A DNA stretch of 51,214 nucleotides, taken from Polymorphobacter sp. Its GTDB lineage: Bacteria; Pseudomonadota; Alphaproteobacteria; Sphingomonadales; Sphingomonadaceae. Positions 1 through 51,214 of the stretch are shown one piece after another. Position 1 is the first letter of the stretch; every line of letters starts with the position of its first letter. The translations under genes were made by a program, and so were the position numbers. The DNA is taken from assembly GCF_025362435.1 (NCBI RefSeq), contig NZ_JANYGL010000161.1, forward strand, positions 1-51,214, written 5' to 3'. The notes under the pieces are model-generated. The model was not told where the DNA came from. It saw only the letters and a list, made by a program, of their open reading frames with translations, and did not search any database.

Positions 1-75
1 CAAGCGCCCCCTCTCCCTGGTTGCGCGAACGGCGCAACCTGTCCCTCCCCCTCGAGGGGGGAGGGTAGAAGTGGG
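1..75. repeat. GC-rich palindromic (REP-like) repeat at the 3' end of murC
   Basis: Two hairpins lie side by side: GGTTGCGC (19-26) with GCGCAACC (32-39), and a near-perfect palindrome centred on CTCGAG at about 43-65. The poly-purine and poly-pyrimidine style resembles the inverted pair between mraY and murD, which suggests a family of dispersed intergenic repeats. Here it overlaps the open murC frame. It could also serve as a transcription terminator or a 3'-end stabiliser. Confidence 0.5.
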
Positions 76-1478
76 GTGATCGCCGCAGCCAATCCTACCG
101 CCCATTTGGTGATGTCGCCCGCGCCGAGGCAGACGACCACGTCCCCCGGCTGAATAATGCCAGCCAGTTGGACCGCCAAATCGTCCGCCCCGGTCGTCGT
201 CGCCACCGAACGGTGTCCCGCGCGCTTCAATCCGACCGCAAGCGCATCGGCATCGACGCCCTCGATCGGCGCCTCGCCCGCGGCATAGACCGGCGCGACG
301 ATGACCATGTCGGCGTCGTTGAACGCGGTCTGAAACTCGGTCATCAGCGATTGCAGGCGGGTGAAACGGTGCGGCTGGACGACGGCGATGACGCGCCGGA
401 CCGCGCCCTCGCGCGCCGCCGACAGCACCGCGCGGATTTCGACCGGGTGGTGGCCGTAGTCGTCGATGATGACGACACCGCCCGAACCGAGCGCAACTTC
501 GCCGACCTTGGTGAAGCGGCGCTTGACCCCGCCGAAGCGCGCGAAGCCGGTCGTGATCGCGGCGTCGCTGATCCCGAGTTCGACCGCGACCGCGACCGCG
601 GCGAGTGCGTTCTGGACGTTGTGGCGTCCCGGCATCGGCAGGACCAGCGGCTCGATCCGGCGCTCGTTACCCGAGCGGTCGCGGACGACGGCGGTGAAGC
701 GGTTGCCCCCCGGAACCGGCGTGACGTTCTCGCCGCGGACGTCGGCCTGCGCCGAAAAGCCGTAGGTGATGATCCGCCGGTCCTGGACCTTGGGCAGCAT
801 CGCCTGGACCTCGGGATGGTCGAGGCACAGGATTCCGGCGCCGTAGAACGGGACGTGCTCGATGAACTCGACGAACGCATCGCGGACCCGGTCGAAGCTG
901 CCGTAGTGGTCGAGGTGTTCGGGATCGATGTTGGTGACGACGCCGATCGTGCCGTGGAGGCGGAGGAAGCTGCCGTCGGATTCGTCGGCCTCGACGACCA
1001 TCCACTCGCCCGCGCCGAGCCGCGCGTTCGAGCCATAGGTGTTGATGATGCCGCCGTTGATGACCGTCGGGTCCATCCCGCCGGCGTCGAGCAGCGCCGC
1101 GATCATCGACGTCGTCGTCGTCTTGCCGTGCGTCCCGGCAATGGCGACGGTCGACTTCAGGCGCATGAGTTCAGCGAGCATCTCGGCGCGGCGGACGATC
1201 GGGATCCGCCGTTCGATCGCCGCCTCAACCTCGGGGTTGGCGCGCTTGATCGCGGTCGAGGTAACGACGACGGCGGCGTCGCCGAGGTTCGCCGCGTCAT
1301 GGCCGATCATCACGCGGATGCCGCGATCACGCAGTCCCTCGATGACATAGCCCTCGGCGACGTCGGAGCCCTGCACGGTATAGCCGAGGTTGTGCATGAC
1401 CTCGGCGATGCCCGACATGCCGATGCCGCCGATGCCGATGAAGTGGATCGTGCCGATCTCGCGGGCGATTCCGGTCAT
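1..1478 (-). CDS. murC: UDP-N-acetylmuramate--L-alanine ligase MurC (3' end beyond window)
   Basis: MurC joins L-alanine to UDP-MurNAc, the first amino-acid addition of cytoplasmic peptidoglycan precursor synthesis. Translating the minus strand from the ATG gives a Rossmann start with [14 protein letters not shown] (residues 12-25), the Mur-ligase P-loop GTHGKTTTT (115-123) and the Mur-family [10 protein letters not shown] stretch further on. The gene lies just downstream of murG and is the last dcw gene in view. The reading frame has no stop before the left edge: after the normal family end (about residue 470) it runs through GC-rich palindromic repeat DNA, so the last 20 or so residues are low-complexity, rich in Pro, Gly and Glu. 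Either the protein has picked up a repeat-encoded tail or the stop lies just outside. Identity is certain; the C-terminus is not. Confidence 0.93.
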
Positions 1479-1491
1479 AGGGTCGGGCCGG

Positions 1492-2583
1492 TCATGTCTG
1501 TTGTCCAAGGCTGGTCGCGAGGTCGGCGAACTTCGCGCCGGCGTCGGGGTGACCGACACTCTTGGCCGCTTGTGCCGCCTTTGCCAACGCCCCCGGAGTC
1601 GTCAGGAGCGAAACAATCGCTGCGTTAACCGCGTCGGGGGTGAAGTCGGCCTCGCGCAGCATCGGCCCGGCTCCGGCGGTGACGAAAGTGGCGGCGTTGG
1701 CGGCCTGGTGGTCGTCGGTCGCGGCGGCGAAGGGAACGAGGATCGCGGGACGACCGGCGGCGGCGAGCTCGGCCATCGTCGATGCCCCCGACCGCGTGAT
1801 TACGAGATGCGCGGCGGCGAGGCGCGCGGCGAAGTCGGCGAAATAGGTTTCGAGGACGGCGGTGGTGCCCTGCTCGGCATAGGCGGCGCGGACGGCGGCG
1901 ATATCTTCGGGGCGGCACTGTTGCGTCACCCGGAGGCGCGCGCGGAGGTCGTGCGGCAGGCGCCCGATCGCGGCGGGGACGACGCGCGACAGGATCGTCG
2001 CACCCTGGCTGCCGCCGGTGACAAAGATATCGATGACGCCATCGGTCGGAGGGTATGGCGCAGCACCGATCGCGGCGATGTCGGCGCGGACGGGGAGGCC
2101 GGTGAAGACGGTCTTCGGTGCATACCTTGGCGCGAGCCGCTGCGTTGGTTCGAAGCTCAGCGCGATCCGCGTCGCCGGCCTCGCGAGCAGCCGGTTGACC
2201 CGGCCGAGGACCGCATTCTGTTCGTGGAGCACCGCCGGGCGCTTGAGCGCGACCGCCGCAAGCAGCGGCGGCAGCGAGGGATAACCGCCGAAGCCGACCA
2301 CCGCGGCGACATGCTCGGCGATGAGGAACGCCTTCGCCTCGGCCCGCCCGCGCCAGACCTTCGCCAGCATGCCGACCCAGCCGATCGGGTTCCTGCCGCC
2401 GAGCACCGCCGATTCGACGATCCGCGTCGCGACCCCGTCGAACAGCCCGGGAAAGCGCAAGCCCCGGGCATCGGTCATCAGCGTAACGCGGTGGCCGCGC
2501 GCAACCAGCTCGCCTGCGAGGACGTGCGCCGGGACCATGTGGCCGCCGGTCCCGCCCGCCGCGATGACGTAGTGGCGGCTCAT
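1492..2583 (-). CDS. murG: UDP-GlcNAc:undecaprenyl-PP-MurNAc-pentapeptide transferase MurG
   Basis: MurG is the membrane-associated GT28 glycosyltransferase that converts lipid I to lipid II on the cytoplasmic face. The 363-residue product starts [15 protein letters not shown]; the glycine-rich loop GGTGGH (10-15) is the MurG signature for undecaprenyl-pyrophosphate binding. A second glycine-rich segment, VTGGSQGA, opens the C-terminal domain, and [15 protein letters not shown] matches the UDP-GlcNAc-binding region. The start codon overlaps the ftsW stop as ATGA, which fixes the start despite an open frame extending far upstream. The 13-base gap to murC suggests translation from the same mRNA. 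Length and motifs are normal for the family. Confidence 0.97.
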
Positions 2584-3740
2584 GCAGCCCGCGCCGCCGC
2601 TGCATATGGCGACGCCTTGAGGTACGGATTGCGCCGGGTCAGCGCGAGCAGCAGCCCCATCCCGATCGACAGCGCGAGGAACGACGATCCGCCGTGGCTG
2701 ACGAACGGCAGCGTCATCCCCTTCGACGGCAGCAGCGCGAGGTTGACCGCCATGTTGATCGCCGCCTGGAGGCCGAACTGGATCGCGAGGCCGGCGGCCG
2801 CGAGGAAGACGAACGGCTCCTCCTCGTCGAGCAGCTGGAGGAGGACCCGGACGACGATCGCGAGGTACAGCACCGCGAGCATGAAGCACGCGATCGCGCC
2901 GAACTCCTCGCCGATCACCGAGAAGATATAGTCGGTGTGCGCTTCCGGCAGGCGGAACTTCATCTGTCCCTCGCCCGGTCCCGCGCCGAACAGCCCGCCC
3001 GCCTTGAAGCAGTCGAGCGCGCGGTCGATCTGGTAGGTGTCGCCGGTGCCCTTGACGAAATGGTCGATGCGCTCGGCGACGTGAGTCGAGGTGAGATACG
3101 CGACCCCCATCCCGGCGACGGCGAAGCACGCCAGCCCGCCGATGACCATGACGCTCATCCCCGCGAGGATCGCCTGCGCCGCCCACACCGCGGCGAACAA
3201 CGCCGTCTGGCCGAAGTCGGGCTGCTTGATCAGCAGCGCGGCGATGACAACGAGGAGCCCGAACGACAATTGCATCGTCGGCAGCGAGCTGTCGTCGAAG
3301 CGCGCCGCGAGCAGCCACGCGGTGGTGACGATGAACAGCGGCTTGAGGAACTCCGACGGCTGGAAGGCGAAACCGGGAAGGTTGATCCAGCGCACCGCGC
3401 CGTTGACCTCGGCCCCGAGGAACGGCACCGCGAACAATGCGAGCAGGCAGGCGACGGTGCCGCAGATCGCGAAGCGCTTCGCCCACGTCATCGGCAGCAT
3501 CGACGTCGCCAGCATCAGCGGCACCCCGGCGAGGACCCACAGGATCTGGCGCTTGAGGTAGAACAGGTCGTCGACGCGGACGCTGCCCCCCGAATAGCGG
3601 TGCGCGGCGGCGGGCGAGGCGGCGGCGACGGCGATCACGCCGAGGCCGATCAGCAGCAGCACCAGCGTCAGCAGCGGCTTGTCGATCGTCCAGAACCAGC
3701 GGCCGAGGGTCGAGCGGTCGTTGCGCGACAGGTGCTTCAT
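2580..3740 (-). CDS. ftsW: Septal SEDS glycosyltransferase FtsW
   Basis: FtsW is the SEDS-family polytopic membrane protein that polymerises lipid II into septal glycan together with FtsI. The chosen ATG gives 386 residues starting MKHLSRNDRS and overlaps the murD stop as ATGA. A longer frame upstream is murD read in another frame. About ten hydrophobic segments are visible. SEDS landmarks include KQPDFGQTALF in the central region, a long periplasmic loop with GEGQMKFRLPEAHTDYIFSV, and the C-terminal SHGGSSFLALSIGMGLLL. The loop and C-terminal motifs are those used to recognise FtsW and RodA; the dcw position favours FtsW. The gene overlaps murG at its 3' end, so the three genes are translationally coupled. 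Confidence 0.96.
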   Translation of the reverse strand: MKHLSRNDRSTLGRWFWTIDKPLLTLVLLLIGLGVIAVAAASPAAAHRYSGGSVRVDDLFYLKRQILWVLAGVPLMLATSMLPMTWAKRFAICGTVACLLALFAVPFLGAEVNGAVRWINLPGFAFQPSEFLKPLFIVTTAWLLAARFDDSSLPTMQLSFGLLVVIAALLIKQPDFGQTALFAAVWAAQAILAGMSVMVIGGLACFAVAGMGVAYLTSTHVAERIDHFVKGTGDTYQIDRALDCFKAGGLFGAGPGEGQMKFRLPEAHTDYIFSVIGEEFGAIACFMLAVLYLAIVVRVLLQLLDEEEPFVFLAAAGLAIQFGLQAAINMAVNLALLPSKGMTLPFVSHGGSSFLALSIGMGLLLALTRRNPYLKASPYAAAARAA

Positions 3741-5074
3741 GGCTGGCTCCCCCTCAGGGCCTCGACTTGGCTGCGGAAGGCGGCACCCCGCGCCGCATAA
3801 TCGGTGAACTGGTCGTAGCTCGCGCACGCCGGCGACAGCAGGACGGTGTCGCCCGGCCGTGCAGCGGCGGCGGCGAGGGCGACGGCGTGGTCGAGGGTCG
3901 CGGCCATGACCACCGGCACCCGGCCGTCGAGAATACGCGCGAACACCGGCGCGGCGGCACCTATCAGATATGCCGCGCGGACATGGCCGAGGAACGGCAG
4001 GCAGGCATCAAGCTCGTCGGTCTTGGCGAGGCCGCCGGCGATCCAGTGGACGTGCGGAAACGCCGCCAACGCAGGCGCGGTCGACGTCGGATTGGTCGCC
4101 TTGCTGTCGTTGACGTAGGCGACGCCCGCGACCTCGCCGACGCGCTCCATCCGGTGCGGCAGGCCGGGATAAGTCGCAAGCCCGCGCGCGATCGTCGGAC
4201 GGTCGAGGCCGAGGACGAGTGCCGCGGCGACCGCGGCGGCGGCGTTCTGGCCGTTGTGCGGTCCCGCCAGCGCGGGCCAATCGGCCTGCGCGCCCTCGTC
4301 GACCCCGCCGAAGACCAGCCGCCCGCCGGTGACGCTGACGCCCTCGCCGAGCCGCGTCGCCGCCGAGATCGGGATGACCCGGGCGACCGCCTCGTTGCCG
4401 ATGTCGCGCGAGATCCGATCGTCCTGCCCGACGACGGCGAAATCGGCGGGGATCTGCATCGCGAACAGCCGCGCCTTCGCCGCCGCATACGCCGCCATCG
4501 TGCCGTGGCGGTCGAGGTGGTCGGGGGTAATGTTGAGCAGCACCGCGACGTCGCTGACGAGGCTGTAGGTCAACTCGAGCTGGAAGCTCGACAGTTCGAG
4601 GACATAGACCCCGCCGTCGGGCAGCGGCTCCTCGGACAGGATCGGCGCGCCGATATTGCCGCCGAGCCGCGCCGGGATACCGGCGGCGACGAGCATGTGG
4701 TGGATCAGCGCCGCGGTGGTCGACTTGCCGTTGGTCCCGGTGACGGCGACGACCTTGTGCGGCGGCAGCCCGGGGCGCGCCTGCGCGAATAGCTCGATAT
4801 CGCCGATGACCGGGATGCGCGCGGCGACGGCACGGCGGAACAGCGGCGCGTCGTGGGGCACGCCGGGGGAGACGATCATCGCGTCGAGCTTGCTCAGGTC
4901 GGCGGTGTGGAGGTCGGTCAGTTCACCCGCGAACGCCGCCCGCGCGGCCTCGCCGTCGTCCCACGCGAGCGCGGTCGCCCCGCTCGCGGTGAGTGCGGCG
5001 ATGACCGACTTGCCGGTGCGGGCGAGGCCGAAGACGCCGAAGGTCTTGCCGGTCCAGAGGGTGGAGGTGATCAT
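3737..5074 (-). CDS. murD: UDP-N-acetylmuramoyl-L-alanine--D-glutamate ligase MurD
   Basis: MurD adds D-glutamate to UDP-MurNAc-L-Ala in the cytoplasm. The 445-residue product has the N-terminal UDP-binding Rossmann domain (FGVFGLARTGKS, about 12-23), the ATP P-loop TGTNGKS (112-118) and the third domain starting near SKATNPTSTAPAL. I start it at the ATG giving MITSTLW; a GTG nine bases further upstream is possible but sits inside the intergenic repeat. It is the first gene after the only real gap in the dcw operon, about 120 bases filled by an inverted-repeat pair, so its expression could be set partly by RNA structure there. Its stop overlaps ftsW. Confidence 0.96.
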   Translation of the reverse strand: MITSTLWTGKTFGVFGLARTGKSVIAALTASGATALAWDDGEAARAAFAGELTDLHTADLSKLDAMIVSPGVPHDAPLFRRAVAARIPVIGDIELFAQARPGLPPHKVVAVTGTNGKSTTAALIHHMLVAAGIPARLGGNIGAPILSEEPLPDGGVYVLELSSFQLELTYSLVSDVAVLLNITPDHLDRHGTMAAYAAAKARLFAMQIPADFAVVGQDDRISRDIGNEAVARVIPISAATRLGEGVSVTGGRLVFGGVDEGAQADWPALAGPHNGQNAAAAVAAALVLGLDRPTIARGLATYPGLPHRMERVGEVAGVAYVNDSKATNPTSTAPALAAFPHVHWIAGGLAKTDELDACLPFLGHVRAAYLIGAAAPVFARILDGRVPVVMAATLDHAVALAAAAARPGDTVLLSPACASYDQFTDYAARGAAFRSQVEALRGSQP

Positions 5075-5086
5075 AAACGCCACCCT

Positions 5087-5175
5087 GCCCCACCCCCGGC
5101 CCCTCCCCTGAAGGGGAGGGGAGCCCGCGCGCGATGACGCCTCCCTTCCCCTTCAGAGGGGCCGGGGGTGGGGGC
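5087..5175. repeat. Inverted pair of GC-rich repeats between mraY and murD
   Basis: Two copies of a roughly 35-base element lie head to head: one at about 5087-5123, containing CCCCTCCCCTGAAGGGGAGG, and its near reverse complement at about 5141-5175. Each copy has its own short palindrome around CCTGAAGG or CTTCAG, and together they could fold into one long hairpin of more than 30 base pairs with a loop of about 17 bases. They fill most of the only substantial gap in an otherwise overlapping operon. The arrangement resembles bacterial REP/BIME elements, but no transposase is linked to it here. Confidence 0.75.
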
Positions 5176-5195
5176 GAGGGCGAAGCCGAGCATCC

Positions 5196-6269
5196 TCACC
5201 GCAGCTTCAACGTCGACAGGCCCGCGAGGGCGAGGATCAGCGACACGATCCAGAAGCGGATCACCACCGTCGCCTCGCTCCAGCCAAGCTGTTCGTAATG
5301 GTGGTGCAGCGGCGCCATCTTGAAGACGCGCTTGCCCGTCGTCTTGAAGCTGACGACCTGGACGATGACGCTGACCGTCTCGAGCACGAACAGCCCGCCG
5401 ATCAGCAGCAGGACGATCTCGTGATTGGTGACGACGGCGATCGTCCCGAGCGCGCCACCCAGCGCGAGGCTGCCGGTGTCGCCCATGAACACCGCCGCCG
5501 GAGGAGCATTGAACCACAGGAAGCCGAGGCAGGCGCCGATCAGCGCGCCGACGAAGACCGCAAGCTCGCCCGACCCGGGGACATGGTGGATCCCGAGATA
5601 GTCGGAAAAGCGGATGTTCCCCGCGACATAGGCAATGACGCCAAGGGTCAGCGCGGCGATGATGACCGGCATCGTCGCCAGCCCGTCGAGCCCGTCGGTC
5701 AGGTTCACCGCATTGCCGAACCCGGCGATGATGAACGCGCCGAAGATGACATAGCCGAACCCGAGATACAGCCCGGCGTCCTTGAGGAACGGCAGGTACA
5801 ATGTGTGGCCGTCGCGAGTGCCGATGTACCAAACCGCCGCCCCGGCGATGACGAACTCGAGGAGCAGCCGGATCCGCCCCGACACGCCCTTCGCCGAGCG
5901 TTTCACGACCTTGTCATAGTCGTCCATGAAGCCGATCGCGCCGAAGCCGAGGGTGACGAGCAGGCACGCCCAGGTAAAGCCGTCGGTGACGTCCATCCAC
6001 AGCAATGTCGACACCGTCATCGAGATCAGGATCATCAGCCCGCCCATCGTCGGCGTGCCTTTTTTCGTCAGCAGGTGCGACGCCGGGCCGTCGCTGCGGA
6101 TCGGCTGGCCCTTGCCCTGCTTGCCCTTGAGCCACAGGATGAAGCGCGGCCCGATCCACAGCGCGATGACCAGCGCGGTCATCACCGCCGCGCCCGAGCG
6201 GAAGGTGATGTAGCGGAACAGGTTGAGGACACCCTCGAACCCCGCCATCTTTGCCAGAATGAAGATCAT
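5196..6269 (-). CDS. mraY: Phospho-N-acetylmuramoyl-pentapeptide transferase MraY
   Basis: MraY transfers phospho-MurNAc-pentapeptide from UDP to undecaprenyl phosphate in the inner membrane, making lipid I. The 357-residue polytopic protein carries the family landmarks: GTPTMGG (71-77), the catalytic Asp pair in GFMDDYDK (D116, D117), [22 protein letters not shown], and the C-terminal HHHYEQLGW loop. About ten transmembrane segments are evident and the length is typical. The start overlaps the murF stop as ATGA. Downstream, a repeat-filled gap of about 120 bases precedes murD, the one place where this operon is not tightly packed. Confidence 0.97.
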
Positions 6270-7648
6270 GCCGCCGCCTTCCGCAAACGCGCGACGAGAG
6301 AACCAAGGCCGACGCTGTTCGACCCCTTGATCAGCACGACGTCGTTCGCCGCAAGAGCCTTGTCGAGGATCACGAAGGCATCCGTCGCGTCGGCGGCGCG
6401 GGTGGTCGTAATCCGCCGCGGAAGGGCGTTTTCGAGCGCCGCCATCGCCTCGCCGACGAGGATCGCACGGTCGACTCCCGCCGCCTCGACCGCCGTCGCC
6501 AGCCCGGCGTGGAAGGCGTCCGAGCCCTCGCCCAACTCGCGCATTTCGCCGAGAACCGCGATCCGCCGCCCCTGCCCGCGCGGCACGACGCCGCCGAGGA
6601 CGCCGAGTGCCGCCGCCATCGACGCCGGGTTGGCGTTGTAGCTTTCGTCGATCACCGTCGCGATGCCGTCGTCGCGAGCGACGGTGAAGCGCGCACCGCG
6701 GCCCGCGAGTTCGGTCAGTTCGGCGAGCGCGAGCCCGGCAAGCGCAAGGTCGCCGCCGACCGCGTCGACCGCGGCGAGGACCGCGAGCGCGTTCGACAGC
6801 CAGTGCGCGCCGGCCATGCCGATGCGAAACATCAGCCGGTGTTCGCCGATCGTCGCGGTCGCGGTGGTGCAGTCGGGGTGGAGGGTGAAGGCGGTGGCGC
6901 GGACGTCGGCCCCCTCCCCCAGCCCGAAGGTGACGATCCGCGCGGCGTGGCCCGTCGCATGGCCGATCAGCCGGTCGCGATGGGGCGAGTCGAACGGGAC
7001 GATGGCGACGCCGCCGGGTTCGAGCCCGGCGAAGATCTCGCCCTTGGCGTCGGCGATAGCCTCCTCGCTGGCGAAGAATTCGCGGTGGGCGCTGGCGATC
7101 GCGGTGACGACGGCGACGTGCGGGCGAACGAGGCGGGTCAGCACGGCAAGCTCGCCGGCGTGGTTCATCCCCATCTCGAACACCCCGGCGCGGGTGTCGG
7201 CGGGCATCCGTGCGAGGCTCAGCGGGACGCCGGTGTGGTTGTTGTACGACTTGACCGAGGCGTGGACGTGATCAGGCATCGCCCGGGTCAGCGCGAGGCG
7301 GATCGCCTCCTTGACCCCGGTCTTGCCGACGCTGCCGGTGACGCCGATAATCTTGGCTTGCGTCCGGGCGCGGGCGGCGACGGCAAGCGCGGTGAGCCCG
7401 GCGGTCGTGTCGGCGACGCGGACGTTCGGCGCGCCGATCTCGTTGCTGACGAGGAACCCGGTCGCACCGCGCTGAGCCGCCTGATCGACGAAGCGGTATC
7501 CGTCGGTCACCTCCCCGGTCAGCGCAACGAACAGGTCACGCGGGCCGACTTCACGCGAATCGAAGGTGACGCCGTCGACGACGAAAGGAGCTGAAGCGAT
7601 GCCGCCGGTTGCGGTCGCGATGTCGTCGGAGGTCCACAGGGGGGTCAT
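6266..7648 (-). CDS. murF: UDP-N-acetylmuramoyl-tripeptide--D-alanyl-D-alanine ligase MurF
   Basis: MurF adds D-Ala-D-Ala to the UDP-MurNAc-tripeptide, completing the cytoplasmic pentapeptide precursor. The chosen ATG gives 460 residues starting [10 protein letters not shown] and overlaps the murE stop as ATGA; a start 33 bases further upstream would lie inside murE and adds an unlike N-terminus. Visible motifs are the substrate-binding [15 protein letters not shown], the P-loop TGSVGKT (104-110, Val where the textbook motif has Asn) and the [11 protein letters not shown] signature of MurF. Length is normal. It is coupled to murE upstream and mraY downstream. Confidence 0.96.
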
Positions 7649-9099
7649 GCCGCGGCCCCATGCGCAATCTCGTCGGCGCACTCGCGCGCGACGACGACAT
7701 CATCGAACGGCAGGACGCGGTCGCCGACGATCTGGCCTTGCTCGTGGCCCTTGCCGGCGATCAGGACGACGTCGCCAGGGCCGCTGGCGCGGATCGCGGC
7801 GGCGATCGCGGCGCGGCGGTCGCCGATCTCGGTCGCTCCCGGGGCTCCCGCCATGATCGCGGCGCGGATCGCCGCCGGGTCCTCGGTTCGCGGATTGTCG
7901 TCGGTGACGATGACGTCGTCGGCGAGCTCGACCGCGACCGCCCCCATCAACGGACGCTTGCCGGTATCGCGGTCGCCGCCCGCGCCGAACACCAGCCGCA
8001 GCCGGCCATCGGTATGCGGGCGCAGCGCCTCGATCGCGGCGCGGAGGCCGTCGGGGGTGTGGGCGTAGTCGACATAGACCGGGGCGCCCGGCTTCGCGAT
8101 CACCGCGCGTTCGAGGCGCCCGCGGACCGGCTGGACCCGCGCGAGATTGGCGAGCGTGCCCGCGACGTCGCCGCCGGTGGCGATGACCAGCCCCGCCGCG
8201 ACGAGCGCGTTGGCCGCCTGGTAGGCGCCGATCAGGGGCAACTCGACGCGGTAATTCTTGCCCGCAACGATGAGGTCGAGGGTCTGGCCGAGACGGGAAG
8301 GTGTGCGTCCGGTGAGCTTGATGGTGTCGCCTGCGGGGCCGACGGTGTGCACCGCTTGTGCGCGCTTGTGCGCGGCGGCGACGACGCGACTGCTCCACGT
8401 CGCGTCGGTGTCGCACCAGACGACGGAAATGGCTTCGGGATCAAGGACTTCGCTGAACAGCCGGAGCTTGGCGGCGAAATACGACTCCATGTCCCCGTGG
8501 TAATCGAGGTGGTCGCGGCTGAGGTTGGTGAAGGCGGCGGCGACGACTCGAAGCCCCTCGGTGCGGTACTGCGCCAGCCCATGACTCGACGCCTCGAAGG
8601 CGACATGCGTCAGCCCCTCGCGCGCCAACCCGCCCATGTTGGCGAGGAAGGTGACGACGTCGGGGGTCGTCAGCCCGGTCGAAACCTGATCGCCGGCGGT
8701 GGTCACCCCGAGCGTGCCGATACTCGCTGCAGGGTGCCCCGCCAGCCGCCACAACTGCCGCGTCAGCTCGACCGTCGAGGTCTTGCCGTTGGTCCCGGTG
8801 ACGGCAACGGCAACCTCCGGGAAAGGCGCGAAGAACTTGGCCGCCATCGCCGCGAACAGCCGCCGCGGCTCGTCCGCCGACAGATGCGGCACCCCGTCGA
8901 CCCGGGCTCCGGCGCGAGCGACCACTGCAACCGCGCCGTTGGCGATCGCGGCGGCGATATAGTCCTCGCCGTTGACCGTGTTGCCGGGAAAGGCGCCGAA
9001 CACCGTCCCCGGCGCGACCTTGCGATGATCGAGCGCGAACCCCGTCACCGGCTGGCCGCGATGCGCCTGATCGACCGCGGCCAAGTCCCCCAGGTCCAT
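7645..9099 (-). CDS. murE: UDP-MurNAc-L-Ala-D-Glu:meso-diaminopimelate ligase MurE
   Basis: MurE adds the third peptide residue. The 484-residue protein has the P-loop TGTNGKTS (101-108), the DFAH-like catalytic stretch VDYAHTPDGL, and DNPR (401-404), the motif that marks meso-diaminopimelate as the amino acid added, as expected for a Gram-negative wall. GKGHEQGQ near the C-terminus is also conserved. The ATG lies one base after the ftsI stop, and the 3' end overlaps murF. The opposite strand shows a long open frame, but it is only the GC-rich shadow of this gene. Confidence 0.96.
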   Translation of the reverse strand: MDLGDLAAVDQAHRGQPVTGFALDHRKVAPGTVFGAFPGNTVNGEDYIAAAIANGAVAVVARAGARVDGVPHLSADEPRRLFAAMAAKFFAPFPEVAVAVTGTNGKTSTVELTRQLWRLAGHPAASIGTLGVTTAGDQVSTGLTTPDVVTFLANMGGLAREGLTHVAFEASSHGLAQYRTEGLRVVAAAFTNLSRDHLDYHGDMESYFAAKLRLFSEVLDPEAISVVWCDTDATWSSRVVAAAHKRAQAVHTVGPAGDTIKLTGRTPSRLGQTLDLIVAGKNYRVELPLIGAYQAANALVAAGLVIATGGDVAGTLANLARVQPVRGRLERAVIAKPGAPVYVDYAHTPDGLRAAIEALRPHTDGRLRLVFGAGGDRDTGKRPLMGAVAVELADDVIVTDDNPRTEDPAAIRAAIMAGAPGATEIGDRRAAIAAAIRASGPGDVVLIAGKGHEQGQIVGDRVLPFDDVVVARECADEIAHGAAA

Positions 9100-9100
9100 G

Positions 9101-10810
9101 CTATTCCGTGTCCGGAGCTTTGGGAGCCAGCCCGAGAATGCCGTTGACGTCGATGTCGTGCGTCATGTCCGGCGCTACCCCAAGCATCGGCCCGATCCGC
9201 GTCACGATCTTCTCGATGATCGGCGCCGAGACCTGCCCCGCGGTCGAATACCCCCCGGTCTTCCTTGTTCCATGCGGCGCGTCGAGCAGCGCGATGACGA
9301 CATAACGCGGCGCATCCATCGGAAAGGCAGCGGCAAAGGTCGAGATGTTGACGTGCTTTTCGTAGTGCCCGCCTTGCTGCTTCTCCGCGGTTCCAGTCTT
9401 GCCGCCGACGCGGTAACCGGCGGCGTTCGCCTTCCGCCCGGTGCCCGACAGCACCACCATCCGCAGAAGCGCCCGCATCTGGTCTGAAGTGCTTTCCTTG
9501 AAGATGCGCTTGCCGGGAACCGCCTGGCCGGGTTCGACCTTGAGCATCGTCGCCGGGCGGAAGATACCGCCGTTGACGACCGTCGCATACGCCGTCGCCA
9601 GATGAAGCGGCGTCACCGCGATGCCGTGACCAAAGCCGACCGTCATCGTCGCGATCTCGCCCCAGTTGTTCGACGCCGGGTACAGCGTGTGCCCGCGCTC
9701 CATCAGCTCGCCGCTGACCGGCGACAGAAAGCCGAGCGCGTCGAGATACGCCCGCTGCCGTGTTGCTCCCAGTTCCGCCGCCATGTGCGCGGTGCCGATG
9801 TTCGACGAGTGGATGAAGATGTCGGGGACCGATGCCCATCGACGCAGTTCGTGACCGTCGGGATCGTCGTGGATGGTGAAGCGGCCGATGTGGATCGGCG
9901 CGGTCGCATCGTATTTCTGGTCCATCGACTTGATGAAGCCGTCGTTGAGCGACATCGCGATCGTCAGCGTCTTGAAGGTCGAGCCGAGCTCGTACACCCC
10001 GAGCGTCGCCCGGTCGAAGCGGGCGTTGTCCTCGGCATGACCAGCGGCATTGGGGTTGAAATCGGGCAGCGACGCGAGCGCGATGACCTCGCCGGTGTGG
10101 ACGTCCATGACGATTCCGGCGGCGCCAAGTGCGCTGAATTCGGTCATCGCCGCGCCGAGTTCGTTCTCGAGCGCCTGCTGGACCCGGCTGTCGAGCGCTA
10201 GGAAGACCGGCTTGCCGCGCGTCGCCGGCGCGGTCAGGCGGGTGTCGAGCGCGCGCTCCATCCCGTATTTCCCATGCCCGTCGATATCGGTGTAGCCGAT
10301 AACGTGCGCGGCGAGGTCGGCGTTAGGGTAGAGCCGCTCGGGCTCGCGCTCGAGCGTGATCGCCGGCTCGCCGAGGTCGTTGATCCGTTTCGCCTGCGCG
10401 GGCAGGACGCGCCGTGCGATATAGCGGAACGCCCCCGGATGGGTCAGTTCGAAATAGATCTGCCCGGGAGTCTTGTCGGTCAGGATCGCCGCCAGCGACT
10501 GGGCGAGCGCGTGCGGATCGCCGATCACCTTGCGCGGCGCGACCGCGATCGCGACCGCGTCGAAGGTCCGCGCCAGCTCGATGCCGTTGCGATCGAAGAT
10601 GTCGCCGCGCGGCGGAGTCGGTGCCGCAAAGGCCTCGCGGCTGCCGAGGTCGCGCTCGTGGAGCACGGCGAGGTCGGCGAGGCGGAGGCCGAGGATCCCG
10701 GCAATTGCGATGAACAGCAGGACGCAGGTCATCAACCGCGTCCGCGCGCGTGCCAGCGCCGCCTGCCGCTGACCGGCGACCGGGTGTGTACGCCGCGGAA
10801 GCGCGGCCAT
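9101..10810 (-). CDS. ftsI: Septal peptidoglycan transpeptidase FtsI (PBP3)
   Basis: FtsI cross-links septal peptidoglycan in the periplasm, partnering FtsW. Starting at ATG (MAALPRR) the protein has 569 residues: a short basic cytoplasmic tail, one membrane anchor (about 27-47), a pedestal domain beginning near PPRGDIFDRNG, and a class B penicillin-binding transpeptidase domain. The catalytic triad motifs are visible: SxxK as STFK (277-280, nucleophile S277), SSN (335-337) and KTGT (471-474). A GTG six bases upstream overlaps the ftsL stop and could be the real start. The protein ends shortly after the transpeptidase domain with no PASTA repeats, normal for Gram-negatives. Confidence 0.96.
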   Translation of the reverse strand: MAALPRRTHPVAGQRQAALARARTRLMTCVLLFIAIAGILGLRLADLAVLHERDLGSREAFAAPTPPRGDIFDRNGIELARTFDAVAIAVAPRKVIGDPHALAQSLAAILTDKTPGQIYFELTHPGAFRYIARRVLPAQAKRINDLGEPAITLEREPERLYPNADLAAHVIGYTDIDGHGKYGMERALDTRLTAPATRGKPVFLALDSRVQQALENELGAAMTEFSALGAAGIVMDVHTGEVIALASLPDFNPNAAGHAEDNARFDRATLGVYELGSTFKTLTIAMSLNDGFIKSMDQKYDATAPIHIGRFTIHDDPDGHELRRWASVPDIFIHSSNIGTAHMAAELGATRQRAYLDALGFLSPVSGELMERGHTLYPASNNWGEIATMTVGFGHGIAVTPLHLATAYATVVNGGIFRPATMLKVEPGQAVPGKRIFKESTSDQMRALLRMVVLSGTGRKANAAGYRVGGKTGTAEKQQGGHYEKHVNISTFAAAFPMDAPRYVVIALLDAPHGTRKTGGYSTAGQVSAPIIEKIVTRIGPMLGVAPDMTHDIDVNGILGLAPKAPDTE

Positions 10811-10812
10811 GA

Positions 10813-11286
10813 TCACCGCAGGGCGATCTTCTGGAAGGTGGCGGTGTCACTCGCGGCGACCGAAACAAGACGAGCGTCGACGCTCAGGTCGTTGCTGACG
10901 CGCGGCGCCGGGGTGAAGGCGACGCGGCGGATCGGCGCGACCGGCGCAGGTGCGTCACGAACGACCGCGGCAACCTCGACCGGTCCATGCGGCGCTGCCG
11001 GCGCGGCATAGCTCGCCAGTAGCACCGGGCTGCCGAGCAGCTGCTCGGCGCGCGGCGGAGCGAGCGCGAGGACCTGCTCGTTCCAGCGCTGGAGTTCGGG
11101 GAGCCGCGCCCGCGTGCGAAGCTCGGCCTGAAGGAGGCGGATATCAGCGGTGTCGCGCGCGACTCTCTGGCGCGCGGTGTCGATCCCGGCGCGTTCGGCT
11201 GAGGCGCGAAGTGATATCGTATAGCAGCCCATCGCCGAGGCGAGTGCGGCGGCGATCAACGCGGCCGATTTGAAGTTCGTTTTCAT
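10813..11286 (-). CDS. ftsL: Cell division protein FtsL-like
   Basis: A 157-residue bitopic protein in the ftsL position between rsmH and ftsI. It has one N-terminal hydrophobic segment (about 6-25), followed by a heptad-like region rich in Ala, Arg, Leu and Glu suited to a coiled coil (about 30-75), as in FtsL, which forms the FtsQLB scaffold activating FtsWI. Sequence conservation in this family is very low, so the call rests on position, topology and coiled coil. The Ala/Pro/Val-rich C-terminal tail (about 85-157) is longer than in E. coli FtsL (121 residues). The ATG overlaps the rsmH stop. Confidence 0.82.
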
Positions 11287-12200
11287 GCGGCTCTCCATGC
11301 TGGGGCGGCGGTCCGTACAGCGGCACGCAACGTCGCGGACCGTGCCCGGGGGTTGCGGTTGTTTTCTTCTTCGGACGGGCGAACCGGCTTGGCCGGCGCC
11401 ATGAACGTCGGGGCCGGGCCGGCTTCAGCCATTGGCAGGTGGCGCGATCCGGCCGGCGCACTGCCCGAGCGGTCGCGGAGGAACGTCTTGACCGCGCGGT
11501 CCTCGAGGCTGTGGAAGCTGACCACAGCGAGACGCCCGCCCGGCCGCAACAGGCGCTCGGCGGCCCGCAGTCCGGCGTCGAGTTCGCCGAGCTCGTCGTT
11601 GACGTACATCCGCAAAGCCTGGAACGTCCGCGTCGCCGGGTCCTTGCCGGTCTTCGACGCGCCGCAGACGCTGCGGACGAGGCCGGCAAGCTGCGACGTC
11701 CGCTCGAACGGTCGGTCGTTGACGATCGCGCGCGCGATCCGCCGCGCCTTGGGCTCGTCGCCGAGCTGGAACAGGACGTCGGCGATCTCGGCTTCGCCGG
11801 CGGTGTTGATAAAGTCGGCGGCGGTCGGCCCGTCCTTGCCCATCCGCATGTCGAGCGGCCCGTCGGTCATGAACGAAAAGCCGCGCTCAGGCTGGTCGAG
11901 CATCATCGACGACACGCCGATGTCCATCACCACGGCGTCGACGGCATCGACGCCGCGCGCCGCAAGCTCGGCATCCATCGCCGAGAAGCGTCCTTCGATC
12001 AGCACGAGGCGGGCGTCGTCGATCGAGCTGGCGGCGATCGCCGTGGGATCGCGGTCGAGCCCCCAGACGTGGGCGACATCGCGGTCGAGCGCCGCGCGCG
12101 CATAGCCCCCCGCGCCGAAAGTGGCGTCGACGTAGCTGTCGCCGGCACCGAGCGCGAGCGCCGCCATGACTTCGTCCAGGAGGACGGGAACGTGACTCAT
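11283..12200 (-). CDS. rsmH: 16S rRNA (cytosine-1402-N4)-methyltransferase RsmH (MraW)
   Basis: RsmH methylates N4 of C1402 in the 16S rRNA decoding site using S-adenosylmethionine. The 305-residue protein begins with [10 protein letters not shown], then the SAM-binding glycine-rich loop [13 protein letters not shown] (24-36), and contains [14 protein letters not shown] and the C-terminal [15 protein letters not shown] motif, all typical of the family. Length and place, second in the dcw cluster after mraZ, are normal. Its start overlaps the mraZ stop and its 3' end overlaps ftsL. Confidence 0.97.
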
Positions 12201-12664
12201 GCCTCACCCCGCGCATCGAGCAGGCGGCGGACCATGCGGACGACGCGCGGGTCGAGCCCGGCGCGCGCGATGAAGCGGTGCGGATTCCAGATCTCGAAAT
12301 AGTCGCCCATGCCCCAGAACAGCGCGAGCCGGTCGATCTCGCCCGCATCCTTCATCGCAGCCGACAGGATGATCCGCCCGGTTTCGTCGATCGGGAATTT
12401 CTCGGCCGAACCGAAGGTGGCGCGGAAACGGTCGTCGCGGGCTTCGCTATAGTCGCCGGCAAAGCGGGCTTCGAGTTCAGCACGCGCCTTGGCGGGATAA
12501 CCCTGGTCGTATCCGACGAGGCAGTCGGCACGTTCGGCTGGACCGAGGATGATCGCCCGCACTTCGGACCGGGCAGTGATGACGTCGCGGAAGCCCGACG
12601 GCACCGACACGCGCTGCTTCGCGTCGATTGCGTTCAAAGCATTGCCGAGAAACGATTCTTCCAC
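12197..12664 (-). CDS. mraZ: Transcriptional regulator MraZ
   Basis: MraZ is a ring-forming DNA-binding protein of the AbrB/SpoVT fold that regulates the dcw operon by binding direct repeats upstream of its own gene. I start it at the GTG giving [16 protein letters not shown], because MraZ proteins normally begin right at this F-x-G-x-x-x-x-x-x-DAK block. The open frame upstream would add a basic N-terminus unlike the family. The second half shows the expected second AbrB-like repeat around [15 protein letters not shown]. Length (155 residues) is normal. As first gene it carries the operon's presumed promoter and operators in the 350-base region before it. Confidence 0.93.
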
Positions 12665-12773
12665 TCGTTTGGTCCGCCCAGAGCCTGCAAGCTTCAAGGC
12701 AAAACCGTCCCGGGCGCGTCGACGGGGGTCGATACGCTGGCGGACTGGATAATGCGAAAACCCCGACGCTTGC

Positions 12774-12782
12774 TGTGGACAA
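12774..12782 (-). promoter_or_regulatory. DnaA-box-like site (one mismatch) upstream of mraZ
   Basis: On the minus strand the nine bases read TTGTCCACA, one mismatch from the DnaA consensus TTATNCACA. It sits on the mraZ-proximal side of the TGGGN repeats. Alone this could be chance, but a perfect box lies about 140 bases further upstream. Confidence 0.35.
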
Positions 12783-12790
12783 TCGCTACA

Positions 12791-12826
12791 TGGGCTTTCG
12801 TGGTCTAGCAATGGGAAATCGTGGGA
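12791..12826 (+). promoter_or_regulatory. Candidate MraZ operator: four TGGnn direct repeats at 10-11 base pitch
   Basis: The plus strand reads TGGGC (12791), TGGTC (12801), TGGGA (12812) and TGGGA (12822), spaced 10, 11 and 10 bases, one helical turn apart. MraZ of E. coli is known to bind TGGGN repeats separated by five bases upstream of its own gene; three of the four units here fit TGGGN. mraZ is on the opposite strand, so in its direction they read NCCCA. The block lies 127-162 bases before the chosen mraZ start, where an autoregulatory operator would be expected. Confidence 0.6.
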
Positions 12827-12919
12827 AACAGCTCTAAAATAGCGCCTGTTGCAGGGATGTTCTACGTCTCTTCTATTTCGGACACGGTTTGTTCGTCACT
12901 GGGCTATAAACATGTAGCC

Positions 12920-12928
12920 TGTGGATAA
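12920..12928 (-). promoter_or_regulatory. Perfect DnaA box in the AT-rich dcw leader
   Basis: The minus strand reads TTATCCACA, an exact match to the DnaA-box consensus, followed on the plus strand by a weaker TGTGTAACA. The surrounding bases, about 12831-12965, are clearly more AT-rich than the rest of the window and include an A/T run at about 12940-12960. This region is probably also where the mra promoter lies, but I could not pick out a confident -35/-10 pair. Confidence 0.5.
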
Positions 12929-13015
12929 GTCTGTGTAACAATTAAAACTATTTCTTAACTACAGCGTTTGCGGCTCGTCTGTTGCCGCATCACGTGCAAA
13001 CTCGAGCGAGCACGG

Positions 13016-13282
13016 TCAGCTGTTAGACAGCGTCCGAGTCGCCGGTCGAGCGGGAGGAGCGCTTTTATGTAGGGTCGCATCGGTTCCGCTGCTCGGCGCA
13101 ACTCCGAGAACGGCAAGCGTTTCGGCCTTCGGGTCAACCGGCGCGGCTGGCCGCGATGAGCGGATCCCCGCAGCGGCGGACACGACGATCAGGAAAATCG
13201 CGGCAAGTCCCGTCAGTCCGGCATTGATCCGTTGCGCGCTGAACGATCGCGTCGTCCGGGCGATACGAGAATGTCTGTCCAC
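13016..13282 (-). CDS. Small single-pass membrane protein, unknown function
   Basis: An 88-residue product from a GTG start with GAGG four bases upstream. It has a basic Arg-rich N-terminus, one hydrophobic segment (about 23-41, GLAAIFLIVVSAAAGI) and a Pro/Ala/Ser-rich tail of about 45 residues. By the positive-inside rule the tail would face the periplasm. I do not recognise a family. It lies 74 bases downstream of the cysteine synthase on the same strand, so it may be cotranscribed. Support is the topology and the ribosome binding site; overlapping open frames on this strand in the other two phases lack such features. It may be a real but lineage-specific gene. Confidence 0.5.
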   Translation of the reverse strand: MDRHSRIARTTRSFSAQRINAGLTGLAAIFLIVVSAAAGIRSSRPAAPVDPKAETLAVLGVAPSSGTDATLHKSAPPARPATRTLSNS

Positions 13283-13356
13283 TGGACCTCGCTGGCAAAC
13301 AGTCGTCCGGCCATGCCGGGCGGGTGAGCCGCCGCGCGGTCCACCTGATCATCCTA

Positions 13357-14385
13357 TTAAGGACGTGTAGTCTCAACCGATGTGTTTGTCGAGCCGAGCA
13401 ACCACGGCGGCGCGATCAGACCTTTCGCCGCACACCAGGTCGGGTTGTAGATCGTCGATAGATAACGCAGCCCCGAGTCGCACAAGATCGTCACGATCGT
13501 CTTGCCCGGACCCAGATGCTCCGCCAGCCGGATGGCCCCGGCAACGTTGATCCCCGATGACAGCCCAAGGCACAGCCCCTCGTGCTGGAGTAGCTCGTGG
13601 AGCAGTGGCAGCGCTTCGCGATCGGGGATGCGGAACTGCGCGTCGACGCTGAGCCCCTCGAGGTTGGCGGTGATCCGGCTCTGACCGATCCCTTCGGAGA
13701 CCGAGCTGCCCTCGGAACGCAACTCGCCATGCGCGAACCAGTCGTAGAGCGCCGCGCCCTCGGGGTCGCTGAGCGCAATCGCAATCCCGGGGGCGACCGC
13801 GCGCAGGCCGAGTGCAACTCCGGCAAGCGTGCCGCCGGTGCCGACCGCGCAGGTGAAGCCGTCGATCTCCCCGCTCGTCTGGGCCCAGATTTCAGGGGCG
13901 GTGGTCTTGATGTGCGCGAGCCGGTTGGCGATGTTGTCGAACTGGTTGGCCCAGACCGCGCCCGGGGTTTCGTCAGCGATCCGACGCGACTGGTGGACGT
14001 AGTGGCAAGCGCTCGAATAGGGTGCGGCCGGGACGAGAACGAGCTCGGCGCCAAGCGCGCGCAGCGTCGCCTGTTTTTCGCCGCTCTGGGTATCGGGCAT
14101 GACGATGATCGTCCGGTAACCGAGCGCGTTGCCGACGACCGCGAGTCCGATTCCGGTGTTGCCGGCGGTGCCCTCGACGATCGTCCCGCCCGGCTTAAGC
14201 GCGCCGCGCGCCTCGGCGTCGCGGATGATATAGAGCGCGGCGCGATCCTTGACCGATCCGCCAGGGTTCATGAATTCGGCTTTGCCCAGGATCGTGCACC
14301 CGGTCCGGGCCGAGGGTCCGCGGAGCTTGATCAACGAGGTATTGCCGATCAACGCGGTGACATCGGCGGCGGGAGGAGTGACCAT
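13357..14385 (-). CDS. Cysteine synthase family PLP enzyme
   Basis: A 342-residue fold-type II pyridoxal-phosphate enzyme of the CysK/cystathionine beta-synthase family, predicted to make L-cysteine from O-acetylserine and sulfide in the cytoplasm. The PLP lysine is in NPGGSVKDRA (K46), the substrate-binding loop is EGTAGNTGIG (71-80), and the phosphate-binding loop is GTGGTLAG. It is about 20-30 residues longer than E. coli CysK, with an extended C-terminus beyond CDSGLRYLSTIYNPTW. This is typical of a common proteobacterial subfamily often annotated cysteine synthase A. It diverges from the peptide-binding lipoprotein gene across about 105 bases. The exact substrate among O-acetylserine-type donors is inferred. 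Confidence 0.9.
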   Translation of the reverse strand: MVTPPAADVTALIGNTSLIKLRGPSARTGCTILGKAEFMNPGGSVKDRAALYIIRDAEARGALKPGGTIVEGTAGNTGIGLAVVGNALGYRTIIVMPDTQSGEKQATLRALGAELVLVPAAPYSSACHYVHQSRRIADETPGAVWANQFDNIANRLAHIKTTAPEIWAQTSGEIDGFTCAVGTGGTLAGVALGLRAVAPGIAIALSDPEGAALYDWFAHGELRSEGSSVSEGIGQSRITANLEGLSVDAQFRIPDREALPLLHELLQHEGLCLGLSSGINVAGAIRLAEHLGPGKTIVTILCDSGLRYLSTIYNPTWCAAKGLIAPPWLLGSTNTSVETTRP

Positions 14386-14490
14386 ATCAGCGACTTAGCG
14401 GTGACGCCCCGATCGGCGCAAGCAAGCGATCATTGCCGTTGCGCAAACCCGGCTTTGCGTCGCACCGAACGAGCCGCTAACGCATGGCGC

Positions 14491-16017
14491 ATGGTGCCGC
14501 GTATCGTTCTTATCGCGCTGCTTCTCGCCGGTTGCGGTGCGAAGGACGACGACCGTGGCGCGACCTTGCGCGCCGATGTCGTCGGCCAGCAAGCGAGCGA
14601 GACCGGCGCACCGCGACGTGTGATCGCCGCCGCGACCCAGGTCGGGCTAACGGGCTTCGACGGCGCTGGCCAAGTCGTGCCCGGGCTCGCATCGAGCTGG
14701 CGGATCGCCGACAACGGACTCAGCGTGATCTTCCGGCTGAGAACGCGGACATGGCCCGACGGCAAGCCGGTAACTGCGAGCGATGTCGTCGCTTCGTTTC
14801 GCCGCGCCGCCCAGCCGGGAAGCCGCAACCCGTTGCGCGAGTTGTTGATCGGCTTCGAGAACGGCGCGGCGGTGTTATCGGGGGCGAGGCCCGCGTCTGC
14901 GCTGGGAGTCGGCGCGCCTGTGGATAACGTTGTCGAGGTCCGCCTCGCTGGAGCGATGCCCCACCTGCTCGCATTGCTCGCCGAACCCGAATTCGCGGTG
15001 ACCCGCCCGGGCATCCGTCCGCCGCCGCTCGGACCTTTTCGTGTCGGCGACTCGGCGACGGTGCCGATCATGCTGACCCGCAACCCGGCGTGGACGCCGA
15101 GCCCGAAGGTCACGCTCGCCGCCATTGCGCTGAATCCAGTCGAGGACCCGGGCATCGCGGTCGCCCGATTCGCTCGCGACCGCACGGACATCGTGCTCGG
15201 CCACGGTCTTGCCGGGTTCGGCGATGCCCGACTCCTGGCGGCGTCGAATGCGCTCCATGTCGAGCCGGCATGGGCGGTCTATGGCTATCTCGCCAACACT
15301 GCACGCGGGCCGCTCGCCGACGCCCGGGTGCGCCGCGCCCTGTCGATGGCGATCGACCGCGACGACCTCGGCAGCCGGTTGTTCGGCGTCGCCCTGCCCC
15401 CCGTCCTCGGGCTCGTGCCGCCGCTGCCGAGCGAGCGGGTGCCGATGCTGCCAGACTGGGCGATCGCCACGCCCGCCGCGCGTCTCGACCTCGCACGCCA
15501 GCTTCTTGCGGCGGCGGGTTTCTCGGCGGCGACGCCATTGACCGTGACGATCAGCCTTCCCGTCGCCCGCGAGCACGCGATGGTGGCAACCGAGATCGCC
15601 GCCGACTGGGAGAGAATCGGCGTCACGACGCGGACGATCACCCGGCCCGACGCCCTGCAGGCGCAGGTTATCGCGCGCGGCGATTACGAGCTCGCACTGG
15701 TTGAACGCTCGGGAGTCGACTCGCCGATGGCGTTCGTGCTGCCGTTCACCTGCGCGGCGAAGCTTGCCGGCTATTGCAACCCTGCCGCGGACGCGCTCGT
15801 CAACTCGGCCGCCACGACCTCGGATCCTGTCGCGCAGGCGGCCACGCTAAGCCTTGCCGAAGCGGCGATGATTGCCGACGCGCCGTTCATCCCGCTGTTC
15901 GCACCGGTGCGCTGGACGCTCGTCGCGCACCGGGTGACCGGCTGGACGAGCAATGCAGCGGGACACCACCCCCTCGCGCTCCTTGGCATCGAAGGCGGGG
16001 CGGGGCCGAAACCGTAG
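14491..16017 (+). CDS. Extracellular solute-binding lipoprotein, peptide type (SBP family 5)
   Basis: A 508-residue periplasmic binding protein of the OppA/DppA class. The start chosen puts a signal peptide with lipobox LLAGC right at the N-terminus (lipidated C15); a far longer open frame upstream is the shadow of the cysteine synthase. Family 5 features include PGLASSWRIADNGLSVIFRL, PDGKPVTASDVVASF and VRRALSMAIDRDDL. Such proteins normally feed an ABC importer, but no permease or ATPase gene is adjacent: the 3' end meets the convergent pyruvyl transferase gene after 20 bases. It may serve a transporter encoded elsewhere or act in another role such as sensing. Family is sure; ligand unknown. 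Confidence 0.88.
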   Translation: MVPRIVLIALLLAGCGAKDDDRGATLRADVVGQQASETGAPRRVIAAATQVGLTGFDGAGQVVPGLASSWRIADNGLSVIFRLRTRTWPDGKPVTASDVVASFRRAAQPGSRNPLRELLIGFENGAAVLSGARPASALGVGAPVDNVVEVRLAGAMPHLLALLAEPEFAVTRPGIRPPPLGPFRVGDSATVPIMLTRNPAWTPSPKVTLAAIALNPVEDPGIAVARFARDRTDIVLGHGLAGFGDARLLAASNALHVEPAWAVYGYLANTARGPLADARVRRALSMAIDRDDLGSRLFGVALPPVLGLVPPLPSERVPMLPDWAIATPAARLDLARQLLAAAGFSAATPLTVTISLPVAREHAMVATEIAADWERIGVTTRTITRPDALQAQVIARGDYELALVERSGVDSPMAFVLPFTCAAKLAGYCNPAADALVNSAATTSDPVAQAATLSLAEAAMIADAPFIPLFAPVRWTLVAHRVTGWTSNAAGHHPLALLGIEGGAGPKP

Positions 16018-16037
16018 CGCGACGGCGGCCGGCATGG

Positions 16038-17219
16038 CTAGGCGCGTGGGCGTGCCGAAAACAATGCCCGCAGAACTTCGCGATAGGCATCGAGCCGCGC
16101 CGCCACGCGGGTAAGCCCTTTCGCGACCTCGGTTTTCACCGTAGTCCGATCGGCGAGCGCGGCGAGGATGAAGGCGAGCGCGTCGTCGGTCGCCATCCCG
16201 GTGAAGGGGACGACGCGGGTGTAGCCGAGCGAACCGAACAGGCCCTCGAACTTGCGGCTGTACGACACCGGAACGACCGGGACCCCGCTCGAGAACGCCG
16301 CGATCGAGGCGTGCATTCTTGCGGCGACGAGGGCGTCGAGGCCGGAGATGTGGCTTTTGGCGGCAGAGGGGGAGGTGAAATCGGGAACGCGGACGAGTGC
16401 CGGATAGCGCGCCGCGAGCTCGTCGGCGACGCTGCCGTCGTTGTCGGGCGAGCTCGCATAGCCGTTGACGTGGGTGATCAGCTCGACCGTGCAATCGTCG
16501 GCGGCGAGCAGCGTTTCGATCATCCGCGTCATCAACTCCTTGTAATCATAGCCGAGATTGAACTCGCCACGCCCGGTGTAGCCGCCACGCCAGAGCAGTC
16601 CCGAGACGTTGATCCCGATCCGCGGACGCTCTGCGGGAGCAGCGACCGCCGGGGTCCACGGCAGCGCGAAGGCGACATCGACCGAATAGACCGAGGTCAC
16701 CGTCGGGGCCAGGGCACGGACCGCGTCGAGCGACCGGTCGTCGCGCACAACGACCGCACGCGCACGGCACATCGTCCAACCCGCGACGGCACCCAGCGCG
16801 CGCTTGACCGCACTGCCTCCGCCGAACGGGCCGATCGTCTGCGGCGAGAACACCAGCGGCACGCCGCGCGCGATCGTCGCGACCTTCGACAGAACGATCC
16901 ACGCGAAGCGCTTGATCGGGTACATGTCGGTGAAACTGTCGCCCGCGCCGATATCGAGGACGCAATCGAGGCGTCCGACCTGAGCGATGAACGAGGGGAT
17001 CGACTTCGCGCCGAGGGCGACGAAACTGACGTCGGCGTCGTCGATGTACGGTGTGCCGCTGTCGCCGAAGCCGAGGATGACGAAGCGCGGCGTCAGGCCG
17101 AGTTCGGCGGCAACGGCGCGGGCCAGCGCGATATTGCCGACGGTCAGCGCTCCGACGCCGAGGTTGCCCGAGCGGTCGGAATGCCAGAGCAGCCCGATCG
17201 AGATTTGCCGCGACGTCAC
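16038..17219 (-). CDS. Polysaccharide pyruvyl transferase family protein
   Basis: A roughly 393-residue protein of the polysaccharide pyruvyl transferase family, which adds ketal-linked pyruvate from phosphoenolpyruvate to sugars of exopolysaccharides or secondary cell-wall polymers. Visible family features are the N-terminal nucleotide-fold start (ISIGLLWHSDRSGNLGVGAL), DIGAGDSFTDMY, FSPQTIGPF, RDDRSLDAVR and, near the C-terminus, ARMHASIAAFSSGVPVVPVSYSRK. The start is uncertain: I chose a GTG just before the conserved region, while the frame stays open to 17315 with a Cys/Arg-rich extension that looks non-coding. It diverges from the ACP operon across about 107 bases, and the shared glycan theme suggests joint function. 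The acceptor sugar is unknown. Confidence 0.82.
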   Translation of the reverse strand: MTSRQISIGLLWHSDRSGNLGVGALTVGNIALARAVAAELGLTPRFVILGFGDSGTPYIDDADVSFVALGAKSIPSFIAQVGRLDCVLDIGAGDSFTDMYPIKRFAWIVLSKVATIARGVPLVFSPQTIGPFGGGSAVKRALGAVAGWTMCRARAVVVRDDRSLDAVRALAPTVTSVYSVDVAFALPWTPAVAAPAERPRIGINVSGLLWRGGYTGRGEFNLGYDYKELMTRMIETLLAADDCTVELITHVNGYASSPDNDGSVADELAARYPALVRVPDFTSPSAAKSHISGLDALVAARMHASIAAFSSGVPVVPVSYSRKFEGLFGSLGYTRVVPFTGMATDDALAFILAALADRTTVKTEVAKGLTRVAARLDAYREVLRALFSARPRA

Positions 17220-17326
17220 TGCGACGGCAAGCCGGTTGCACGTCGGGCTCGGCCTTGATACTGCGATGCAGCGTAGATCATGACACCCGGTAACCAGCTT
17301 GGGTGACACGAACAAGAGTGTTGTCG

Positions 17327-17572
17327 ATGACGATTGACGAAATAGTCGCGAAGATCGCCGATGTGATGGTCGATGTCTTCGACGTCGATGAACTAGATGT
17401 TACCCAAGCGACGTCGGCCGACGATGTCGAAGAATGGGACAGCCTTAGTCACATTCGTTTCATCATTACGCTCGAGCGCTTGTTCAAGATTAAGTTCCTC
17501 AACGAGGAAATCGCCGATTTAAAGAATGTCGGCGATCTTGCGCGCGTCATCCAGGCAAAATTGCCAGCCTGA
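17327..17572 (+). CDS. Acyl carrier protein
   Basis: An 81-residue acidic helical protein with the phosphopantetheine attachment motif in EEWDSLSHIRFI (S39 of DSL). It is a stand-alone carrier like those paired with FkbH-type enzymes, and is clearly separate from the housekeeping fatty-acid ACP, whose usual motif is DSLDxVE. The ATG giving MTIDEIV is preferred over an in-frame ATG 24 bases upstream because the family starts here. It heads an operon with spacings of 20, 6, 6, 12 and -4 bases, ending at the VOC gene. I infer that it carries the acyl unit loaded by the next gene and delivered to the MBOAT protein. Confidence 0.92.
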   Translation: MTIDEIVAKIADVMVDVFDVDELDVTQATSADDVEEWDSLSHIRFIITLERLFKIKFLNEEIADLKNVGDLARVIQAKLPA

Positions 17573-17592
17573 CACAACCAGGGACCGCGCCG

Positions 17593-19479
17593 ATGCTCGC
17601 CGATCTCGACTGGCTCGAACCCGTCGCGGACTTCCGTGTCCGCCTGAAGGCCGTCCGTGCGGCGATCGCCGATGGCACCGCCGACGAGGAGCAGCTTTAC
17701 GCGCTCGCGCTCGCTCGCCTCGACCTCAACCAGCTTGGCCAGCTCGCCGGCGCCGTCGCCTCATATATCGCCAACAACCCTGCCCCCGGTCCCTTGGCGC
17801 GCGTCCGGCTCGGGGTCATCGGCTCGGGCACTCTTGGCCTCGTCGAGCCCGCGATCGTCGCCAGCGCGCCACGGCACCGGGTCATCGCGACGGTGATCGG
17901 CGGTAACTACGGCAGTGCGATGCAGGACGCGATCGACCCCCAAAGCGCGCTGCGCTCTGCTGGGCTCGACCTTGCGCTGATCGCACTCGACCATCGGACG
18001 CTCGGGCTGGACCGGGCGCAGGCGACCGGCGACGCGGCGGCGGCGGCAGTCGACGCGGCGGCAGCGATGCTCGGCGCGATGGTCGACGGCCTTGCCGCCT
18101 CTGCCGCCGGCGGGGTCATGGTTGCGACGATCGTGCCGCCGGTCGAGCCGCTGTTCGGCAGCTTCGACGCGGTTGAGGCGGGGTCGGTCGCGGCGCAGGT
18201 CGCCGCGCTCAATTCGCGGCTTGCCGGGTGGGCCCGCGACAAGCGGATCGTCCTCGTCGACATCGCCCGGGTGGCGTCGTGGGTCGGTCTCGACCGCTGG
18301 CACGACGCCGGGCAATGGCATTCGGCGAAGCTGCCGTTCGACCCCGACCTGATCCCGCTTTACGCCGATGTCGTCGCGCGGACGGTTGCGGCGATCCGCG
18401 GGACGACGCGCAAGTGCCTCGTCCTCGACCTCGACAACACGCTGTGGGGTGGCGTTATCGGCGACGACGGGGTCGACGGCATCGCGCTCGGCCAGGGGTC
18501 GGCCAAGGGCGAGGCGTTCCTCGCGATCCAGCAGATGGCGCTCGGCCTGCGCCAGCGCGGCATCATCCTCGCAGTGTGCTCGAAGAACGACGACGACGTT
18601 GCCCGCATCCCCTTCCGCGACCACCCCGACATGCCGCTCAAGGAAGAACACATCGCGTCGTTCGTTGCCAACTGGGGCGACAAGGCGACCAACCTCCGCG
18701 CGATCGCATCGGCGCTCAACATCGGCCTCGACAGCCTCGTCTTCCTCGACGACAACCCGGTCGAGCGCGCGCAGGTCCGCCGCGAGCTGCCGATGGTCGC
18801 GGTTCCCGAGCTCCCCGCCGACCCGGCGCTTTATCCGCGAATCCTCCTTGGCGCGGGTTATTTCGAGGCGGTCGCCTTTGCGCAGGAGGATCGCGACCGC
18901 GCCGACCAGTATCGCGCCAACGCCGAACGCGCGGCATTCGCCGGCACCAGCGACATGGCAGGGTATCTGGCGTCGCTCGACATGGTCGCCGATTTCCGCC
19001 CGTTCGACGCGGTCAACCGCGCCCGGATCGCGCAGCTGATCAACAAGTCGAACCAGTTCAACCTGACGACGCGGCGCTATACCGAGGCGCAGGTCGCCGC
19101 ACTCGAAGCGGAGCCGACCAAGCTGACGATGCAGGTTCGCCTGACCGACCGCTTCGGCGACAACGGTATGATCTCGGTCATCGTCGTCGACCGCGCGACT
19201 TGGGAGATCGACACGTGGCTGATGAGCTGCCGCGTCCTCGGTCGGCGGATGGAGGAAGCGGTGCTCGCGCAGATCGCCGGTGCGGCGCGCTCCGCGGGAG
19301 CGACGGCGCTGACCGGGCGCTACATCCCGTCGGTCAAGAACAAGATGGTTGCCCAGCATTACGCCAAGCTTGGGTTCGAGCTCATTGAGCAAGGCGATAG
19401 CGGCGAGACGGTGTGGCGGCTCGACCTTGGCAGTTATGTCGCGCCCGACCTGCCGATGCACATCGTCGATGGGTCGTAG
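17593..19479 (+). CDS. FkbH-like HAD-IIIC enzyme, predicted ACP-loading glyceryltransferase/phosphatase
   Basis: A 628-residue, three-part protein. The N-terminal part (about 70-265) has the SGNH-like fold start seen in many FkbH-like proteins (RVRLGVIGSGT). A HAD-IIIC phosphatase domain follows, with DLDNTLWGG (D279 and D281 the catalytic aspartates), CSKND and FLDDNPVER. The C-terminal part (about 480-620) is GNAT-like and includes INKSNQFNLTTRRYT and SVKNKMVAQHYAKLGF. Characterised FkbH enzymes take 1,3-bisphosphoglycerate, remove phosphate and leave a glyceryl thioester on a carrier protein. The ACP gene directly upstream fits that reaction. Glyceryl is therefore the favoured substrate, but related hydroxyacyl units cannot be excluded. 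Family assignment is strong; substrate is inference. Confidence 0.9.
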   Translation: MLADLDWLEPVADFRVRLKAVRAAIADGTADEEQLYALALARLDLNQLGQLAGAVASYIANNPAPGPLARVRLGVIGSGTLGLVEPAIVASAPRHRVIATVIGGNYGSAMQDAIDPQSALRSAGLDLALIALDHRTLGLDRAQATGDAAAAAVDAAAAMLGAMVDGLAASAAGGVMVATIVPPVEPLFGSFDAVEAGSVAAQVAALNSRLAGWARDKRIVLVDIARVASWVGLDRWHDAGQWHSAKLPFDPDLIPLYADVVARTVAAIRGTTRKCLVLDLDNTLWGGVIGDDGVDGIALGQGSAKGEAFLAIQQMALGLRQRGIILAVCSKNDDDVARIPFRDHPDMPLKEEHIASFVANWGDKATNLRAIASALNIGLDSLVFLDDNPVERAQVRRELPMVAVPELPADPALYPRILLGAGYFEAVAFAQEDRDRADQYRANAERAAFAGTSDMAGYLASLDMVADFRPFDAVNRARIAQLINKSNQFNLTTRRYTEAQVAALEAEPTKLTMQVRLTDRFGDNGMISVIVVDRATWEIDTWLMSCRVLGRRMEEAVLAQIAGAARSAGATALTGRYIPSVKNKMVAQHYAKLGFELIEQGDSGETVWRLDLGSYVAPDLPMHIVDGS

Positions 19480-19485
19480 GTTGCG

Positions 19486-20574
19486 GTGACCCGGATCAAC
19501 TGGTCGGCCAAGCTGCTCGGAATCCTTGCGGCGGCGTTGTTCACCGCCGTGGCGGCGGCCGCGCTGCCCGACAACCCGTACCAGCGCTGGCAGCAGGTCG
19601 AGAACACGCTCTTCGCCAATGCGGCGTGGTCGTACGAGCGCATCCACTTCGATCCGCGCCCGGTCGACGTCGCGATCATCGGTCCGTCGCGGTCGCAGAT
19701 CGGGCTCAGCGCGCCGCGGATCGCGGAACGGCTGGCGGCGCTCGGGCAGCCGGCGACCGTCGCCAACATGTCGGTGATCGAGAGCGGGCGGAACCTCGAA
19801 TGGGCGATCGCCGACGAGCTGTTCAAGGTTAAGCACCCGAAATTGCTCATTATCCTTGTAGGCGAGACGCCGAACCGCTGGGGACATCCGGGGTTTAAGT
19901 ACGTCGCGCCCGCCGCCGCGATCGCATGGCCGCCGCAACCGTTCCTGCACAACTCGCTCTATGACATCACCTATCTCCCGTTCCGCCAGATGCGGCTGTT
20001 CGCGGCGTCGCTGTTCCCCGAGACCTTCGGGCTGCGCACCCGCTTCGACCCGGCGCGCTACGCGGCGCTGCCGACCGACTTCACCACCAGCCAGGTGCTG
20101 ACCGACGGCAAGCTGATCGACATGGACGTCGCGCATTCGCCCGACGAGCTGCGGGCCGAAGCGCGCGCGTTCGCGGCGACCCAGCAGGCGTCGCTGATCC
20201 CGCCGGCGCTGGCGCCGGTGATCGAGGCCGATGATCCGGTCTATGTCGGGGCGATGGCCCGGCTTGCGGCGGCGCACAACACGCGGGTGCTGTTCGTCTT
20301 CCTCCCTGAATTCGGCGGAGCGACGACGATCGAGGGCCAAGATTTTTATGCAAAATTCGGCCCGGTCGAGAATTACGGCGACCTCGCACGCGATCCGGGC
20401 ATGTTCCAAAGCTTCGCCCATCTCAATCGCCGCGGCGCGCTGGTCGCCAGCGACCGGGTCGCCGCCGCAGCTGCGCCGCTGCTTGCCGCCGCCACGCGCG
20501 ACCGCTACGCGCCGACGACAGGTGGTGGTCTGGTCGACCAGCGCAGCCGGCGGTACCCGGCCGGAGCAGACTGA
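19486..20574 (+). CDS. SGNH-like periplasmic protein, copy 1 (DltD/AlgJ-like role inferred)
   Basis: A 362-residue protein from a GTG start. It has an N-terminal signal anchor (about 8-27) and then an extracytoplasmic domain. GPSRS (66-70) has the look of an SGNH-hydrolase block I with S68 as nucleophile, and HLNRRG (H312) that of block V. It is a paralogue of the gene two positions downstream; both share LPDNPYQR at residues 27-34 and the same spacing of motifs. Here the Asp expected three residues before the block V His is Ser (S309), while the second copy keeps Asp, so this copy may be catalytically impaired or act as a partner. Its place beside an MBOAT gene parallels DltD and AlgJ/AlgX. 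Confidence 0.7.
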   Translation: MTRINWSAKLLGILAAALFTAVAAAALPDNPYQRWQQVENTLFANAAWSYERIHFDPRPVDVAIIGPSRSQIGLSAPRIAERLAALGQPATVANMSVIESGRNLEWAIADELFKVKHPKLLIILVGETPNRWGHPGFKYVAPAAAIAWPPQPFLHNSLYDITYLPFRQMRLFAASLFPETFGLRTRFDPARYAALPTDFTTSQVLTDGKLIDMDVAHSPDELRAEARAFAATQQASLIPPALAPVIEADDPVYVGAMARLAAAHNTRVLFVFLPEFGGATTIEGQDFYAKFGPVENYGDLARDPGMFQSFAHLNRRGALVASDRVAAAAAPLLAAATRDRYAPTTGGGLVDQRSRRYPAGAD

Positions 20575-20580
20575 CGCGCG

Positions 20581-22164
20581 ATGCTGTTCAATAGTTTCGT
20601 CTTCATCTTCGGCTTCCTGCCGCTCGCGCTGATCGCCTTCTACGCGAGCGGGCGGTGGGTCGGGCGCGGCGCCGCTGCGGTCGTGCTGTCGCTCGCCAGC
20701 TTGATCTTCTACGCGTGGTGGCGACCGCAGGACCTGCCGATCCTGCTGTTCGCGATCGTCTTCAACTACATCGTCGGCGGAATAATCCAGCGGGTGCGGG
20801 CGCGTGACCAGATGGTCGCAGTCAAGCTGTGGCTGACGCTCGGGCTGCTCGTCGACCTCGGTCTGCTCGGCTATTATAAATACGCGAATTTCGTCGTCGA
20901 AAACGTCGCCGCCGCGACCGGATCAGATTTCACCCTCCACCATATCGTCCTGCCGCTGGCGATTTCGTTCTTCACCTTCCAGAAAATCGCCTACCTCGTC
21001 GACTCGTCGCATGGCATCGTCAAGGACACCGGTCCGGTCGAGTTCGGCCTATTCGCCTCGTTCTTCCCGCAGCTCCTCGCCGGGCCGATCGTCCATTATT
21101 CAGAGATCATCCCCCAACTAAGGGCGCCGCAATTCACCCGGCTGCTGACGCGCAACCTCGTCATCGGCCTCGTCATCTTTGCGATCGGCCTGTTCAAGAA
21201 GACCGTCATTGCCGACACGCTGGCGAGCTTCGCCAACCCGATGTTCGCCCACGCGCAGGTTCCCGGCGGCTATGTCGGCGGCGGGCCGTATGACCTCGCG
21301 CGCGGCTGGACCGTGGCGGTGACGTACACGCTCCAATTGTACATGGACTTCTCGGGCTATTCCGACATGGCGATCGGGCTCGCGCGTATGTTTGGGGTCA
21401 AGCTGCCGCTCAACTTCCACTCGCCGCTGCGCGCAGCCAGCATCATCGATTACTGGCGCCGCTGGCACATGACGCTCCAGCGCTTCCTGCTCGCCTATCT
21501 CTACCAGCCGATCGCGTTGCCGATGAACCGCTGGGCGGCCGAGCGCGGGCTGACCGGGTGGAGCGCGTTCGCCGCCGGGATCGCGGTGCCGACGCTGATC
21601 ACCTTCGTCCTGATCGGAGTGTGGCACGGGGCGGGCTGGACCTTCGTCGTCTTTGGCGTGATGCACGCGCTGTACGTGCTGGTGAACGAGATCTGGCGCG
21701 AGCGCCGCAAGCAGGCGAACCGCCGCCGCCGCAAGGCGAAGCTGGCGCCGCGCGTCATCGGCCGCGGCGAAATCATCTCCTATCACGTCATCACGCTGAT
21801 CTGCGTCGCCTTCGCCAACGTCGTCTTCCGCGCGATCAGCCTTGGCGACGCCGCCACGGTGACGCGGGCAATGGCCGGGTTCGACGGGATCGGCACGCTG
21901 TCGGCGGCGGTGCTGCCCGCCGATCTCGCGGTGACGATCGTCCTCAGCATCGCCCTCGTCGCGCTGTTCCCCAACGCGCAGCAGATCATGGCGGCGTACC
22001 GCCCGGCGGTGAACTTCGCCGAATGGCGCGGCGTCAACCACCCGCCGCTGATGTGGCGCTGGCGGCCGAATACCCTGGGGATCGTCTTCGCCGGCGTCGT
22101 GCTGTTCGCCGGCATCATGTTCGTCCAGCGTGGTGCCGCCGTGTTCCTCTACTTCAACTTCTAG
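20581..22164 (+). CDS. MBOAT family membrane acyltransferase (AlgI/DltB-like)
   Basis: A 527-residue polytopic inner-membrane protein of the membrane-bound O-acyltransferase family. Family landmarks are the start LFNSFVFIFGFLPLAL, the LPLAISFFTFQKIAYLVD stretch, FFPQLLAGPIVHY, DFSGYSDMAIGLARMFG, YWRRWHMTL and the conserved histidine in GVWHGAGWTF (H349). In AlgI and DltB systems this protein passes an acyl group across the membrane to extracytoplasmic glycans. It sits between two SGNH-like paralogues and downstream of a carrier protein and its loading enzyme, so I infer the acyl donor is the thioester of that carrier, as with DltC. It has normal length and is in operon with its neighbours (6- and 12-base gaps). 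Confidence 0.93.
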   Translation: MLFNSFVFIFGFLPLALIAFYASGRWVGRGAAAVVLSLASLIFYAWWRPQDLPILLFAIVFNYIVGGIIQRVRARDQMVAVKLWLTLGLLVDLGLLGYYKYANFVVENVAAATGSDFTLHHIVLPLAISFFTFQKIAYLVDSSHGIVKDTGPVEFGLFASFFPQLLAGPIVHYSEIIPQLRAPQFTRLLTRNLVIGLVIFAIGLFKKTVIADTLASFANPMFAHAQVPGGYVGGGPYDLARGWTVAVTYTLQLYMDFSGYSDMAIGLARMFGVKLPLNFHSPLRAASIIDYWRRWHMTLQRFLLAYLYQPIALPMNRWAAERGLTGWSAFAAGIAVPTLITFVLIGVWHGAGWTFVVFGVMHALYVLVNEIWRERRKQANRRRRKAKLAPRVIGRGEIISYHVITLICVAFANVVFRAISLGDAATVTRAMAGFDGIGTLSAAVLPADLAVTIVLSIALVALFPNAQQIMAAYRPAVNFAEWRGVNHPPLMWRWRPNTLGIVFAGVVLFAGIMFVQRGAAVFLYFNF

Positions 22165-22176
22165 GGGACGCTGGGC

Positions 22177-23214
22177 GTGCGCCGTCTCGACTGGAGCAAG
22201 ACCGGACTGGCGATCCTCGCCACAGTCGTGCTCGCGGGTGCCGCTGCCGCCGCATTGCCCGACAACCCTTACCAGCGCTTCAGCACGCTCGAGAACACGA
22301 TCCAGAAACGCGCGCGCTGGATCTACGAGCGGATCCACTACGACCCCGCCCCGATCGACGTCGCGGTGGTTGGCCCATCGCGATCTGGCGCCGCGGTCGA
22401 CTCGCCGCTGCTCCAGGCCGATCTCGCCGCGCTCGGCCGCAAGCTCGACACCGTCAATTTCTCGCTCGCCGAAAATGGTCGCGATCTCCACTGGGTCATC
22501 GTCCAGGAGATGCTCGCGGCCAAGTCGCCGAAGCTGGTCGTGATCGGGGTGATCGAGAAGCCCGGGCGCTACGGCCACCCCGCGTACAAGTACGTCGCTC
22601 CCGCCGCCGACGTCGTCGACCCAGCGTTCGTCGGCAACGTCGATTATCCGGCGAACCTGCTATACCTGCCGTTCCGCCAGCTCCGGTTGCTCGCCGCCCA
22701 AGCCTTTCCGGCGGTCTTCGACTTGCCGGCAAAGTTCGATCCGAAGCGCTACGCCGGGACCAACCCCGGGCGGCCATTGAGTTTCGTCGTCGCCGCCGGC
22801 GTCGAGCCCGACCACGAGGAGCCGCTGACCAAGCCCGCGCTCGTTGCTCAGGTCCGGCGCTACGAGGCCGGGGTCCACCCGCCGGTCCTCGGCGACCGTT
22901 TCGCCGATATCGAGTTCGGCGATGAACGGACTTACATCGCGCGAATGGCGACACTGGCACGCCAACGCGGAATTCGCGTCGCATTCCTCTTCCTGCCTTA
23001 TTATACGGGTCCGCATGTCATTCAGGAGCGTGCCTTTTATGAGCGTTACGGTCCGATCATCGACGCGTCGTTCCTGTCGGATCACGATGACTATTACGCC
23101 GACGCTGCGCACCTCAACCGCCGCGGGGCGGCGGTCTTGACCAACTGGCTGGCGCCGCGGATCGCCGCGCTCGTTCCCGAGCCGCGATCGCCAGCTGCGA
23201 AGACCGCGTCATGA
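22177..23214 (+). CDS. SGNH-like periplasmic protein, copy 2 (DltD/AlgJ-like role inferred)
   Basis: A 345-residue paralogue of the protein encoded upstream of the MBOAT gene, also from a GTG start. It has an N-terminal signal anchor (about 8-26), GPSRS (66-70) as likely block I, and DAAHLNRRG with D309 and H312 as block V, so the Ser-Asp-His set appears complete. Other shared segments are LPDNPYQRF and YERIHYDPAP near the N-terminus and YKYVAPAAD in the middle. The two copies flank the acyltransferase, suggesting duplication followed by specialisation. Its last four bases overlap the VOC start (ATGA), so the two are translationally coupled. It probably completes acyl transfer to the glycan in the periplasm. 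Confidence 0.75.
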   Translation: MRRLDWSKTGLAILATVVLAGAAAAALPDNPYQRFSTLENTIQKRARWIYERIHYDPAPIDVAVVGPSRSGAAVDSPLLQADLAALGRKLDTVNFSLAENGRDLHWVIVQEMLAAKSPKLVVIGVIEKPGRYGHPAYKYVAPAADVVDPAFVGNVDYPANLLYLPFRQLRLLAAQAFPAVFDLPAKFDPKRYAGTNPGRPLSFVVAAGVEPDHEEPLTKPALVAQVRRYEAGVHPPVLGDRFADIEFGDERTYIARMATLARQRGIRVAFLFLPYYTGPHVIQERAFYERYGPIIDASFLSDHDDYYADAAHLNRRGAAVLTNWLAPRIAALVPEPRSPAAKTAS

Positions 23215-23618
23215 CGCTCGACCGACCAGTGCTGCACCATGTCGGGATCGTCGTTCCCGATGAGGCCGAGGCGGCGGCGCAGATGGCAATCCTTGGCCTG
23301 CACGAGGATTATCGCGGCTACGTCCCTGAATTCGGCGCATTATGCATCTTCGTCGCCGGCAACGGCGCCTCGCCGGTCGAATTCGTCATCCCCGACGAGG
23401 GAACGGTCCTCGCCAAGTTCAACAAGGGGATGGGCGGCCTGCATCACCTCGCCTACGTAGTAGCCAGCCTCGATGAAAAAGCAGCCGAACTCGAGGCGGC
23501 GGGAATGCGGCTGCTCGAAGCAAAGCACGTCAAGGGAGCGGGCGCTTTCTACTGCAATTTCCTCAGCCCGATCTACACCCGCGGGCTGACCATTGAATAT
23601 ATCGAGTTGGTCGGTTGA
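23211..23618 (+). CDS. VOC superfamily protein (glyoxalase/methylmalonyl-CoA epimerase-like)
   Basis: A 135-residue protein with the two beta-alpha-beta-beta-beta units of the vicinal oxygen chelate fold. Candidate metal ligands are in LHHVGIVV (H9/H10), VEFV (E57), GLHHLAYV (H78/H79) and IEYIEL (E129/E132), the His/Glu pattern of glyoxalase I and methylmalonyl-CoA epimerase. It lacks a signal peptide, so it is cytoplasmic. Being coupled by ATGA overlap to the second SGNH-like gene, it probably belongs to the same acyl-modification pathway, perhaps acting on the hydroxyacyl precursor or carrier-bound unit as an epimerase or isomerase. No specific reaction can be read from the sequence. Confidence 0.85.
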   Translation: MTLDRPVLHHVGIVVPDEAEAAAQMAILGLHEDYRGYVPEFGALCIFVAGNGASPVEFVIPDEGTVLAKFNKGMGGLHHLAYVVASLDEKAAELEAAGMRLLEAKHVKGAGAFYCNFLSPIYTRGLTIEYIELVG

Positions 23619-23687
23619 TAGTCTCACGTCCTTCGCATCGATCCGACAATCCGTGCCGCGCCGCATTGTGCGGGTCAGGCGCACGGC

Positions 23688-25319
23688 ATGGCTAATTCGT
23701 CCCCGACCTACCTACCGACCTACTCGAGCCGTCCGGTCGACACGAGCCGGGGGCGTCGTGCGCTGATCGTGCTGTCGCGAATCCTGCTTGCGGCTGGCTA
23801 CGGTGTCATGGTCGTCCTGTTGCCGCCGAAGATGCTGTTCGTCCTGGCCCTGCCGATCGCGGCGATGTTGCTGGTGACGTTGTGGATGCTGCCCGATCGC
23901 GCGACATTCCCGCTTGCGTCGCTCGAGCGCGTGTTCCCGGTCTACATCGTGCTGAACATCGTCTGGCCGGTCTATATCGCCGTCGCCCTGCCGGGGCTGC
24001 CGTGGCTCACCCCGACCCGAATGGTGTTGTTCGTCCAGTCGTTCCTGCTGGTGTACAGTTTCGCGACGTCGAGCGACCTGCGCCAGTATATCGGCAAGGT
24101 CGCGCAATCATCGAAGTGGTTCTGGCTGAGCTTCCTGTTCTGGGAGGCGATGCAGGTCATCACCCTGCCGCTGTCGCGAACCCCGGCGACGTCGGCAAAG
24201 ATGCTCGTCGACAATCAGCTTTCATTCGTCGGCGTCTTCTTTCTCGGTTGCCTGATCTTCAGCCGGAAAGGCTGGGCGACGTGGCTGTCGAGCACGCTGA
24301 TCATCCTCGCCCTGATCAGTTCCGCCAATGGCTTCCTCGAGTTGCACCTCGGCTATCCGCCATGGGCGAACCACATCCCGAGCTTCATGCGCGCCGACGA
24401 GTCGGTCATGGCGGTTGTTCTGGGGGCTCAGGCGCGCACCGCCGACGGCCTCTACCGCGTCCACGGGCAGTTCCCGCTGAGCTTGGTGATGGCCGAATAC
24501 CTGGCCCTGTCGCTCCCGTTCGTCGTCCATCTGATCGTGACCAGCCCAGGCTTCGCGCGGCGAACACTGTTGGTTCTCGCGCTGGTCTTCATCATGTCGG
24601 CGATCCTGATCACCCAGTCGCGGCTCGGCCTCGTCGGCGCGATGGTCGCCTTCGCCGCCTATCCGCTGATGTGGGCGTACCGCGTCTGGCGCGGTGGCAA
24701 CAGCGGGATGCTCGGGCCGGCGCTGCTGTTCGGCGCGCCGGTTGGGGTAGTTCTCCTGCTCGGCGTCGTGATGAGCAGCCACACACTGTCGAATCGCATT
24801 CTCGGCGGCGGGGCGCAGAGTGCGAGCAACGAAGCACGCAAGGTGCAGCGCGAGATGACGGTCCCGAGGGTGCTGCACAACCCGATCGGCTATGGGTTGG
24901 GAAATAGCGGGACGGTCCTCGGTTATGCCAATCCCGGAGGCTTCCTGACGATCGACAGCGGGCTGTTGACGACGGTTCTCGATCTCGGCGTCGTCGGCGT
25001 CGTGGCCTTTTTCGGGCTTTTGCTCGCAGCGGCGAAGGAAGGCATCGGCGTCTATCTGCGCACGACCGATCGCGAACTGGGCCTTGCTGCGCCGGCTGCG
25101 ATCTCGATCCTCATATTCGTCGTGATCCGGTTCGTGCTTTCACAGGAAAACGACTTCCCGCTCGCTTTCCTCATCCTCGGCATGATCATGGGCCTCGTCG
25201 CTCGCGAACGCGCTAGCCGTGGAGAATTTGCTCCGGTCGGGCGACTGGCGGCCGACCCGGCTCAGGATACTCCCATTCCGCTCGCCGCGGCGGCGAGCGT
25301 GGCGCGCATCGCCGGCTGA
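23688..25319 (+). CDS. O-antigen polymerase/ligase-like (Wzy/WaaL superfamily) membrane protein
   Basis: A 543-residue protein with about eleven to twelve hydrophobic segments and one long periplasmic region (about 215-275), the topology of Wzy polymerases and WaaL ligases. The Wzy_C-type region includes TQSRLGLVGAMVAF and, further on, HNPIGYGLGNSG followed by the DSGLLTTVLDLG stretch, both typical of O-antigen ligase-like proteins. It follows the VOC gene after 69 bases on the same strand. It probably polymerises or ligates the polysaccharide that the upstream enzymes decorate. Polymerase and ligase cannot be told apart from sequence alone. Its last 58 bases overlap the 3' end of the convergent ccmI gene. 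Confidence 0.8.
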   Translation: MANSSPTYLPTYSSRPVDTSRGRRALIVLSRILLAAGYGVMVVLLPPKMLFVLALPIAAMLLVTLWMLPDRATFPLASLERVFPVYIVLNIVWPVYIAVALPGLPWLTPTRMVLFVQSFLLVYSFATSSDLRQYIGKVAQSSKWFWLSFLFWEAMQVITLPLSRTPATSAKMLVDNQLSFVGVFFLGCLIFSRKGWATWLSSTLIILALISSANGFLELHLGYPPWANHIPSFMRADESVMAVVLGAQARTADGLYRVHGQFPLSLVMAEYLALSLPFVVHLIVTSPGFARRTLLVLALVFIMSAILITQSRLGLVGAMVAFAAYPLMWAYRVWRGGNSGMLGPALLFGAPVGVVLLLGVVMSSHTLSNRILGGGAQSASNEARKVQREMTVPRVLHNPIGYGLGNSGTVLGYANPGGFLTIDSGLLTTVLDLGVVGVVAFFGLLLAAAKEGIGVYLRTTDRELGLAAPAAISILIFVVIRFVLSQENDFPLAFLILGMIMGLVARERASRGEFAPVGRLAADPAQDTPIPLAAAASVARIAG

Positions 25320-26479
25320 TCGGCCAGCGCCGCCGAGCCGTCGTGGAGCGCGGTGCTCGCCGCAGCCTTGTCGCCGAGCACAGTGTAGGCCCGGATTAGC
25401 CTGATCCAGCCATCGGCATCCTTGGGGTTTGCCTTGAGCTTCGCCGCCAGATTATCGACCATGCCGCGAATGAACGCCTGCTGCGCCGCCGGGGGCAGCG
25501 CGCCGACCGCCGCGACATCGCCGATGCTCGGACGCCGTGCGTTCGCCGCGCCGGCAAGGACCGGCGGCGTCGCGTTCAGCCGTCCGCTCAGGTCGATCTT
25601 CGCATCGCTCGCCGCAGTCTCGACGAAGCGCCGCAGTTCGGGAGCCCATGGCGCGCCCGCGGGAGCCTCGTTCAGCAAGCGAACCCAATCATCGATCGCG
25701 CCCTTATGGTCACCCGCCTGGTCGCGAGCGAGCGCAAGGAAATAGCGGGCGCGAGCGTCGGTCGCATCGGCGGCCCGGGCATCGGTGAAGGCGGTCACTG
25801 CTGCCGGGGTGACGACGCCGTTCGCCGCATTGACCAGCGCCTCGCCGTAAGCAGAGGAATAACCGGCGCCGCGTGGATTTAGCTTGAGCGCCTTGCCATA
25901 GGCGGTGGCGGCCTCGGCGAAGCGCTGCGTCTGGAAATACGCCCAGCCGAGCATCCGCCAGCCATCGGGATCGCCCGGGGCCTTCGCCATCCGCGCCTCG
26001 AGCTGCGCGATCACCGGGCCGATATTGGGCGCCGCTGCGGAGGCCTGAGTTGCTGCGGCCTGGGGGGCTTCGATCTGTGCGATCTCCCCGGCGATGACGC
26101 GCGGCGGCGGCGGGGCAGTCAGGTCAGGGCGCCCGATCACCGCGTAAAGCGCGGTTGCGCCAAGCGCGACGACGACTGCGAGCCCGATAGCCATCCGCCC
26201 CGCCGCCGGGTCCGCGATAATCCGAACCGGCAGCGCCTGCGCGCGGTGCTCGACGAGAAGGCGGCGCTTGATCTCGGTCCGCAGTGCGTCGGCTTCGCCC
26301 GCCCCGACTTGCCCTGACGCGGCTTGCGTGCCCACCTCGTCGAGCTGGTCGCGCAGCACCGCGGTGACGGCGTCGGTTTCGCGCGCCTGCGCGTCGTAGC
26401 GCCGGACCAGCGGGATCGCGAGGCCGGCGGCGGCGAGCGCGACCATGCCGGAGAAAACCACCCACAGGACGAGCGTCAT
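25262..26479 (-). CDS. ccmI: Cytochrome c maturation protein CcmI
   Basis: CcmI is the inner-membrane chaperone that delivers apocytochrome c to the CcmF/CcmH haem-ligation complex. The 405-residue protein has an N-terminal membrane segment (about 3-25), a cytoplasmic loop with the family's RLLVEHRAQ-like region, a second membrane segment (about 95-115), and a periplasmic part with TPR-like repeats (GDPDGWRMLGWAYFQTQRF and, near the end, KDADGWIRLIRAYTVLG). It starts one base after the ccmH stop. Its 3' end runs 58 bases into the convergent polymerase gene, so the mature 3' ends overlap antisense. Confidence 0.93.
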   Translation of the reverse strand: MTLVLWVVFSGMVALAAAGLAIPLVRRYDAQARETDAVTAVLRDQLDEVGTQAASGQVGAGEADALRTEIKRRLLVEHRAQALPVRIIADPAAGRMAIGLAVVVALGATALYAVIGRPDLTAPPPPRVIAGEIAQIEAPQAAATQASAAAPNIGPVIAQLEARMAKAPGDPDGWRMLGWAYFQTQRFAEAATAYGKALKLNPRGAGYSSAYGEALVNAANGVVTPAAVTAFTDARAADATDARARYFLALARDQAGDHKGAIDDWVRLLNEAPAGAPWAPELRRFVETAASDAKIDLSGRLNATPPVLAGAANARRPSIGDVAAVGALPPAAQQAFIRGMVDNLAAKLKANPKDADGWIRLIRAYTVLGDKAAASTALHDGSAALADQPAMRATLAAAASGMGVS

Positions 26480-26938
26480 TTAGATCCGATCTTGGCGGAG
26501 AAGGGCGTCAGCCGCCGCGGCATCGGCGGCGCTGAGCGGGGCGACCGTCGCGGCGGATGCGCGGCGGCGGATATAGTAGACCACGCCCGCGCCGCCGAGG
26601 ACGACGAACGCCAGCGGCGCGAACCACAGCGCCATCGTCGCGGGTTCGAGCGGCGGCTTCAGCAGGACATAGCTGCCATAGCGGTCGACAAGATACTGCA
26701 CCGCCTGCGCGTCGGTCGCGCCAGCGACGAGGCGCTCGCGGACGATGACGCGGAGATCGTGCGCAAGCGGCGCGTCGCTGTCATCGATCGACTGGTTCTG
26801 GCAGACGACACAGCGAATGCCCGCGCTGATCGCCCGCGCCCGTGCCTCGAGCACGGGGTCCTTGAGCTGTTCCGACGGCGTCACCGCAAAACCCGGCGCG
26901 GCGATCAGCAGCGCGACGAGCGCGGCGACGATCCTCAT
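26480..26938 (-). CDS. ccmH: Cytochrome c maturation protein CcmH (CcmL type)
   Basis: CcmH is a periplasm-facing thiol oxidoreductase that keeps the apocytochrome CxxCH motif reduced for haem attachment. The 152-residue protein has a signal peptide (about 1-18), the signature IRCVVCQNQSI (C43 and C46) and a single C-terminal transmembrane segment (about 103-123). This is the short one-domain form, with the TPR part encoded separately as ccmI. Its start overlaps the 3' end of the dsbE gene by four bases, so translation is coupled. Confidence 0.95.
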   Translation of the reverse strand: MRIVAALVALLIAAPGFAVTPSEQLKDPVLEARARAISAGIRCVVCQNQSIDDSDAPLAHDLRVIVRERLVAGATDAQAVQYLVDRYGSYVLLKPPLEPATMALWFAPLAFVVLGGAGVVYYIRRRASAATVAPLSAADAAAADALLRQDRI

Positions 26939-27483
26939 GCTTCGTTTCGCAGCCGGACGAGCATCGGCTTTAGCGTCTTTTCCCAGTCGTCGGCGGTGAT
27001 CGGACCAATTTGCTTGTAGCGCACCCGGCCGTGGCCATCGACGACGAAGGTTTCAGGGACGCCGGTAACGCCGAGGTCGATTCCAGTCCGCGCACCGGGG
27101 TCGCTGGCGATGCGCGCGTAGGGATTTCCGAGTTGCGCGAGCCACGCCTTCGCCGCGTCGGGCTGGTCCTTCCAGTCGAGCCCGAACAGCGGCACGCCCT
27201 CCGCCGCGATCCGCCCGAGCATCGGATGCTCCTGCGGGCAGGCGGCGCACCACGAGGCGAAGACATTGAGCAGCTTCGGCTCGCCGCGCGCGACGGGCGA
27301 GCCGAACACCGCCGTGCCGAAGCCCGGCGACGTCGCGTCGAGCCCAGGTAAGTCGAACTGCGGCAATGGCTTGTCGATCAGGATCGACGGGATGTGCGAC
27401 GGGTCCTGTGTCAGCCCGTAGCCGAAGAAAACGATCAGCGCGCCGAACAGCGCGACCGGTAGCGCAAACAGCAGCCGCTTCAT
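26935..27483 (-). CDS. dsbE: Thiol:disulfide interchange protein DsbE/CcmG
   Basis: DsbE (CcmG) is a membrane-tethered periplasmic thioredoxin that reduces the CcmH/apocytochrome disulfide. The 182-residue protein has an N-terminal anchor (about 4-24), a thioredoxin fold with active site WCAAC (C79 and C82) preceded by LLNVFASW, and the cis-proline segment GVPETFVVDGHGRV. It is overlapped by four bases on both sides, by ccmF upstream and ccmH downstream, so the block ccmF-dsbE-ccmH is tightly coupled. Confidence 0.95.
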   Translation of the reverse strand: MKRLLFALPVALFGALIVFFGYGLTQDPSHIPSILIDKPLPQFDLPGLDATSPGFGTAVFGSPVARGEPKLLNVFASWCAACPQEHPMLGRIAAEGVPLFGLDWKDQPDAAKAWLAQLGNPYARIASDPGARTGIDLGVTGVPETFVVDGHGRVRYKQIGPITADDWEKTLKPMLVRLRNEA

Positions 27484-29447
27484 GCCGGGACCAGCCGTCC
27501 GACGTACCCGGCCGAGGCGCGCGCTGCACCGAGGCGGAAGCGGCGATCGGCGAGCGAGGCGCAGCCGCCGAGCGCCATCAACACCGCGCCGCTCCAGATC
27601 CAGCCGACGAGCGGGTGATCGTAGAGCCGGACGACGATGCCGCCGGCCTTGTCGGGCTCACCGACCGCGACGTAGGTGTTTCCGAGGATGCGCCCCTCGA
27701 TGCCTGCCTCGGTGGTCTGCGAGCGGCTGGCGGGATAGAAGCGCCGCTCTGAGGTCATCGGCCGGGTCTTCCCGTTGCGGGTGAAATCGAAGCTGGCGAT
27801 GAGCGCTTCATAGTTCGGCCCGGTCGCTTCGTGGATCGAGACGAGTGTCACCGCCTCGCGCCCGATCGTCACCGTTTGCCCCGGCCTCATGACGAGAATC
27901 TTCGACGACTGCCATGCCGTCATCGCCGAAATTCCGGCGACGAGAATGCCAAGGCCGGCGTGGGCGAGCACGAGACCATAGGTTGAGGTCGGCGTCGTCC
28001 GCACCGAACGGATGAAGCCGCCGCCCAATCGCCACCGGCGCACTAGGACCGCACACGCCCCGATCACCAACCAAACCGCGAGTGCCATACCGGACGCAGC
28101 GAGCACGTTCGCCCGCCCTAACACCGCCACCGCGACGACGAACGCGATGACGGTAGCGAGCAGCGGGCCGCGCAGCCGCCGGACGACATCGGCGAGCGCG
28201 TCGCGCTTCCACGTCAGCATCGGCCCGAAGACGACGAGGACCAGCAGCGGCGCCATGATCGGGACGAAGGTCAGCGCGTAATAGGGCGGGCCGACCGAGA
28301 TCTTGTCGGTCGACACTGCCTCCATGATCACCGGGTAGAAAGTGCCGAGGAAGACGACCGCGGTCGCCGCCATGAGGAACAGGTTGTTGAGCGTCAGCCC
28401 GGCCTCGCGGCTGACGCTGCTGAACAGCGCACCCGACTTCATCGCCGGGGCGCGCCATGCGAACAGCGCCAGCGCAGCACCGGTCGAGCCGATGATGATC
28501 GCGAGGATGAAGATGCCACGGCGAGGGTCGACCGCGAACGAGTGGACCGACGTCAGGATGCCCGAACGGACGAGGAAGGTGCCGATCAGCGACAGCGAAA
28601 AGGTCAGGATGCCGAGCAGGATCGTCCAGCTGACCAAGGCGCCGCGGCGTTCGAGGACCAGCGCCGAATGGAGCAAGGCGGTGCCCATCAGCCACGGCAT
28701 CAGCGAGGCGTTCTCGACCGGGTCCCAGAACCACCAGCCGCCCCAGCCGAGTTCGTAATATGCCCAGAAGCTGCCGAGGGCGATGCCGCACGTCAGGCAG
28801 GTCCACGCCGCAAGCACCCATGGCCGGACCCAGCGCGCCCACGCGGCGTCGACCCGGCCCTCGATCAGCGCGGCGACGGCGAAGGCGAAGGCGACCGAAA
28901 AGCCGACATAGCCGAGGTAAAGCAGCGGCGGATGGATGACGAGGCCGGGGTCCTGGAGCAGCGGATTGAGCTCGGCGCCGTCCAGCGGCGCGGGCGACAG
29001 CCGCGCGAACGGGTTCGAGGTGAACAGCAGGAAGACGATGAACGCCGTCCCGATCATCCCCTGGACCGCGAGAACGCGCGCCTGGAAGGTCGTCCGCAGG
29101 TTGTCGCCGAACAGCGCAATCGCCGCGCCGAAGATGCTCAGGATCAGCACCCACAGCAGCATCGATCCCTCGTGATTGCCCCAAGTCCCGGCAAAGCGGT
29201 AGATCAGCGGCTGGGTCGAATGCGTATGTTCGGCAACGACTTGCAGCGAGAAGTCGGTGCGGACGAAGGCGAAGGCGAGCGCGGCGAAGGCGGTCAGCAC
29301 GAACAGCGCCTGCAGTGCCGTCGCGGCGCGCCCGACCGCCATCAGCGCCGGGTCGTTCCGCGATGCGCCGATCATCGGCACGACCGACTGGGTCAATGCC
29401 AACATCAACGCGAGGATCAGCGCGAAATGTCCGATCTCGCCTGCCAT
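27480..29447 (-). CDS. ccmF: Haem lyase CcmF
   Basis: CcmF is the large polytopic core of the System I cytochrome c synthetase; it reduces holo-CcmE haem and ligates it to the apocytochrome. The 655-residue protein shows WGNHEGSMLLW, HPPLLYLGYVGFSVAFAFAV, and the tryptophan-rich WWD domain GWGGWWFWDPVENASLMPWL. A second haem-handling region contains TSVHSFAVDPRRG. About 14-15 transmembrane segments fit the family. It is the first gene of this ccm block. The usual upstream genes (ccmE, ccmC and others) are absent, with a divergent RNA methyltransferase gene only 70 bases away. Confidence 0.97.
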   Translation of the reverse strand: MAGEIGHFALILALMLALTQSVVPMIGASRNDPALMAVGRAATALQALFVLTAFAALAFAFVRTDFSLQVVAEHTHSTQPLIYRFAGTWGNHEGSMLLWVLILSIFGAAIALFGDNLRTTFQARVLAVQGMIGTAFIVFLLFTSNPFARLSPAPLDGAELNPLLQDPGLVIHPPLLYLGYVGFSVAFAFAVAALIEGRVDAAWARWVRPWVLAAWTCLTCGIALGSFWAYYELGWGGWWFWDPVENASLMPWLMGTALLHSALVLERRGALVSWTILLGILTFSLSLIGTFLVRSGILTSVHSFAVDPRRGIFILAIIIGSTGAALALFAWRAPAMKSGALFSSVSREAGLTLNNLFLMAATAVVFLGTFYPVIMEAVSTDKISVGPPYYALTFVPIMAPLLVLVVFGPMLTWKRDALADVVRRLRGPLLATVIAFVVAVAVLGRANVLAASGMALAVWLVIGACAVLVRRWRLGGGFIRSVRTTPTSTYGLVLAHAGLGILVAGISAMTAWQSSKILVMRPGQTVTIGREAVTLVSIHEATGPNYEALIASFDFTRNGKTRPMTSERRFYPASRSQTTEAGIEGRILGNTYVAVGEPDKAGGIVVRLYDHPLVGWIWSGAVLMALGGCASLADRRFRLGAARASAGYVGRLVPA

Positions 29448-29517
29448 TCAACGCCCTTCACCACGGTTTCGTTGGTATATTAGCGTTTCCGCCGCGCGAT
29501 GGTAGGGGTGCGCCACC

Positions 29518-30351
29518 ATGGTCGAGCATCTGACGAGTCCTTCGAACCCGACGCTGAAGCGATTGCGGTCGCTCCACGAGAAGAAATTCCGCCGCGCCGA
29601 CGGGCGCTTCCTCGCCGAGGGACTGCGGACCGTCGCCGAGGCGCTCGAAGCCGGGATCGTCCCCGAAGTCCTTGTCTTCGGTGCGGAATCGGCGAAGCAC
29701 CCGCTCGTCGAACGCCTGGTTGCGGCGACCGAGGGCGGCGGCGGCCACGCGATCGAGACCAATGCCGACATGCTCGGCAAGCTGACCGGGAAGGATAATC
29801 CGCAGGCCGTCGTCGGGGTGTTCCGGCAAAACCCGACGCCGCTCGCCCGGCTCGATCGCACGACGGCACAAATCTGGATTGTTTGTCAGTCGCTTAAGGA
29901 CCCCGGCAACCTCGGTACGATCCTGCGGACCGGCGATGCGGTCGGGGCGGGCGGGGTCATCCTGCTCGACGAGTCGTGCGATCCGTACAGCACCGAGGCG
30001 GTGCGGGCGTCGATGGGGGCGATCTTCACCCAGAGCCTGACGATCAGCGACGGGCCCACCTTTTTCAAGTGGTTACGGAGCGGGACGGGCGGTTTTCTGG
30101 CGGGGGCGGCGCTGGCCGGGGCGGTCGATTACCGCAGCGTCACCTACCCTGCCCCGACCTTTGTCATGATGGGCAACGAGCAGGCCGGCCTGCCGGAAAG
30201 CTATGCCGATCAATGCGATGCGCTGGTCAAATTGCCGATGCTGGGCAAGGCCGACAGCCTCAACGTCGCGGTCGCCACCGCCGTCCTGCTGTACGAAGTC
30301 CTCGGCCAGCACGGTGCATCGGCACGCGCACGGTTGCCGAACAACGCCTGA
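29518..30351 (+). CDS. TrmH/SpoU family RNA 2'-O-methyltransferase
   Basis: A 277-residue SPOUT-class methyltransferase expected to methylate ribose 2'-OH in rRNA or tRNA. The N-terminal substrate-binding domain begins with SNPTLKRLRSLHEKKFRR. The knotted SAM-binding domain carries the three SpoU motifs: KDPGNLGTILRTGDAVGAG, SMGAIFTQSL and MMGNEQAGLPESY, followed by KLPMLGKADSLNVAVATAV. This domain order fits the RlmB/TrmH-like group with an N-terminal extra domain; which RNA position it modifies cannot be told. It diverges from ccmF across 70 bases, where both promoters must lie. Confidence 0.93.
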   Translation: MVEHLTSPSNPTLKRLRSLHEKKFRRADGRFLAEGLRTVAEALEAGIVPEVLVFGAESAKHPLVERLVAATEGGGGHAIETNADMLGKLTGKDNPQAVVGVFRQNPTPLARLDRTTAQIWIVCQSLKDPGNLGTILRTGDAVGAGGVILLDESCDPYSTEAVRASMGAIFTQSLTISDGPTFFKWLRSGTGGFLAGAALAGAVDYRSVTYPAPTFVMMGNEQAGLPESYADQCDALVKLPMLGKADSLNVAVATAVLLYEVLGQHGASARARLPNNA

Positions 30352-30416
30352 ACGCCGATGATACCCTCACGCGCTCACGGCAAACGCCCGAGCGACCCGA
30401 CGAAGGACCATGACCC

Positions 30417-30668
30417 ATGACACGCATCGCATACGAGGTTGTCGAGCACGACGGCGGCTGGACGTACAAGGTCGGCGACGTCTTCACCGAAACCTACCGG
30501 ACCCACGAGGATGCGACCGCGGCGGCCAAGGCAGCGGCGACCGAGCACGGCCTGAGCGGCAACACCGAGGTCATCAGCTTCGAGGATGCCGACGGCCGCT
30601 GGCACGAAGAGACCGCGGACGGCGATGACCGACCCGAAGTCGAGGTCAAGGACTCTGGCCGGTCGTAG
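30417..30668 (+). CDS. DUF2188-like small protein
   Basis: An 83-residue acidic protein. The pattern YEVVEHDGGWTYKVGDVF, followed by an Ala-rich helix (about 29-45) and an EVISFEDADGRWHEE strand region, matches the DUF2188 family, a small beta-alpha-beta domain with no known function. The C-terminal 15 residues are charged and probably disordered. It lies 65 bases after the methyltransferase and 30 bases before the ion channel gene on the same strand. The start is supported by the family beginning at this Tyr-Glu-Val strand. Confidence 0.8.
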   Translation: MTRIAYEVVEHDGGWTYKVGDVFTETYRTHEDATAAAKAAATEHGLSGNTEVISFEDADGRWHEETADGDDRPEVEVKDSGRS

Positions 30669-30698
30669 GGCCGGTTCCGACCCCTGCCTGAGCCCGCG

Positions 30699-31592
30699 AT
30701 GCCGCGGTTCGCGAAACACGTCCGGCGGCAGCGGGTCGATCTCGGCGGCTTGATCGCGGTCAGGCACGGCGCGACGTGGGGCGCGGGCGACATCTATTAC
30801 GAGCTGATGGAGCTGACGTGGCCGGCGTTCGTCGCGGCCGCGGCGACCTTCTTCCTCCTCGTCAACCTCGGTTTCGGCGCGCTCTACGCTAGCCTGCCGG
30901 GCGCGATCAGCAATGCCGCGCCGGGATCGCTCGCCGACGGCTTTTTCTTCTCGGTCGAGACGCTGGCGACAGTCGGCTACGGCGAGATGGCACCGGCGTC
31001 GCACCTCGGCCACGCCATCGCCGTCGTCGAGATCATCACCGGCATCTTCCTCACCGCGACGATCACCGGGCTGATCTTCGCGCGCTTCGCCCGGCCCCGT
31101 GATAGCCTTGTCTTCAGCAACTGGGTGGTGGTGACGATGATCGGCGACCGGCGGGTGGCGATGCTCCGCCTTGCCGGAATGCGGTCGCGGCCGATCGCCG
31201 CTGCATCGGCGCAGTTCCAGGTGCTCGAGACCGTCGTCCTGCCGACCGGGAAGCAATACCGCCGCTTCGTCGACCTGCCGCTGCTCAACCAGCGCAACGC
31301 GATGATGGCGATCGCGTGGACGCTGGTCCATGTCATCGACGACGCCAGCCCGCTCAAGCCGATCCTCGACGACCCGGATGCCATCCTGCGGCTGTTGGTC
31401 ACGGTCAGCGGCCTCGACACCTTGCTCAGCAACCAGACCTTCGGCGCTCACATGTACACCCGCGAAGACGTGCGTCACGATCACGACTTCGTCGACATGC
31501 TCGACAATCGCGACAATGGCACGATCCATATCGACCTGACGCGGCTTCACGATACCTACTCGACCCTCACCGAAACCGCGCCGGCGGCTTGA
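30699..31592 (+). CDS. KirBac-like inward rectifier potassium channel
   Basis: A 297-residue ion channel. Two transmembrane helices (about 44-65 and 103-127) surround a pore loop with the potassium selectivity filter TVGYG (91-95). The C-terminal half (about 135-290) is the cytoplasmic immunoglobulin-like IRK domain, recognisable by FARPRDSLVFSNWVVV, where the conserved FARP segment is the Kir hallmark just after the inner helix. An amphipathic slide-helix region precedes the first membrane helix. Length is normal for KirBac proteins. It would pass potassium through the inner membrane; its gating cue is unknown. Confidence 0.92.
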   Translation: MPRFAKHVRRQRVDLGGLIAVRHGATWGAGDIYYELMELTWPAFVAAAATFFLLVNLGFGALYASLPGAISNAAPGSLADGFFFSVETLATVGYGEMAPASHLGHAIAVVEIITGIFLTATITGLIFARFARPRDSLVFSNWVVVTMIGDRRVAMLRLAGMRSRPIAAASAQFQVLETVVLPTGKQYRRFVDLPLLNQRNAMMAIAWTLVHVIDDASPLKPILDDPDAILRLLVTVSGLDTLLSNQTFGAHMYTREDVRHDHDFVDMLDNRDNGTIHIDLTRLHDTYSTLTETAPAA

Positions 31593-31647
31593 AACCTTCT
31601 CGGCGCGCGGCGGTTGGACCGGCTTAACCGCGCACGAGTCCCCAAGC

Positions 31648-32259
31648 ATGATCGATGGCAACGAAACCGGGTTTAGCCGGCGGACGTTCCTCGCCAGCGG
31701 AACGGTCGCGACGGCGGCGGTGCCACTGGCGGCACAGGCGAAAGGGCGGACGATGGATCAGGCAGCGGCAGTGAGAGCCGAAACCGGGGTGCCGATCACC
31801 CTGCGGATCAACGGCGGTAATCATCGCGTGACGGTCGACCCGCGAACGACTTTACTCGACACGCTGCGTGAACGCCTCGGCCTGACCGGGGCGAAGAAGG
31901 GTTGCGACCAGGGCCAGTGCGGCGCGTGTACGGTCCACGTCGACGGCCGCGCCACCTTGTCATGCCTGACGCTCGCAGTCGCTGCGCAGGGTCGCGACAT
32001 CACGACGATCGAGGGGTTGGCGGCGGCCGACGGCACGCTTCACCCGATGCAGGCGGCATTCGTCGACAACGACGCGTTCCAGTGCGGCTATTGCACGCCC
32101 GGCCAGATCATGTCGGCGATCGCGATCGTCCACGATGGCCACGCCAACGACGCCAACACGATCCGCGAGGCGATGTCGGGCAACCTTTGCCGCTGCGCCG
32201 CCTACCCGAACATCGTCGCCGCGATCGAGCAGGCCGCCGTCCAGATGAAGAGGGGCTGA
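31648..32259 (+). CDS. paoA: Aldehyde oxidoreductase [2Fe-2S] subunit, PaoA type
   Basis: The small iron-sulfur subunit of a periplasmic molybdenum aldehyde oxidoreductase. The 203-residue protein begins with a Tat signal, SRRTFLASG followed by a hydrophobic stretch (about 10-31), so the folded complex is exported with its cofactors. The first cluster uses C86, C91, C94 and C106 (CDQGQCGACTVH). The second uses C146 and C149 (CGYCTPGQ) with C181 and C183 (CRC). Arrangement and length match E. coli PaoA (YagT). It is four bases ahead of the FAD subunit gene, and this three-gene order is that of paoABC. Confidence 0.93.
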   Translation: MIDGNETGFSRRTFLASGTVATAAVPLAAQAKGRTMDQAAAVRAETGVPITLRINGGNHRVTVDPRTTLLDTLRERLGLTGAKKGCDQGQCGACTVHVDGRATLSCLTLAVAAQGRDITTIEGLAAADGTLHPMQAAFVDNDAFQCGYCTPGQIMSAIAIVHDGHANDANTIREAMSGNLCRCAAYPNIVAAIEQAAVQMKRG

Positions 32260-32263
32260 GCCA

Positions 32264-33280
32264 ATGCGTCCGTTCACTTATACGCTCGCTGACGATGCGC
32301 CCGCCGCCGTTCGCCAGGCCACCGTCCCCGCCGATGCCCATGTCCGTGCCCCCGTCCAGCTGATGGGTGGCGGCACGACGCTGCTCGACCTGATGAAGCT
32401 CGACGTCATGCGCCCCGATGCGGTGATCGACATCACCCCGCTGGCGACGGCGCGCTACGGCAACATCGAGGCGTCGACGACTGAACTCCGCCTCGGCGCG
32501 CTCGTCCGGATGAGCGACGCGGCGGAGGATCCGGCGGTAGTCCGCTATTATCCGGTGATCGCCCAGTCGCTCGGGCTGGCCGCGAGCCAGCAGCTGCGCA
32601 ACATGGCGCGGCTTGGCGGCAACGCCCTCCAGCGGACGCGGTGCAACTACTTCCGCGATACGAGCTACGCCCAGTGCAACAAGCGCAACCCCGGGTCGGG
32701 CTGCGCCGCAATCGACGGCTTCAACCGGCTCCACGCGGTTCTCGGCACCAGCGATCATTGCATCGCCAGCTACCCCGGCGACTTCGCGCAGGCGCTGATC
32801 GCGCTCGACGCGACGGTCGAGATCCTCAGCGCCGGTGGCGCGCGGTCGATGCGCTTCGCCGACCTCCACCGCCTGCCGGGATCAACGCCGCACATCGAGA
32901 CAAGCCTCGCCCCGGGAGAGATGATCACCGCCTACGTCATTCCTGCCGGGCCGTGGACGCGGCGCTCGACCTACACCAAGGTCCGCGACCGCGAGAGCTA
33001 TGCCTTCGCCCTCGCCAGTGCGGCGGTGGCGCTCGACATGGACGGCGCGACGGTGCGGTCGGCGCGGATCGCGCTCGGCGGGGTCGCGACGGTTCCGTGG
33101 CGCGCGACCGAGGCCGAGGCGCTGCTTTCGGGCAAGCCGCTCGATGAGACATCTGCGACCCGGGCGGCCGAAGCCGCGTTTGCCGGTGCCAAAACCCACG
33201 AACACAATGCCTACAAAGTGCCTCTCGGCAAGGCGACGCTGGTCCGCGCGCTGCTGACGGCGCAGGCTATGGAGCTCTGA
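32264..33280 (+). CDS. paoB: Aldehyde oxidoreductase FAD-binding subunit, PaoB type
   Basis: The 338-residue FAD subunit that passes electrons between the iron-sulfur subunit and the acceptor. MGGGTTLLDLMKLDVMRPD and RLGGNALQRTRC are the FAD-binding signatures of the xanthine oxidase family. The protein has the extra Cys-rich insertion found in PaoB: C127, C138 and C147 (CNYFRDTSYAQCNKRNPGSG, then C), with C166 as the likely fourth ligand of a [4Fe-4S] cluster that most family members lack. It has no signal of its own and would be exported with the Tat-bearing small subunit. It overlaps neither neighbour but is packed to within a few bases. Confidence 0.92.
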   Translation: MRPFTYTLADDAPAAVRQATVPADAHVRAPVQLMGGGTTLLDLMKLDVMRPDAVIDITPLATARYGNIEASTTELRLGALVRMSDAAEDPAVVRYYPVIAQSLGLAASQQLRNMARLGGNALQRTRCNYFRDTSYAQCNKRNPGSGCAAIDGFNRLHAVLGTSDHCIASYPGDFAQALIALDATVEILSAGGARSMRFADLHRLPGSTPHIETSLAPGEMITAYVIPAGPWTRRSTYTKVRDRESYAFALASAAVALDMDGATVRSARIALGGVATVPWRATEAEALLSGKPLDETSATRAAEAAFAGAKTHEHNAYKVPLGKATLVRALLTAQAMEL

Positions 33281-33282
33281 CG

Positions 33283-35490
33283 ATGGCCGATTATTCCGCT
33301 CCCGTGCCCGTTCCGGGCAAGAACATGGGCAAGGCCGACGCGCGTATCGAAGGCCGCGAGAAGGTCACCGGCGCGACGGTCTATGCATCGGACGCCCCCG
33401 TCGCCAACCCGACCTTCGCCTATCTGATCACGGCATCGGTCGGGCGCGGCAAGATCCGCAAGTTCGACCTCGCCGAGGCGAAGGCGCTGCCCGGCGTCGT
33501 CGCGATCTTCACCCACGAGAACGTCCCGAAGCGCGCCGACGCCGAGTTCTTCTCCGACGGCGGCTGGGTCAACACCTCGTTCGATCCGATGGAAAGCGCC
33601 GAAGTCCGCTTCGCCGGCCAGATCATCGGCGTCGTCATTGCCGAGACGTATGAGATCGCGCGCGACGCCGCGCACCGCGTCGTCGTCGACTATGCACCGG
33701 CCGAGCCGTCGGCGAGCCTGCTCAGCCACGGCACCGAGACGGTCGACGCGGCGAAGGTCGCCAAGGGCTGGAAGGACAAGGAAGCCGGCAACTTCGACAA
33801 GGCGTGGGCCGCCGCCGCAGTCAAGCTCGAGGCGGGCTATGCGACCCCGACCCAGCACCACAACCCGATCGAACTGTTCACGACGACGGTTGCATGGCAC
33901 GGCGACGAGCTGACCATCTACGAGCCGAGCCAGTTCGTCTGGGGCCTCAAGAACGGTGTCGCCAAGCAGCTCGGCATCGACCCCGAGAAGGTCATGGTGG
34001 TCAATCCGTTCGTCGGCGGCGCGTTCGGCTCGAAGGGCATCATGACCCAGCGGACCGGGATCATCGCCGCGATCGCGCGCGAGATTCGCCGCCCGGTCAA
34101 GCTCGTGCCGACGCGGACGCAGGGGTTCTACGTTTCGACCTATCGCGCCGAGACTCGCCACGCGATCAAGCTCGGCGCCGACAAGTCGGGCAGGCTGACC
34201 GCGCTGAGCCACGACGGCTGGGAGCTGACCAGCCGGTCGGACGACTATAAGGTCGGCGGGACCGAAGCGACGACGCAGATGTATGCGATCCCCAACGTCA
34301 CCTCGAAGGTACACATCGTCCGCGCCGACCGCCAGACGCCGGGCTTCATGCGCTCGCCGCCCGAGGTGCCGTACATGTTCGCGCTCGAATGCGCGATCGA
34401 CGAGATGGCGGAGAAGTGCGGGATCGACCCGGTCGAGTTCCGCCGGATCAACGACACGATGAAGAGCCCGGTCAGCGGCGAGAAATTCACCTCGCGCCAC
34501 CTCGTCGAGTGCTTCGACGCTGCCAGCACCGCGTTCGGCTGGTCGAAGCGCAATCCCAAGGTCGGGTCGATGCGCGACGGCGACTGGCTCGTCGGCTACG
34601 GCTGTGCCGCGACCTGCTACCCGGCGAACACGATGGCCGCGACCGCACGCGTCCGCCTGTCGCCCGACGGCAGCGCCCGCGTCCAGATCGCCGCGCACGA
34701 CGTCGGCACCGGCGCGACGACGGTGATGGGGCAGATCGTCGCCGAGGCGTTCGACATCCCGCTCAGCAAGGTGACGGTCGAGATGGGCGATACGCGCCTT
34801 CCGCCCGGACCGGTCGCGGGCGGATCGCAGACGACCGCGAGCGGCGGTTCGGCGGTCAAGGCAGCGTGCGACAAGGTCATCGCCCGCTTCGGCAACCGCC
34901 TGCCGTCGGGTCCGGCGCTCGAGGCGGCGTTCAAGAAGATGAACACCGGCGTCGTCGAGGAATACGCCGAATGGGCTCCGCCTAAGTCGACCGGCGGCGT
35001 CGCCAAGCTCTACACCGGGCGGATGTCGGGCGCCGAGGGCGAGGAGAAGCCGCTGCTCGCCTATGCCTATGGTGCCGAGTTCGTCGAGGTCCACATCCAT
35101 TCGCGGACCAAGGAAATCCGTGTTCCGCGGATCACCGGGGCGTTCGCCGGCGGTCGGATCATGAACCCGCGGACGGCGCGCTCGCAGCTGATGGGCGGGC
35201 TGATCTGGGGCATCTCCTCGGCACTTCACGAGGCGACCGAGATCGACGAGAAGCGCGCGCGCTACGTCAACGACAACATCGCCGAGTATCTGATCCCGGT
35301 GAACGCCGACATCCGGTCGGTCGAGGTCATCCTCGTCCCCGAGGTCGACGACCAGATCCCGATGGGTGCCAAGGGCCTTGGCGAGCTCGGCAACGTCGGA
35401 ACCAACGCGGCGGTCGCCAATGCGGTCTATCACGCCACCGGGCAGCGGATCCGGGAGTTGCCTATCACCATCGATAAGCTGATCGTCTAG
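33283..35490 (+). CDS. paoC: Aldehyde oxidoreductase molybdenum-binding subunit, PaoC type
   Basis: The 735-residue catalytic subunit of the xanthine oxidase family, binding molybdopterin cytosine dinucleotide and oxidising aldehydes to acids. Visible features are the start region GREKVTGATVYASDAP, THENVPK, PTQHHNPIE, FVGGAFGSKG (molybdopterin contact), RSPPEVPYMFALECAIDEMA, and near the C-terminus KGLGELGNVG with the catalytic base Glu at about residue 701. Length and motifs match PaoC (YagR) rather than the larger two-domain xanthine dehydrogenases. No paoD/XdhC-type maturation chaperone gene follows; the next gene is an efflux adaptor 90 bases on. The chaperone must be supplied from elsewhere. 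Substrate range is inferred from the family. Confidence 0.93.
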   Translation: MADYSAPVPVPGKNMGKADARIEGREKVTGATVYASDAPVANPTFAYLITASVGRGKIRKFDLAEAKALPGVVAIFTHENVPKRADAEFFSDGGWVNTSFDPMESAEVRFAGQIIGVVIAETYEIARDAAHRVVVDYAPAEPSASLLSHGTETVDAAKVAKGWKDKEAGNFDKAWAAAAVKLEAGYATPTQHHNPIELFTTTVAWHGDELTIYEPSQFVWGLKNGVAKQLGIDPEKVMVVNPFVGGAFGSKGIMTQRTGIIAAIAREIRRPVKLVPTRTQGFYVSTYRAETRHAIKLGADKSGRLTALSHDGWELTSRSDDYKVGGTEATTQMYAIPNVTSKVHIVRADRQTPGFMRSPPEVPYMFALECAIDEMAEKCGIDPVEFRRINDTMKSPVSGEKFTSRHLVECFDAASTAFGWSKRNPKVGSMRDGDWLVGYGCAATCYPANTMAATARVRLSPDGSARVQIAAHDVGTGATTVMGQIVAEAFDIPLSKVTVEMGDTRLPPGPVAGGSQTTASGGSAVKAACDKVIARFGNRLPSGPALEAAFKKMNTGVVEEYAEWAPPKSTGGVAKLYTGRMSGAEGEEKPLLAYAYGAEFVEVHIHSRTKEIRVPRITGAFAGGRIMNPRTARSQLMGGLIWGISSALHEATEIDEKRARYVNDNIAEYLIPVNADIRSVEVILVPEVDDQIPMGAKGLGELGNVGTNAAVANAVYHATGQRIRELPITIDKLIV

Positions 35491-35580
35491 CGCTCACTTG
35501 CTATCGTAAACGAACCCTTCGGGGGATTGCCTTCCGTGCCGCCGTATGGCGTTGCTAGGGCGGGCAATGGATGAGCAATA

Positions 35581-36957
35581 ATGAGTGACGCCGACCCCGG
35601 GCCGTACGAGCCCGGTGTAATTGTGGAACGCCCGCGGCGGCGGTGGCTGAGTACTGTCGTCGTGTTGCTCGCGATTGCTTTTGGATGCTTCATCGCCTGG
35701 TATCTCGCGAATAACGCCAAGTCGGGCGGCGCCGGAGGCCCCCCGGGTGCCAGCGGCGCGGCCGGACCCGGCGGTGCGAGCGGCGGCCGGCGGCGCGGTG
35801 GTCGCGGCGGCGCGGGCGGCGGCCCGGTCACCGTCGGCACAGCAACAGCAGTCACTGCCGACGTTCCGATCACGATCGATGCGCTGGGGACGGTGACATC
35901 ACCGGTCACCGCAACGATCCGCACCCAGATTGCCGGGCGGCTGTTCTCCGTAAATTTCCGCGAAGGCCAGCTGGTCCACAATGGCCAGCTTCTCGCGCAG
36001 GTCGATCCGCGCCCGTACCAGCAGCTGCTCGACCAGGCGAAGGGGACGCTGGCGCGCGACCAGGCGCTGCTCGCGGCGGCGAAGGTCGATCTCAGCCGTT
36101 ACCAGACGCTGCTCAAGCAGGATTCGATCGCCAGCCAGACGGTCGACACGCAGGCGGCGCTCGTGCGCCAGTACGCTGGCACCGTCACCACCGACCAGGG
36201 CGCGGTCGGCGCGGCCAAGCTCAACCTCGACTATACCAGCGTCAGGGCCCCGGTGTCGGGCAAGGCCGGACTGCGCGGCGTCGATGTCGGCAACTATGTG
36301 ACCCAGGGGGATGCCGCCGGGATCGTCGTCATCACCCAGATCTCCCCGATCGACGTGCTGTTCACGCTGCCGCAGGACCGCGTCCCCGCGGTTCAGGCAC
36401 GCCTCCGCGCCGGAGCTTCGCTGCCGGTCACCGCGCTCGACCGCGATGGCGGCGCCCCCGTCGCGCAGGGGCTGTTCTCGACCCTCGACAACCAGATCGA
36501 CACGGCCACCGGCACGGTCAAGGCAAAGGCGCGCTTCGCCAACGCCGACGGCGTGCTGTTCCCCAACCAGTTCGTCAACGCCAGGCTGCTGCTCGACACC
36601 GTCAAGGGTGCGGTGACCATCCCGGCGACGGCGGTGCGCAACGGCCCGCAAGGTAACTTCGTCTTCGTCGTCGGGCCGGGCTCGAAGGCGAAGCTGACCC
36701 CGGTCACGCTCGGGCCGACGTCGGGCGATAACATCAGCATCGCCAGCGGCCTTACCGCCGGTACGGTCGTCGTCACCGAGGGCGCCGACCGGCTCAAGGA
36801 CGGCGGCATAGTCATGCTGCCGGGTGCGCGCGGCCGCGGTGGACCGGGCGGCTTTGGCGCGGGTGGCGGCGGCGCAGGTGCCGACGCCAGCGGAGCCGCC
36901 GGCGGACCCGGCAGCGGCGGCCATCGCCACCGTCACGCTGCCCAGCCCGATGGCTGA
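35581..36957 (+). CDS. RND efflux periplasmic adaptor (MdtA-like membrane fusion protein)
   Basis: A 458-residue adaptor that links inner-membrane RND pumps to an outer-membrane channel. It has a cytoplasmic tail, one membrane anchor (about 22-43), a Gly/Ala/Arg-rich low-complexity linker (about 48-82), then the lipoyl/hairpin/beta-barrel core: [19 protein letters not shown] and [20 protein letters not shown] are the two lipoyl halves, with a coiled-coil hairpin between them (about 145-215). The C-terminal 40 residues are again Gly-rich and end in a short His-rich tail (HRHRH). The resemblance is to MdtA of the MdtABC system. The stop overlaps the start of the first pump gene by eight bases. 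Confidence 0.93.
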
Positions 36958-39900
36958 CGCAGGCCAGCCGGTCGCGATCCCGGCCGAGGATATCGGACGC
37001 GCCAGCCCGTCGCGGCCGTTCATCACCCGCCCGGTCGCGACCGCGCTGCTGATGATCGCGATTGTGCTCGCGGGTGGAGTTGGCTTCAAGCTGCTGCCGC
37101 TTGCGGCGCTGCCGCAGGTCGACTTCCCGACGATCCAGGTGACGACCGGCTATCCGGGCGCGTCGCCCGAGGTCATGGCGGCGACCGTCACCGCGCCGCT
37201 CGAACGCCAGTTCGGCCAGATGGAAGGGCTCAAGCGCCTGTCATCGGTCAGTTCGGGCGGCACGTCGGTCGAGACGCTCCAGTTCAACCTCGGCCTGCCG
37301 CTCGACGTCGCCGAACAGGAGGTCCAGGCGGCGATCAACGCCGCGACCTCGCTCCTCCCCGCCGACCTCCCCGCGCCGCCGGTCTATGCCAAGGTCAACC
37401 CCGCCGATGCCCCGGTCCTGACGCTCGCGGTGACGTCGCGGACCCGCCCGCTGACCGCAGTGCAGAATGTCGTCGACCAGGAGCTCGCGCAAAAGATCTC
37501 GCAGGTTGCCGGCGTTGGCCAGGTCAGCCTGTCGGGCGGCGCCCGCCCCGCCGTCCGCATCCAGGCGAACACCCAGCTGCTGGCGTCGTTCGGCATCGCC
37601 TTCGACACGCTGCGCACCGCGATCGCCGCCGCCAACGCCAACGGCGCCAAGGGCAGCTTCGACGGCACCGCACAGGCCTTCACGATCGACGCCAACGACC
37701 AATTGTCGACCGCCGACGAGTATCGCAACCTGATCGTCGCCTACCGCAACAGCGCGCCGATCCGGCTGCGCGACGTCGCCAAGGTGATCGACGGGGCCGA
37801 GAACAGCAAGCTCGGCGCATTCGTCGGCACCGAGCCGGCGATCATCGTCGATGTCCGCCGTCAGCCCGGCGCCAATGTCATCGCCACCGTCGATGCGATC
37901 AACGCGATCCTGCCCGAACTTCGCGCCGGGATGCCACCCGACATCGAGGTACGAACGCTCGCCGACCGCACGACCGGTATCCGCGCGTCGGTCCGCGACG
38001 TCGAGTACGAATTGCTGTTCTCGGTCGCGCTCGTCGTGCTGGTGATCTTCGCCTTCCTCGGCTCGATTCCGGCAACGATCATCGCCTCGATCGCGATGCC
38101 GATCTCGCTGATCGGCACCTGCGGGGTGATGTATCTGCTTGGCTATTCGCTCAACAACCTGACCCTGATGTCGCTGACGATCGCGACCGGCTTCGTCGTC
38201 GACGACGCGATCGTCGTCATCGAGAACATCAGCCGCCACATCGAGGAGGGAATGAAGCCCTTCGCCGCCGCCGTGCAGGGCGCGGCCGAGATCGGCTTCA
38301 CGATCATCTCGCTGACCGTCTCGCTGATCGCGGTGCTGATCCCGCTGCTGTTCATGGGCGACGTCGTCGGACGGCTGTTCCGCGAGTTCGCCGTCGCGCT
38401 GGCGGTGACGATCGTCATCTCGGCGATCGTCGCTCTGACGCTGGTGCCGATGATGTCGGCGCGGCTGCTCAAGTCGCATTCGAGCGAAAGCGGCTTTGCC
38501 CGGCGGACGCAGGCGTTGTTCGACCGCGTCGTCCATCGCTACGACATCGCGCTGACCTGGGTGCTCAACCGGAGCGGGCTGACGCTGCTGATCTTCGTCG
38601 GGACGCTGATCCTGACGGTGCTGCTCTATATCCTGATCCCCAAGGGGCTGTTCCCGGTCCAGGATACCGGCCAGGTCCAGGCGGTCGTGCGGATGTCGCA
38701 GAGCGCTGCCTACGAACGTGCCGGGGTGCTCCAGAACGACGTCGCCCGCGCGCTTGCGGCCGACCCGGCGGTGCTCAGCCTGAGCTCGTATCTCGGCGTC
38801 GACGGGACCAACGCGACGCAGAACAGCGGGCGGCTGCTGATCAACCTCCGCGCCAAGGGCGACCGCGACGGCAGCCTCGACGCCGTCATCGCCCGGCTGC
38901 GGGACCGCGCCTCGCATGTCGCCGGGACGACGGTCTGGTTCCAGCCGGTTCAGGACCTGTCGATCGACGCCGAGACCGGCCCGACCGAATATCGCGTCAG
39001 CCTGACCGGCGCGACGACCGCCGACGTCGCCAAATGGTCGGAGAAGCTCAGCGCGCAGATGCGGACGAGCCCGAAGCTCGGCGCGGTCGTGTCCGACGTC
39101 CAGAGCGAGGGCCTGTCGGCGTATGTCGACATCGACCGCGACACCGCCGCGCGCCTCGGCATCACCGCCAGTGCGGTCGACGATGCGCTGTACAATGCCT
39201 TCGGCCAGCGGATCATCTCGACGATCTTCACCCAGTCGAACCAGTATCGCGTCATCCTCGAGGCGATGCCCGGCGAGCTGACCGGGGTCGAGGGCATCGG
39301 CCGGCTCCAGCTCCAGTCGTCGACCGGCAAGGCGGTCCCGCTCGCCGCGATCGCACGGATCGGCGCACGGCAGGTGCCGCTGGCGATCACCCATGTCGCG
39401 CAATTCCCGGCGTCGACGATCGGCTTCGACCCCGCCGGCGGCGTCAGCCTCGGCACCGCGGTCAACGCGGTCCAGGCCGCGGCGACGGCGATCAACATGC
39501 CGCCGTCGGTGTCGCTGACCTTCCTCGGCGCGGCGGACGCCTTCCGCTCGTCGCTGTCGAACCAGCTGTGGCTGATCCTCGCCGCAGTGGTGACGGTCTA
39601 TATCGTCCTCGGCGTGCTGTACGAGAGCTACATCCACCCGCTGACGATCCTGTCGACACTGCCGTCGGCGGGGATCGGGGCGCTGCTGATGCTGATCGTC
39701 ACGGGCAACGACCTCGGCGTCATCGGCATCATCGGCATCGTGCTGCTGATCGGCATTGTCAAGAAGAACGCGATCATGATGATCGACTTCGCACTGTCGG
39801 CAGAGCGCGAAGGCGGCATGAGTTCGCGCGACGCGATCCACCAGGCGGCGCTGCTGCGCTTCCGCCCGATCCTGATGACGACGCTCGCTGCGCTGTTCGC

Positions 39901-40129
39901 CGCCGTGCCGCTGATGGTCGGCTGGGGCGAAGGGTCGGAGCTGCGGCGGCCGCTCGGCCTCGCGATCTTCGGCGGGCTGATCGTCAGCCAGATGCTGACG
40001 CTGTTCACGACGCCGGTGATCTATCTCGCGTTCGACCGCCTCTCGACCGGGCGGCGCAAGGGCGGACCGCATAGCCGGATCACGACCAAGCCCGGCACTG
40101 TCGTCGCGGCAACTGTACCTGCGGAATGA
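36950..40129 (+). CDS. RND multidrug efflux inner-membrane transporter, MdtB-like
   Basis: A 1059-residue proton-driven resistance-nodulation-division pump subunit. The ATG giving [11 protein letters not shown] is chosen because it overlaps the adaptor stop; the open frame upstream is the adaptor's shadow. The RND start [19 protein letters not shown], the porter-domain [20 protein letters not shown], the TM4 proton-relay pair in [14 protein letters not shown] (D418 and D419) and the TM10 lysine region [15 protein letters not shown] are all present. With the next gene it forms a B/C pair, as in MdtBC, where two different protomers make the trimer. Substrates are unknown. Confidence 0.95.
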
Positions 40130-43100
40130 GCCTGTCGTCACCCTTCGTCAGGCGTCCGATCGCGACGATCCTGTTGACGATCGGTATCGCGCTGTCGGGA
40201 ATCGCGGCGTATTTCGTCCTGCCGGTGTCGCCGCTGCCGCAGGTCGACTTCCCGACGATCGCGATCAGCGCCAGCCTGTCGGGGGCGTCGCCGTCGACGA
40301 TGGCGTCGTCGGTCGCGACCCCGCTGGAACGTCGCCTCGGGACGATCGCCGACGTTTCGGAGATGACCAGCCAGTCGGGGACCGGATCGACGCGGATCAC
40401 CCTCCAGTTCAACCTCGACCGCGACATCAACGGCGCGGCGCGCGACGTCCAGGCGGCGATCGCCGCGGCGCGAGTCGACCTGCCGGCGACGCTGCGGTCC
40501 AACCCGACATACCGCAAGATCAACGCCGCCGACGCGCCGATCATGATACTCGCGCTGACCTCGAAGACGCGCAGCGCCTTCCAGATCTACGACGCGGTGT
40601 CGAACATCGTCCAGCAGCGGCTGAGCCAGGTCGACGGCGTCGGCGAGGTGCAGATCGGTGGCGGCTCGCTGCCGTCGGTGCGGGTCGACGTGAACCCGCT
40701 GGCGTTGGCGCGGCTCGGCCTGAGCCTCGAGGATGTCCGCGCCGCGATCGCCTCGACCAACCCCAACCGGCCGAAGGGTACGGTCGACGCAGGCGGGCAG
40801 CGCTACCAGATCTACACCAGCGCCGCGCGTCGCGCCGCGACCGACTACCGCCCGCTGGTCATCGCCTTCAGGAACGGCGCGGCGGTCCGGCTGAGCGATA
40901 TCGCTGAGGTCACCGACGGCCCCGAGGACGCGCGGACGATTGGCCTGTTCAACGGCAAGCCCGCCGTCGTCGCGATCATCAGCCGCCAGCCGGGGGCGAA
41001 CATCATCGCCGCGGTCGAGGCGGTCAAGGCGCAACTCCCCGGGCTCCGCGCCGGCCTGCCCGCCGACATCGACATGGCAATCGCGTCCGACCGCACGACG
41101 ACGATTCGCGCGAGCCTGCGCGACGTCGAGATCACGCTGCTGATCGCGACCTTGCTCGTCATCCTCGTCGTCAGCGTCTTCCTGCGGTCGTGGCGCGCGA
41201 CGGTGGTGCCCGCCGTTGCGGTGGTGGTGTCGCTGCTCGGCACCCTCGGCGTGATGTACATGGCCGGGTTCAGCCTCAACAACCTGTCGCTGATGGCGCT
41301 GACCGTCGCCACCGGCTTTGTCGTCGACGACGCGATCGTCGTCCTCGAGAATATCGTCCGCCACATCGAGGAGGGCATGCCGCGAATGGAGGCGGCGCTG
41401 ACCGGCGCGAAGGAGGTCGGCTTCACCGTCCTGTCGATCTCGATCAGCCTCGTCGCGGTGTTCATCCCGCTGCTGTTCATGGGCGGGATCGTCGGGCGGC
41501 TGTTCCGCGAGTTCGCCATCACCTTGTCGGCGTCGGTGATGATCACGCTCGTGATCTCGCTGACGACGACGCCGATGATCTGCGCCCTGCTGCTCAAGGA
41601 CAAGTCGGAGGCCAGGCCGGGACGCTTCTCGCGCATGATCGAAGGCGGCTTCGACCGGACAATCAAGGGTTACGCCAAGGCGCTCGAGTGGGCGCTCAAC
41701 AACGCCGCGCTGGTCCTGCTGATCCTCGTCGCGACGGTCGGGATCAACATCTATCTGTGGACGGCGATCCCCAAGGGCTTCTTCCCCGAGCAGGACACCG
41801 GGTCACTGAACGGCGGCATCCGGCTCGACCAGCGCGCGTCATTCGCGGTCGCCTCGGAGAAGTTGACCCGGCTGACGACGATCGTCGCGCACGACCCCGA
41901 CGTCGCGACCGTCGTCGGCTTCACCGGCGGCGGCGGCAATCGCGGCGGCGGTGGCGGTTTCTCGTTCGCCCAGCTCAAGCCCAAGGGCGAGCGCGCCAGC
42001 GGGGTCGGCAGCAACACGGTGATCGCCCGGCTACGGCCGAAGCTCGCGCGCGTCAGCGGCGCAGCGCTGTTCCTGTCGCCGGTCCAGGACGTCCGTGTCG
42101 GCGGGCGGCAGGGTAATGCGACGTACCAGTACACGCTGTCGGGCGACAACGCCGACACGCTGCCGGGCTATGCCGACAAGATGGTCGCGATCCTCAAGCG
42201 CAGCAACGTGCTGACGGACGTCGACGCCGACACCCAGCAGAACGGGGTCGAGACCTTCCTGACGGTCGATCGCGATCGCGCGGCACGGCTGGGGACGACC
42301 GCGCGCGACGTCGACAACATCCTGTACGACGCCTTCGGCCAGCGCGGCGTGTCAACGATCTACAGCGACCTCAACCAGTATAAGGTGATCATGGAGGCGG
42401 CGCAGCCGTTCCGGCTCAACCCCGACGCACTCGCCAATATCTATGTTCCGGCGAATGCCCCGCAGGCAGCGGCGCGCGGCGGTGGCACCAGCGCGGTCGC
42501 GGCAGGCAGCATCATCGGCGCGACCGCGACGACGGCGCAGAACGCCGCCGCACCCGCCGCCGGGTCGAACGGCGACGTCCAGGCTTCGGGCAGTGCCTTG
42601 TCGGCGGTGCCGTCGACGATGATCCCGCTCGCCGCGTTCAGCCATTACGACACCCGCGCGACGGCATCGTCGATCAACCACCAGGCAGGGTCTCCGTCCG
42701 CGACGATCTCGTTCAACCTCGCGCCGGGCAAGTCGCTGTCCGACGCGACCCCGGTGATCGCCGATGCGCTGGCGCAGGTCAGGGCTCCGGCCGATGTCCA
42801 CGGCAGCTTCGCCGGGACCGCCAAGGCGTTCCAGGATTCGCTCAAGTCGACCCCGCTGCTGATCCTCGCAGCGATCGTCGTCATCTACATCGTCCTGGGG
42901 ATGCTGTACGAAAGCCTGATCCACCCGCTGACAGTATTGTCGACGCTGCCATCGGCGGGGGTCGGGGCGGTGATCGCGCTGCTCGCGAGCGGTACCGAAT
43001 TCTCGATCATCGCCCTGATCGGCGTCGTCCTGCTGATCGGCATCGTCAAGAAGAACGCGATCCTGATCATCGACTTCGCCCTTGCTGCCGAGCGTGACCA

Positions 43101-43386
43101 CGGGCTGTCGCCGCGCGAGGCGATCACCCGGGCGTCGCTGCTGCGCTTTCGCCCGATCGTGATGACGACGCTCGCCGCGGTCCTCGGCGCGGTGCCGCTG
43201 GCGATCGGCTGGGGCGAGGGCGCCGAGCTTCGCCACCCGCTCGGCATCGCGATCATCGGCGGGCTGCTCGTCAGCCAGGTGCTGACCCTGCTGACCACCC
43301 CGGTCGTCTATCTCGCGCTCGACCGCTTCCGCCGCCGCTCGCCCGAAGAACGCGCCGTCGCGCGGCTGCACCCGGAGTTCGCATGA
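40126..43386 (+). CDS. RND multidrug efflux inner-membrane transporter, MdtC-like
   Basis: The second RND pump subunit, 1086 residues, starting within the previous stop (ATGA). It has [38 protein letters not shown], the TM4 pair in [14 protein letters not shown] (D401 and D402) and [15 protein letters not shown], so it appears active for proton relay. It carries two unusual low-complexity insertions: a Gly-rich loop near residues 602-615 ([13 protein letters not shown]) and an Ala/Gly/Ser-rich stretch near 778-830 in the second porter lobe, just before [11 protein letters not shown]. That second insertion is about 50 residues longer than its partner at the same point. The stop overlaps the channel gene's start by four bases. 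Confidence 0.95.
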
Positions 43387-44897
43387 AGCGTATCCTGCCC
43401 ATCACCCTGACCGCTACCTTGCTCGCGTCGTGCACCGTCGGGCCGAACTACAAGCGGCCGACCGACCTGACCCCGCCAGCGTTCAAGGAAGCCGCGGGCT
43501 GGAGCACCGCCGCGCCGGGCGACCTCCTCGACAAGGGGCCGTGGTGGACGCTGTTCAACGATCCGGTGTTGAACGACCTGTGCGCGCGGATCGAGGTGTC
43601 GAACCAGAACGTCGCCGCAGCAGTCGCGGCACTCGAGCAGTCGCAGGCACTCGTCCGCGAAGCGCGCGCGGGTCTTTTCCCGACGCTCGACGTGACCCCG
43701 GCGGTGACGCAGTCGGGCGGCGGCGGCAGCAACGGGACGATCATCACCAGCGGCGGCGGCACCGGCAACTCGAGCGGCGGCGGCACGACCGGGACGGGGA
43801 CCGGGAACGGCAATACCGGCAGCTCGACGATCGGCTCGGCCGGCAGCGGCACGCGCTACCGCCTGACCGGCGGGGCAAGCTGGGAGCCCGACCTGTGGGG
43901 CCGCGTCCGCCGCACCGTCGAGCAGGCGAAGGGCAACGCCGCCGCAAGCGCCGCGGACCTCGCCGCCGCGCGGCTGTCGGCGCAGTCGACGCTGGCCACC
44001 GACTATATCCAGATGCGCTCGCTCGATGCCGAGATCGACCTCACCGTCGAGACCGGCAAGTCGTATGACCGCGCGCTCCAGATCACGTCCAACCGCTACA
44101 ACGCCGGGGTGTCGGCGAAGACCGACCTGCTCCAGGCGCAGACGCAGGTGGCGAGCACTCGCGGCGACCTCGCCGAACTCGTCCGCCAGCGCGGCGTCCT
44201 TGAACACGCCATCGCGGTGCTGACCGGCGAGGCCCCGTCGACCTTCGTCATCCAGCACGCGGCATGGGCGCCCGTCGTCCCGGTGGTGCCCGCCGAGCTG
44301 CCGTCGACCCTGCTCCAGCGGCGCCCGGACATCGCCTCCGCCGAACGCCGCGTCGCCGCCGCCAACGCCGGCATCGGCATCGCGGTCGCAGCGTTCTTCC
44401 CGAACCTGACGCTGACCGGGTCGGTCGGCCAGTCGGCGACATCGATCGGCAATCTGTTCAACGGCAGCGCCTTCCTGTGGTCGCTCGGCGCATCGCTGGC
44501 GCAGTCGGTATTCGATGGCGGGCTGGTCCGCGGCCAGGTCGCGGCGGCGCGGGCGACGTGGCGCGAGTCGGTGGCGACGTACCGCCAGACCGTCCTCGCC
44601 GCGCTGCAGGACACCGAGGACCAGTTGATCGGGGCGCGCCAGCTTGCCGTCACGACGACGCTGCGGCAGGCGGCTTCGTCGGCCGCCGACGAGACCGAGA
44701 AACTGACGCTCAACCAGTATCTCGCCGGGCAGGTCGACTACACGACCGTCGTCACCGTCCAGGCGACCGCGCTCAATGCCCGCAGGACCCTCGTCACCGC
44801 GGTCGCCAACCAGCAGGCGACGTCGGTCGGCCTGATCCGCGCGCTCGGCGGCAGCTGGGAAACGACGTACCGGACGCCGCCGCCGCCCGCTGGATAA
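43383..44897 (+). CDS. Outer-membrane efflux channel lipoprotein (NodT/OprM family)
   Basis: A 504-residue TolC-like channel of the NodT/OprM family. The signal peptide ends in lipobox LLASC (lipidated C17), followed by TVGPNYKRP, typical of this family. Repeated Ala-rich coiled-coil helices form the periplasmic tunnel, with WWTLFNDPVLNDL and the second-half LLQRRPDIASAERRVAAANAGIG as hallmark segments. Residues about 111-157 are a Gly/Thr/Ser/Asn-rich insertion between two beta strands, probably an extended surface loop. It completes the efflux operon as its fourth gene, coupled by overlap. An 8-base inverted repeat follows the stop and may end transcription. Confidence 0.94.
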   Translation: MKRILPITLTATLLASCTVGPNYKRPTDLTPPAFKEAAGWSTAAPGDLLDKGPWWTLFNDPVLNDLCARIEVSNQNVAAAVAALEQSQALVREARAGLFPTLDVTPAVTQSGGGGSNGTIITSGGGTGNSSGGGTTGTGTGNGNTGSSTIGSAGSGTRYRLTGGASWEPDLWGRVRRTVEQAKGNAAASAADLAAARLSAQSTLATDYIQMRSLDAEIDLTVETGKSYDRALQITSNRYNAGVSAKTDLLQAQTQVASTRGDLAELVRQRGVLEHAIAVLTGEAPSTFVIQHAAWAPVVPVVPAELPSTLLQRRPDIASAERRVAAANAGIGIAVAAFFPNLTLTGSVGQSATSIGNLFNGSAFLWSLGASLAQSVFDGGLVRGQVAAARATWRESVATYRQTVLAALQDTEDQLIGARQLAVTTTLRQAASSAADETEKLTLNQYLAGQVDYTTVVTVQATALNARRTLVTAVANQQATSVGLIRALGGSWETTYRTPPPPAG

Positions 44898-44910
44898 TCG
44901 CCGTCCTACA

Positions 44911-44943
44911 CGACCCGGCGTAAGCTAGCGTCGATCCGGGTCG
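44911..44943 (+). terminator. Possible terminator hairpin after the efflux operon
   Basis: CGACCCGG (44911-44918) and CCGGGTCG (44936-44943) form a perfect 8-base-pair stem with a 17-base loop, 13 bases after the channel stop codon. No U-run follows, so it is not a classical intrinsic terminator. It could be a weak terminator or a 3'-protecting hairpin. The rest of the 171-base gap to the convergent dehydrogenase gene shows no gene. Confidence 0.4.
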
Positions 44944-45068
44944 GGTTGCCGAAGGGTGGCTTCATGGTGCTTTTTCTCATCGTTAGCCCGGCACGTTCGA
45001 AATTGCAGCGCAACTATGTTACGGCGACGAGCACGATTCAAAATGCGCTTAGTGTTACCTTTGTTACC

Positions 45069-48000
45069 TTAGCCCGCCATTGCCGCCCGCGCCTGGCTCG
45101 CGAGGTGCGCGAGCATCGCCGTCGTCACCGGCCCGCCGCTCCGGGCACGCGCGATCGGCCCAGCGATTCGCGTCAGGCGGTCGGCGTTGTTTGCCTCCCA
45201 CTCGGCGACGGCCGCAGTCGGATCGCCACCTGCCGGCACGATGCGGCGGAGCAGGTCGAGGCGCAGCGCCTCGAAATCACGCACCAGCCCGGCCTGCAGC
45301 AGCCGCTCCCACGGATCGGCAGGGGTCAGCGCCGCAGTCGCGCCCTTGGCCCAGTCGAGCCCGGTCGCCTCGCCGAGCCCGGTATAGGCGCTGGCGATCG
45401 CCGCTTCGGGAACCCCGAGGTCGGCGGCGAGCAGTCCGGTCCCGACCGCGCCGTCGAGCGAGGTGATCCGGACGAGCTGTGCCGCGACATCGGCGGGTGC
45501 CCCCATCGCCGCAAGCCGCGCGGCGAAGCGATCGATCTGCGCCTTCGGTTCGGGCCGAAGCAGTTGCCCAAGCGCATCGCCAAGCCGGGCGACGCCGGGC
45601 GCAAGCCGCTCGACCAGCGCCGCGGGAGCGAGGCAGCTTCCGGCGCGCAGCAGGTCGGCCATCTGCATCCGTAGCGCCGCGACCGCGTCGACGTGGAGGT
45701 CGAGATGGACCGTCCCCGCCACCGGGGCGGCGTCGATCGCCGTCCACAGGCCGCGGAAGTCGAACAGGTCGCGTGCGGCGACGAACGCCCCGGCGACCTC
45801 GGCGAGGTCGACCCCGAACTCCTCGGCAAGCTCAAACGGCAGGGTCAGCCCGCCACGGTTGACCAGTTCGTTCGCCAGCTTGGTCGCGATCAGCTCGCGG
45901 CGCAGCCGGTGATCGTCGATCGCGGCGGCGAAACGCTCCTGCATCGCCTGCGGAAAGGCGGCGTGGAGGTCGGGGACGAGCAGCGCGTCGGTCACCAGCG
46001 GGCTGACGACGAGCGCGTCGTAGACCGCCATCTTGGCGTAGGCGAGGACGACCGCGAGCTCGGGACGCTCGAGCCCCTGCCCCGACCGGCCGCGCTGCGC
46101 CAGCACGTCGTCGGACGCCAGCCCCTCGACCTTGCGGTCGAGTTCGGCGGCGCCGTCCTCGAGCATCTCGATCAGCCGGATATGCCCCGGCAGCGCCGCG
46201 ACCCCGCCGCGTTCGGCGATGCTCAGCGCCTGCGTCTGAAGGATGTTGTCGCGGAGCACGAGCGCGGCGACGTCGTCGGTCATCGACGCCAGCAGTTCGT
46301 TGCGCGCCTCCTCGGTCAGCCGCCCGGCGGCGACCTCGGCGTTGAGCGCGATCTTGATGTTGACCTCGTTGTCTGAGCAGTCGACCCCGGCCGAATTGTC
46401 GATGAAGTCGGTGTTGAGGCGCCCGCCCTTGCCGGCGAACTCGATCCGGCCGGCCTGCGTCAGGCCGAGGTTGGCGCCTTCGCCGACGACCTTCGCACCG
46501 ATCATCCGGCCGTCGATCCGGTGCGCGTCGTTGGCCCGGTCGCCGACGTCGTTGTTCGATTCGCCCGACGCCTTGACGTAGGTGCCGATGCCGCCGAACC
46601 ACAACAGGTCGACCTTCGCCGTCAGGATCGCGACGATCAGTTCTGACGGCGACAGCGTGTCGGCGGCGATGCCGAGCGCGGTCTTGACCTCGGCGCTGAT
46701 CGGAATCGCCTTCTGGCTGCGCGGGAACACCCCGCCGCCCGCCGATAGCAGCGCCTTGTCGTAATCGTCCCACGACGAGCGCGGCAGCACGAACAGCCGC
46801 TGGCGCTCGGCGAAGCTTGCAGCGGCATCGGGACTCGGATCGAGGAAGATGTGGCGGTGGTCGAACGCCGCCTGCAGGCGGATGGCGGGCGACAGCAGCA
46901 TGCCGTTGCCGAAGACGTCGCCCGACATGTCGCCGACGCCGACGACCGTCGTCGGCTCGGTCTGGACGTCATGGCCGAGCTCGCGGAAGTGGTGTTGGAC
47001 CGATATCCACGCGCCCTTCGCGGTGATCGCCATCGCCTTGTGATCGTAGCCGACGCGGCCGCCCGAGGCGAAAGCATCGCCGAGCCAGAACCCTGCGTCG
47101 AGGGCGATCTGGTTCGCGGTATCGGAAAAGGTCGCAGTGCCCTTGTCGGCGGCGACGACGAGATACGGGTCGGGGGCGTCGCGGCAGACGACGTGCGCCG
47201 GCGGGATGTTGCTGCCGTCGACCGCGAGATTGTCGGTCAATGACAGCAAGGCACGGACGAAGATCTTGTACGCCTCGGTCCCCTCGGTGAGCCACGCGTC
47301 GCGGTTTGACGGGGCGGGCAGCAGCTTGGGATAGAAGCCGCCCTTGGCGCCGGTCGGGACGATGACGGTGTTCTTGACCTTCTGCGCCTTGACCAGCCCA
47401 AGCACTTCGGTGCGGAAGTCGTCGCGGCGATCGGACCAGCGCAGGCCACCGCGCGCGATCGGGCCGTAGCGCAAATGGATACCCTCGACGCGCGGGCTGA
47501 ATACCCAGATCTCGCGGTACGGCACCGGGCGCGGCAGCCCGGGGACGGCGCTGCTGTCGAGCTTGAACGCGAGCGCCTCGGGACCGCCCGGAACGAAGGC
47601 GTTGGTCCGCAGCGTCGCTGCGATCACCGCGCGGTAGAGGCGGAGGATGCGGTCGTCGTCGATCGCGGTGACGGCGGCAAGCCCGGCATCGATTGCATCG
47701 GTCGATGTGTCGCCTGCGCTCTTGAACCGGCCGCGGAAGAAGCGGACGAGGTCGCGCGTGATCGCGGGATAGCGGCGGAGCGAATCGACCACGGTCATCA
47801 GGCCGTAGCTGACTCCGGTCTGGCGGAGGTAGCGGAAGTAGGCGCGCAGCCAGCCCGCTTCCTCGGCGTCGAGCCCGGCGGCGATGACGAGCGCGTTGAA
47901 GCCGTCGTTCTCCTGCGCACCGAGCAGAACCGCGGTCAGCGCCGGTTCGACGCGCGACCTGAGCCCGGCGAGGTCGAAGCTCGTCGCGGTATCGGCGGCT

Positions 48001-49781
48001 TCGAGGAGGAAGTCGTGGACCCAGCCGGCGCCGCCGTCGAGGTCGAAAGGAAACTCCTCGATCACCCGCAGCCCGAAGTTCTCGAGCACCGGGACCGCGT
48101 CCGACAGCGCGATGATCTTGCCGGTACGATAGATCTTGAGGCGGAGTTGGTGGTCGAGATCGCCGTCGCGACGGTAGAGCCGGACCGCCCGCCCGCGGTC
48201 GTCCTCGAGCCCCGACAACGCGACCATGTCGGCGGCCGCTTCTACCGCCGAATATTGCGCCCGGTAGCTCGCCGAAAACCCCTTGCCGCTGGCGAGCGTC
48301 AACCGGGCGGCGCGCGCCGGTCCGACCGCTTCGATCAACGCCGTCTCGAGCGCCTCGTCCCAGCCGCGGACCAATGCGTCGAGCCGCGAGTCGAGCGCCG
48401 CCTCGTCGATCTCGCCGACGTCGTGCTGGACCGCGATGACATAATGGACGCGCGCCAATCCCTCGGCGCGCAGCTCGACTTCATAGCGGGTCAGCGTGCC
48501 ATCGAACGCCGTCGTCAGCATCGCCCCGACGCTCTCGCGGACACCGCTGGTGTAGGCGTCGCGCGGGACATAGACGAGCACCGAGACGAAGCGCCCGAAG
48601 GCGTCGGCGCGCGCGAACAGCTTGGGCCGAGGCCGGTCGAGCAGCGACAGCAGCCCGAGCGCCATCGTCCGCAACCGCGCCGGCGTCGTCTCGAACAGCT
48701 CCTCGCGGGGGAAGCCCTCGATAACATGCGCCAGCGCCTTGCCGGTGTGCCCCTTCGGATCGAAGCCGAGCGCGTCGGTGATCCCCGCAACCTTGCGGCG
48801 GAGCAGCGGGACGTTGCGCGGGCTAGTCGCCAGCGCGGCGCTGGTGAACAGCCCGACGAAGCGCGTCTCGGCGACCGCCCGGCCCTCGCGATCGAAGGTC
48901 TTGACCGCGATCAGGTCGGCGTTGACCCGGCGATGGACGGTCGACACCGCCCCGGCCTTGGTGATCAGCAGCGGTTCGGGCGACGTCAGGAAGCGCCGCA
49001 GCGACGCGGATGCCTCCGGGCCGTCGTCGTCCCACACCTTGAAGCCGGGATCACGCAGCAAGCCCAAGCCAGCTGCATCGGGCAGCTCATTGCCGTTGCC
49101 GTCGAGCACGTAACGCCGCGTCCCGAGCAGGGTAAAGCGGTCGGCCGCGAGCCATTCGAGGAACGCCATCGCCTCGGCGCTCGCATGCGGCGCGATCGGC
49201 GGCGGGTTCTCGCCGAGCGCGCGCGTAGTCTCCTGGAGCATCGCCAGCATTGCCGGCCAGTCGTCGACCGCAGCGCGGACATCGGCGAGGACGCGGCCGA
49301 GCGCCTCCAGGAGCTCCGCCCGGCTGCGCGCGCCGGCGCGTTCGAGCTCGATGTAGATGATCGATTCGCGCGTCGCGCCCTCGGGAACCGCACCGGCACC
49401 GATCCCGATCAGCTTGACCAGCCGCCCCTCGGCATCGCGGCGGACGTCGACGATCGGATGGAGCAGGCGGTCGATGCCGAGGCCCGCGGCAGTGATCGCC
49501 AGCGACACCGAGTCGACGAGGAAGGGCATGTTGTCGTTGACGATCGCCAGCGCCAGACGCCGCCGCCCGGGATGCGCGCGCTCGGCGGTCGCCGCCTCGA
49601 GCGATATGACCGGGGTGCCGGGGTGCCGGACCGCCGCCGCCGCCTCTACGAAGGCGACGATCCGCGCCGCGGCGGCTCCGTCGATATTGTCGGCTTCTCC
49701 GGGCAGCGCCGAATCGAACAATGCCGCGGCCAATGCGCGTTCACCCGACGTCACGCCGCCGGTTTGCTCGATCGTCGCCAT
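45069..49781 (-). CDS. Large NAD-dependent glutamate dehydrogenase
   Basis: A 1570-residue enzyme that deaminates glutamate to 2-oxoglutarate with NAD, feeding carbon from amino acids into the TCA cycle. The size is that of the bacterial 180-kDa GDH family. The N-terminal 700 residues form the ACT-like and helical regulatory segments (for example NDNMPFLVDSVSLAI). The catalytic core follows GPIARGGLRWSDRRDDFRTE, with IVPTGAKGGFYPK holding the catalytic Lys region, then DMSGDVFGNGML and the nucleotide-binding part. The ATG giving MATIEQTGG is chosen because GGGAG lies six bases before it; ATG and GTG codons 15 and 21 bases upstream are less well placed. It is convergent with the efflux operon. 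Some homologues respond to amino acids and TCA metabolites. Confidence 0.95.
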   Translation of the reverse strand: MATIEQTGGVTSGERALAAALFDSALPGEADNIDGAAAARIVAFVEAAAAVRHPGTPVISLEAATAERAHPGRRRLALAIVNDNMPFLVDSVSLAITAAGLGIDRLLHPIVDVRRDAEGRLVKLIGIGAGAVPEGATRESIIYIELERAGARSRAELLEALGRVLADVRAAVDDWPAMLAMLQETTRALGENPPPIAPHASAEAMAFLEWLAADRFTLLGTRRYVLDGNGNELPDAAGLGLLRDPGFKVWDDDGPEASASLRRFLTSPEPLLITKAGAVSTVHRRVNADLIAVKTFDREGRAVAETRFVGLFTSAALATSPRNVPLLRRKVAGITDALGFDPKGHTGKALAHVIEGFPREELFETTPARLRTMALGLLSLLDRPRPKLFARADAFGRFVSVLVYVPRDAYTSGVRESVGAMLTTAFDGTLTRYEVELRAEGLARVHYVIAVQHDVGEIDEAALDSRLDALVRGWDEALETALIEAVGPARAARLTLASGKGFSASYRAQYSAVEAAADMVALSGLEDDRGRAVRLYRRDGDLDHQLRLKIYRTGKIIALSDAVPVLENFGLRVIEEFPFDLDGGAGWVHDFLLEAADTATSFDLAGLRSRVEPALTAVLLGAQENDGFNALVIAAGLDAEEAGWLRAYFRYLRQTGVSYGLMTVVDSLRRYPAITRDLVRFFRGRFKSAGDTSTDAIDAGLAAVTAIDDDRILRLYRAVIAATLRTNAFVPGGPEALAFKLDSSAVPGLPRPVPYREIWVFSPRVEGIHLRYGPIARGGLRWSDRRDDFRTEVLGLVKAQKVKNTVIVPTGAKGGFYPKLLPAPSNRDAWLTEGTEAYKIFVRALLSLTDNLAVDGSNIPPAHVVCRDAPDPYLVVAADKGTATFSDTANQIALDAGFWLGDAFASGGRVGYDHKAMAITAKGAWISVQHHFRELGHDVQTEPTTVVGVGDMSGDVFGNGMLLSPAIRLQAAFDHRHIFLDPSPDAAASFAERQRLFVLPRSSWDDYDKALLSAGGGVFPRSQKAIPISAEVKTALGIAADTLSPSELIVAILTAKVDLLWFGGIGTYVKASGESNNDVGDRANDAHRIDGRMIGAKVVGEGANLGLTQAGRIEFAGKGGRLNTDFIDNSAGVDCSDNEVNIKIALNAEVAAGRLTEEARNELLASMTDDVAALVLRDNILQTQALSIAERGGVAALPGHIRLIEMLEDGAAELDRKVEGLASDDVLAQRGRSGQGLERPELAVVLAYAKMAVYDALVVSPLVTDALLVPDLHAAFPQAMQERFAAAIDDHRLRRELIATKLANELVNRGGLTLPFELAEEFGVDLAEVAGAFVAARDLFDFRGLWTAIDAAPVAGTVHLDLHVDAVAALRMQMADLLRAGSCLAPAALVERLAPGVARLGDALGQLLRPEPKAQIDRFAARLAAMGAPADVAAQLVRITSLDGAVGTGLLAADLGVPEAAIASAYTGLGEATGLDWAKGATAALTPADPWERLLQAGLVRDFEALRLDLLRRIVPAGGDPTAAVAEWEANNADRLTRIAGPIARARSGGPVTTAMLAHLASQARAAMAG

Positions 49782-49857
49782 GTTCAACTCCCGCATCGGC
49801 ACGCGGTCGCGCTTATGCGTCGGGGCGGCTGCGACGACAAGGCGGGCGACGTTCGCT

Positions 49858-50436
49858 TCAGCGAGCCGGGCGGGCCGGGATCGTCGGACGGCGGCTCAGC
49901 GACGCCCAGAGTTCGTGCCGCAGCTGCTCGCTCTCGAACACCGCCAGCGCTTCGGTCCAGGTGATCACTGCACACGCCGCCCGTCCAGCCGCTCCCCGGG
50001 CAAGCGGCAGTACGACGCCGCGCGTCAGCAGTGTCGCGGGGCCGCCAGCCGGTCGGGCAAAGCCCCCTTCGATCCGCACCGGCGTCGCATCGCGGTCGCT
50101 TTCGAGTGCGGCGAGGAGCAAGGCTTGCTCGAACGGCACAGCTGTCGACAAGGCTCCGGCACCGAGGCCGAACGTCGTTGCAATTGGCGCCCCTGCCTCA
50201 CGCACGCCGGCACCACCGCCGTCGTCAACCTCGAGCCAGACGATATTGGGCAGCCAGTCGGCGTCGAGCATCGCCCTGAAGTCGGCGGCGGCAAGCTGCC
50301 CGCGGGCGCAGCGGTCGGTCCACTCGGCAACGATCCGCCCGCAAAGCCGCCGATCGTTGACCCCGGCGAAGCGCGGCGGCAAGTCGAATGCCGCTTCGCG
50401 CCAATGGCGTTGGTCGATGATCGACGCATGTTTCAC
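49858..50436 (-). CDS. Conserved hypothetical protein, PAS_5-like
   Basis: A 192-residue soluble protein from a GTG with an excellent Shine-Dalgarno GAGGA six bases upstream. The frame stays open to a TTG at 50511, but the ribosome binding site supports the shorter form. The pattern WTDRCARGQLAAADFRAMLDADWLPNIVWLEV, then a small variable part, then GVVLPLARGAAGRAACAVITW, resembles the PAS_5 sensor domain common in alphaproteobacteria. That match is from memory of the pattern, not a search. It lies 76 bases upstream of the glutamate dehydrogenase gene on the same strand and may be cotranscribed with it, hinting at a linked regulatory role that the sequence does not prove. Confidence 0.6.
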   Translation of the reverse strand: MKHASIIDQRHWREAAFDLPPRFAGVNDRRLCGRIVAEWTDRCARGQLAAADFRAMLDADWLPNIVWLEVDDGGGAGVREAGAPIATTFGLGAGALSTAVPFEQALLLAALESDRDATPVRIEGGFARPAGGPATLLTRGVVLPLARGAAGRAACAVITWTEALAVFESEQLRHELWASLSRRPTIPARPAR

Positions 50437-50536
50437 CGGCAGTCCTCGAAAATCGGGAGCGACAATCGAGGTAACGGCGGCAATCGCCGCTACTTGCTTG
50501 TATCCCGCCAAACCCGCTGCTATGCCGCCGCACCAC

Positions 50537-50612
50537 GCCGCTTTAGCTCAGCTGGTAGAGCACATCATTCGTAATGATGGGGTCGGAGGTTCGAGTCCTC
50601 TAAGCGGCACCA
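50537..50612 (+). tRNA. tRNA-Thr (anticodon CGT)
   Basis: A complete 76-base cloverleaf with encoded CCA. Acceptor arm GCCGCTT (50537-50543) pairs with AAGCGGC (50602-50608), with discriminator A and CCA at 50609-50612. The D-arm region is AGCTCAGCTGGTAGAGC. The anticodon stem CATCA/TGATG encloses the loop TTCGTAA with anticodon CGT, reading the threonine codon ACG. The T-arm GGAGGTTCGAGTCCTC carries the conserved TTCGA. All invariant positions look normal. Confidence 0.97.
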
Positions 50613-51011
50613 AATATCACAACAACTTAGACATCCGAACCGCAGCCGAGAACGGGCGGTTCTGGCGGCTGACAATCACCGGGCAATCACGAGAGACGAT
50701 TTCGCATCGATGGCGGGCGGCGGTGCGCCACGGGCAACCCAGAAAGCTGCTAAAGTTGCTAAAGTCGCTAAAGATCGCGGTTAGCTGCGCGGCGTCGATT
50801 AGCTTGCGAGCGCGCCTCAATGATCCGCGACCTATGGACCCGCACCGGCGAGCATCGCGACATTGCAAGCAGGACGCCGCCCGGCGGGCGCTCGCGAAGT
50901 ATCTTATCGAGCGCATGGGAATGGCGAAGCGGGAGGTTACGCGGTCGCTTCTGTCACCCGATCGGGGTCGTTATGCACCTATTCTGGCAGCATAGCGTCT
51001 GCTTGACGCCC
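50613..51011. other. 400-base stretch downstream of tRNA-Thr without a convincing gene
   Basis: No recognisable gene. One plus-strand frame is open from inside the tRNA to a stop at 50782-50784 and ends in a Lys/Ala repeat (KAAKVAKVAKDRG), encoded by three near-identical 9-base units at about 50749-50775; its only internal ATG (50710) would give 24 residues. A second plus-strand frame, 50834-50995, would give 53 residues, ending REVTRSLLSPDRGRYAPILAA. Neither has a good ribosome binding site. The stretch may be a relic of an element once inserted at the tRNA 3' end, but no flanking repeat of the tRNA end is visible inside the window. Confidence 0.4.
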
Positions 51012-51214
51012 TCACTGCGCGTTGAGATACTTCACCACTACCATACGGGTGGACGTTTTTTCGATCGCGCTGGAGTACCCGCTCGCAAAGGCGTTGTTGC
51101 CGCTGGCATAGGAATTGCCGCCGCCGACGAAACCGGTTGTGCGAACATCCTGCCCGTCGACGATGAGAGCATTCCCCCCTGCGACCGCTACCCGCTTGGC
51201 AATTGCCGGCGAGC
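51012..51214 (-). CDS. C-terminal part of an unidentified protein (5' end beyond window)
   Basis: The minus-strand frame is open from the right edge to a TGA at 51012-51014 and encodes about 66 residues. The composition looks genuinely coding: VAVAGGNALIVDGQDVRTTG, then a Gly/Asn/Ser/Ala-rich segment (GGGNSYASGNNAFASGYSS), then a final strand-like STRMVVVKYLNAQ. The middle loosely recalls the short Gly/Ala/Ser repeats of surface-exposed beta-rolls, but no membrane-anchor motif is present and I do not assign a family. Confidence 0.6.
   Translation of the reverse strand, partial: SPAIAKRVAVAGGNALIVDGQDVRTTGFVGGGNSYASGNNAFASGYSSAIEKTSTRMVVVKYLNAQ

Follow-up and report, generated by a model that had tools for sequence, protein, structure and literature searches.

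A six-gene cassette of Polymorphobacter sp. with Dlt-like parts and an FkbH enzyme in place of DltA: predicted carrier-protein-dependent acylation of the cell surface

The window, by which we mean the whole stretch of 51,214 nucleotides analysed here (Polymorphobacter sp., contig NZ_JANYGL010000161.1), contains a cassette of six genes on the plus strand, in the order acyl carrier protein (ACP), FkbH protein, SGNH-like protein 1, MBOAT acyltransferase, SGNH-like protein 2 and VOC protein. All six reading frames are open. The genes form one tight operon, with successive gaps of 20, 6, 6 and 12 bases and a final 4-base overlap. A preliminary description of this DNA had reported six tightly packed genes, and their positions, order, strand and spacing were confirmed. 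Its family assignments for FkbH, MBOAT and VOC also agree with the profile scores (TIGR01686, PF03062 and PF13669). The features of the locus are as follows:

16038..17315, minus strand: polysaccharide pyruvyl transferase (CsaB-like), 425 aa, divergent neighbour (PF04230, 64.1 bits)
17327..17572, plus strand: acyl carrier protein, 81 aa (PF00550, PDB 2lml match, EEWDSL site)
17593..19479, plus strand: FkbH protein, 628 aa (TIGR01686, PDB 3slr)
19486..20574, plus strand: SGNH-like extracytoplasmic protein 1, 362 aa, GTG start (alignment with SGNH-like protein 2)
20581..22164, plus strand: MBOAT acyltransferase, 527 aa, DltB-like (PF03062, DltB match)
21496..21546, plus strand: MBOAT residues 306-322, opposite DltB helix HC, the DltC docking site (alignment with DltB)
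22144..22161, plus strand: C-terminal acyl-shuttle hexapeptide FLYFNF of the MBOAT (last six residues)
22177..23214, plus strand: SGNH-like extracytoplasmic protein 2, 345 aa, GTG start (alignment, AlphaFold2 model)
23211..23618, plus strand: VOC protein, 135 aa (PF13669)
23688..25319, plus strand: O-antigen ligase/polymerase-like membrane protein (Wzy_C), 543 aa (PF04932, 40.8 bits)

The carrier protein scored 20.6 bits against PF00550, just below the Pfam cut-off of 20.8, and matched PDB 2lml with an E-value of 3.7e-16. Its predicted phosphopantetheine site is Ser39, within EEWDSL (codon 17441-17443). This serine is kept in all 61 aligned ACP rows, as are L/M/V at Ser+1 and I/V/L at Ser+4 (61/61). 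At Ser+5, 57 of the 61 ACPs have Arg where DltC has a Glu that is salt-bridged to DltB, so this bridge is not conserved in the cassette ACPs. Regarding the FkbH protein, it scored 295.7 bits against TIGR01686 (cut-off 146.65) and matched PDB 3slr with an E-value of 6.5e-57. The HAD Asp residues, Asp279 and Asp281, are invariant in 81/81 aligned rows together with Cys546, which would carry the glyceryl group. A search for an AMP-binding domain of the DltA-type ligase gave none among the six cassette proteins, and FkbH occupies the place of DltA. The FkbH steps set out in parts of PMC7489565 and PMC8949500 load glyceryl from 1,3-bisphosphoglycerate, and the cassette enzyme is predicted to load it from the same donor onto the ACP. 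It is the FkbH family alone that points to glyceryl as the acyl group; such chemistry would fit the invariant FkbH residues, as well as two sets of tailoring enzymes that never occur together (see below).

The MBOAT protein scored 102.3 bits against PF03062 and 159.4 bits against the DltB profile TIGR04091 (cut-off 375). Its best PDB match, by sequence and by structure, is DltB, with TM scores of the model, normalised by target length, between 0.74 and 0.78. It bears the conserved His296 and His349, with no GG[NS] motif between them. The FkbH-linked MBOATs lack the [LMVI]GG[NS] of other bacterial MBOATs, and in the alignment the corresponding stretch faces the helix of DltB on which DltC docks. 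By counting on this alignment, R317 and R322 of the MBOAT lie opposite K312 and R317 of DltB, whose contacts to DltC are described in PMC11035591. The docking-helix segment is longer than in GG types solely in the FkbH-linked MBOATs; in operons with an AMP-forming ligase it has 38 residues, fewer than in almost every GG type.

The last six residues of the MBOAT, FLYFNF, correspond to the FxYxxF hexapeptide that PMC12148441 presents as the acyl shuttle of DltX and PatA, with Tyr524 (codon 22150-22152) as the predicted acyl acceptor. Among the C-terminal ends of 75 related MBOATs, 52 had the exact motif, 18 a close variant and five none. Both strands of the 1.49 Mb of these loci gave 55 open reading frames ending in FxYxxF, 52 of which match these MBOATs by locus and length. 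Instead of a separate DltX microprotein with this ending, the window has the hexapeptide fused to the MBOAT. Over all sets, we found 12 complete MBOATs without the motif, and ten of them are adjoined by a hydrophobic, DltX-like microprotein of 36-49 aa ending in Y-x-x-F/M. The eleventh has a looser candidate ending in FIYWDN, and at the remaining locus (L264) no microprotein was recognised beside the motif-less MBOAT. The microprotein ends in M in L144 and in N in L263; in L128 it is encoded on the other strand, next to a second MBOAT that bears the motif. Applied to 2.71 Mb, the microprotein filter, which was set after the first finds, returned six open reading frames, all adjoining an MBOAT.

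Neither SGNH protein had a Pfam or NCBIfam match at E 0.01. The two are 39% identical by alignment. SGNH-like protein 2 has Ser68 and His312, both invariant, and Asp309, and its N-terminal helix (6-25) is likely an anchor. Its AlphaFold2 model (pLDDT 91.6) shows an SGNH fold; the top Foldseek match was DltD (E 2.5e-5), but with a TM score of just 0.39, and by Z score PatB (about 12) and other SGNH proteins equalled or exceeded DltD (about 11). SGNH-like protein 2 is the predicted final acyltransferase. SGNH-like protein 1 keeps the Ser and the His and reads SFAH against DAAH, with a Ser at the catalytic-type Asp position. The earlier proposal of two SGNH-like proteins flanking the MBOAT stands for their placement and for the modelled fold of protein 2, and needs amending for protein 1 at this Asp position.

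The VOC protein scored 68.7 bits against PF13669 and 54.7 bits against the methylmalonyl-CoA epimerase equivalog (cut-off 114.95). It appears to be a remote relative of that enzyme and may epimerise C2 of the acyl group that the ACP carries. Its residues His10, Glu57, His79 and Glu129 are invariant in 17/17 rows, and we take them, by alignment with methylmalonyl-CoA epimerase, to be the four metal-ligand positions. One could argue that the protein is instead a glyoxalase-like or housekeeping enzyme, in which case the group delivered would be D-glyceryl. The score far under the epimerase cut-off, Cys45 facing a Glu of methylmalonyl-CoA epimerase in the alignment and the missing VOC gene beside the closest relative (L026) speak for this view, while the four invariant residues and the distribution of the tailoring genes speak against it, and we find the two sides evenly poised. 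As for that distribution, among 80 loci fetched by FkbH similarity, VOC was found in 39 and MaoC in 20, and both together in none. A second VOC family occurs in 15 loci, and it does not co-occur with MaoC either. Such a pattern would be anticipated for enzymes that both work on C2 of one acyl unit. At least seven swaps between VOC and MaoC are needed on a quick FkbH tree; in a kinship-corrected test, the exclusion was not significant (median p 0.25). A methyltransferase is a neighbour in 24 of the 80 loci. By profile search, none of the methyltransferase, MaoC and dehydrogenase families of the relatives was found in the window, where only the VOC protein is present.

These 80 loci, our close set, were fetched by FkbH similarity alone, and neighbours were counted within 8 kb. 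An MBOAT was present in 75 of them, from several phyla, and an ACP in 72, so the grouping in the cassette is not due to chance; 70 of the 75 MBOATs share the FkbH strand. The preliminary description had named the regular separation of the genes as evidence against its proposal. Such separation was not seen in the close set, yet FkbH/ACP without an MBOAT does occur, at five of the 80 loci. In a wider sample of Pseudomonadota, an MBOAT lay within 8 kb of just 18 of 80 FkbH places, three of these MBOATs being GG-type. Among the FkbH places of at least 650 bits in this sample, 8 of 18 were without an MBOAT; contig ends truncate some of these.

The GG[NS] motif between the two conserved His residues was found in none of 76 FkbH-linked MBOATs (the 75 above and that of the window). 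In a set of 79 loci seeded with MBOATs and scored by the segment between these His residues, 72 were GG-type without an ACP nearby and seven were non-GG with an ACP; a regular expression run over the whole protein gave 71:6 on the same loci, with two discordant. When the presence of an ACP was predicted from the absence of GG[NS] before the wider DNA was examined, it was found at 4/4 loci, two of which (L188 and L189) are near-copies with proteins 89-95% identical, and 15/15 GG-type loci of this round had no ACP. The carrier-protein MBOAT cassette also exists in versions with an AMP-forming ligase (L189, L263 and L264). We would give an even chance to a broader proposal, in which sequence alone divides the MBOAT/SGNH systems of bacteria into two donor classes: acyl-CoA types, with GG[NS] after RWH, and carrier-protein types without it. 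The latter would be widespread in Gram-negatives, charged by AMP-forming ligases or by FkbH from 1,3-bisphosphoglycerate, and provided with a Tyr shuttle either fused or as a DltX-like microprotein. The FkbH cassettes would then serve a tunable decoration of surface glycans with C3 acids (D- or L-glyceryl, O-methylglyceryl, lactoyl), with VOC as the C2 epimerase. If so, the GG[NS] rule would predict which MBOATs use a carrier protein.

According to these results, the cassette would be a carrier-protein-dependent machine for surface acylation, similar to Dlt and charged by an FkbH enzyme, to which we assign a probability of roughly 0.7. The Dlt-like relay from ACP to MBOAT to SGNH, with FkbH for DltA, had been proposed in the preliminary description and gains support from the shuttle hexapeptide, the microproteins, the absence of GG[NS] and the resemblance of the modelled structures, which is good to DltB and weaker to DltD and PatB. 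FkbH would take D-1,3-bisphosphoglycerate, strip the phosphate and put glyceryl on the ACP, and VOC would epimerise the alpha carbon of the acyl-ACP to give L-glyceryl. As several sequence tests indicate, the ACP would then dock on the cytoplasmic MBOAT helix, the MBOAT would move the acyl group across the membrane onto Tyr524 in its terminal FLYFNF, and the hexapeptide would swing out and pass it to the Ser of SGNH-like protein 2. This protein may finally esterify a surface polysaccharide, and SGNH-like protein 1, lacking the Asp, may aid docking or the choice of acceptor. In other branches, the MaoC dehydratase and a ketoreductase probably turn glyceryl-ACP into lactoyl-ACP, so the machine would deliver a small family of C3 acids.

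Three other explanations have to be considered. MBOAT and SGNH could be an ordinary acetyl-CoA-dependent O-acetylation set (AlgI/AlgJ/AlgX or PatA/PatB), with ACP and FkbH as a separate, co-transcribed pathway. The C-terminal hexapeptide is indeed of the same kind as that of PatA, two SGNH proteins per MBOAT recall the AlgJ/AlgX of PMC4148444, and FkbH/ACP does exist without an MBOAT. Yet the MBOAT lacks GG[NS], the mark of MBOATs without a carrier protein nearby, some cassettes have a microprotein instead of the hexapeptide, as Dlt does, and FkbH is linked to an MBOAT at 75/80 loci from several phyla, so we regard this option as unlikely. Less remote is a relay of the proposed kind that carries 2-O-methylglyceryl, lactoyl, pyruvoyl or another C3 acid, or that is loaded from another acyl phosphate. 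The methyltransferase, VOC and MaoC neighbours of the relatives suggest such tailoring; only the VOC protein is found in the window, however, and the FkbH enzymes of the two reports cited above load glyceryl, and we judge this option rather unlikely. Finally, FkbH with a stand-alone ACP is the entry to tetronate and methoxymalonyl pathways, and the genes could make a secreted small molecule of tetronate or methoxymalonyl-polyketide type, acylated by the MBOAT and SGNH proteins. We hold this to be very improbable, since a Pfam scan of nine window proteins gave no ketosynthase or polyketide synthase domain and 37 of 80 related loci contain families named Wzz, Wza, Wzx, phosphoglycosyltransferase, tyrosine kinase or glycosyltransferase.

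Among known systems, the cassette shares with Dlt (DltABCD and DltX) a dedicated carrier protein, a DltB-like MBOAT without GG[NS], a Tyr shuttle hexapeptide and an SGNH partner, to which some relatives add a stand-alone DltX-like microprotein. Unlike Dlt, it has FkbH instead of the AMP-forming ligase DltA, carries the hexapeptide on the MBOAT itself and includes a VOC protein and two SGNH proteins. Its relatives are Gram-negative bacteria, which are not expected to have teichoic acid. PatA/PatB and AlgI/AlgJ/AlgX also combine an MBOAT bearing a fused C-terminal FxYxxF with SGNH partners, whereas the cassette has an ACP and no GG[NS], and its relatives have microproteins. According to the Discussion of PMC12148441, neither a carrier protein nor a DltX-like microprotein occurs in MBOAT/SGNH pathways besides Dlt. 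If our reading is right, the cassettes would be an exception to that statement, with a carrier protein in many Proteobacteria and Acidobacteria and a microprotein in some Proteobacteria, and envelope decoration would be coupled to a glycolytic acyl phosphate rather than to ATP-driven adenylation. The glycerate-utilisation operon of tetronates and the formation of methoxymalonyl-ACP likewise place an FkbH enzyme beside a stand-alone ACP; the cassette differs in that it lacks a polyketide synthase as well as FabH-like and dehydrogenase partners, and its acyl-ACP apparently goes to a membrane acyltransferase.

A parallel to the predicted product is gellan of Sphingomonas elodea, a sphingomonad exopolysaccharide that is substituted with an L-glyceryl ester. 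The passage on glyceryltransferase activity in a gellan review (PMC9737242) names no gene, and none of the genomes and loci searched was identified as that of a gellan producer. If our reading is right, the genes of these cassettes would be candidates for the esterification of bacterial polysaccharides with glycerate and lactate, and possibly for glyceryl transfer to gellan. Adjoining the cassette, the pyruvyl transferase and Wzy-like genes were the only recognised sign of a polysaccharide cluster, and these Wzy_C and CsaB-like neighbours are possibly parts of the acceptor pathway. Relatives of the Wzy_C neighbour occur in L029, L031, L032, L037 and L040, and those of the CsaB-like pyruvyl transferase are strong in L027, L031 and L032 and partial and weak in L088 and L098.

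The cassette fits best among the carrier-protein-dependent MBOAT/SGNH acylation systems, where it would be a new variant. It lies in the window as follows:

16038-17315, reverse strand: gene for a CsaB-like pyruvyl transferase, upstream of the cassette and divergent from it
17327-23618, forward strand: genes for ACP, FkbH, SGNH 1, MBOAT, SGNH 2 and VOC proteins, in that order (ORF reading)
69 bases downstream of the cassette: gene for a Wzy_C protein (family search)

The six genes are as tightly packed as described at the outset: successive genes are separated by 20, 6, 6 and 12 bases, and the last pair overlaps by 4. Family scores back the FkbH, MBOAT and VOC assignments and, narrowly, that of the ACP. 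The closest named FkbH relative among the best 80 of 362 matches, at 81%, comes from a Sphingomonadaceae MAG. Neither SGNH 1 nor SGNH 2 has a family match, and the SGNH identity of the latter is shown by its predicted structure (pLDDT 91.6), for which DltD is the first Foldseek match, with a low TM. By Z score this model reaches about 12 with PatB and about 11 with DltD, values equal to or below those of other SGNH enzymes. SGNH 2 retains Ser68, Asp309 and His312; in the alignment, SGNH 1 carries a Ser where the Asp stands. The model of the MBOAT, the single one found in a search of the genome, has a pLDDT of 92.7 and matches DltB best, with a TM of 0.74-0.78 when scored by target length. In two related loci from the window's genus, L005 and L023, the MBOAT gene comes out as two overlapping reading frames, with only part of the VOC protein matched; this copy of the cassette looks disrupted or mis-sequenced.

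Related loci (the close set) were collected with the FkbH protein alone, as the best 80 of 362 matches and with no selection for partner genes; genes in fetched loci were picked by codon scoring. Within 8 kb of FkbH, our own profiles detected an MBOAT in 75 of the 80 loci, an ACP in 72 and a recognised SGNH protein in 65, as well as VOC (39/80), methyltransferase (24/80) and MaoC (20/80) genes. Part of the absent partners are genes cut by contig ends. Record titles among the FkbH matches name Sphingomonadales, Caulobacterales, Rhizobiales, Burkholderiales, Gammaproteobacteria, Acidobacteria and Myxococcales. In a wider control, 249 Pseudomonadota genomes were searched for FkbH domains above the cut-off; 46 had them, and of the 82 places that lie outside the window all but two (G222:C79 and G179:C10) were fetched. 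Here an MBOAT lay within 8 kb at 18 of 80 places: at 10 of the 18 scoring at least 650 bits with our FkbH profile, a line drawn after seeing the data, and at 8 of the other 62. The conserved grouping that the preliminary description proposed to look for holds in the close set but not across the wider FkbH places, and the MBOAT link is therefore a feature of part of the FkbH family.

Five loci with a high-scoring FkbH (L112, L122, L135, L140 and L152) have no MBOAT nearby, and some of them carry an ACP, VOC, methyltransferase or MaoC gene; perhaps they represent a cytoplasmic use of the same acyl-ACP. Replacement of the MBOAT by an AT3 protein in these five and in L040, L064 and L081 was considered and rejected, as inspection by eye of the multi-helix ORFs of at least 200 aa near FkbH, by hydropathy count, revealed no AT3-like ORF. 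An AT3-like family, named from its sequence, follows the SGNH gene in five cassettes (L034, L035, L037, L072 and L100), as if a second acyl group were added.

In Dlt, as described in passages of one report, the MBOAT DltB moves D-alanine from the carrier protein to the Tyr of a C-terminal FxYxxF in the microprotein DltX, and from DltX it passes to DltD; in PatA this hexapeptide is fused to the MBOAT (PMC12148441). The MBOAT in the window ends in FLYFNF. Among the 75 MBOATs of the close set, 52 end in an exact FxYxxF and 18 in variants, IVYKAF and FVYQTY among them, and five lack the motif. These five are short proteins of 403-437 aa, similar in length to DltB, and each of their cassettes (L066, L058, L085, L095 and L075) carries a small ORF apart from the MBOAT, 36-41 codons long, that has one hydrophobic stretch and ends in Y-Q-x-F; in L075 its GTG start overlaps the FkbH stop. 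In the later sets, a microprotein also stands beside the motif-less MBOATs of L113, L128, L188 and L189, and beside those of L144 and L263, where it ends in LVYKNM and FIYWDN, respectively. For the motif-less MBOAT of L264 no microprotein was recognised in the locus, and the L230 MBOAT, cut by a contig end, was excluded from the motif-less count. At L128:2430-5607, a 49-aa microprotein lies between divergent genes for two MBOATs, only one of which has the hexapeptide; the microprotein is on the opposite strand and adjoins the second, motif-bearing gene, and its partner is uncertain. Hydrophobic ORFs of 28-60 aa ending in Y-x-x-F number six in the 2.71 Mb of loci L026-L185, all six adjoining these MBOATs, with a filter (length, hydropathy and ending) set after the first finds.

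Side-by-side reading revealed an xGG[NS]R after the RWH motif in most MBOATs of relatives without FkbH, and its absence from FkbH-linked ones. This stretch aligns with helix HC of DltB, whose Met302, Val305, Ile306, Met309, Lys312 and Arg317 bind DltC according to passages of PMC11035591. Before the wider DNA was examined, we recorded the prediction that the four non-GG MBOATs of relatives (those without the motif) would have an ACP and the GG ones none. The outcome was 4/4 for the non-GG and 0/15 for the GG type. Two of the four (L186 and L187) are FkbH cassettes and two (L188 and L189) AMP-ligase operons, near-copies of one another.

For a larger sample we typed 114 MBOAT places, leaving off the window's own and the second piece of one gene; 18 were on contigs already fetched via FkbH, and of the other 96, 80 were drawn at random and 60 obtained, which with the 19 above makes 79 loci. 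With [LMVI]GG[NS] read in the segment, 72 GG-type MBOATs had no ACP within 6 kb, versus 7 non-GG ones with an ACP. A whole-protein regex gave 71 and 6, plus one non-GG without ACP (L241, segment LGGSS) and one GG with ACP (L259, segment LFFLGQNR, GG elsewhere), and an LGG/MGG regex inside the segment gave 70, 7 and two others (VGGSR in L201 and IGGNH in L249, neither with an ACP). GG[NS] occurs in the segment of none of the 76 aligned FkbH-linked MBOATs; L063 has a WGGGK further along. Among the 18 MBOATs of the wider control, 15 were non-GG, with an ACP in the locus in 15/15; the other three were GG type, one on the opposite strand without an ACP and two 5.6 kb away. We take GG-type MBOATs to be probable acyl-CoA users, going by PatA and the family in general.

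The His-to-His segment measures 47-61 residues in FkbH-linked MBOATs, 48 in DltB (counted on the alignment) and 39-43 in GG types. It is just 38 residues in the AMP-ligase operons of L188, L189, L263 and L264, and its length therefore does not mark the non-GG class. In the ACPs, the DltC-type hydrophobic contacts at Ser+1 and Ser+4 are kept (61/61 each). The residue at Ser+5, Glu in DltC, is Arg in 57/61, so the DltC-DltB salt bridge is not conserved. The AMP-ligase loci read as follows:

L189:7371-11438, reverse strand, with a near-copy in L188 (two genomes of the window's order): Dlt-like operon with an ACP, an SGNH protein, a 401-aa MBOAT, a 39-aa DltX-like microprotein ending FVYQGF and an AMP-binding ligase
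L263:5201-9172, forward strand: AMP-ligase whose C-terminal part resembles an ACP, followed by SGNH, an MBOAT of 369 aa and the hydrophobic ORF (49 aa) ending FIYWDN
L264:7932-11959, reverse strand: motif-less MBOAT ending GIYLPSVM, with an SGNH-like protein and an AMP ligase alongside

In L264 the AMP ligase is close to the MBOAT and has an exosortase-A-associated family as its top NCBIfam match, below cut-off; the ACP match is weak and 5 kb off.

The Dlt parallel first proposed for the cassette is supported for the membrane steps, in the hexapeptide, the DltB-like MBOAT model and the lack of GG[NS]. However, DltA is absent and the MBOAT itself carries the DltX motif, which places the cassette outside the Dlt systems proper.

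Regarding the acyl group, proposed from the start to be an FkbH-loaded glyceryl, FkbH enzymes transfer glyceryl from 1,3-bisphosphoglycerate to ACPs, as stated in parts of PMC7489565 and PMC8949500. The HAD residues Asp279 and Asp281 and Cys546 of the window's FkbH are invariant (81/81 rows). The VOC protein, distantly related to methylmalonyl-CoA epimerase, has invariant His10, Glu57, His79 and Glu129. As a source, 1,3-bisphosphoglycerate would give D-glyceryl. The gellan substituent is L-glycerate in sections of PMC9104527 and PMC9737242. Given this difference, an epimerase is a reasonable guess for the VOC protein. MaoC loci have no VOC gene, and in them MaoC is fused to a short-chain dehydrogenase or, in 8/10 unfused cases, has one nearby. 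In these other branches, we infer, dehydration and reduction of glyceryl-ACP would lead to lactoyl-ACP, and no epimerase would be needed because the reductase would set C2 itself. Lactoyl starters are known from polyketide loading, which is part of the source of this reading. VOC (39/80) and MaoC (20/80) never share a locus (0/80; Fisher p 1e-7 ignoring kinship), and at least seven swaps between them are needed on a quick FkbH tree of the window and 79 of the 80 loci (L028 was too short). A kinship-corrected independent-pairs test of this exclusion, of low power, gave a median p of 0.25. Use of FkbH and ACP in polyketide or tetronate synthesis was rejected, as the nine window proteins scanned with Pfam contain no synthase domain.

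No earlier description of an FkbH-MBOAT cassette was found in the portions of the open-licence PMC literature covered, where joint matches to FkbH and MBOAT concern cyanobacterial peptides, and the same portions, two reviews included, name no gene for glyceryl transfer in gellan. As for the acceptor, 37/80 loci carry, in the stored stretch, families named Wzz, Wza, Wzx, phosphoglycosyltransferase, tyrosine kinase or glycosyltransferases; the names were checked on representatives, except GT4, and the kinase representative matched only ParA/AAA-type models. Relatives of the CsaB-like gene adjoin the same cassette in L027, L031 and L032, and in the last two the Wzy-like neighbour recurs as well. 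Taken together, these neighbours make a surface polysaccharide the likely acceptor, in agreement with the glycan originally suggested. Outside the window, its genome also has genes for polysaccharide export and phosphoglycosyltransferase; on contig C120 one gene of either kind is found, with about 6 kb between the two.
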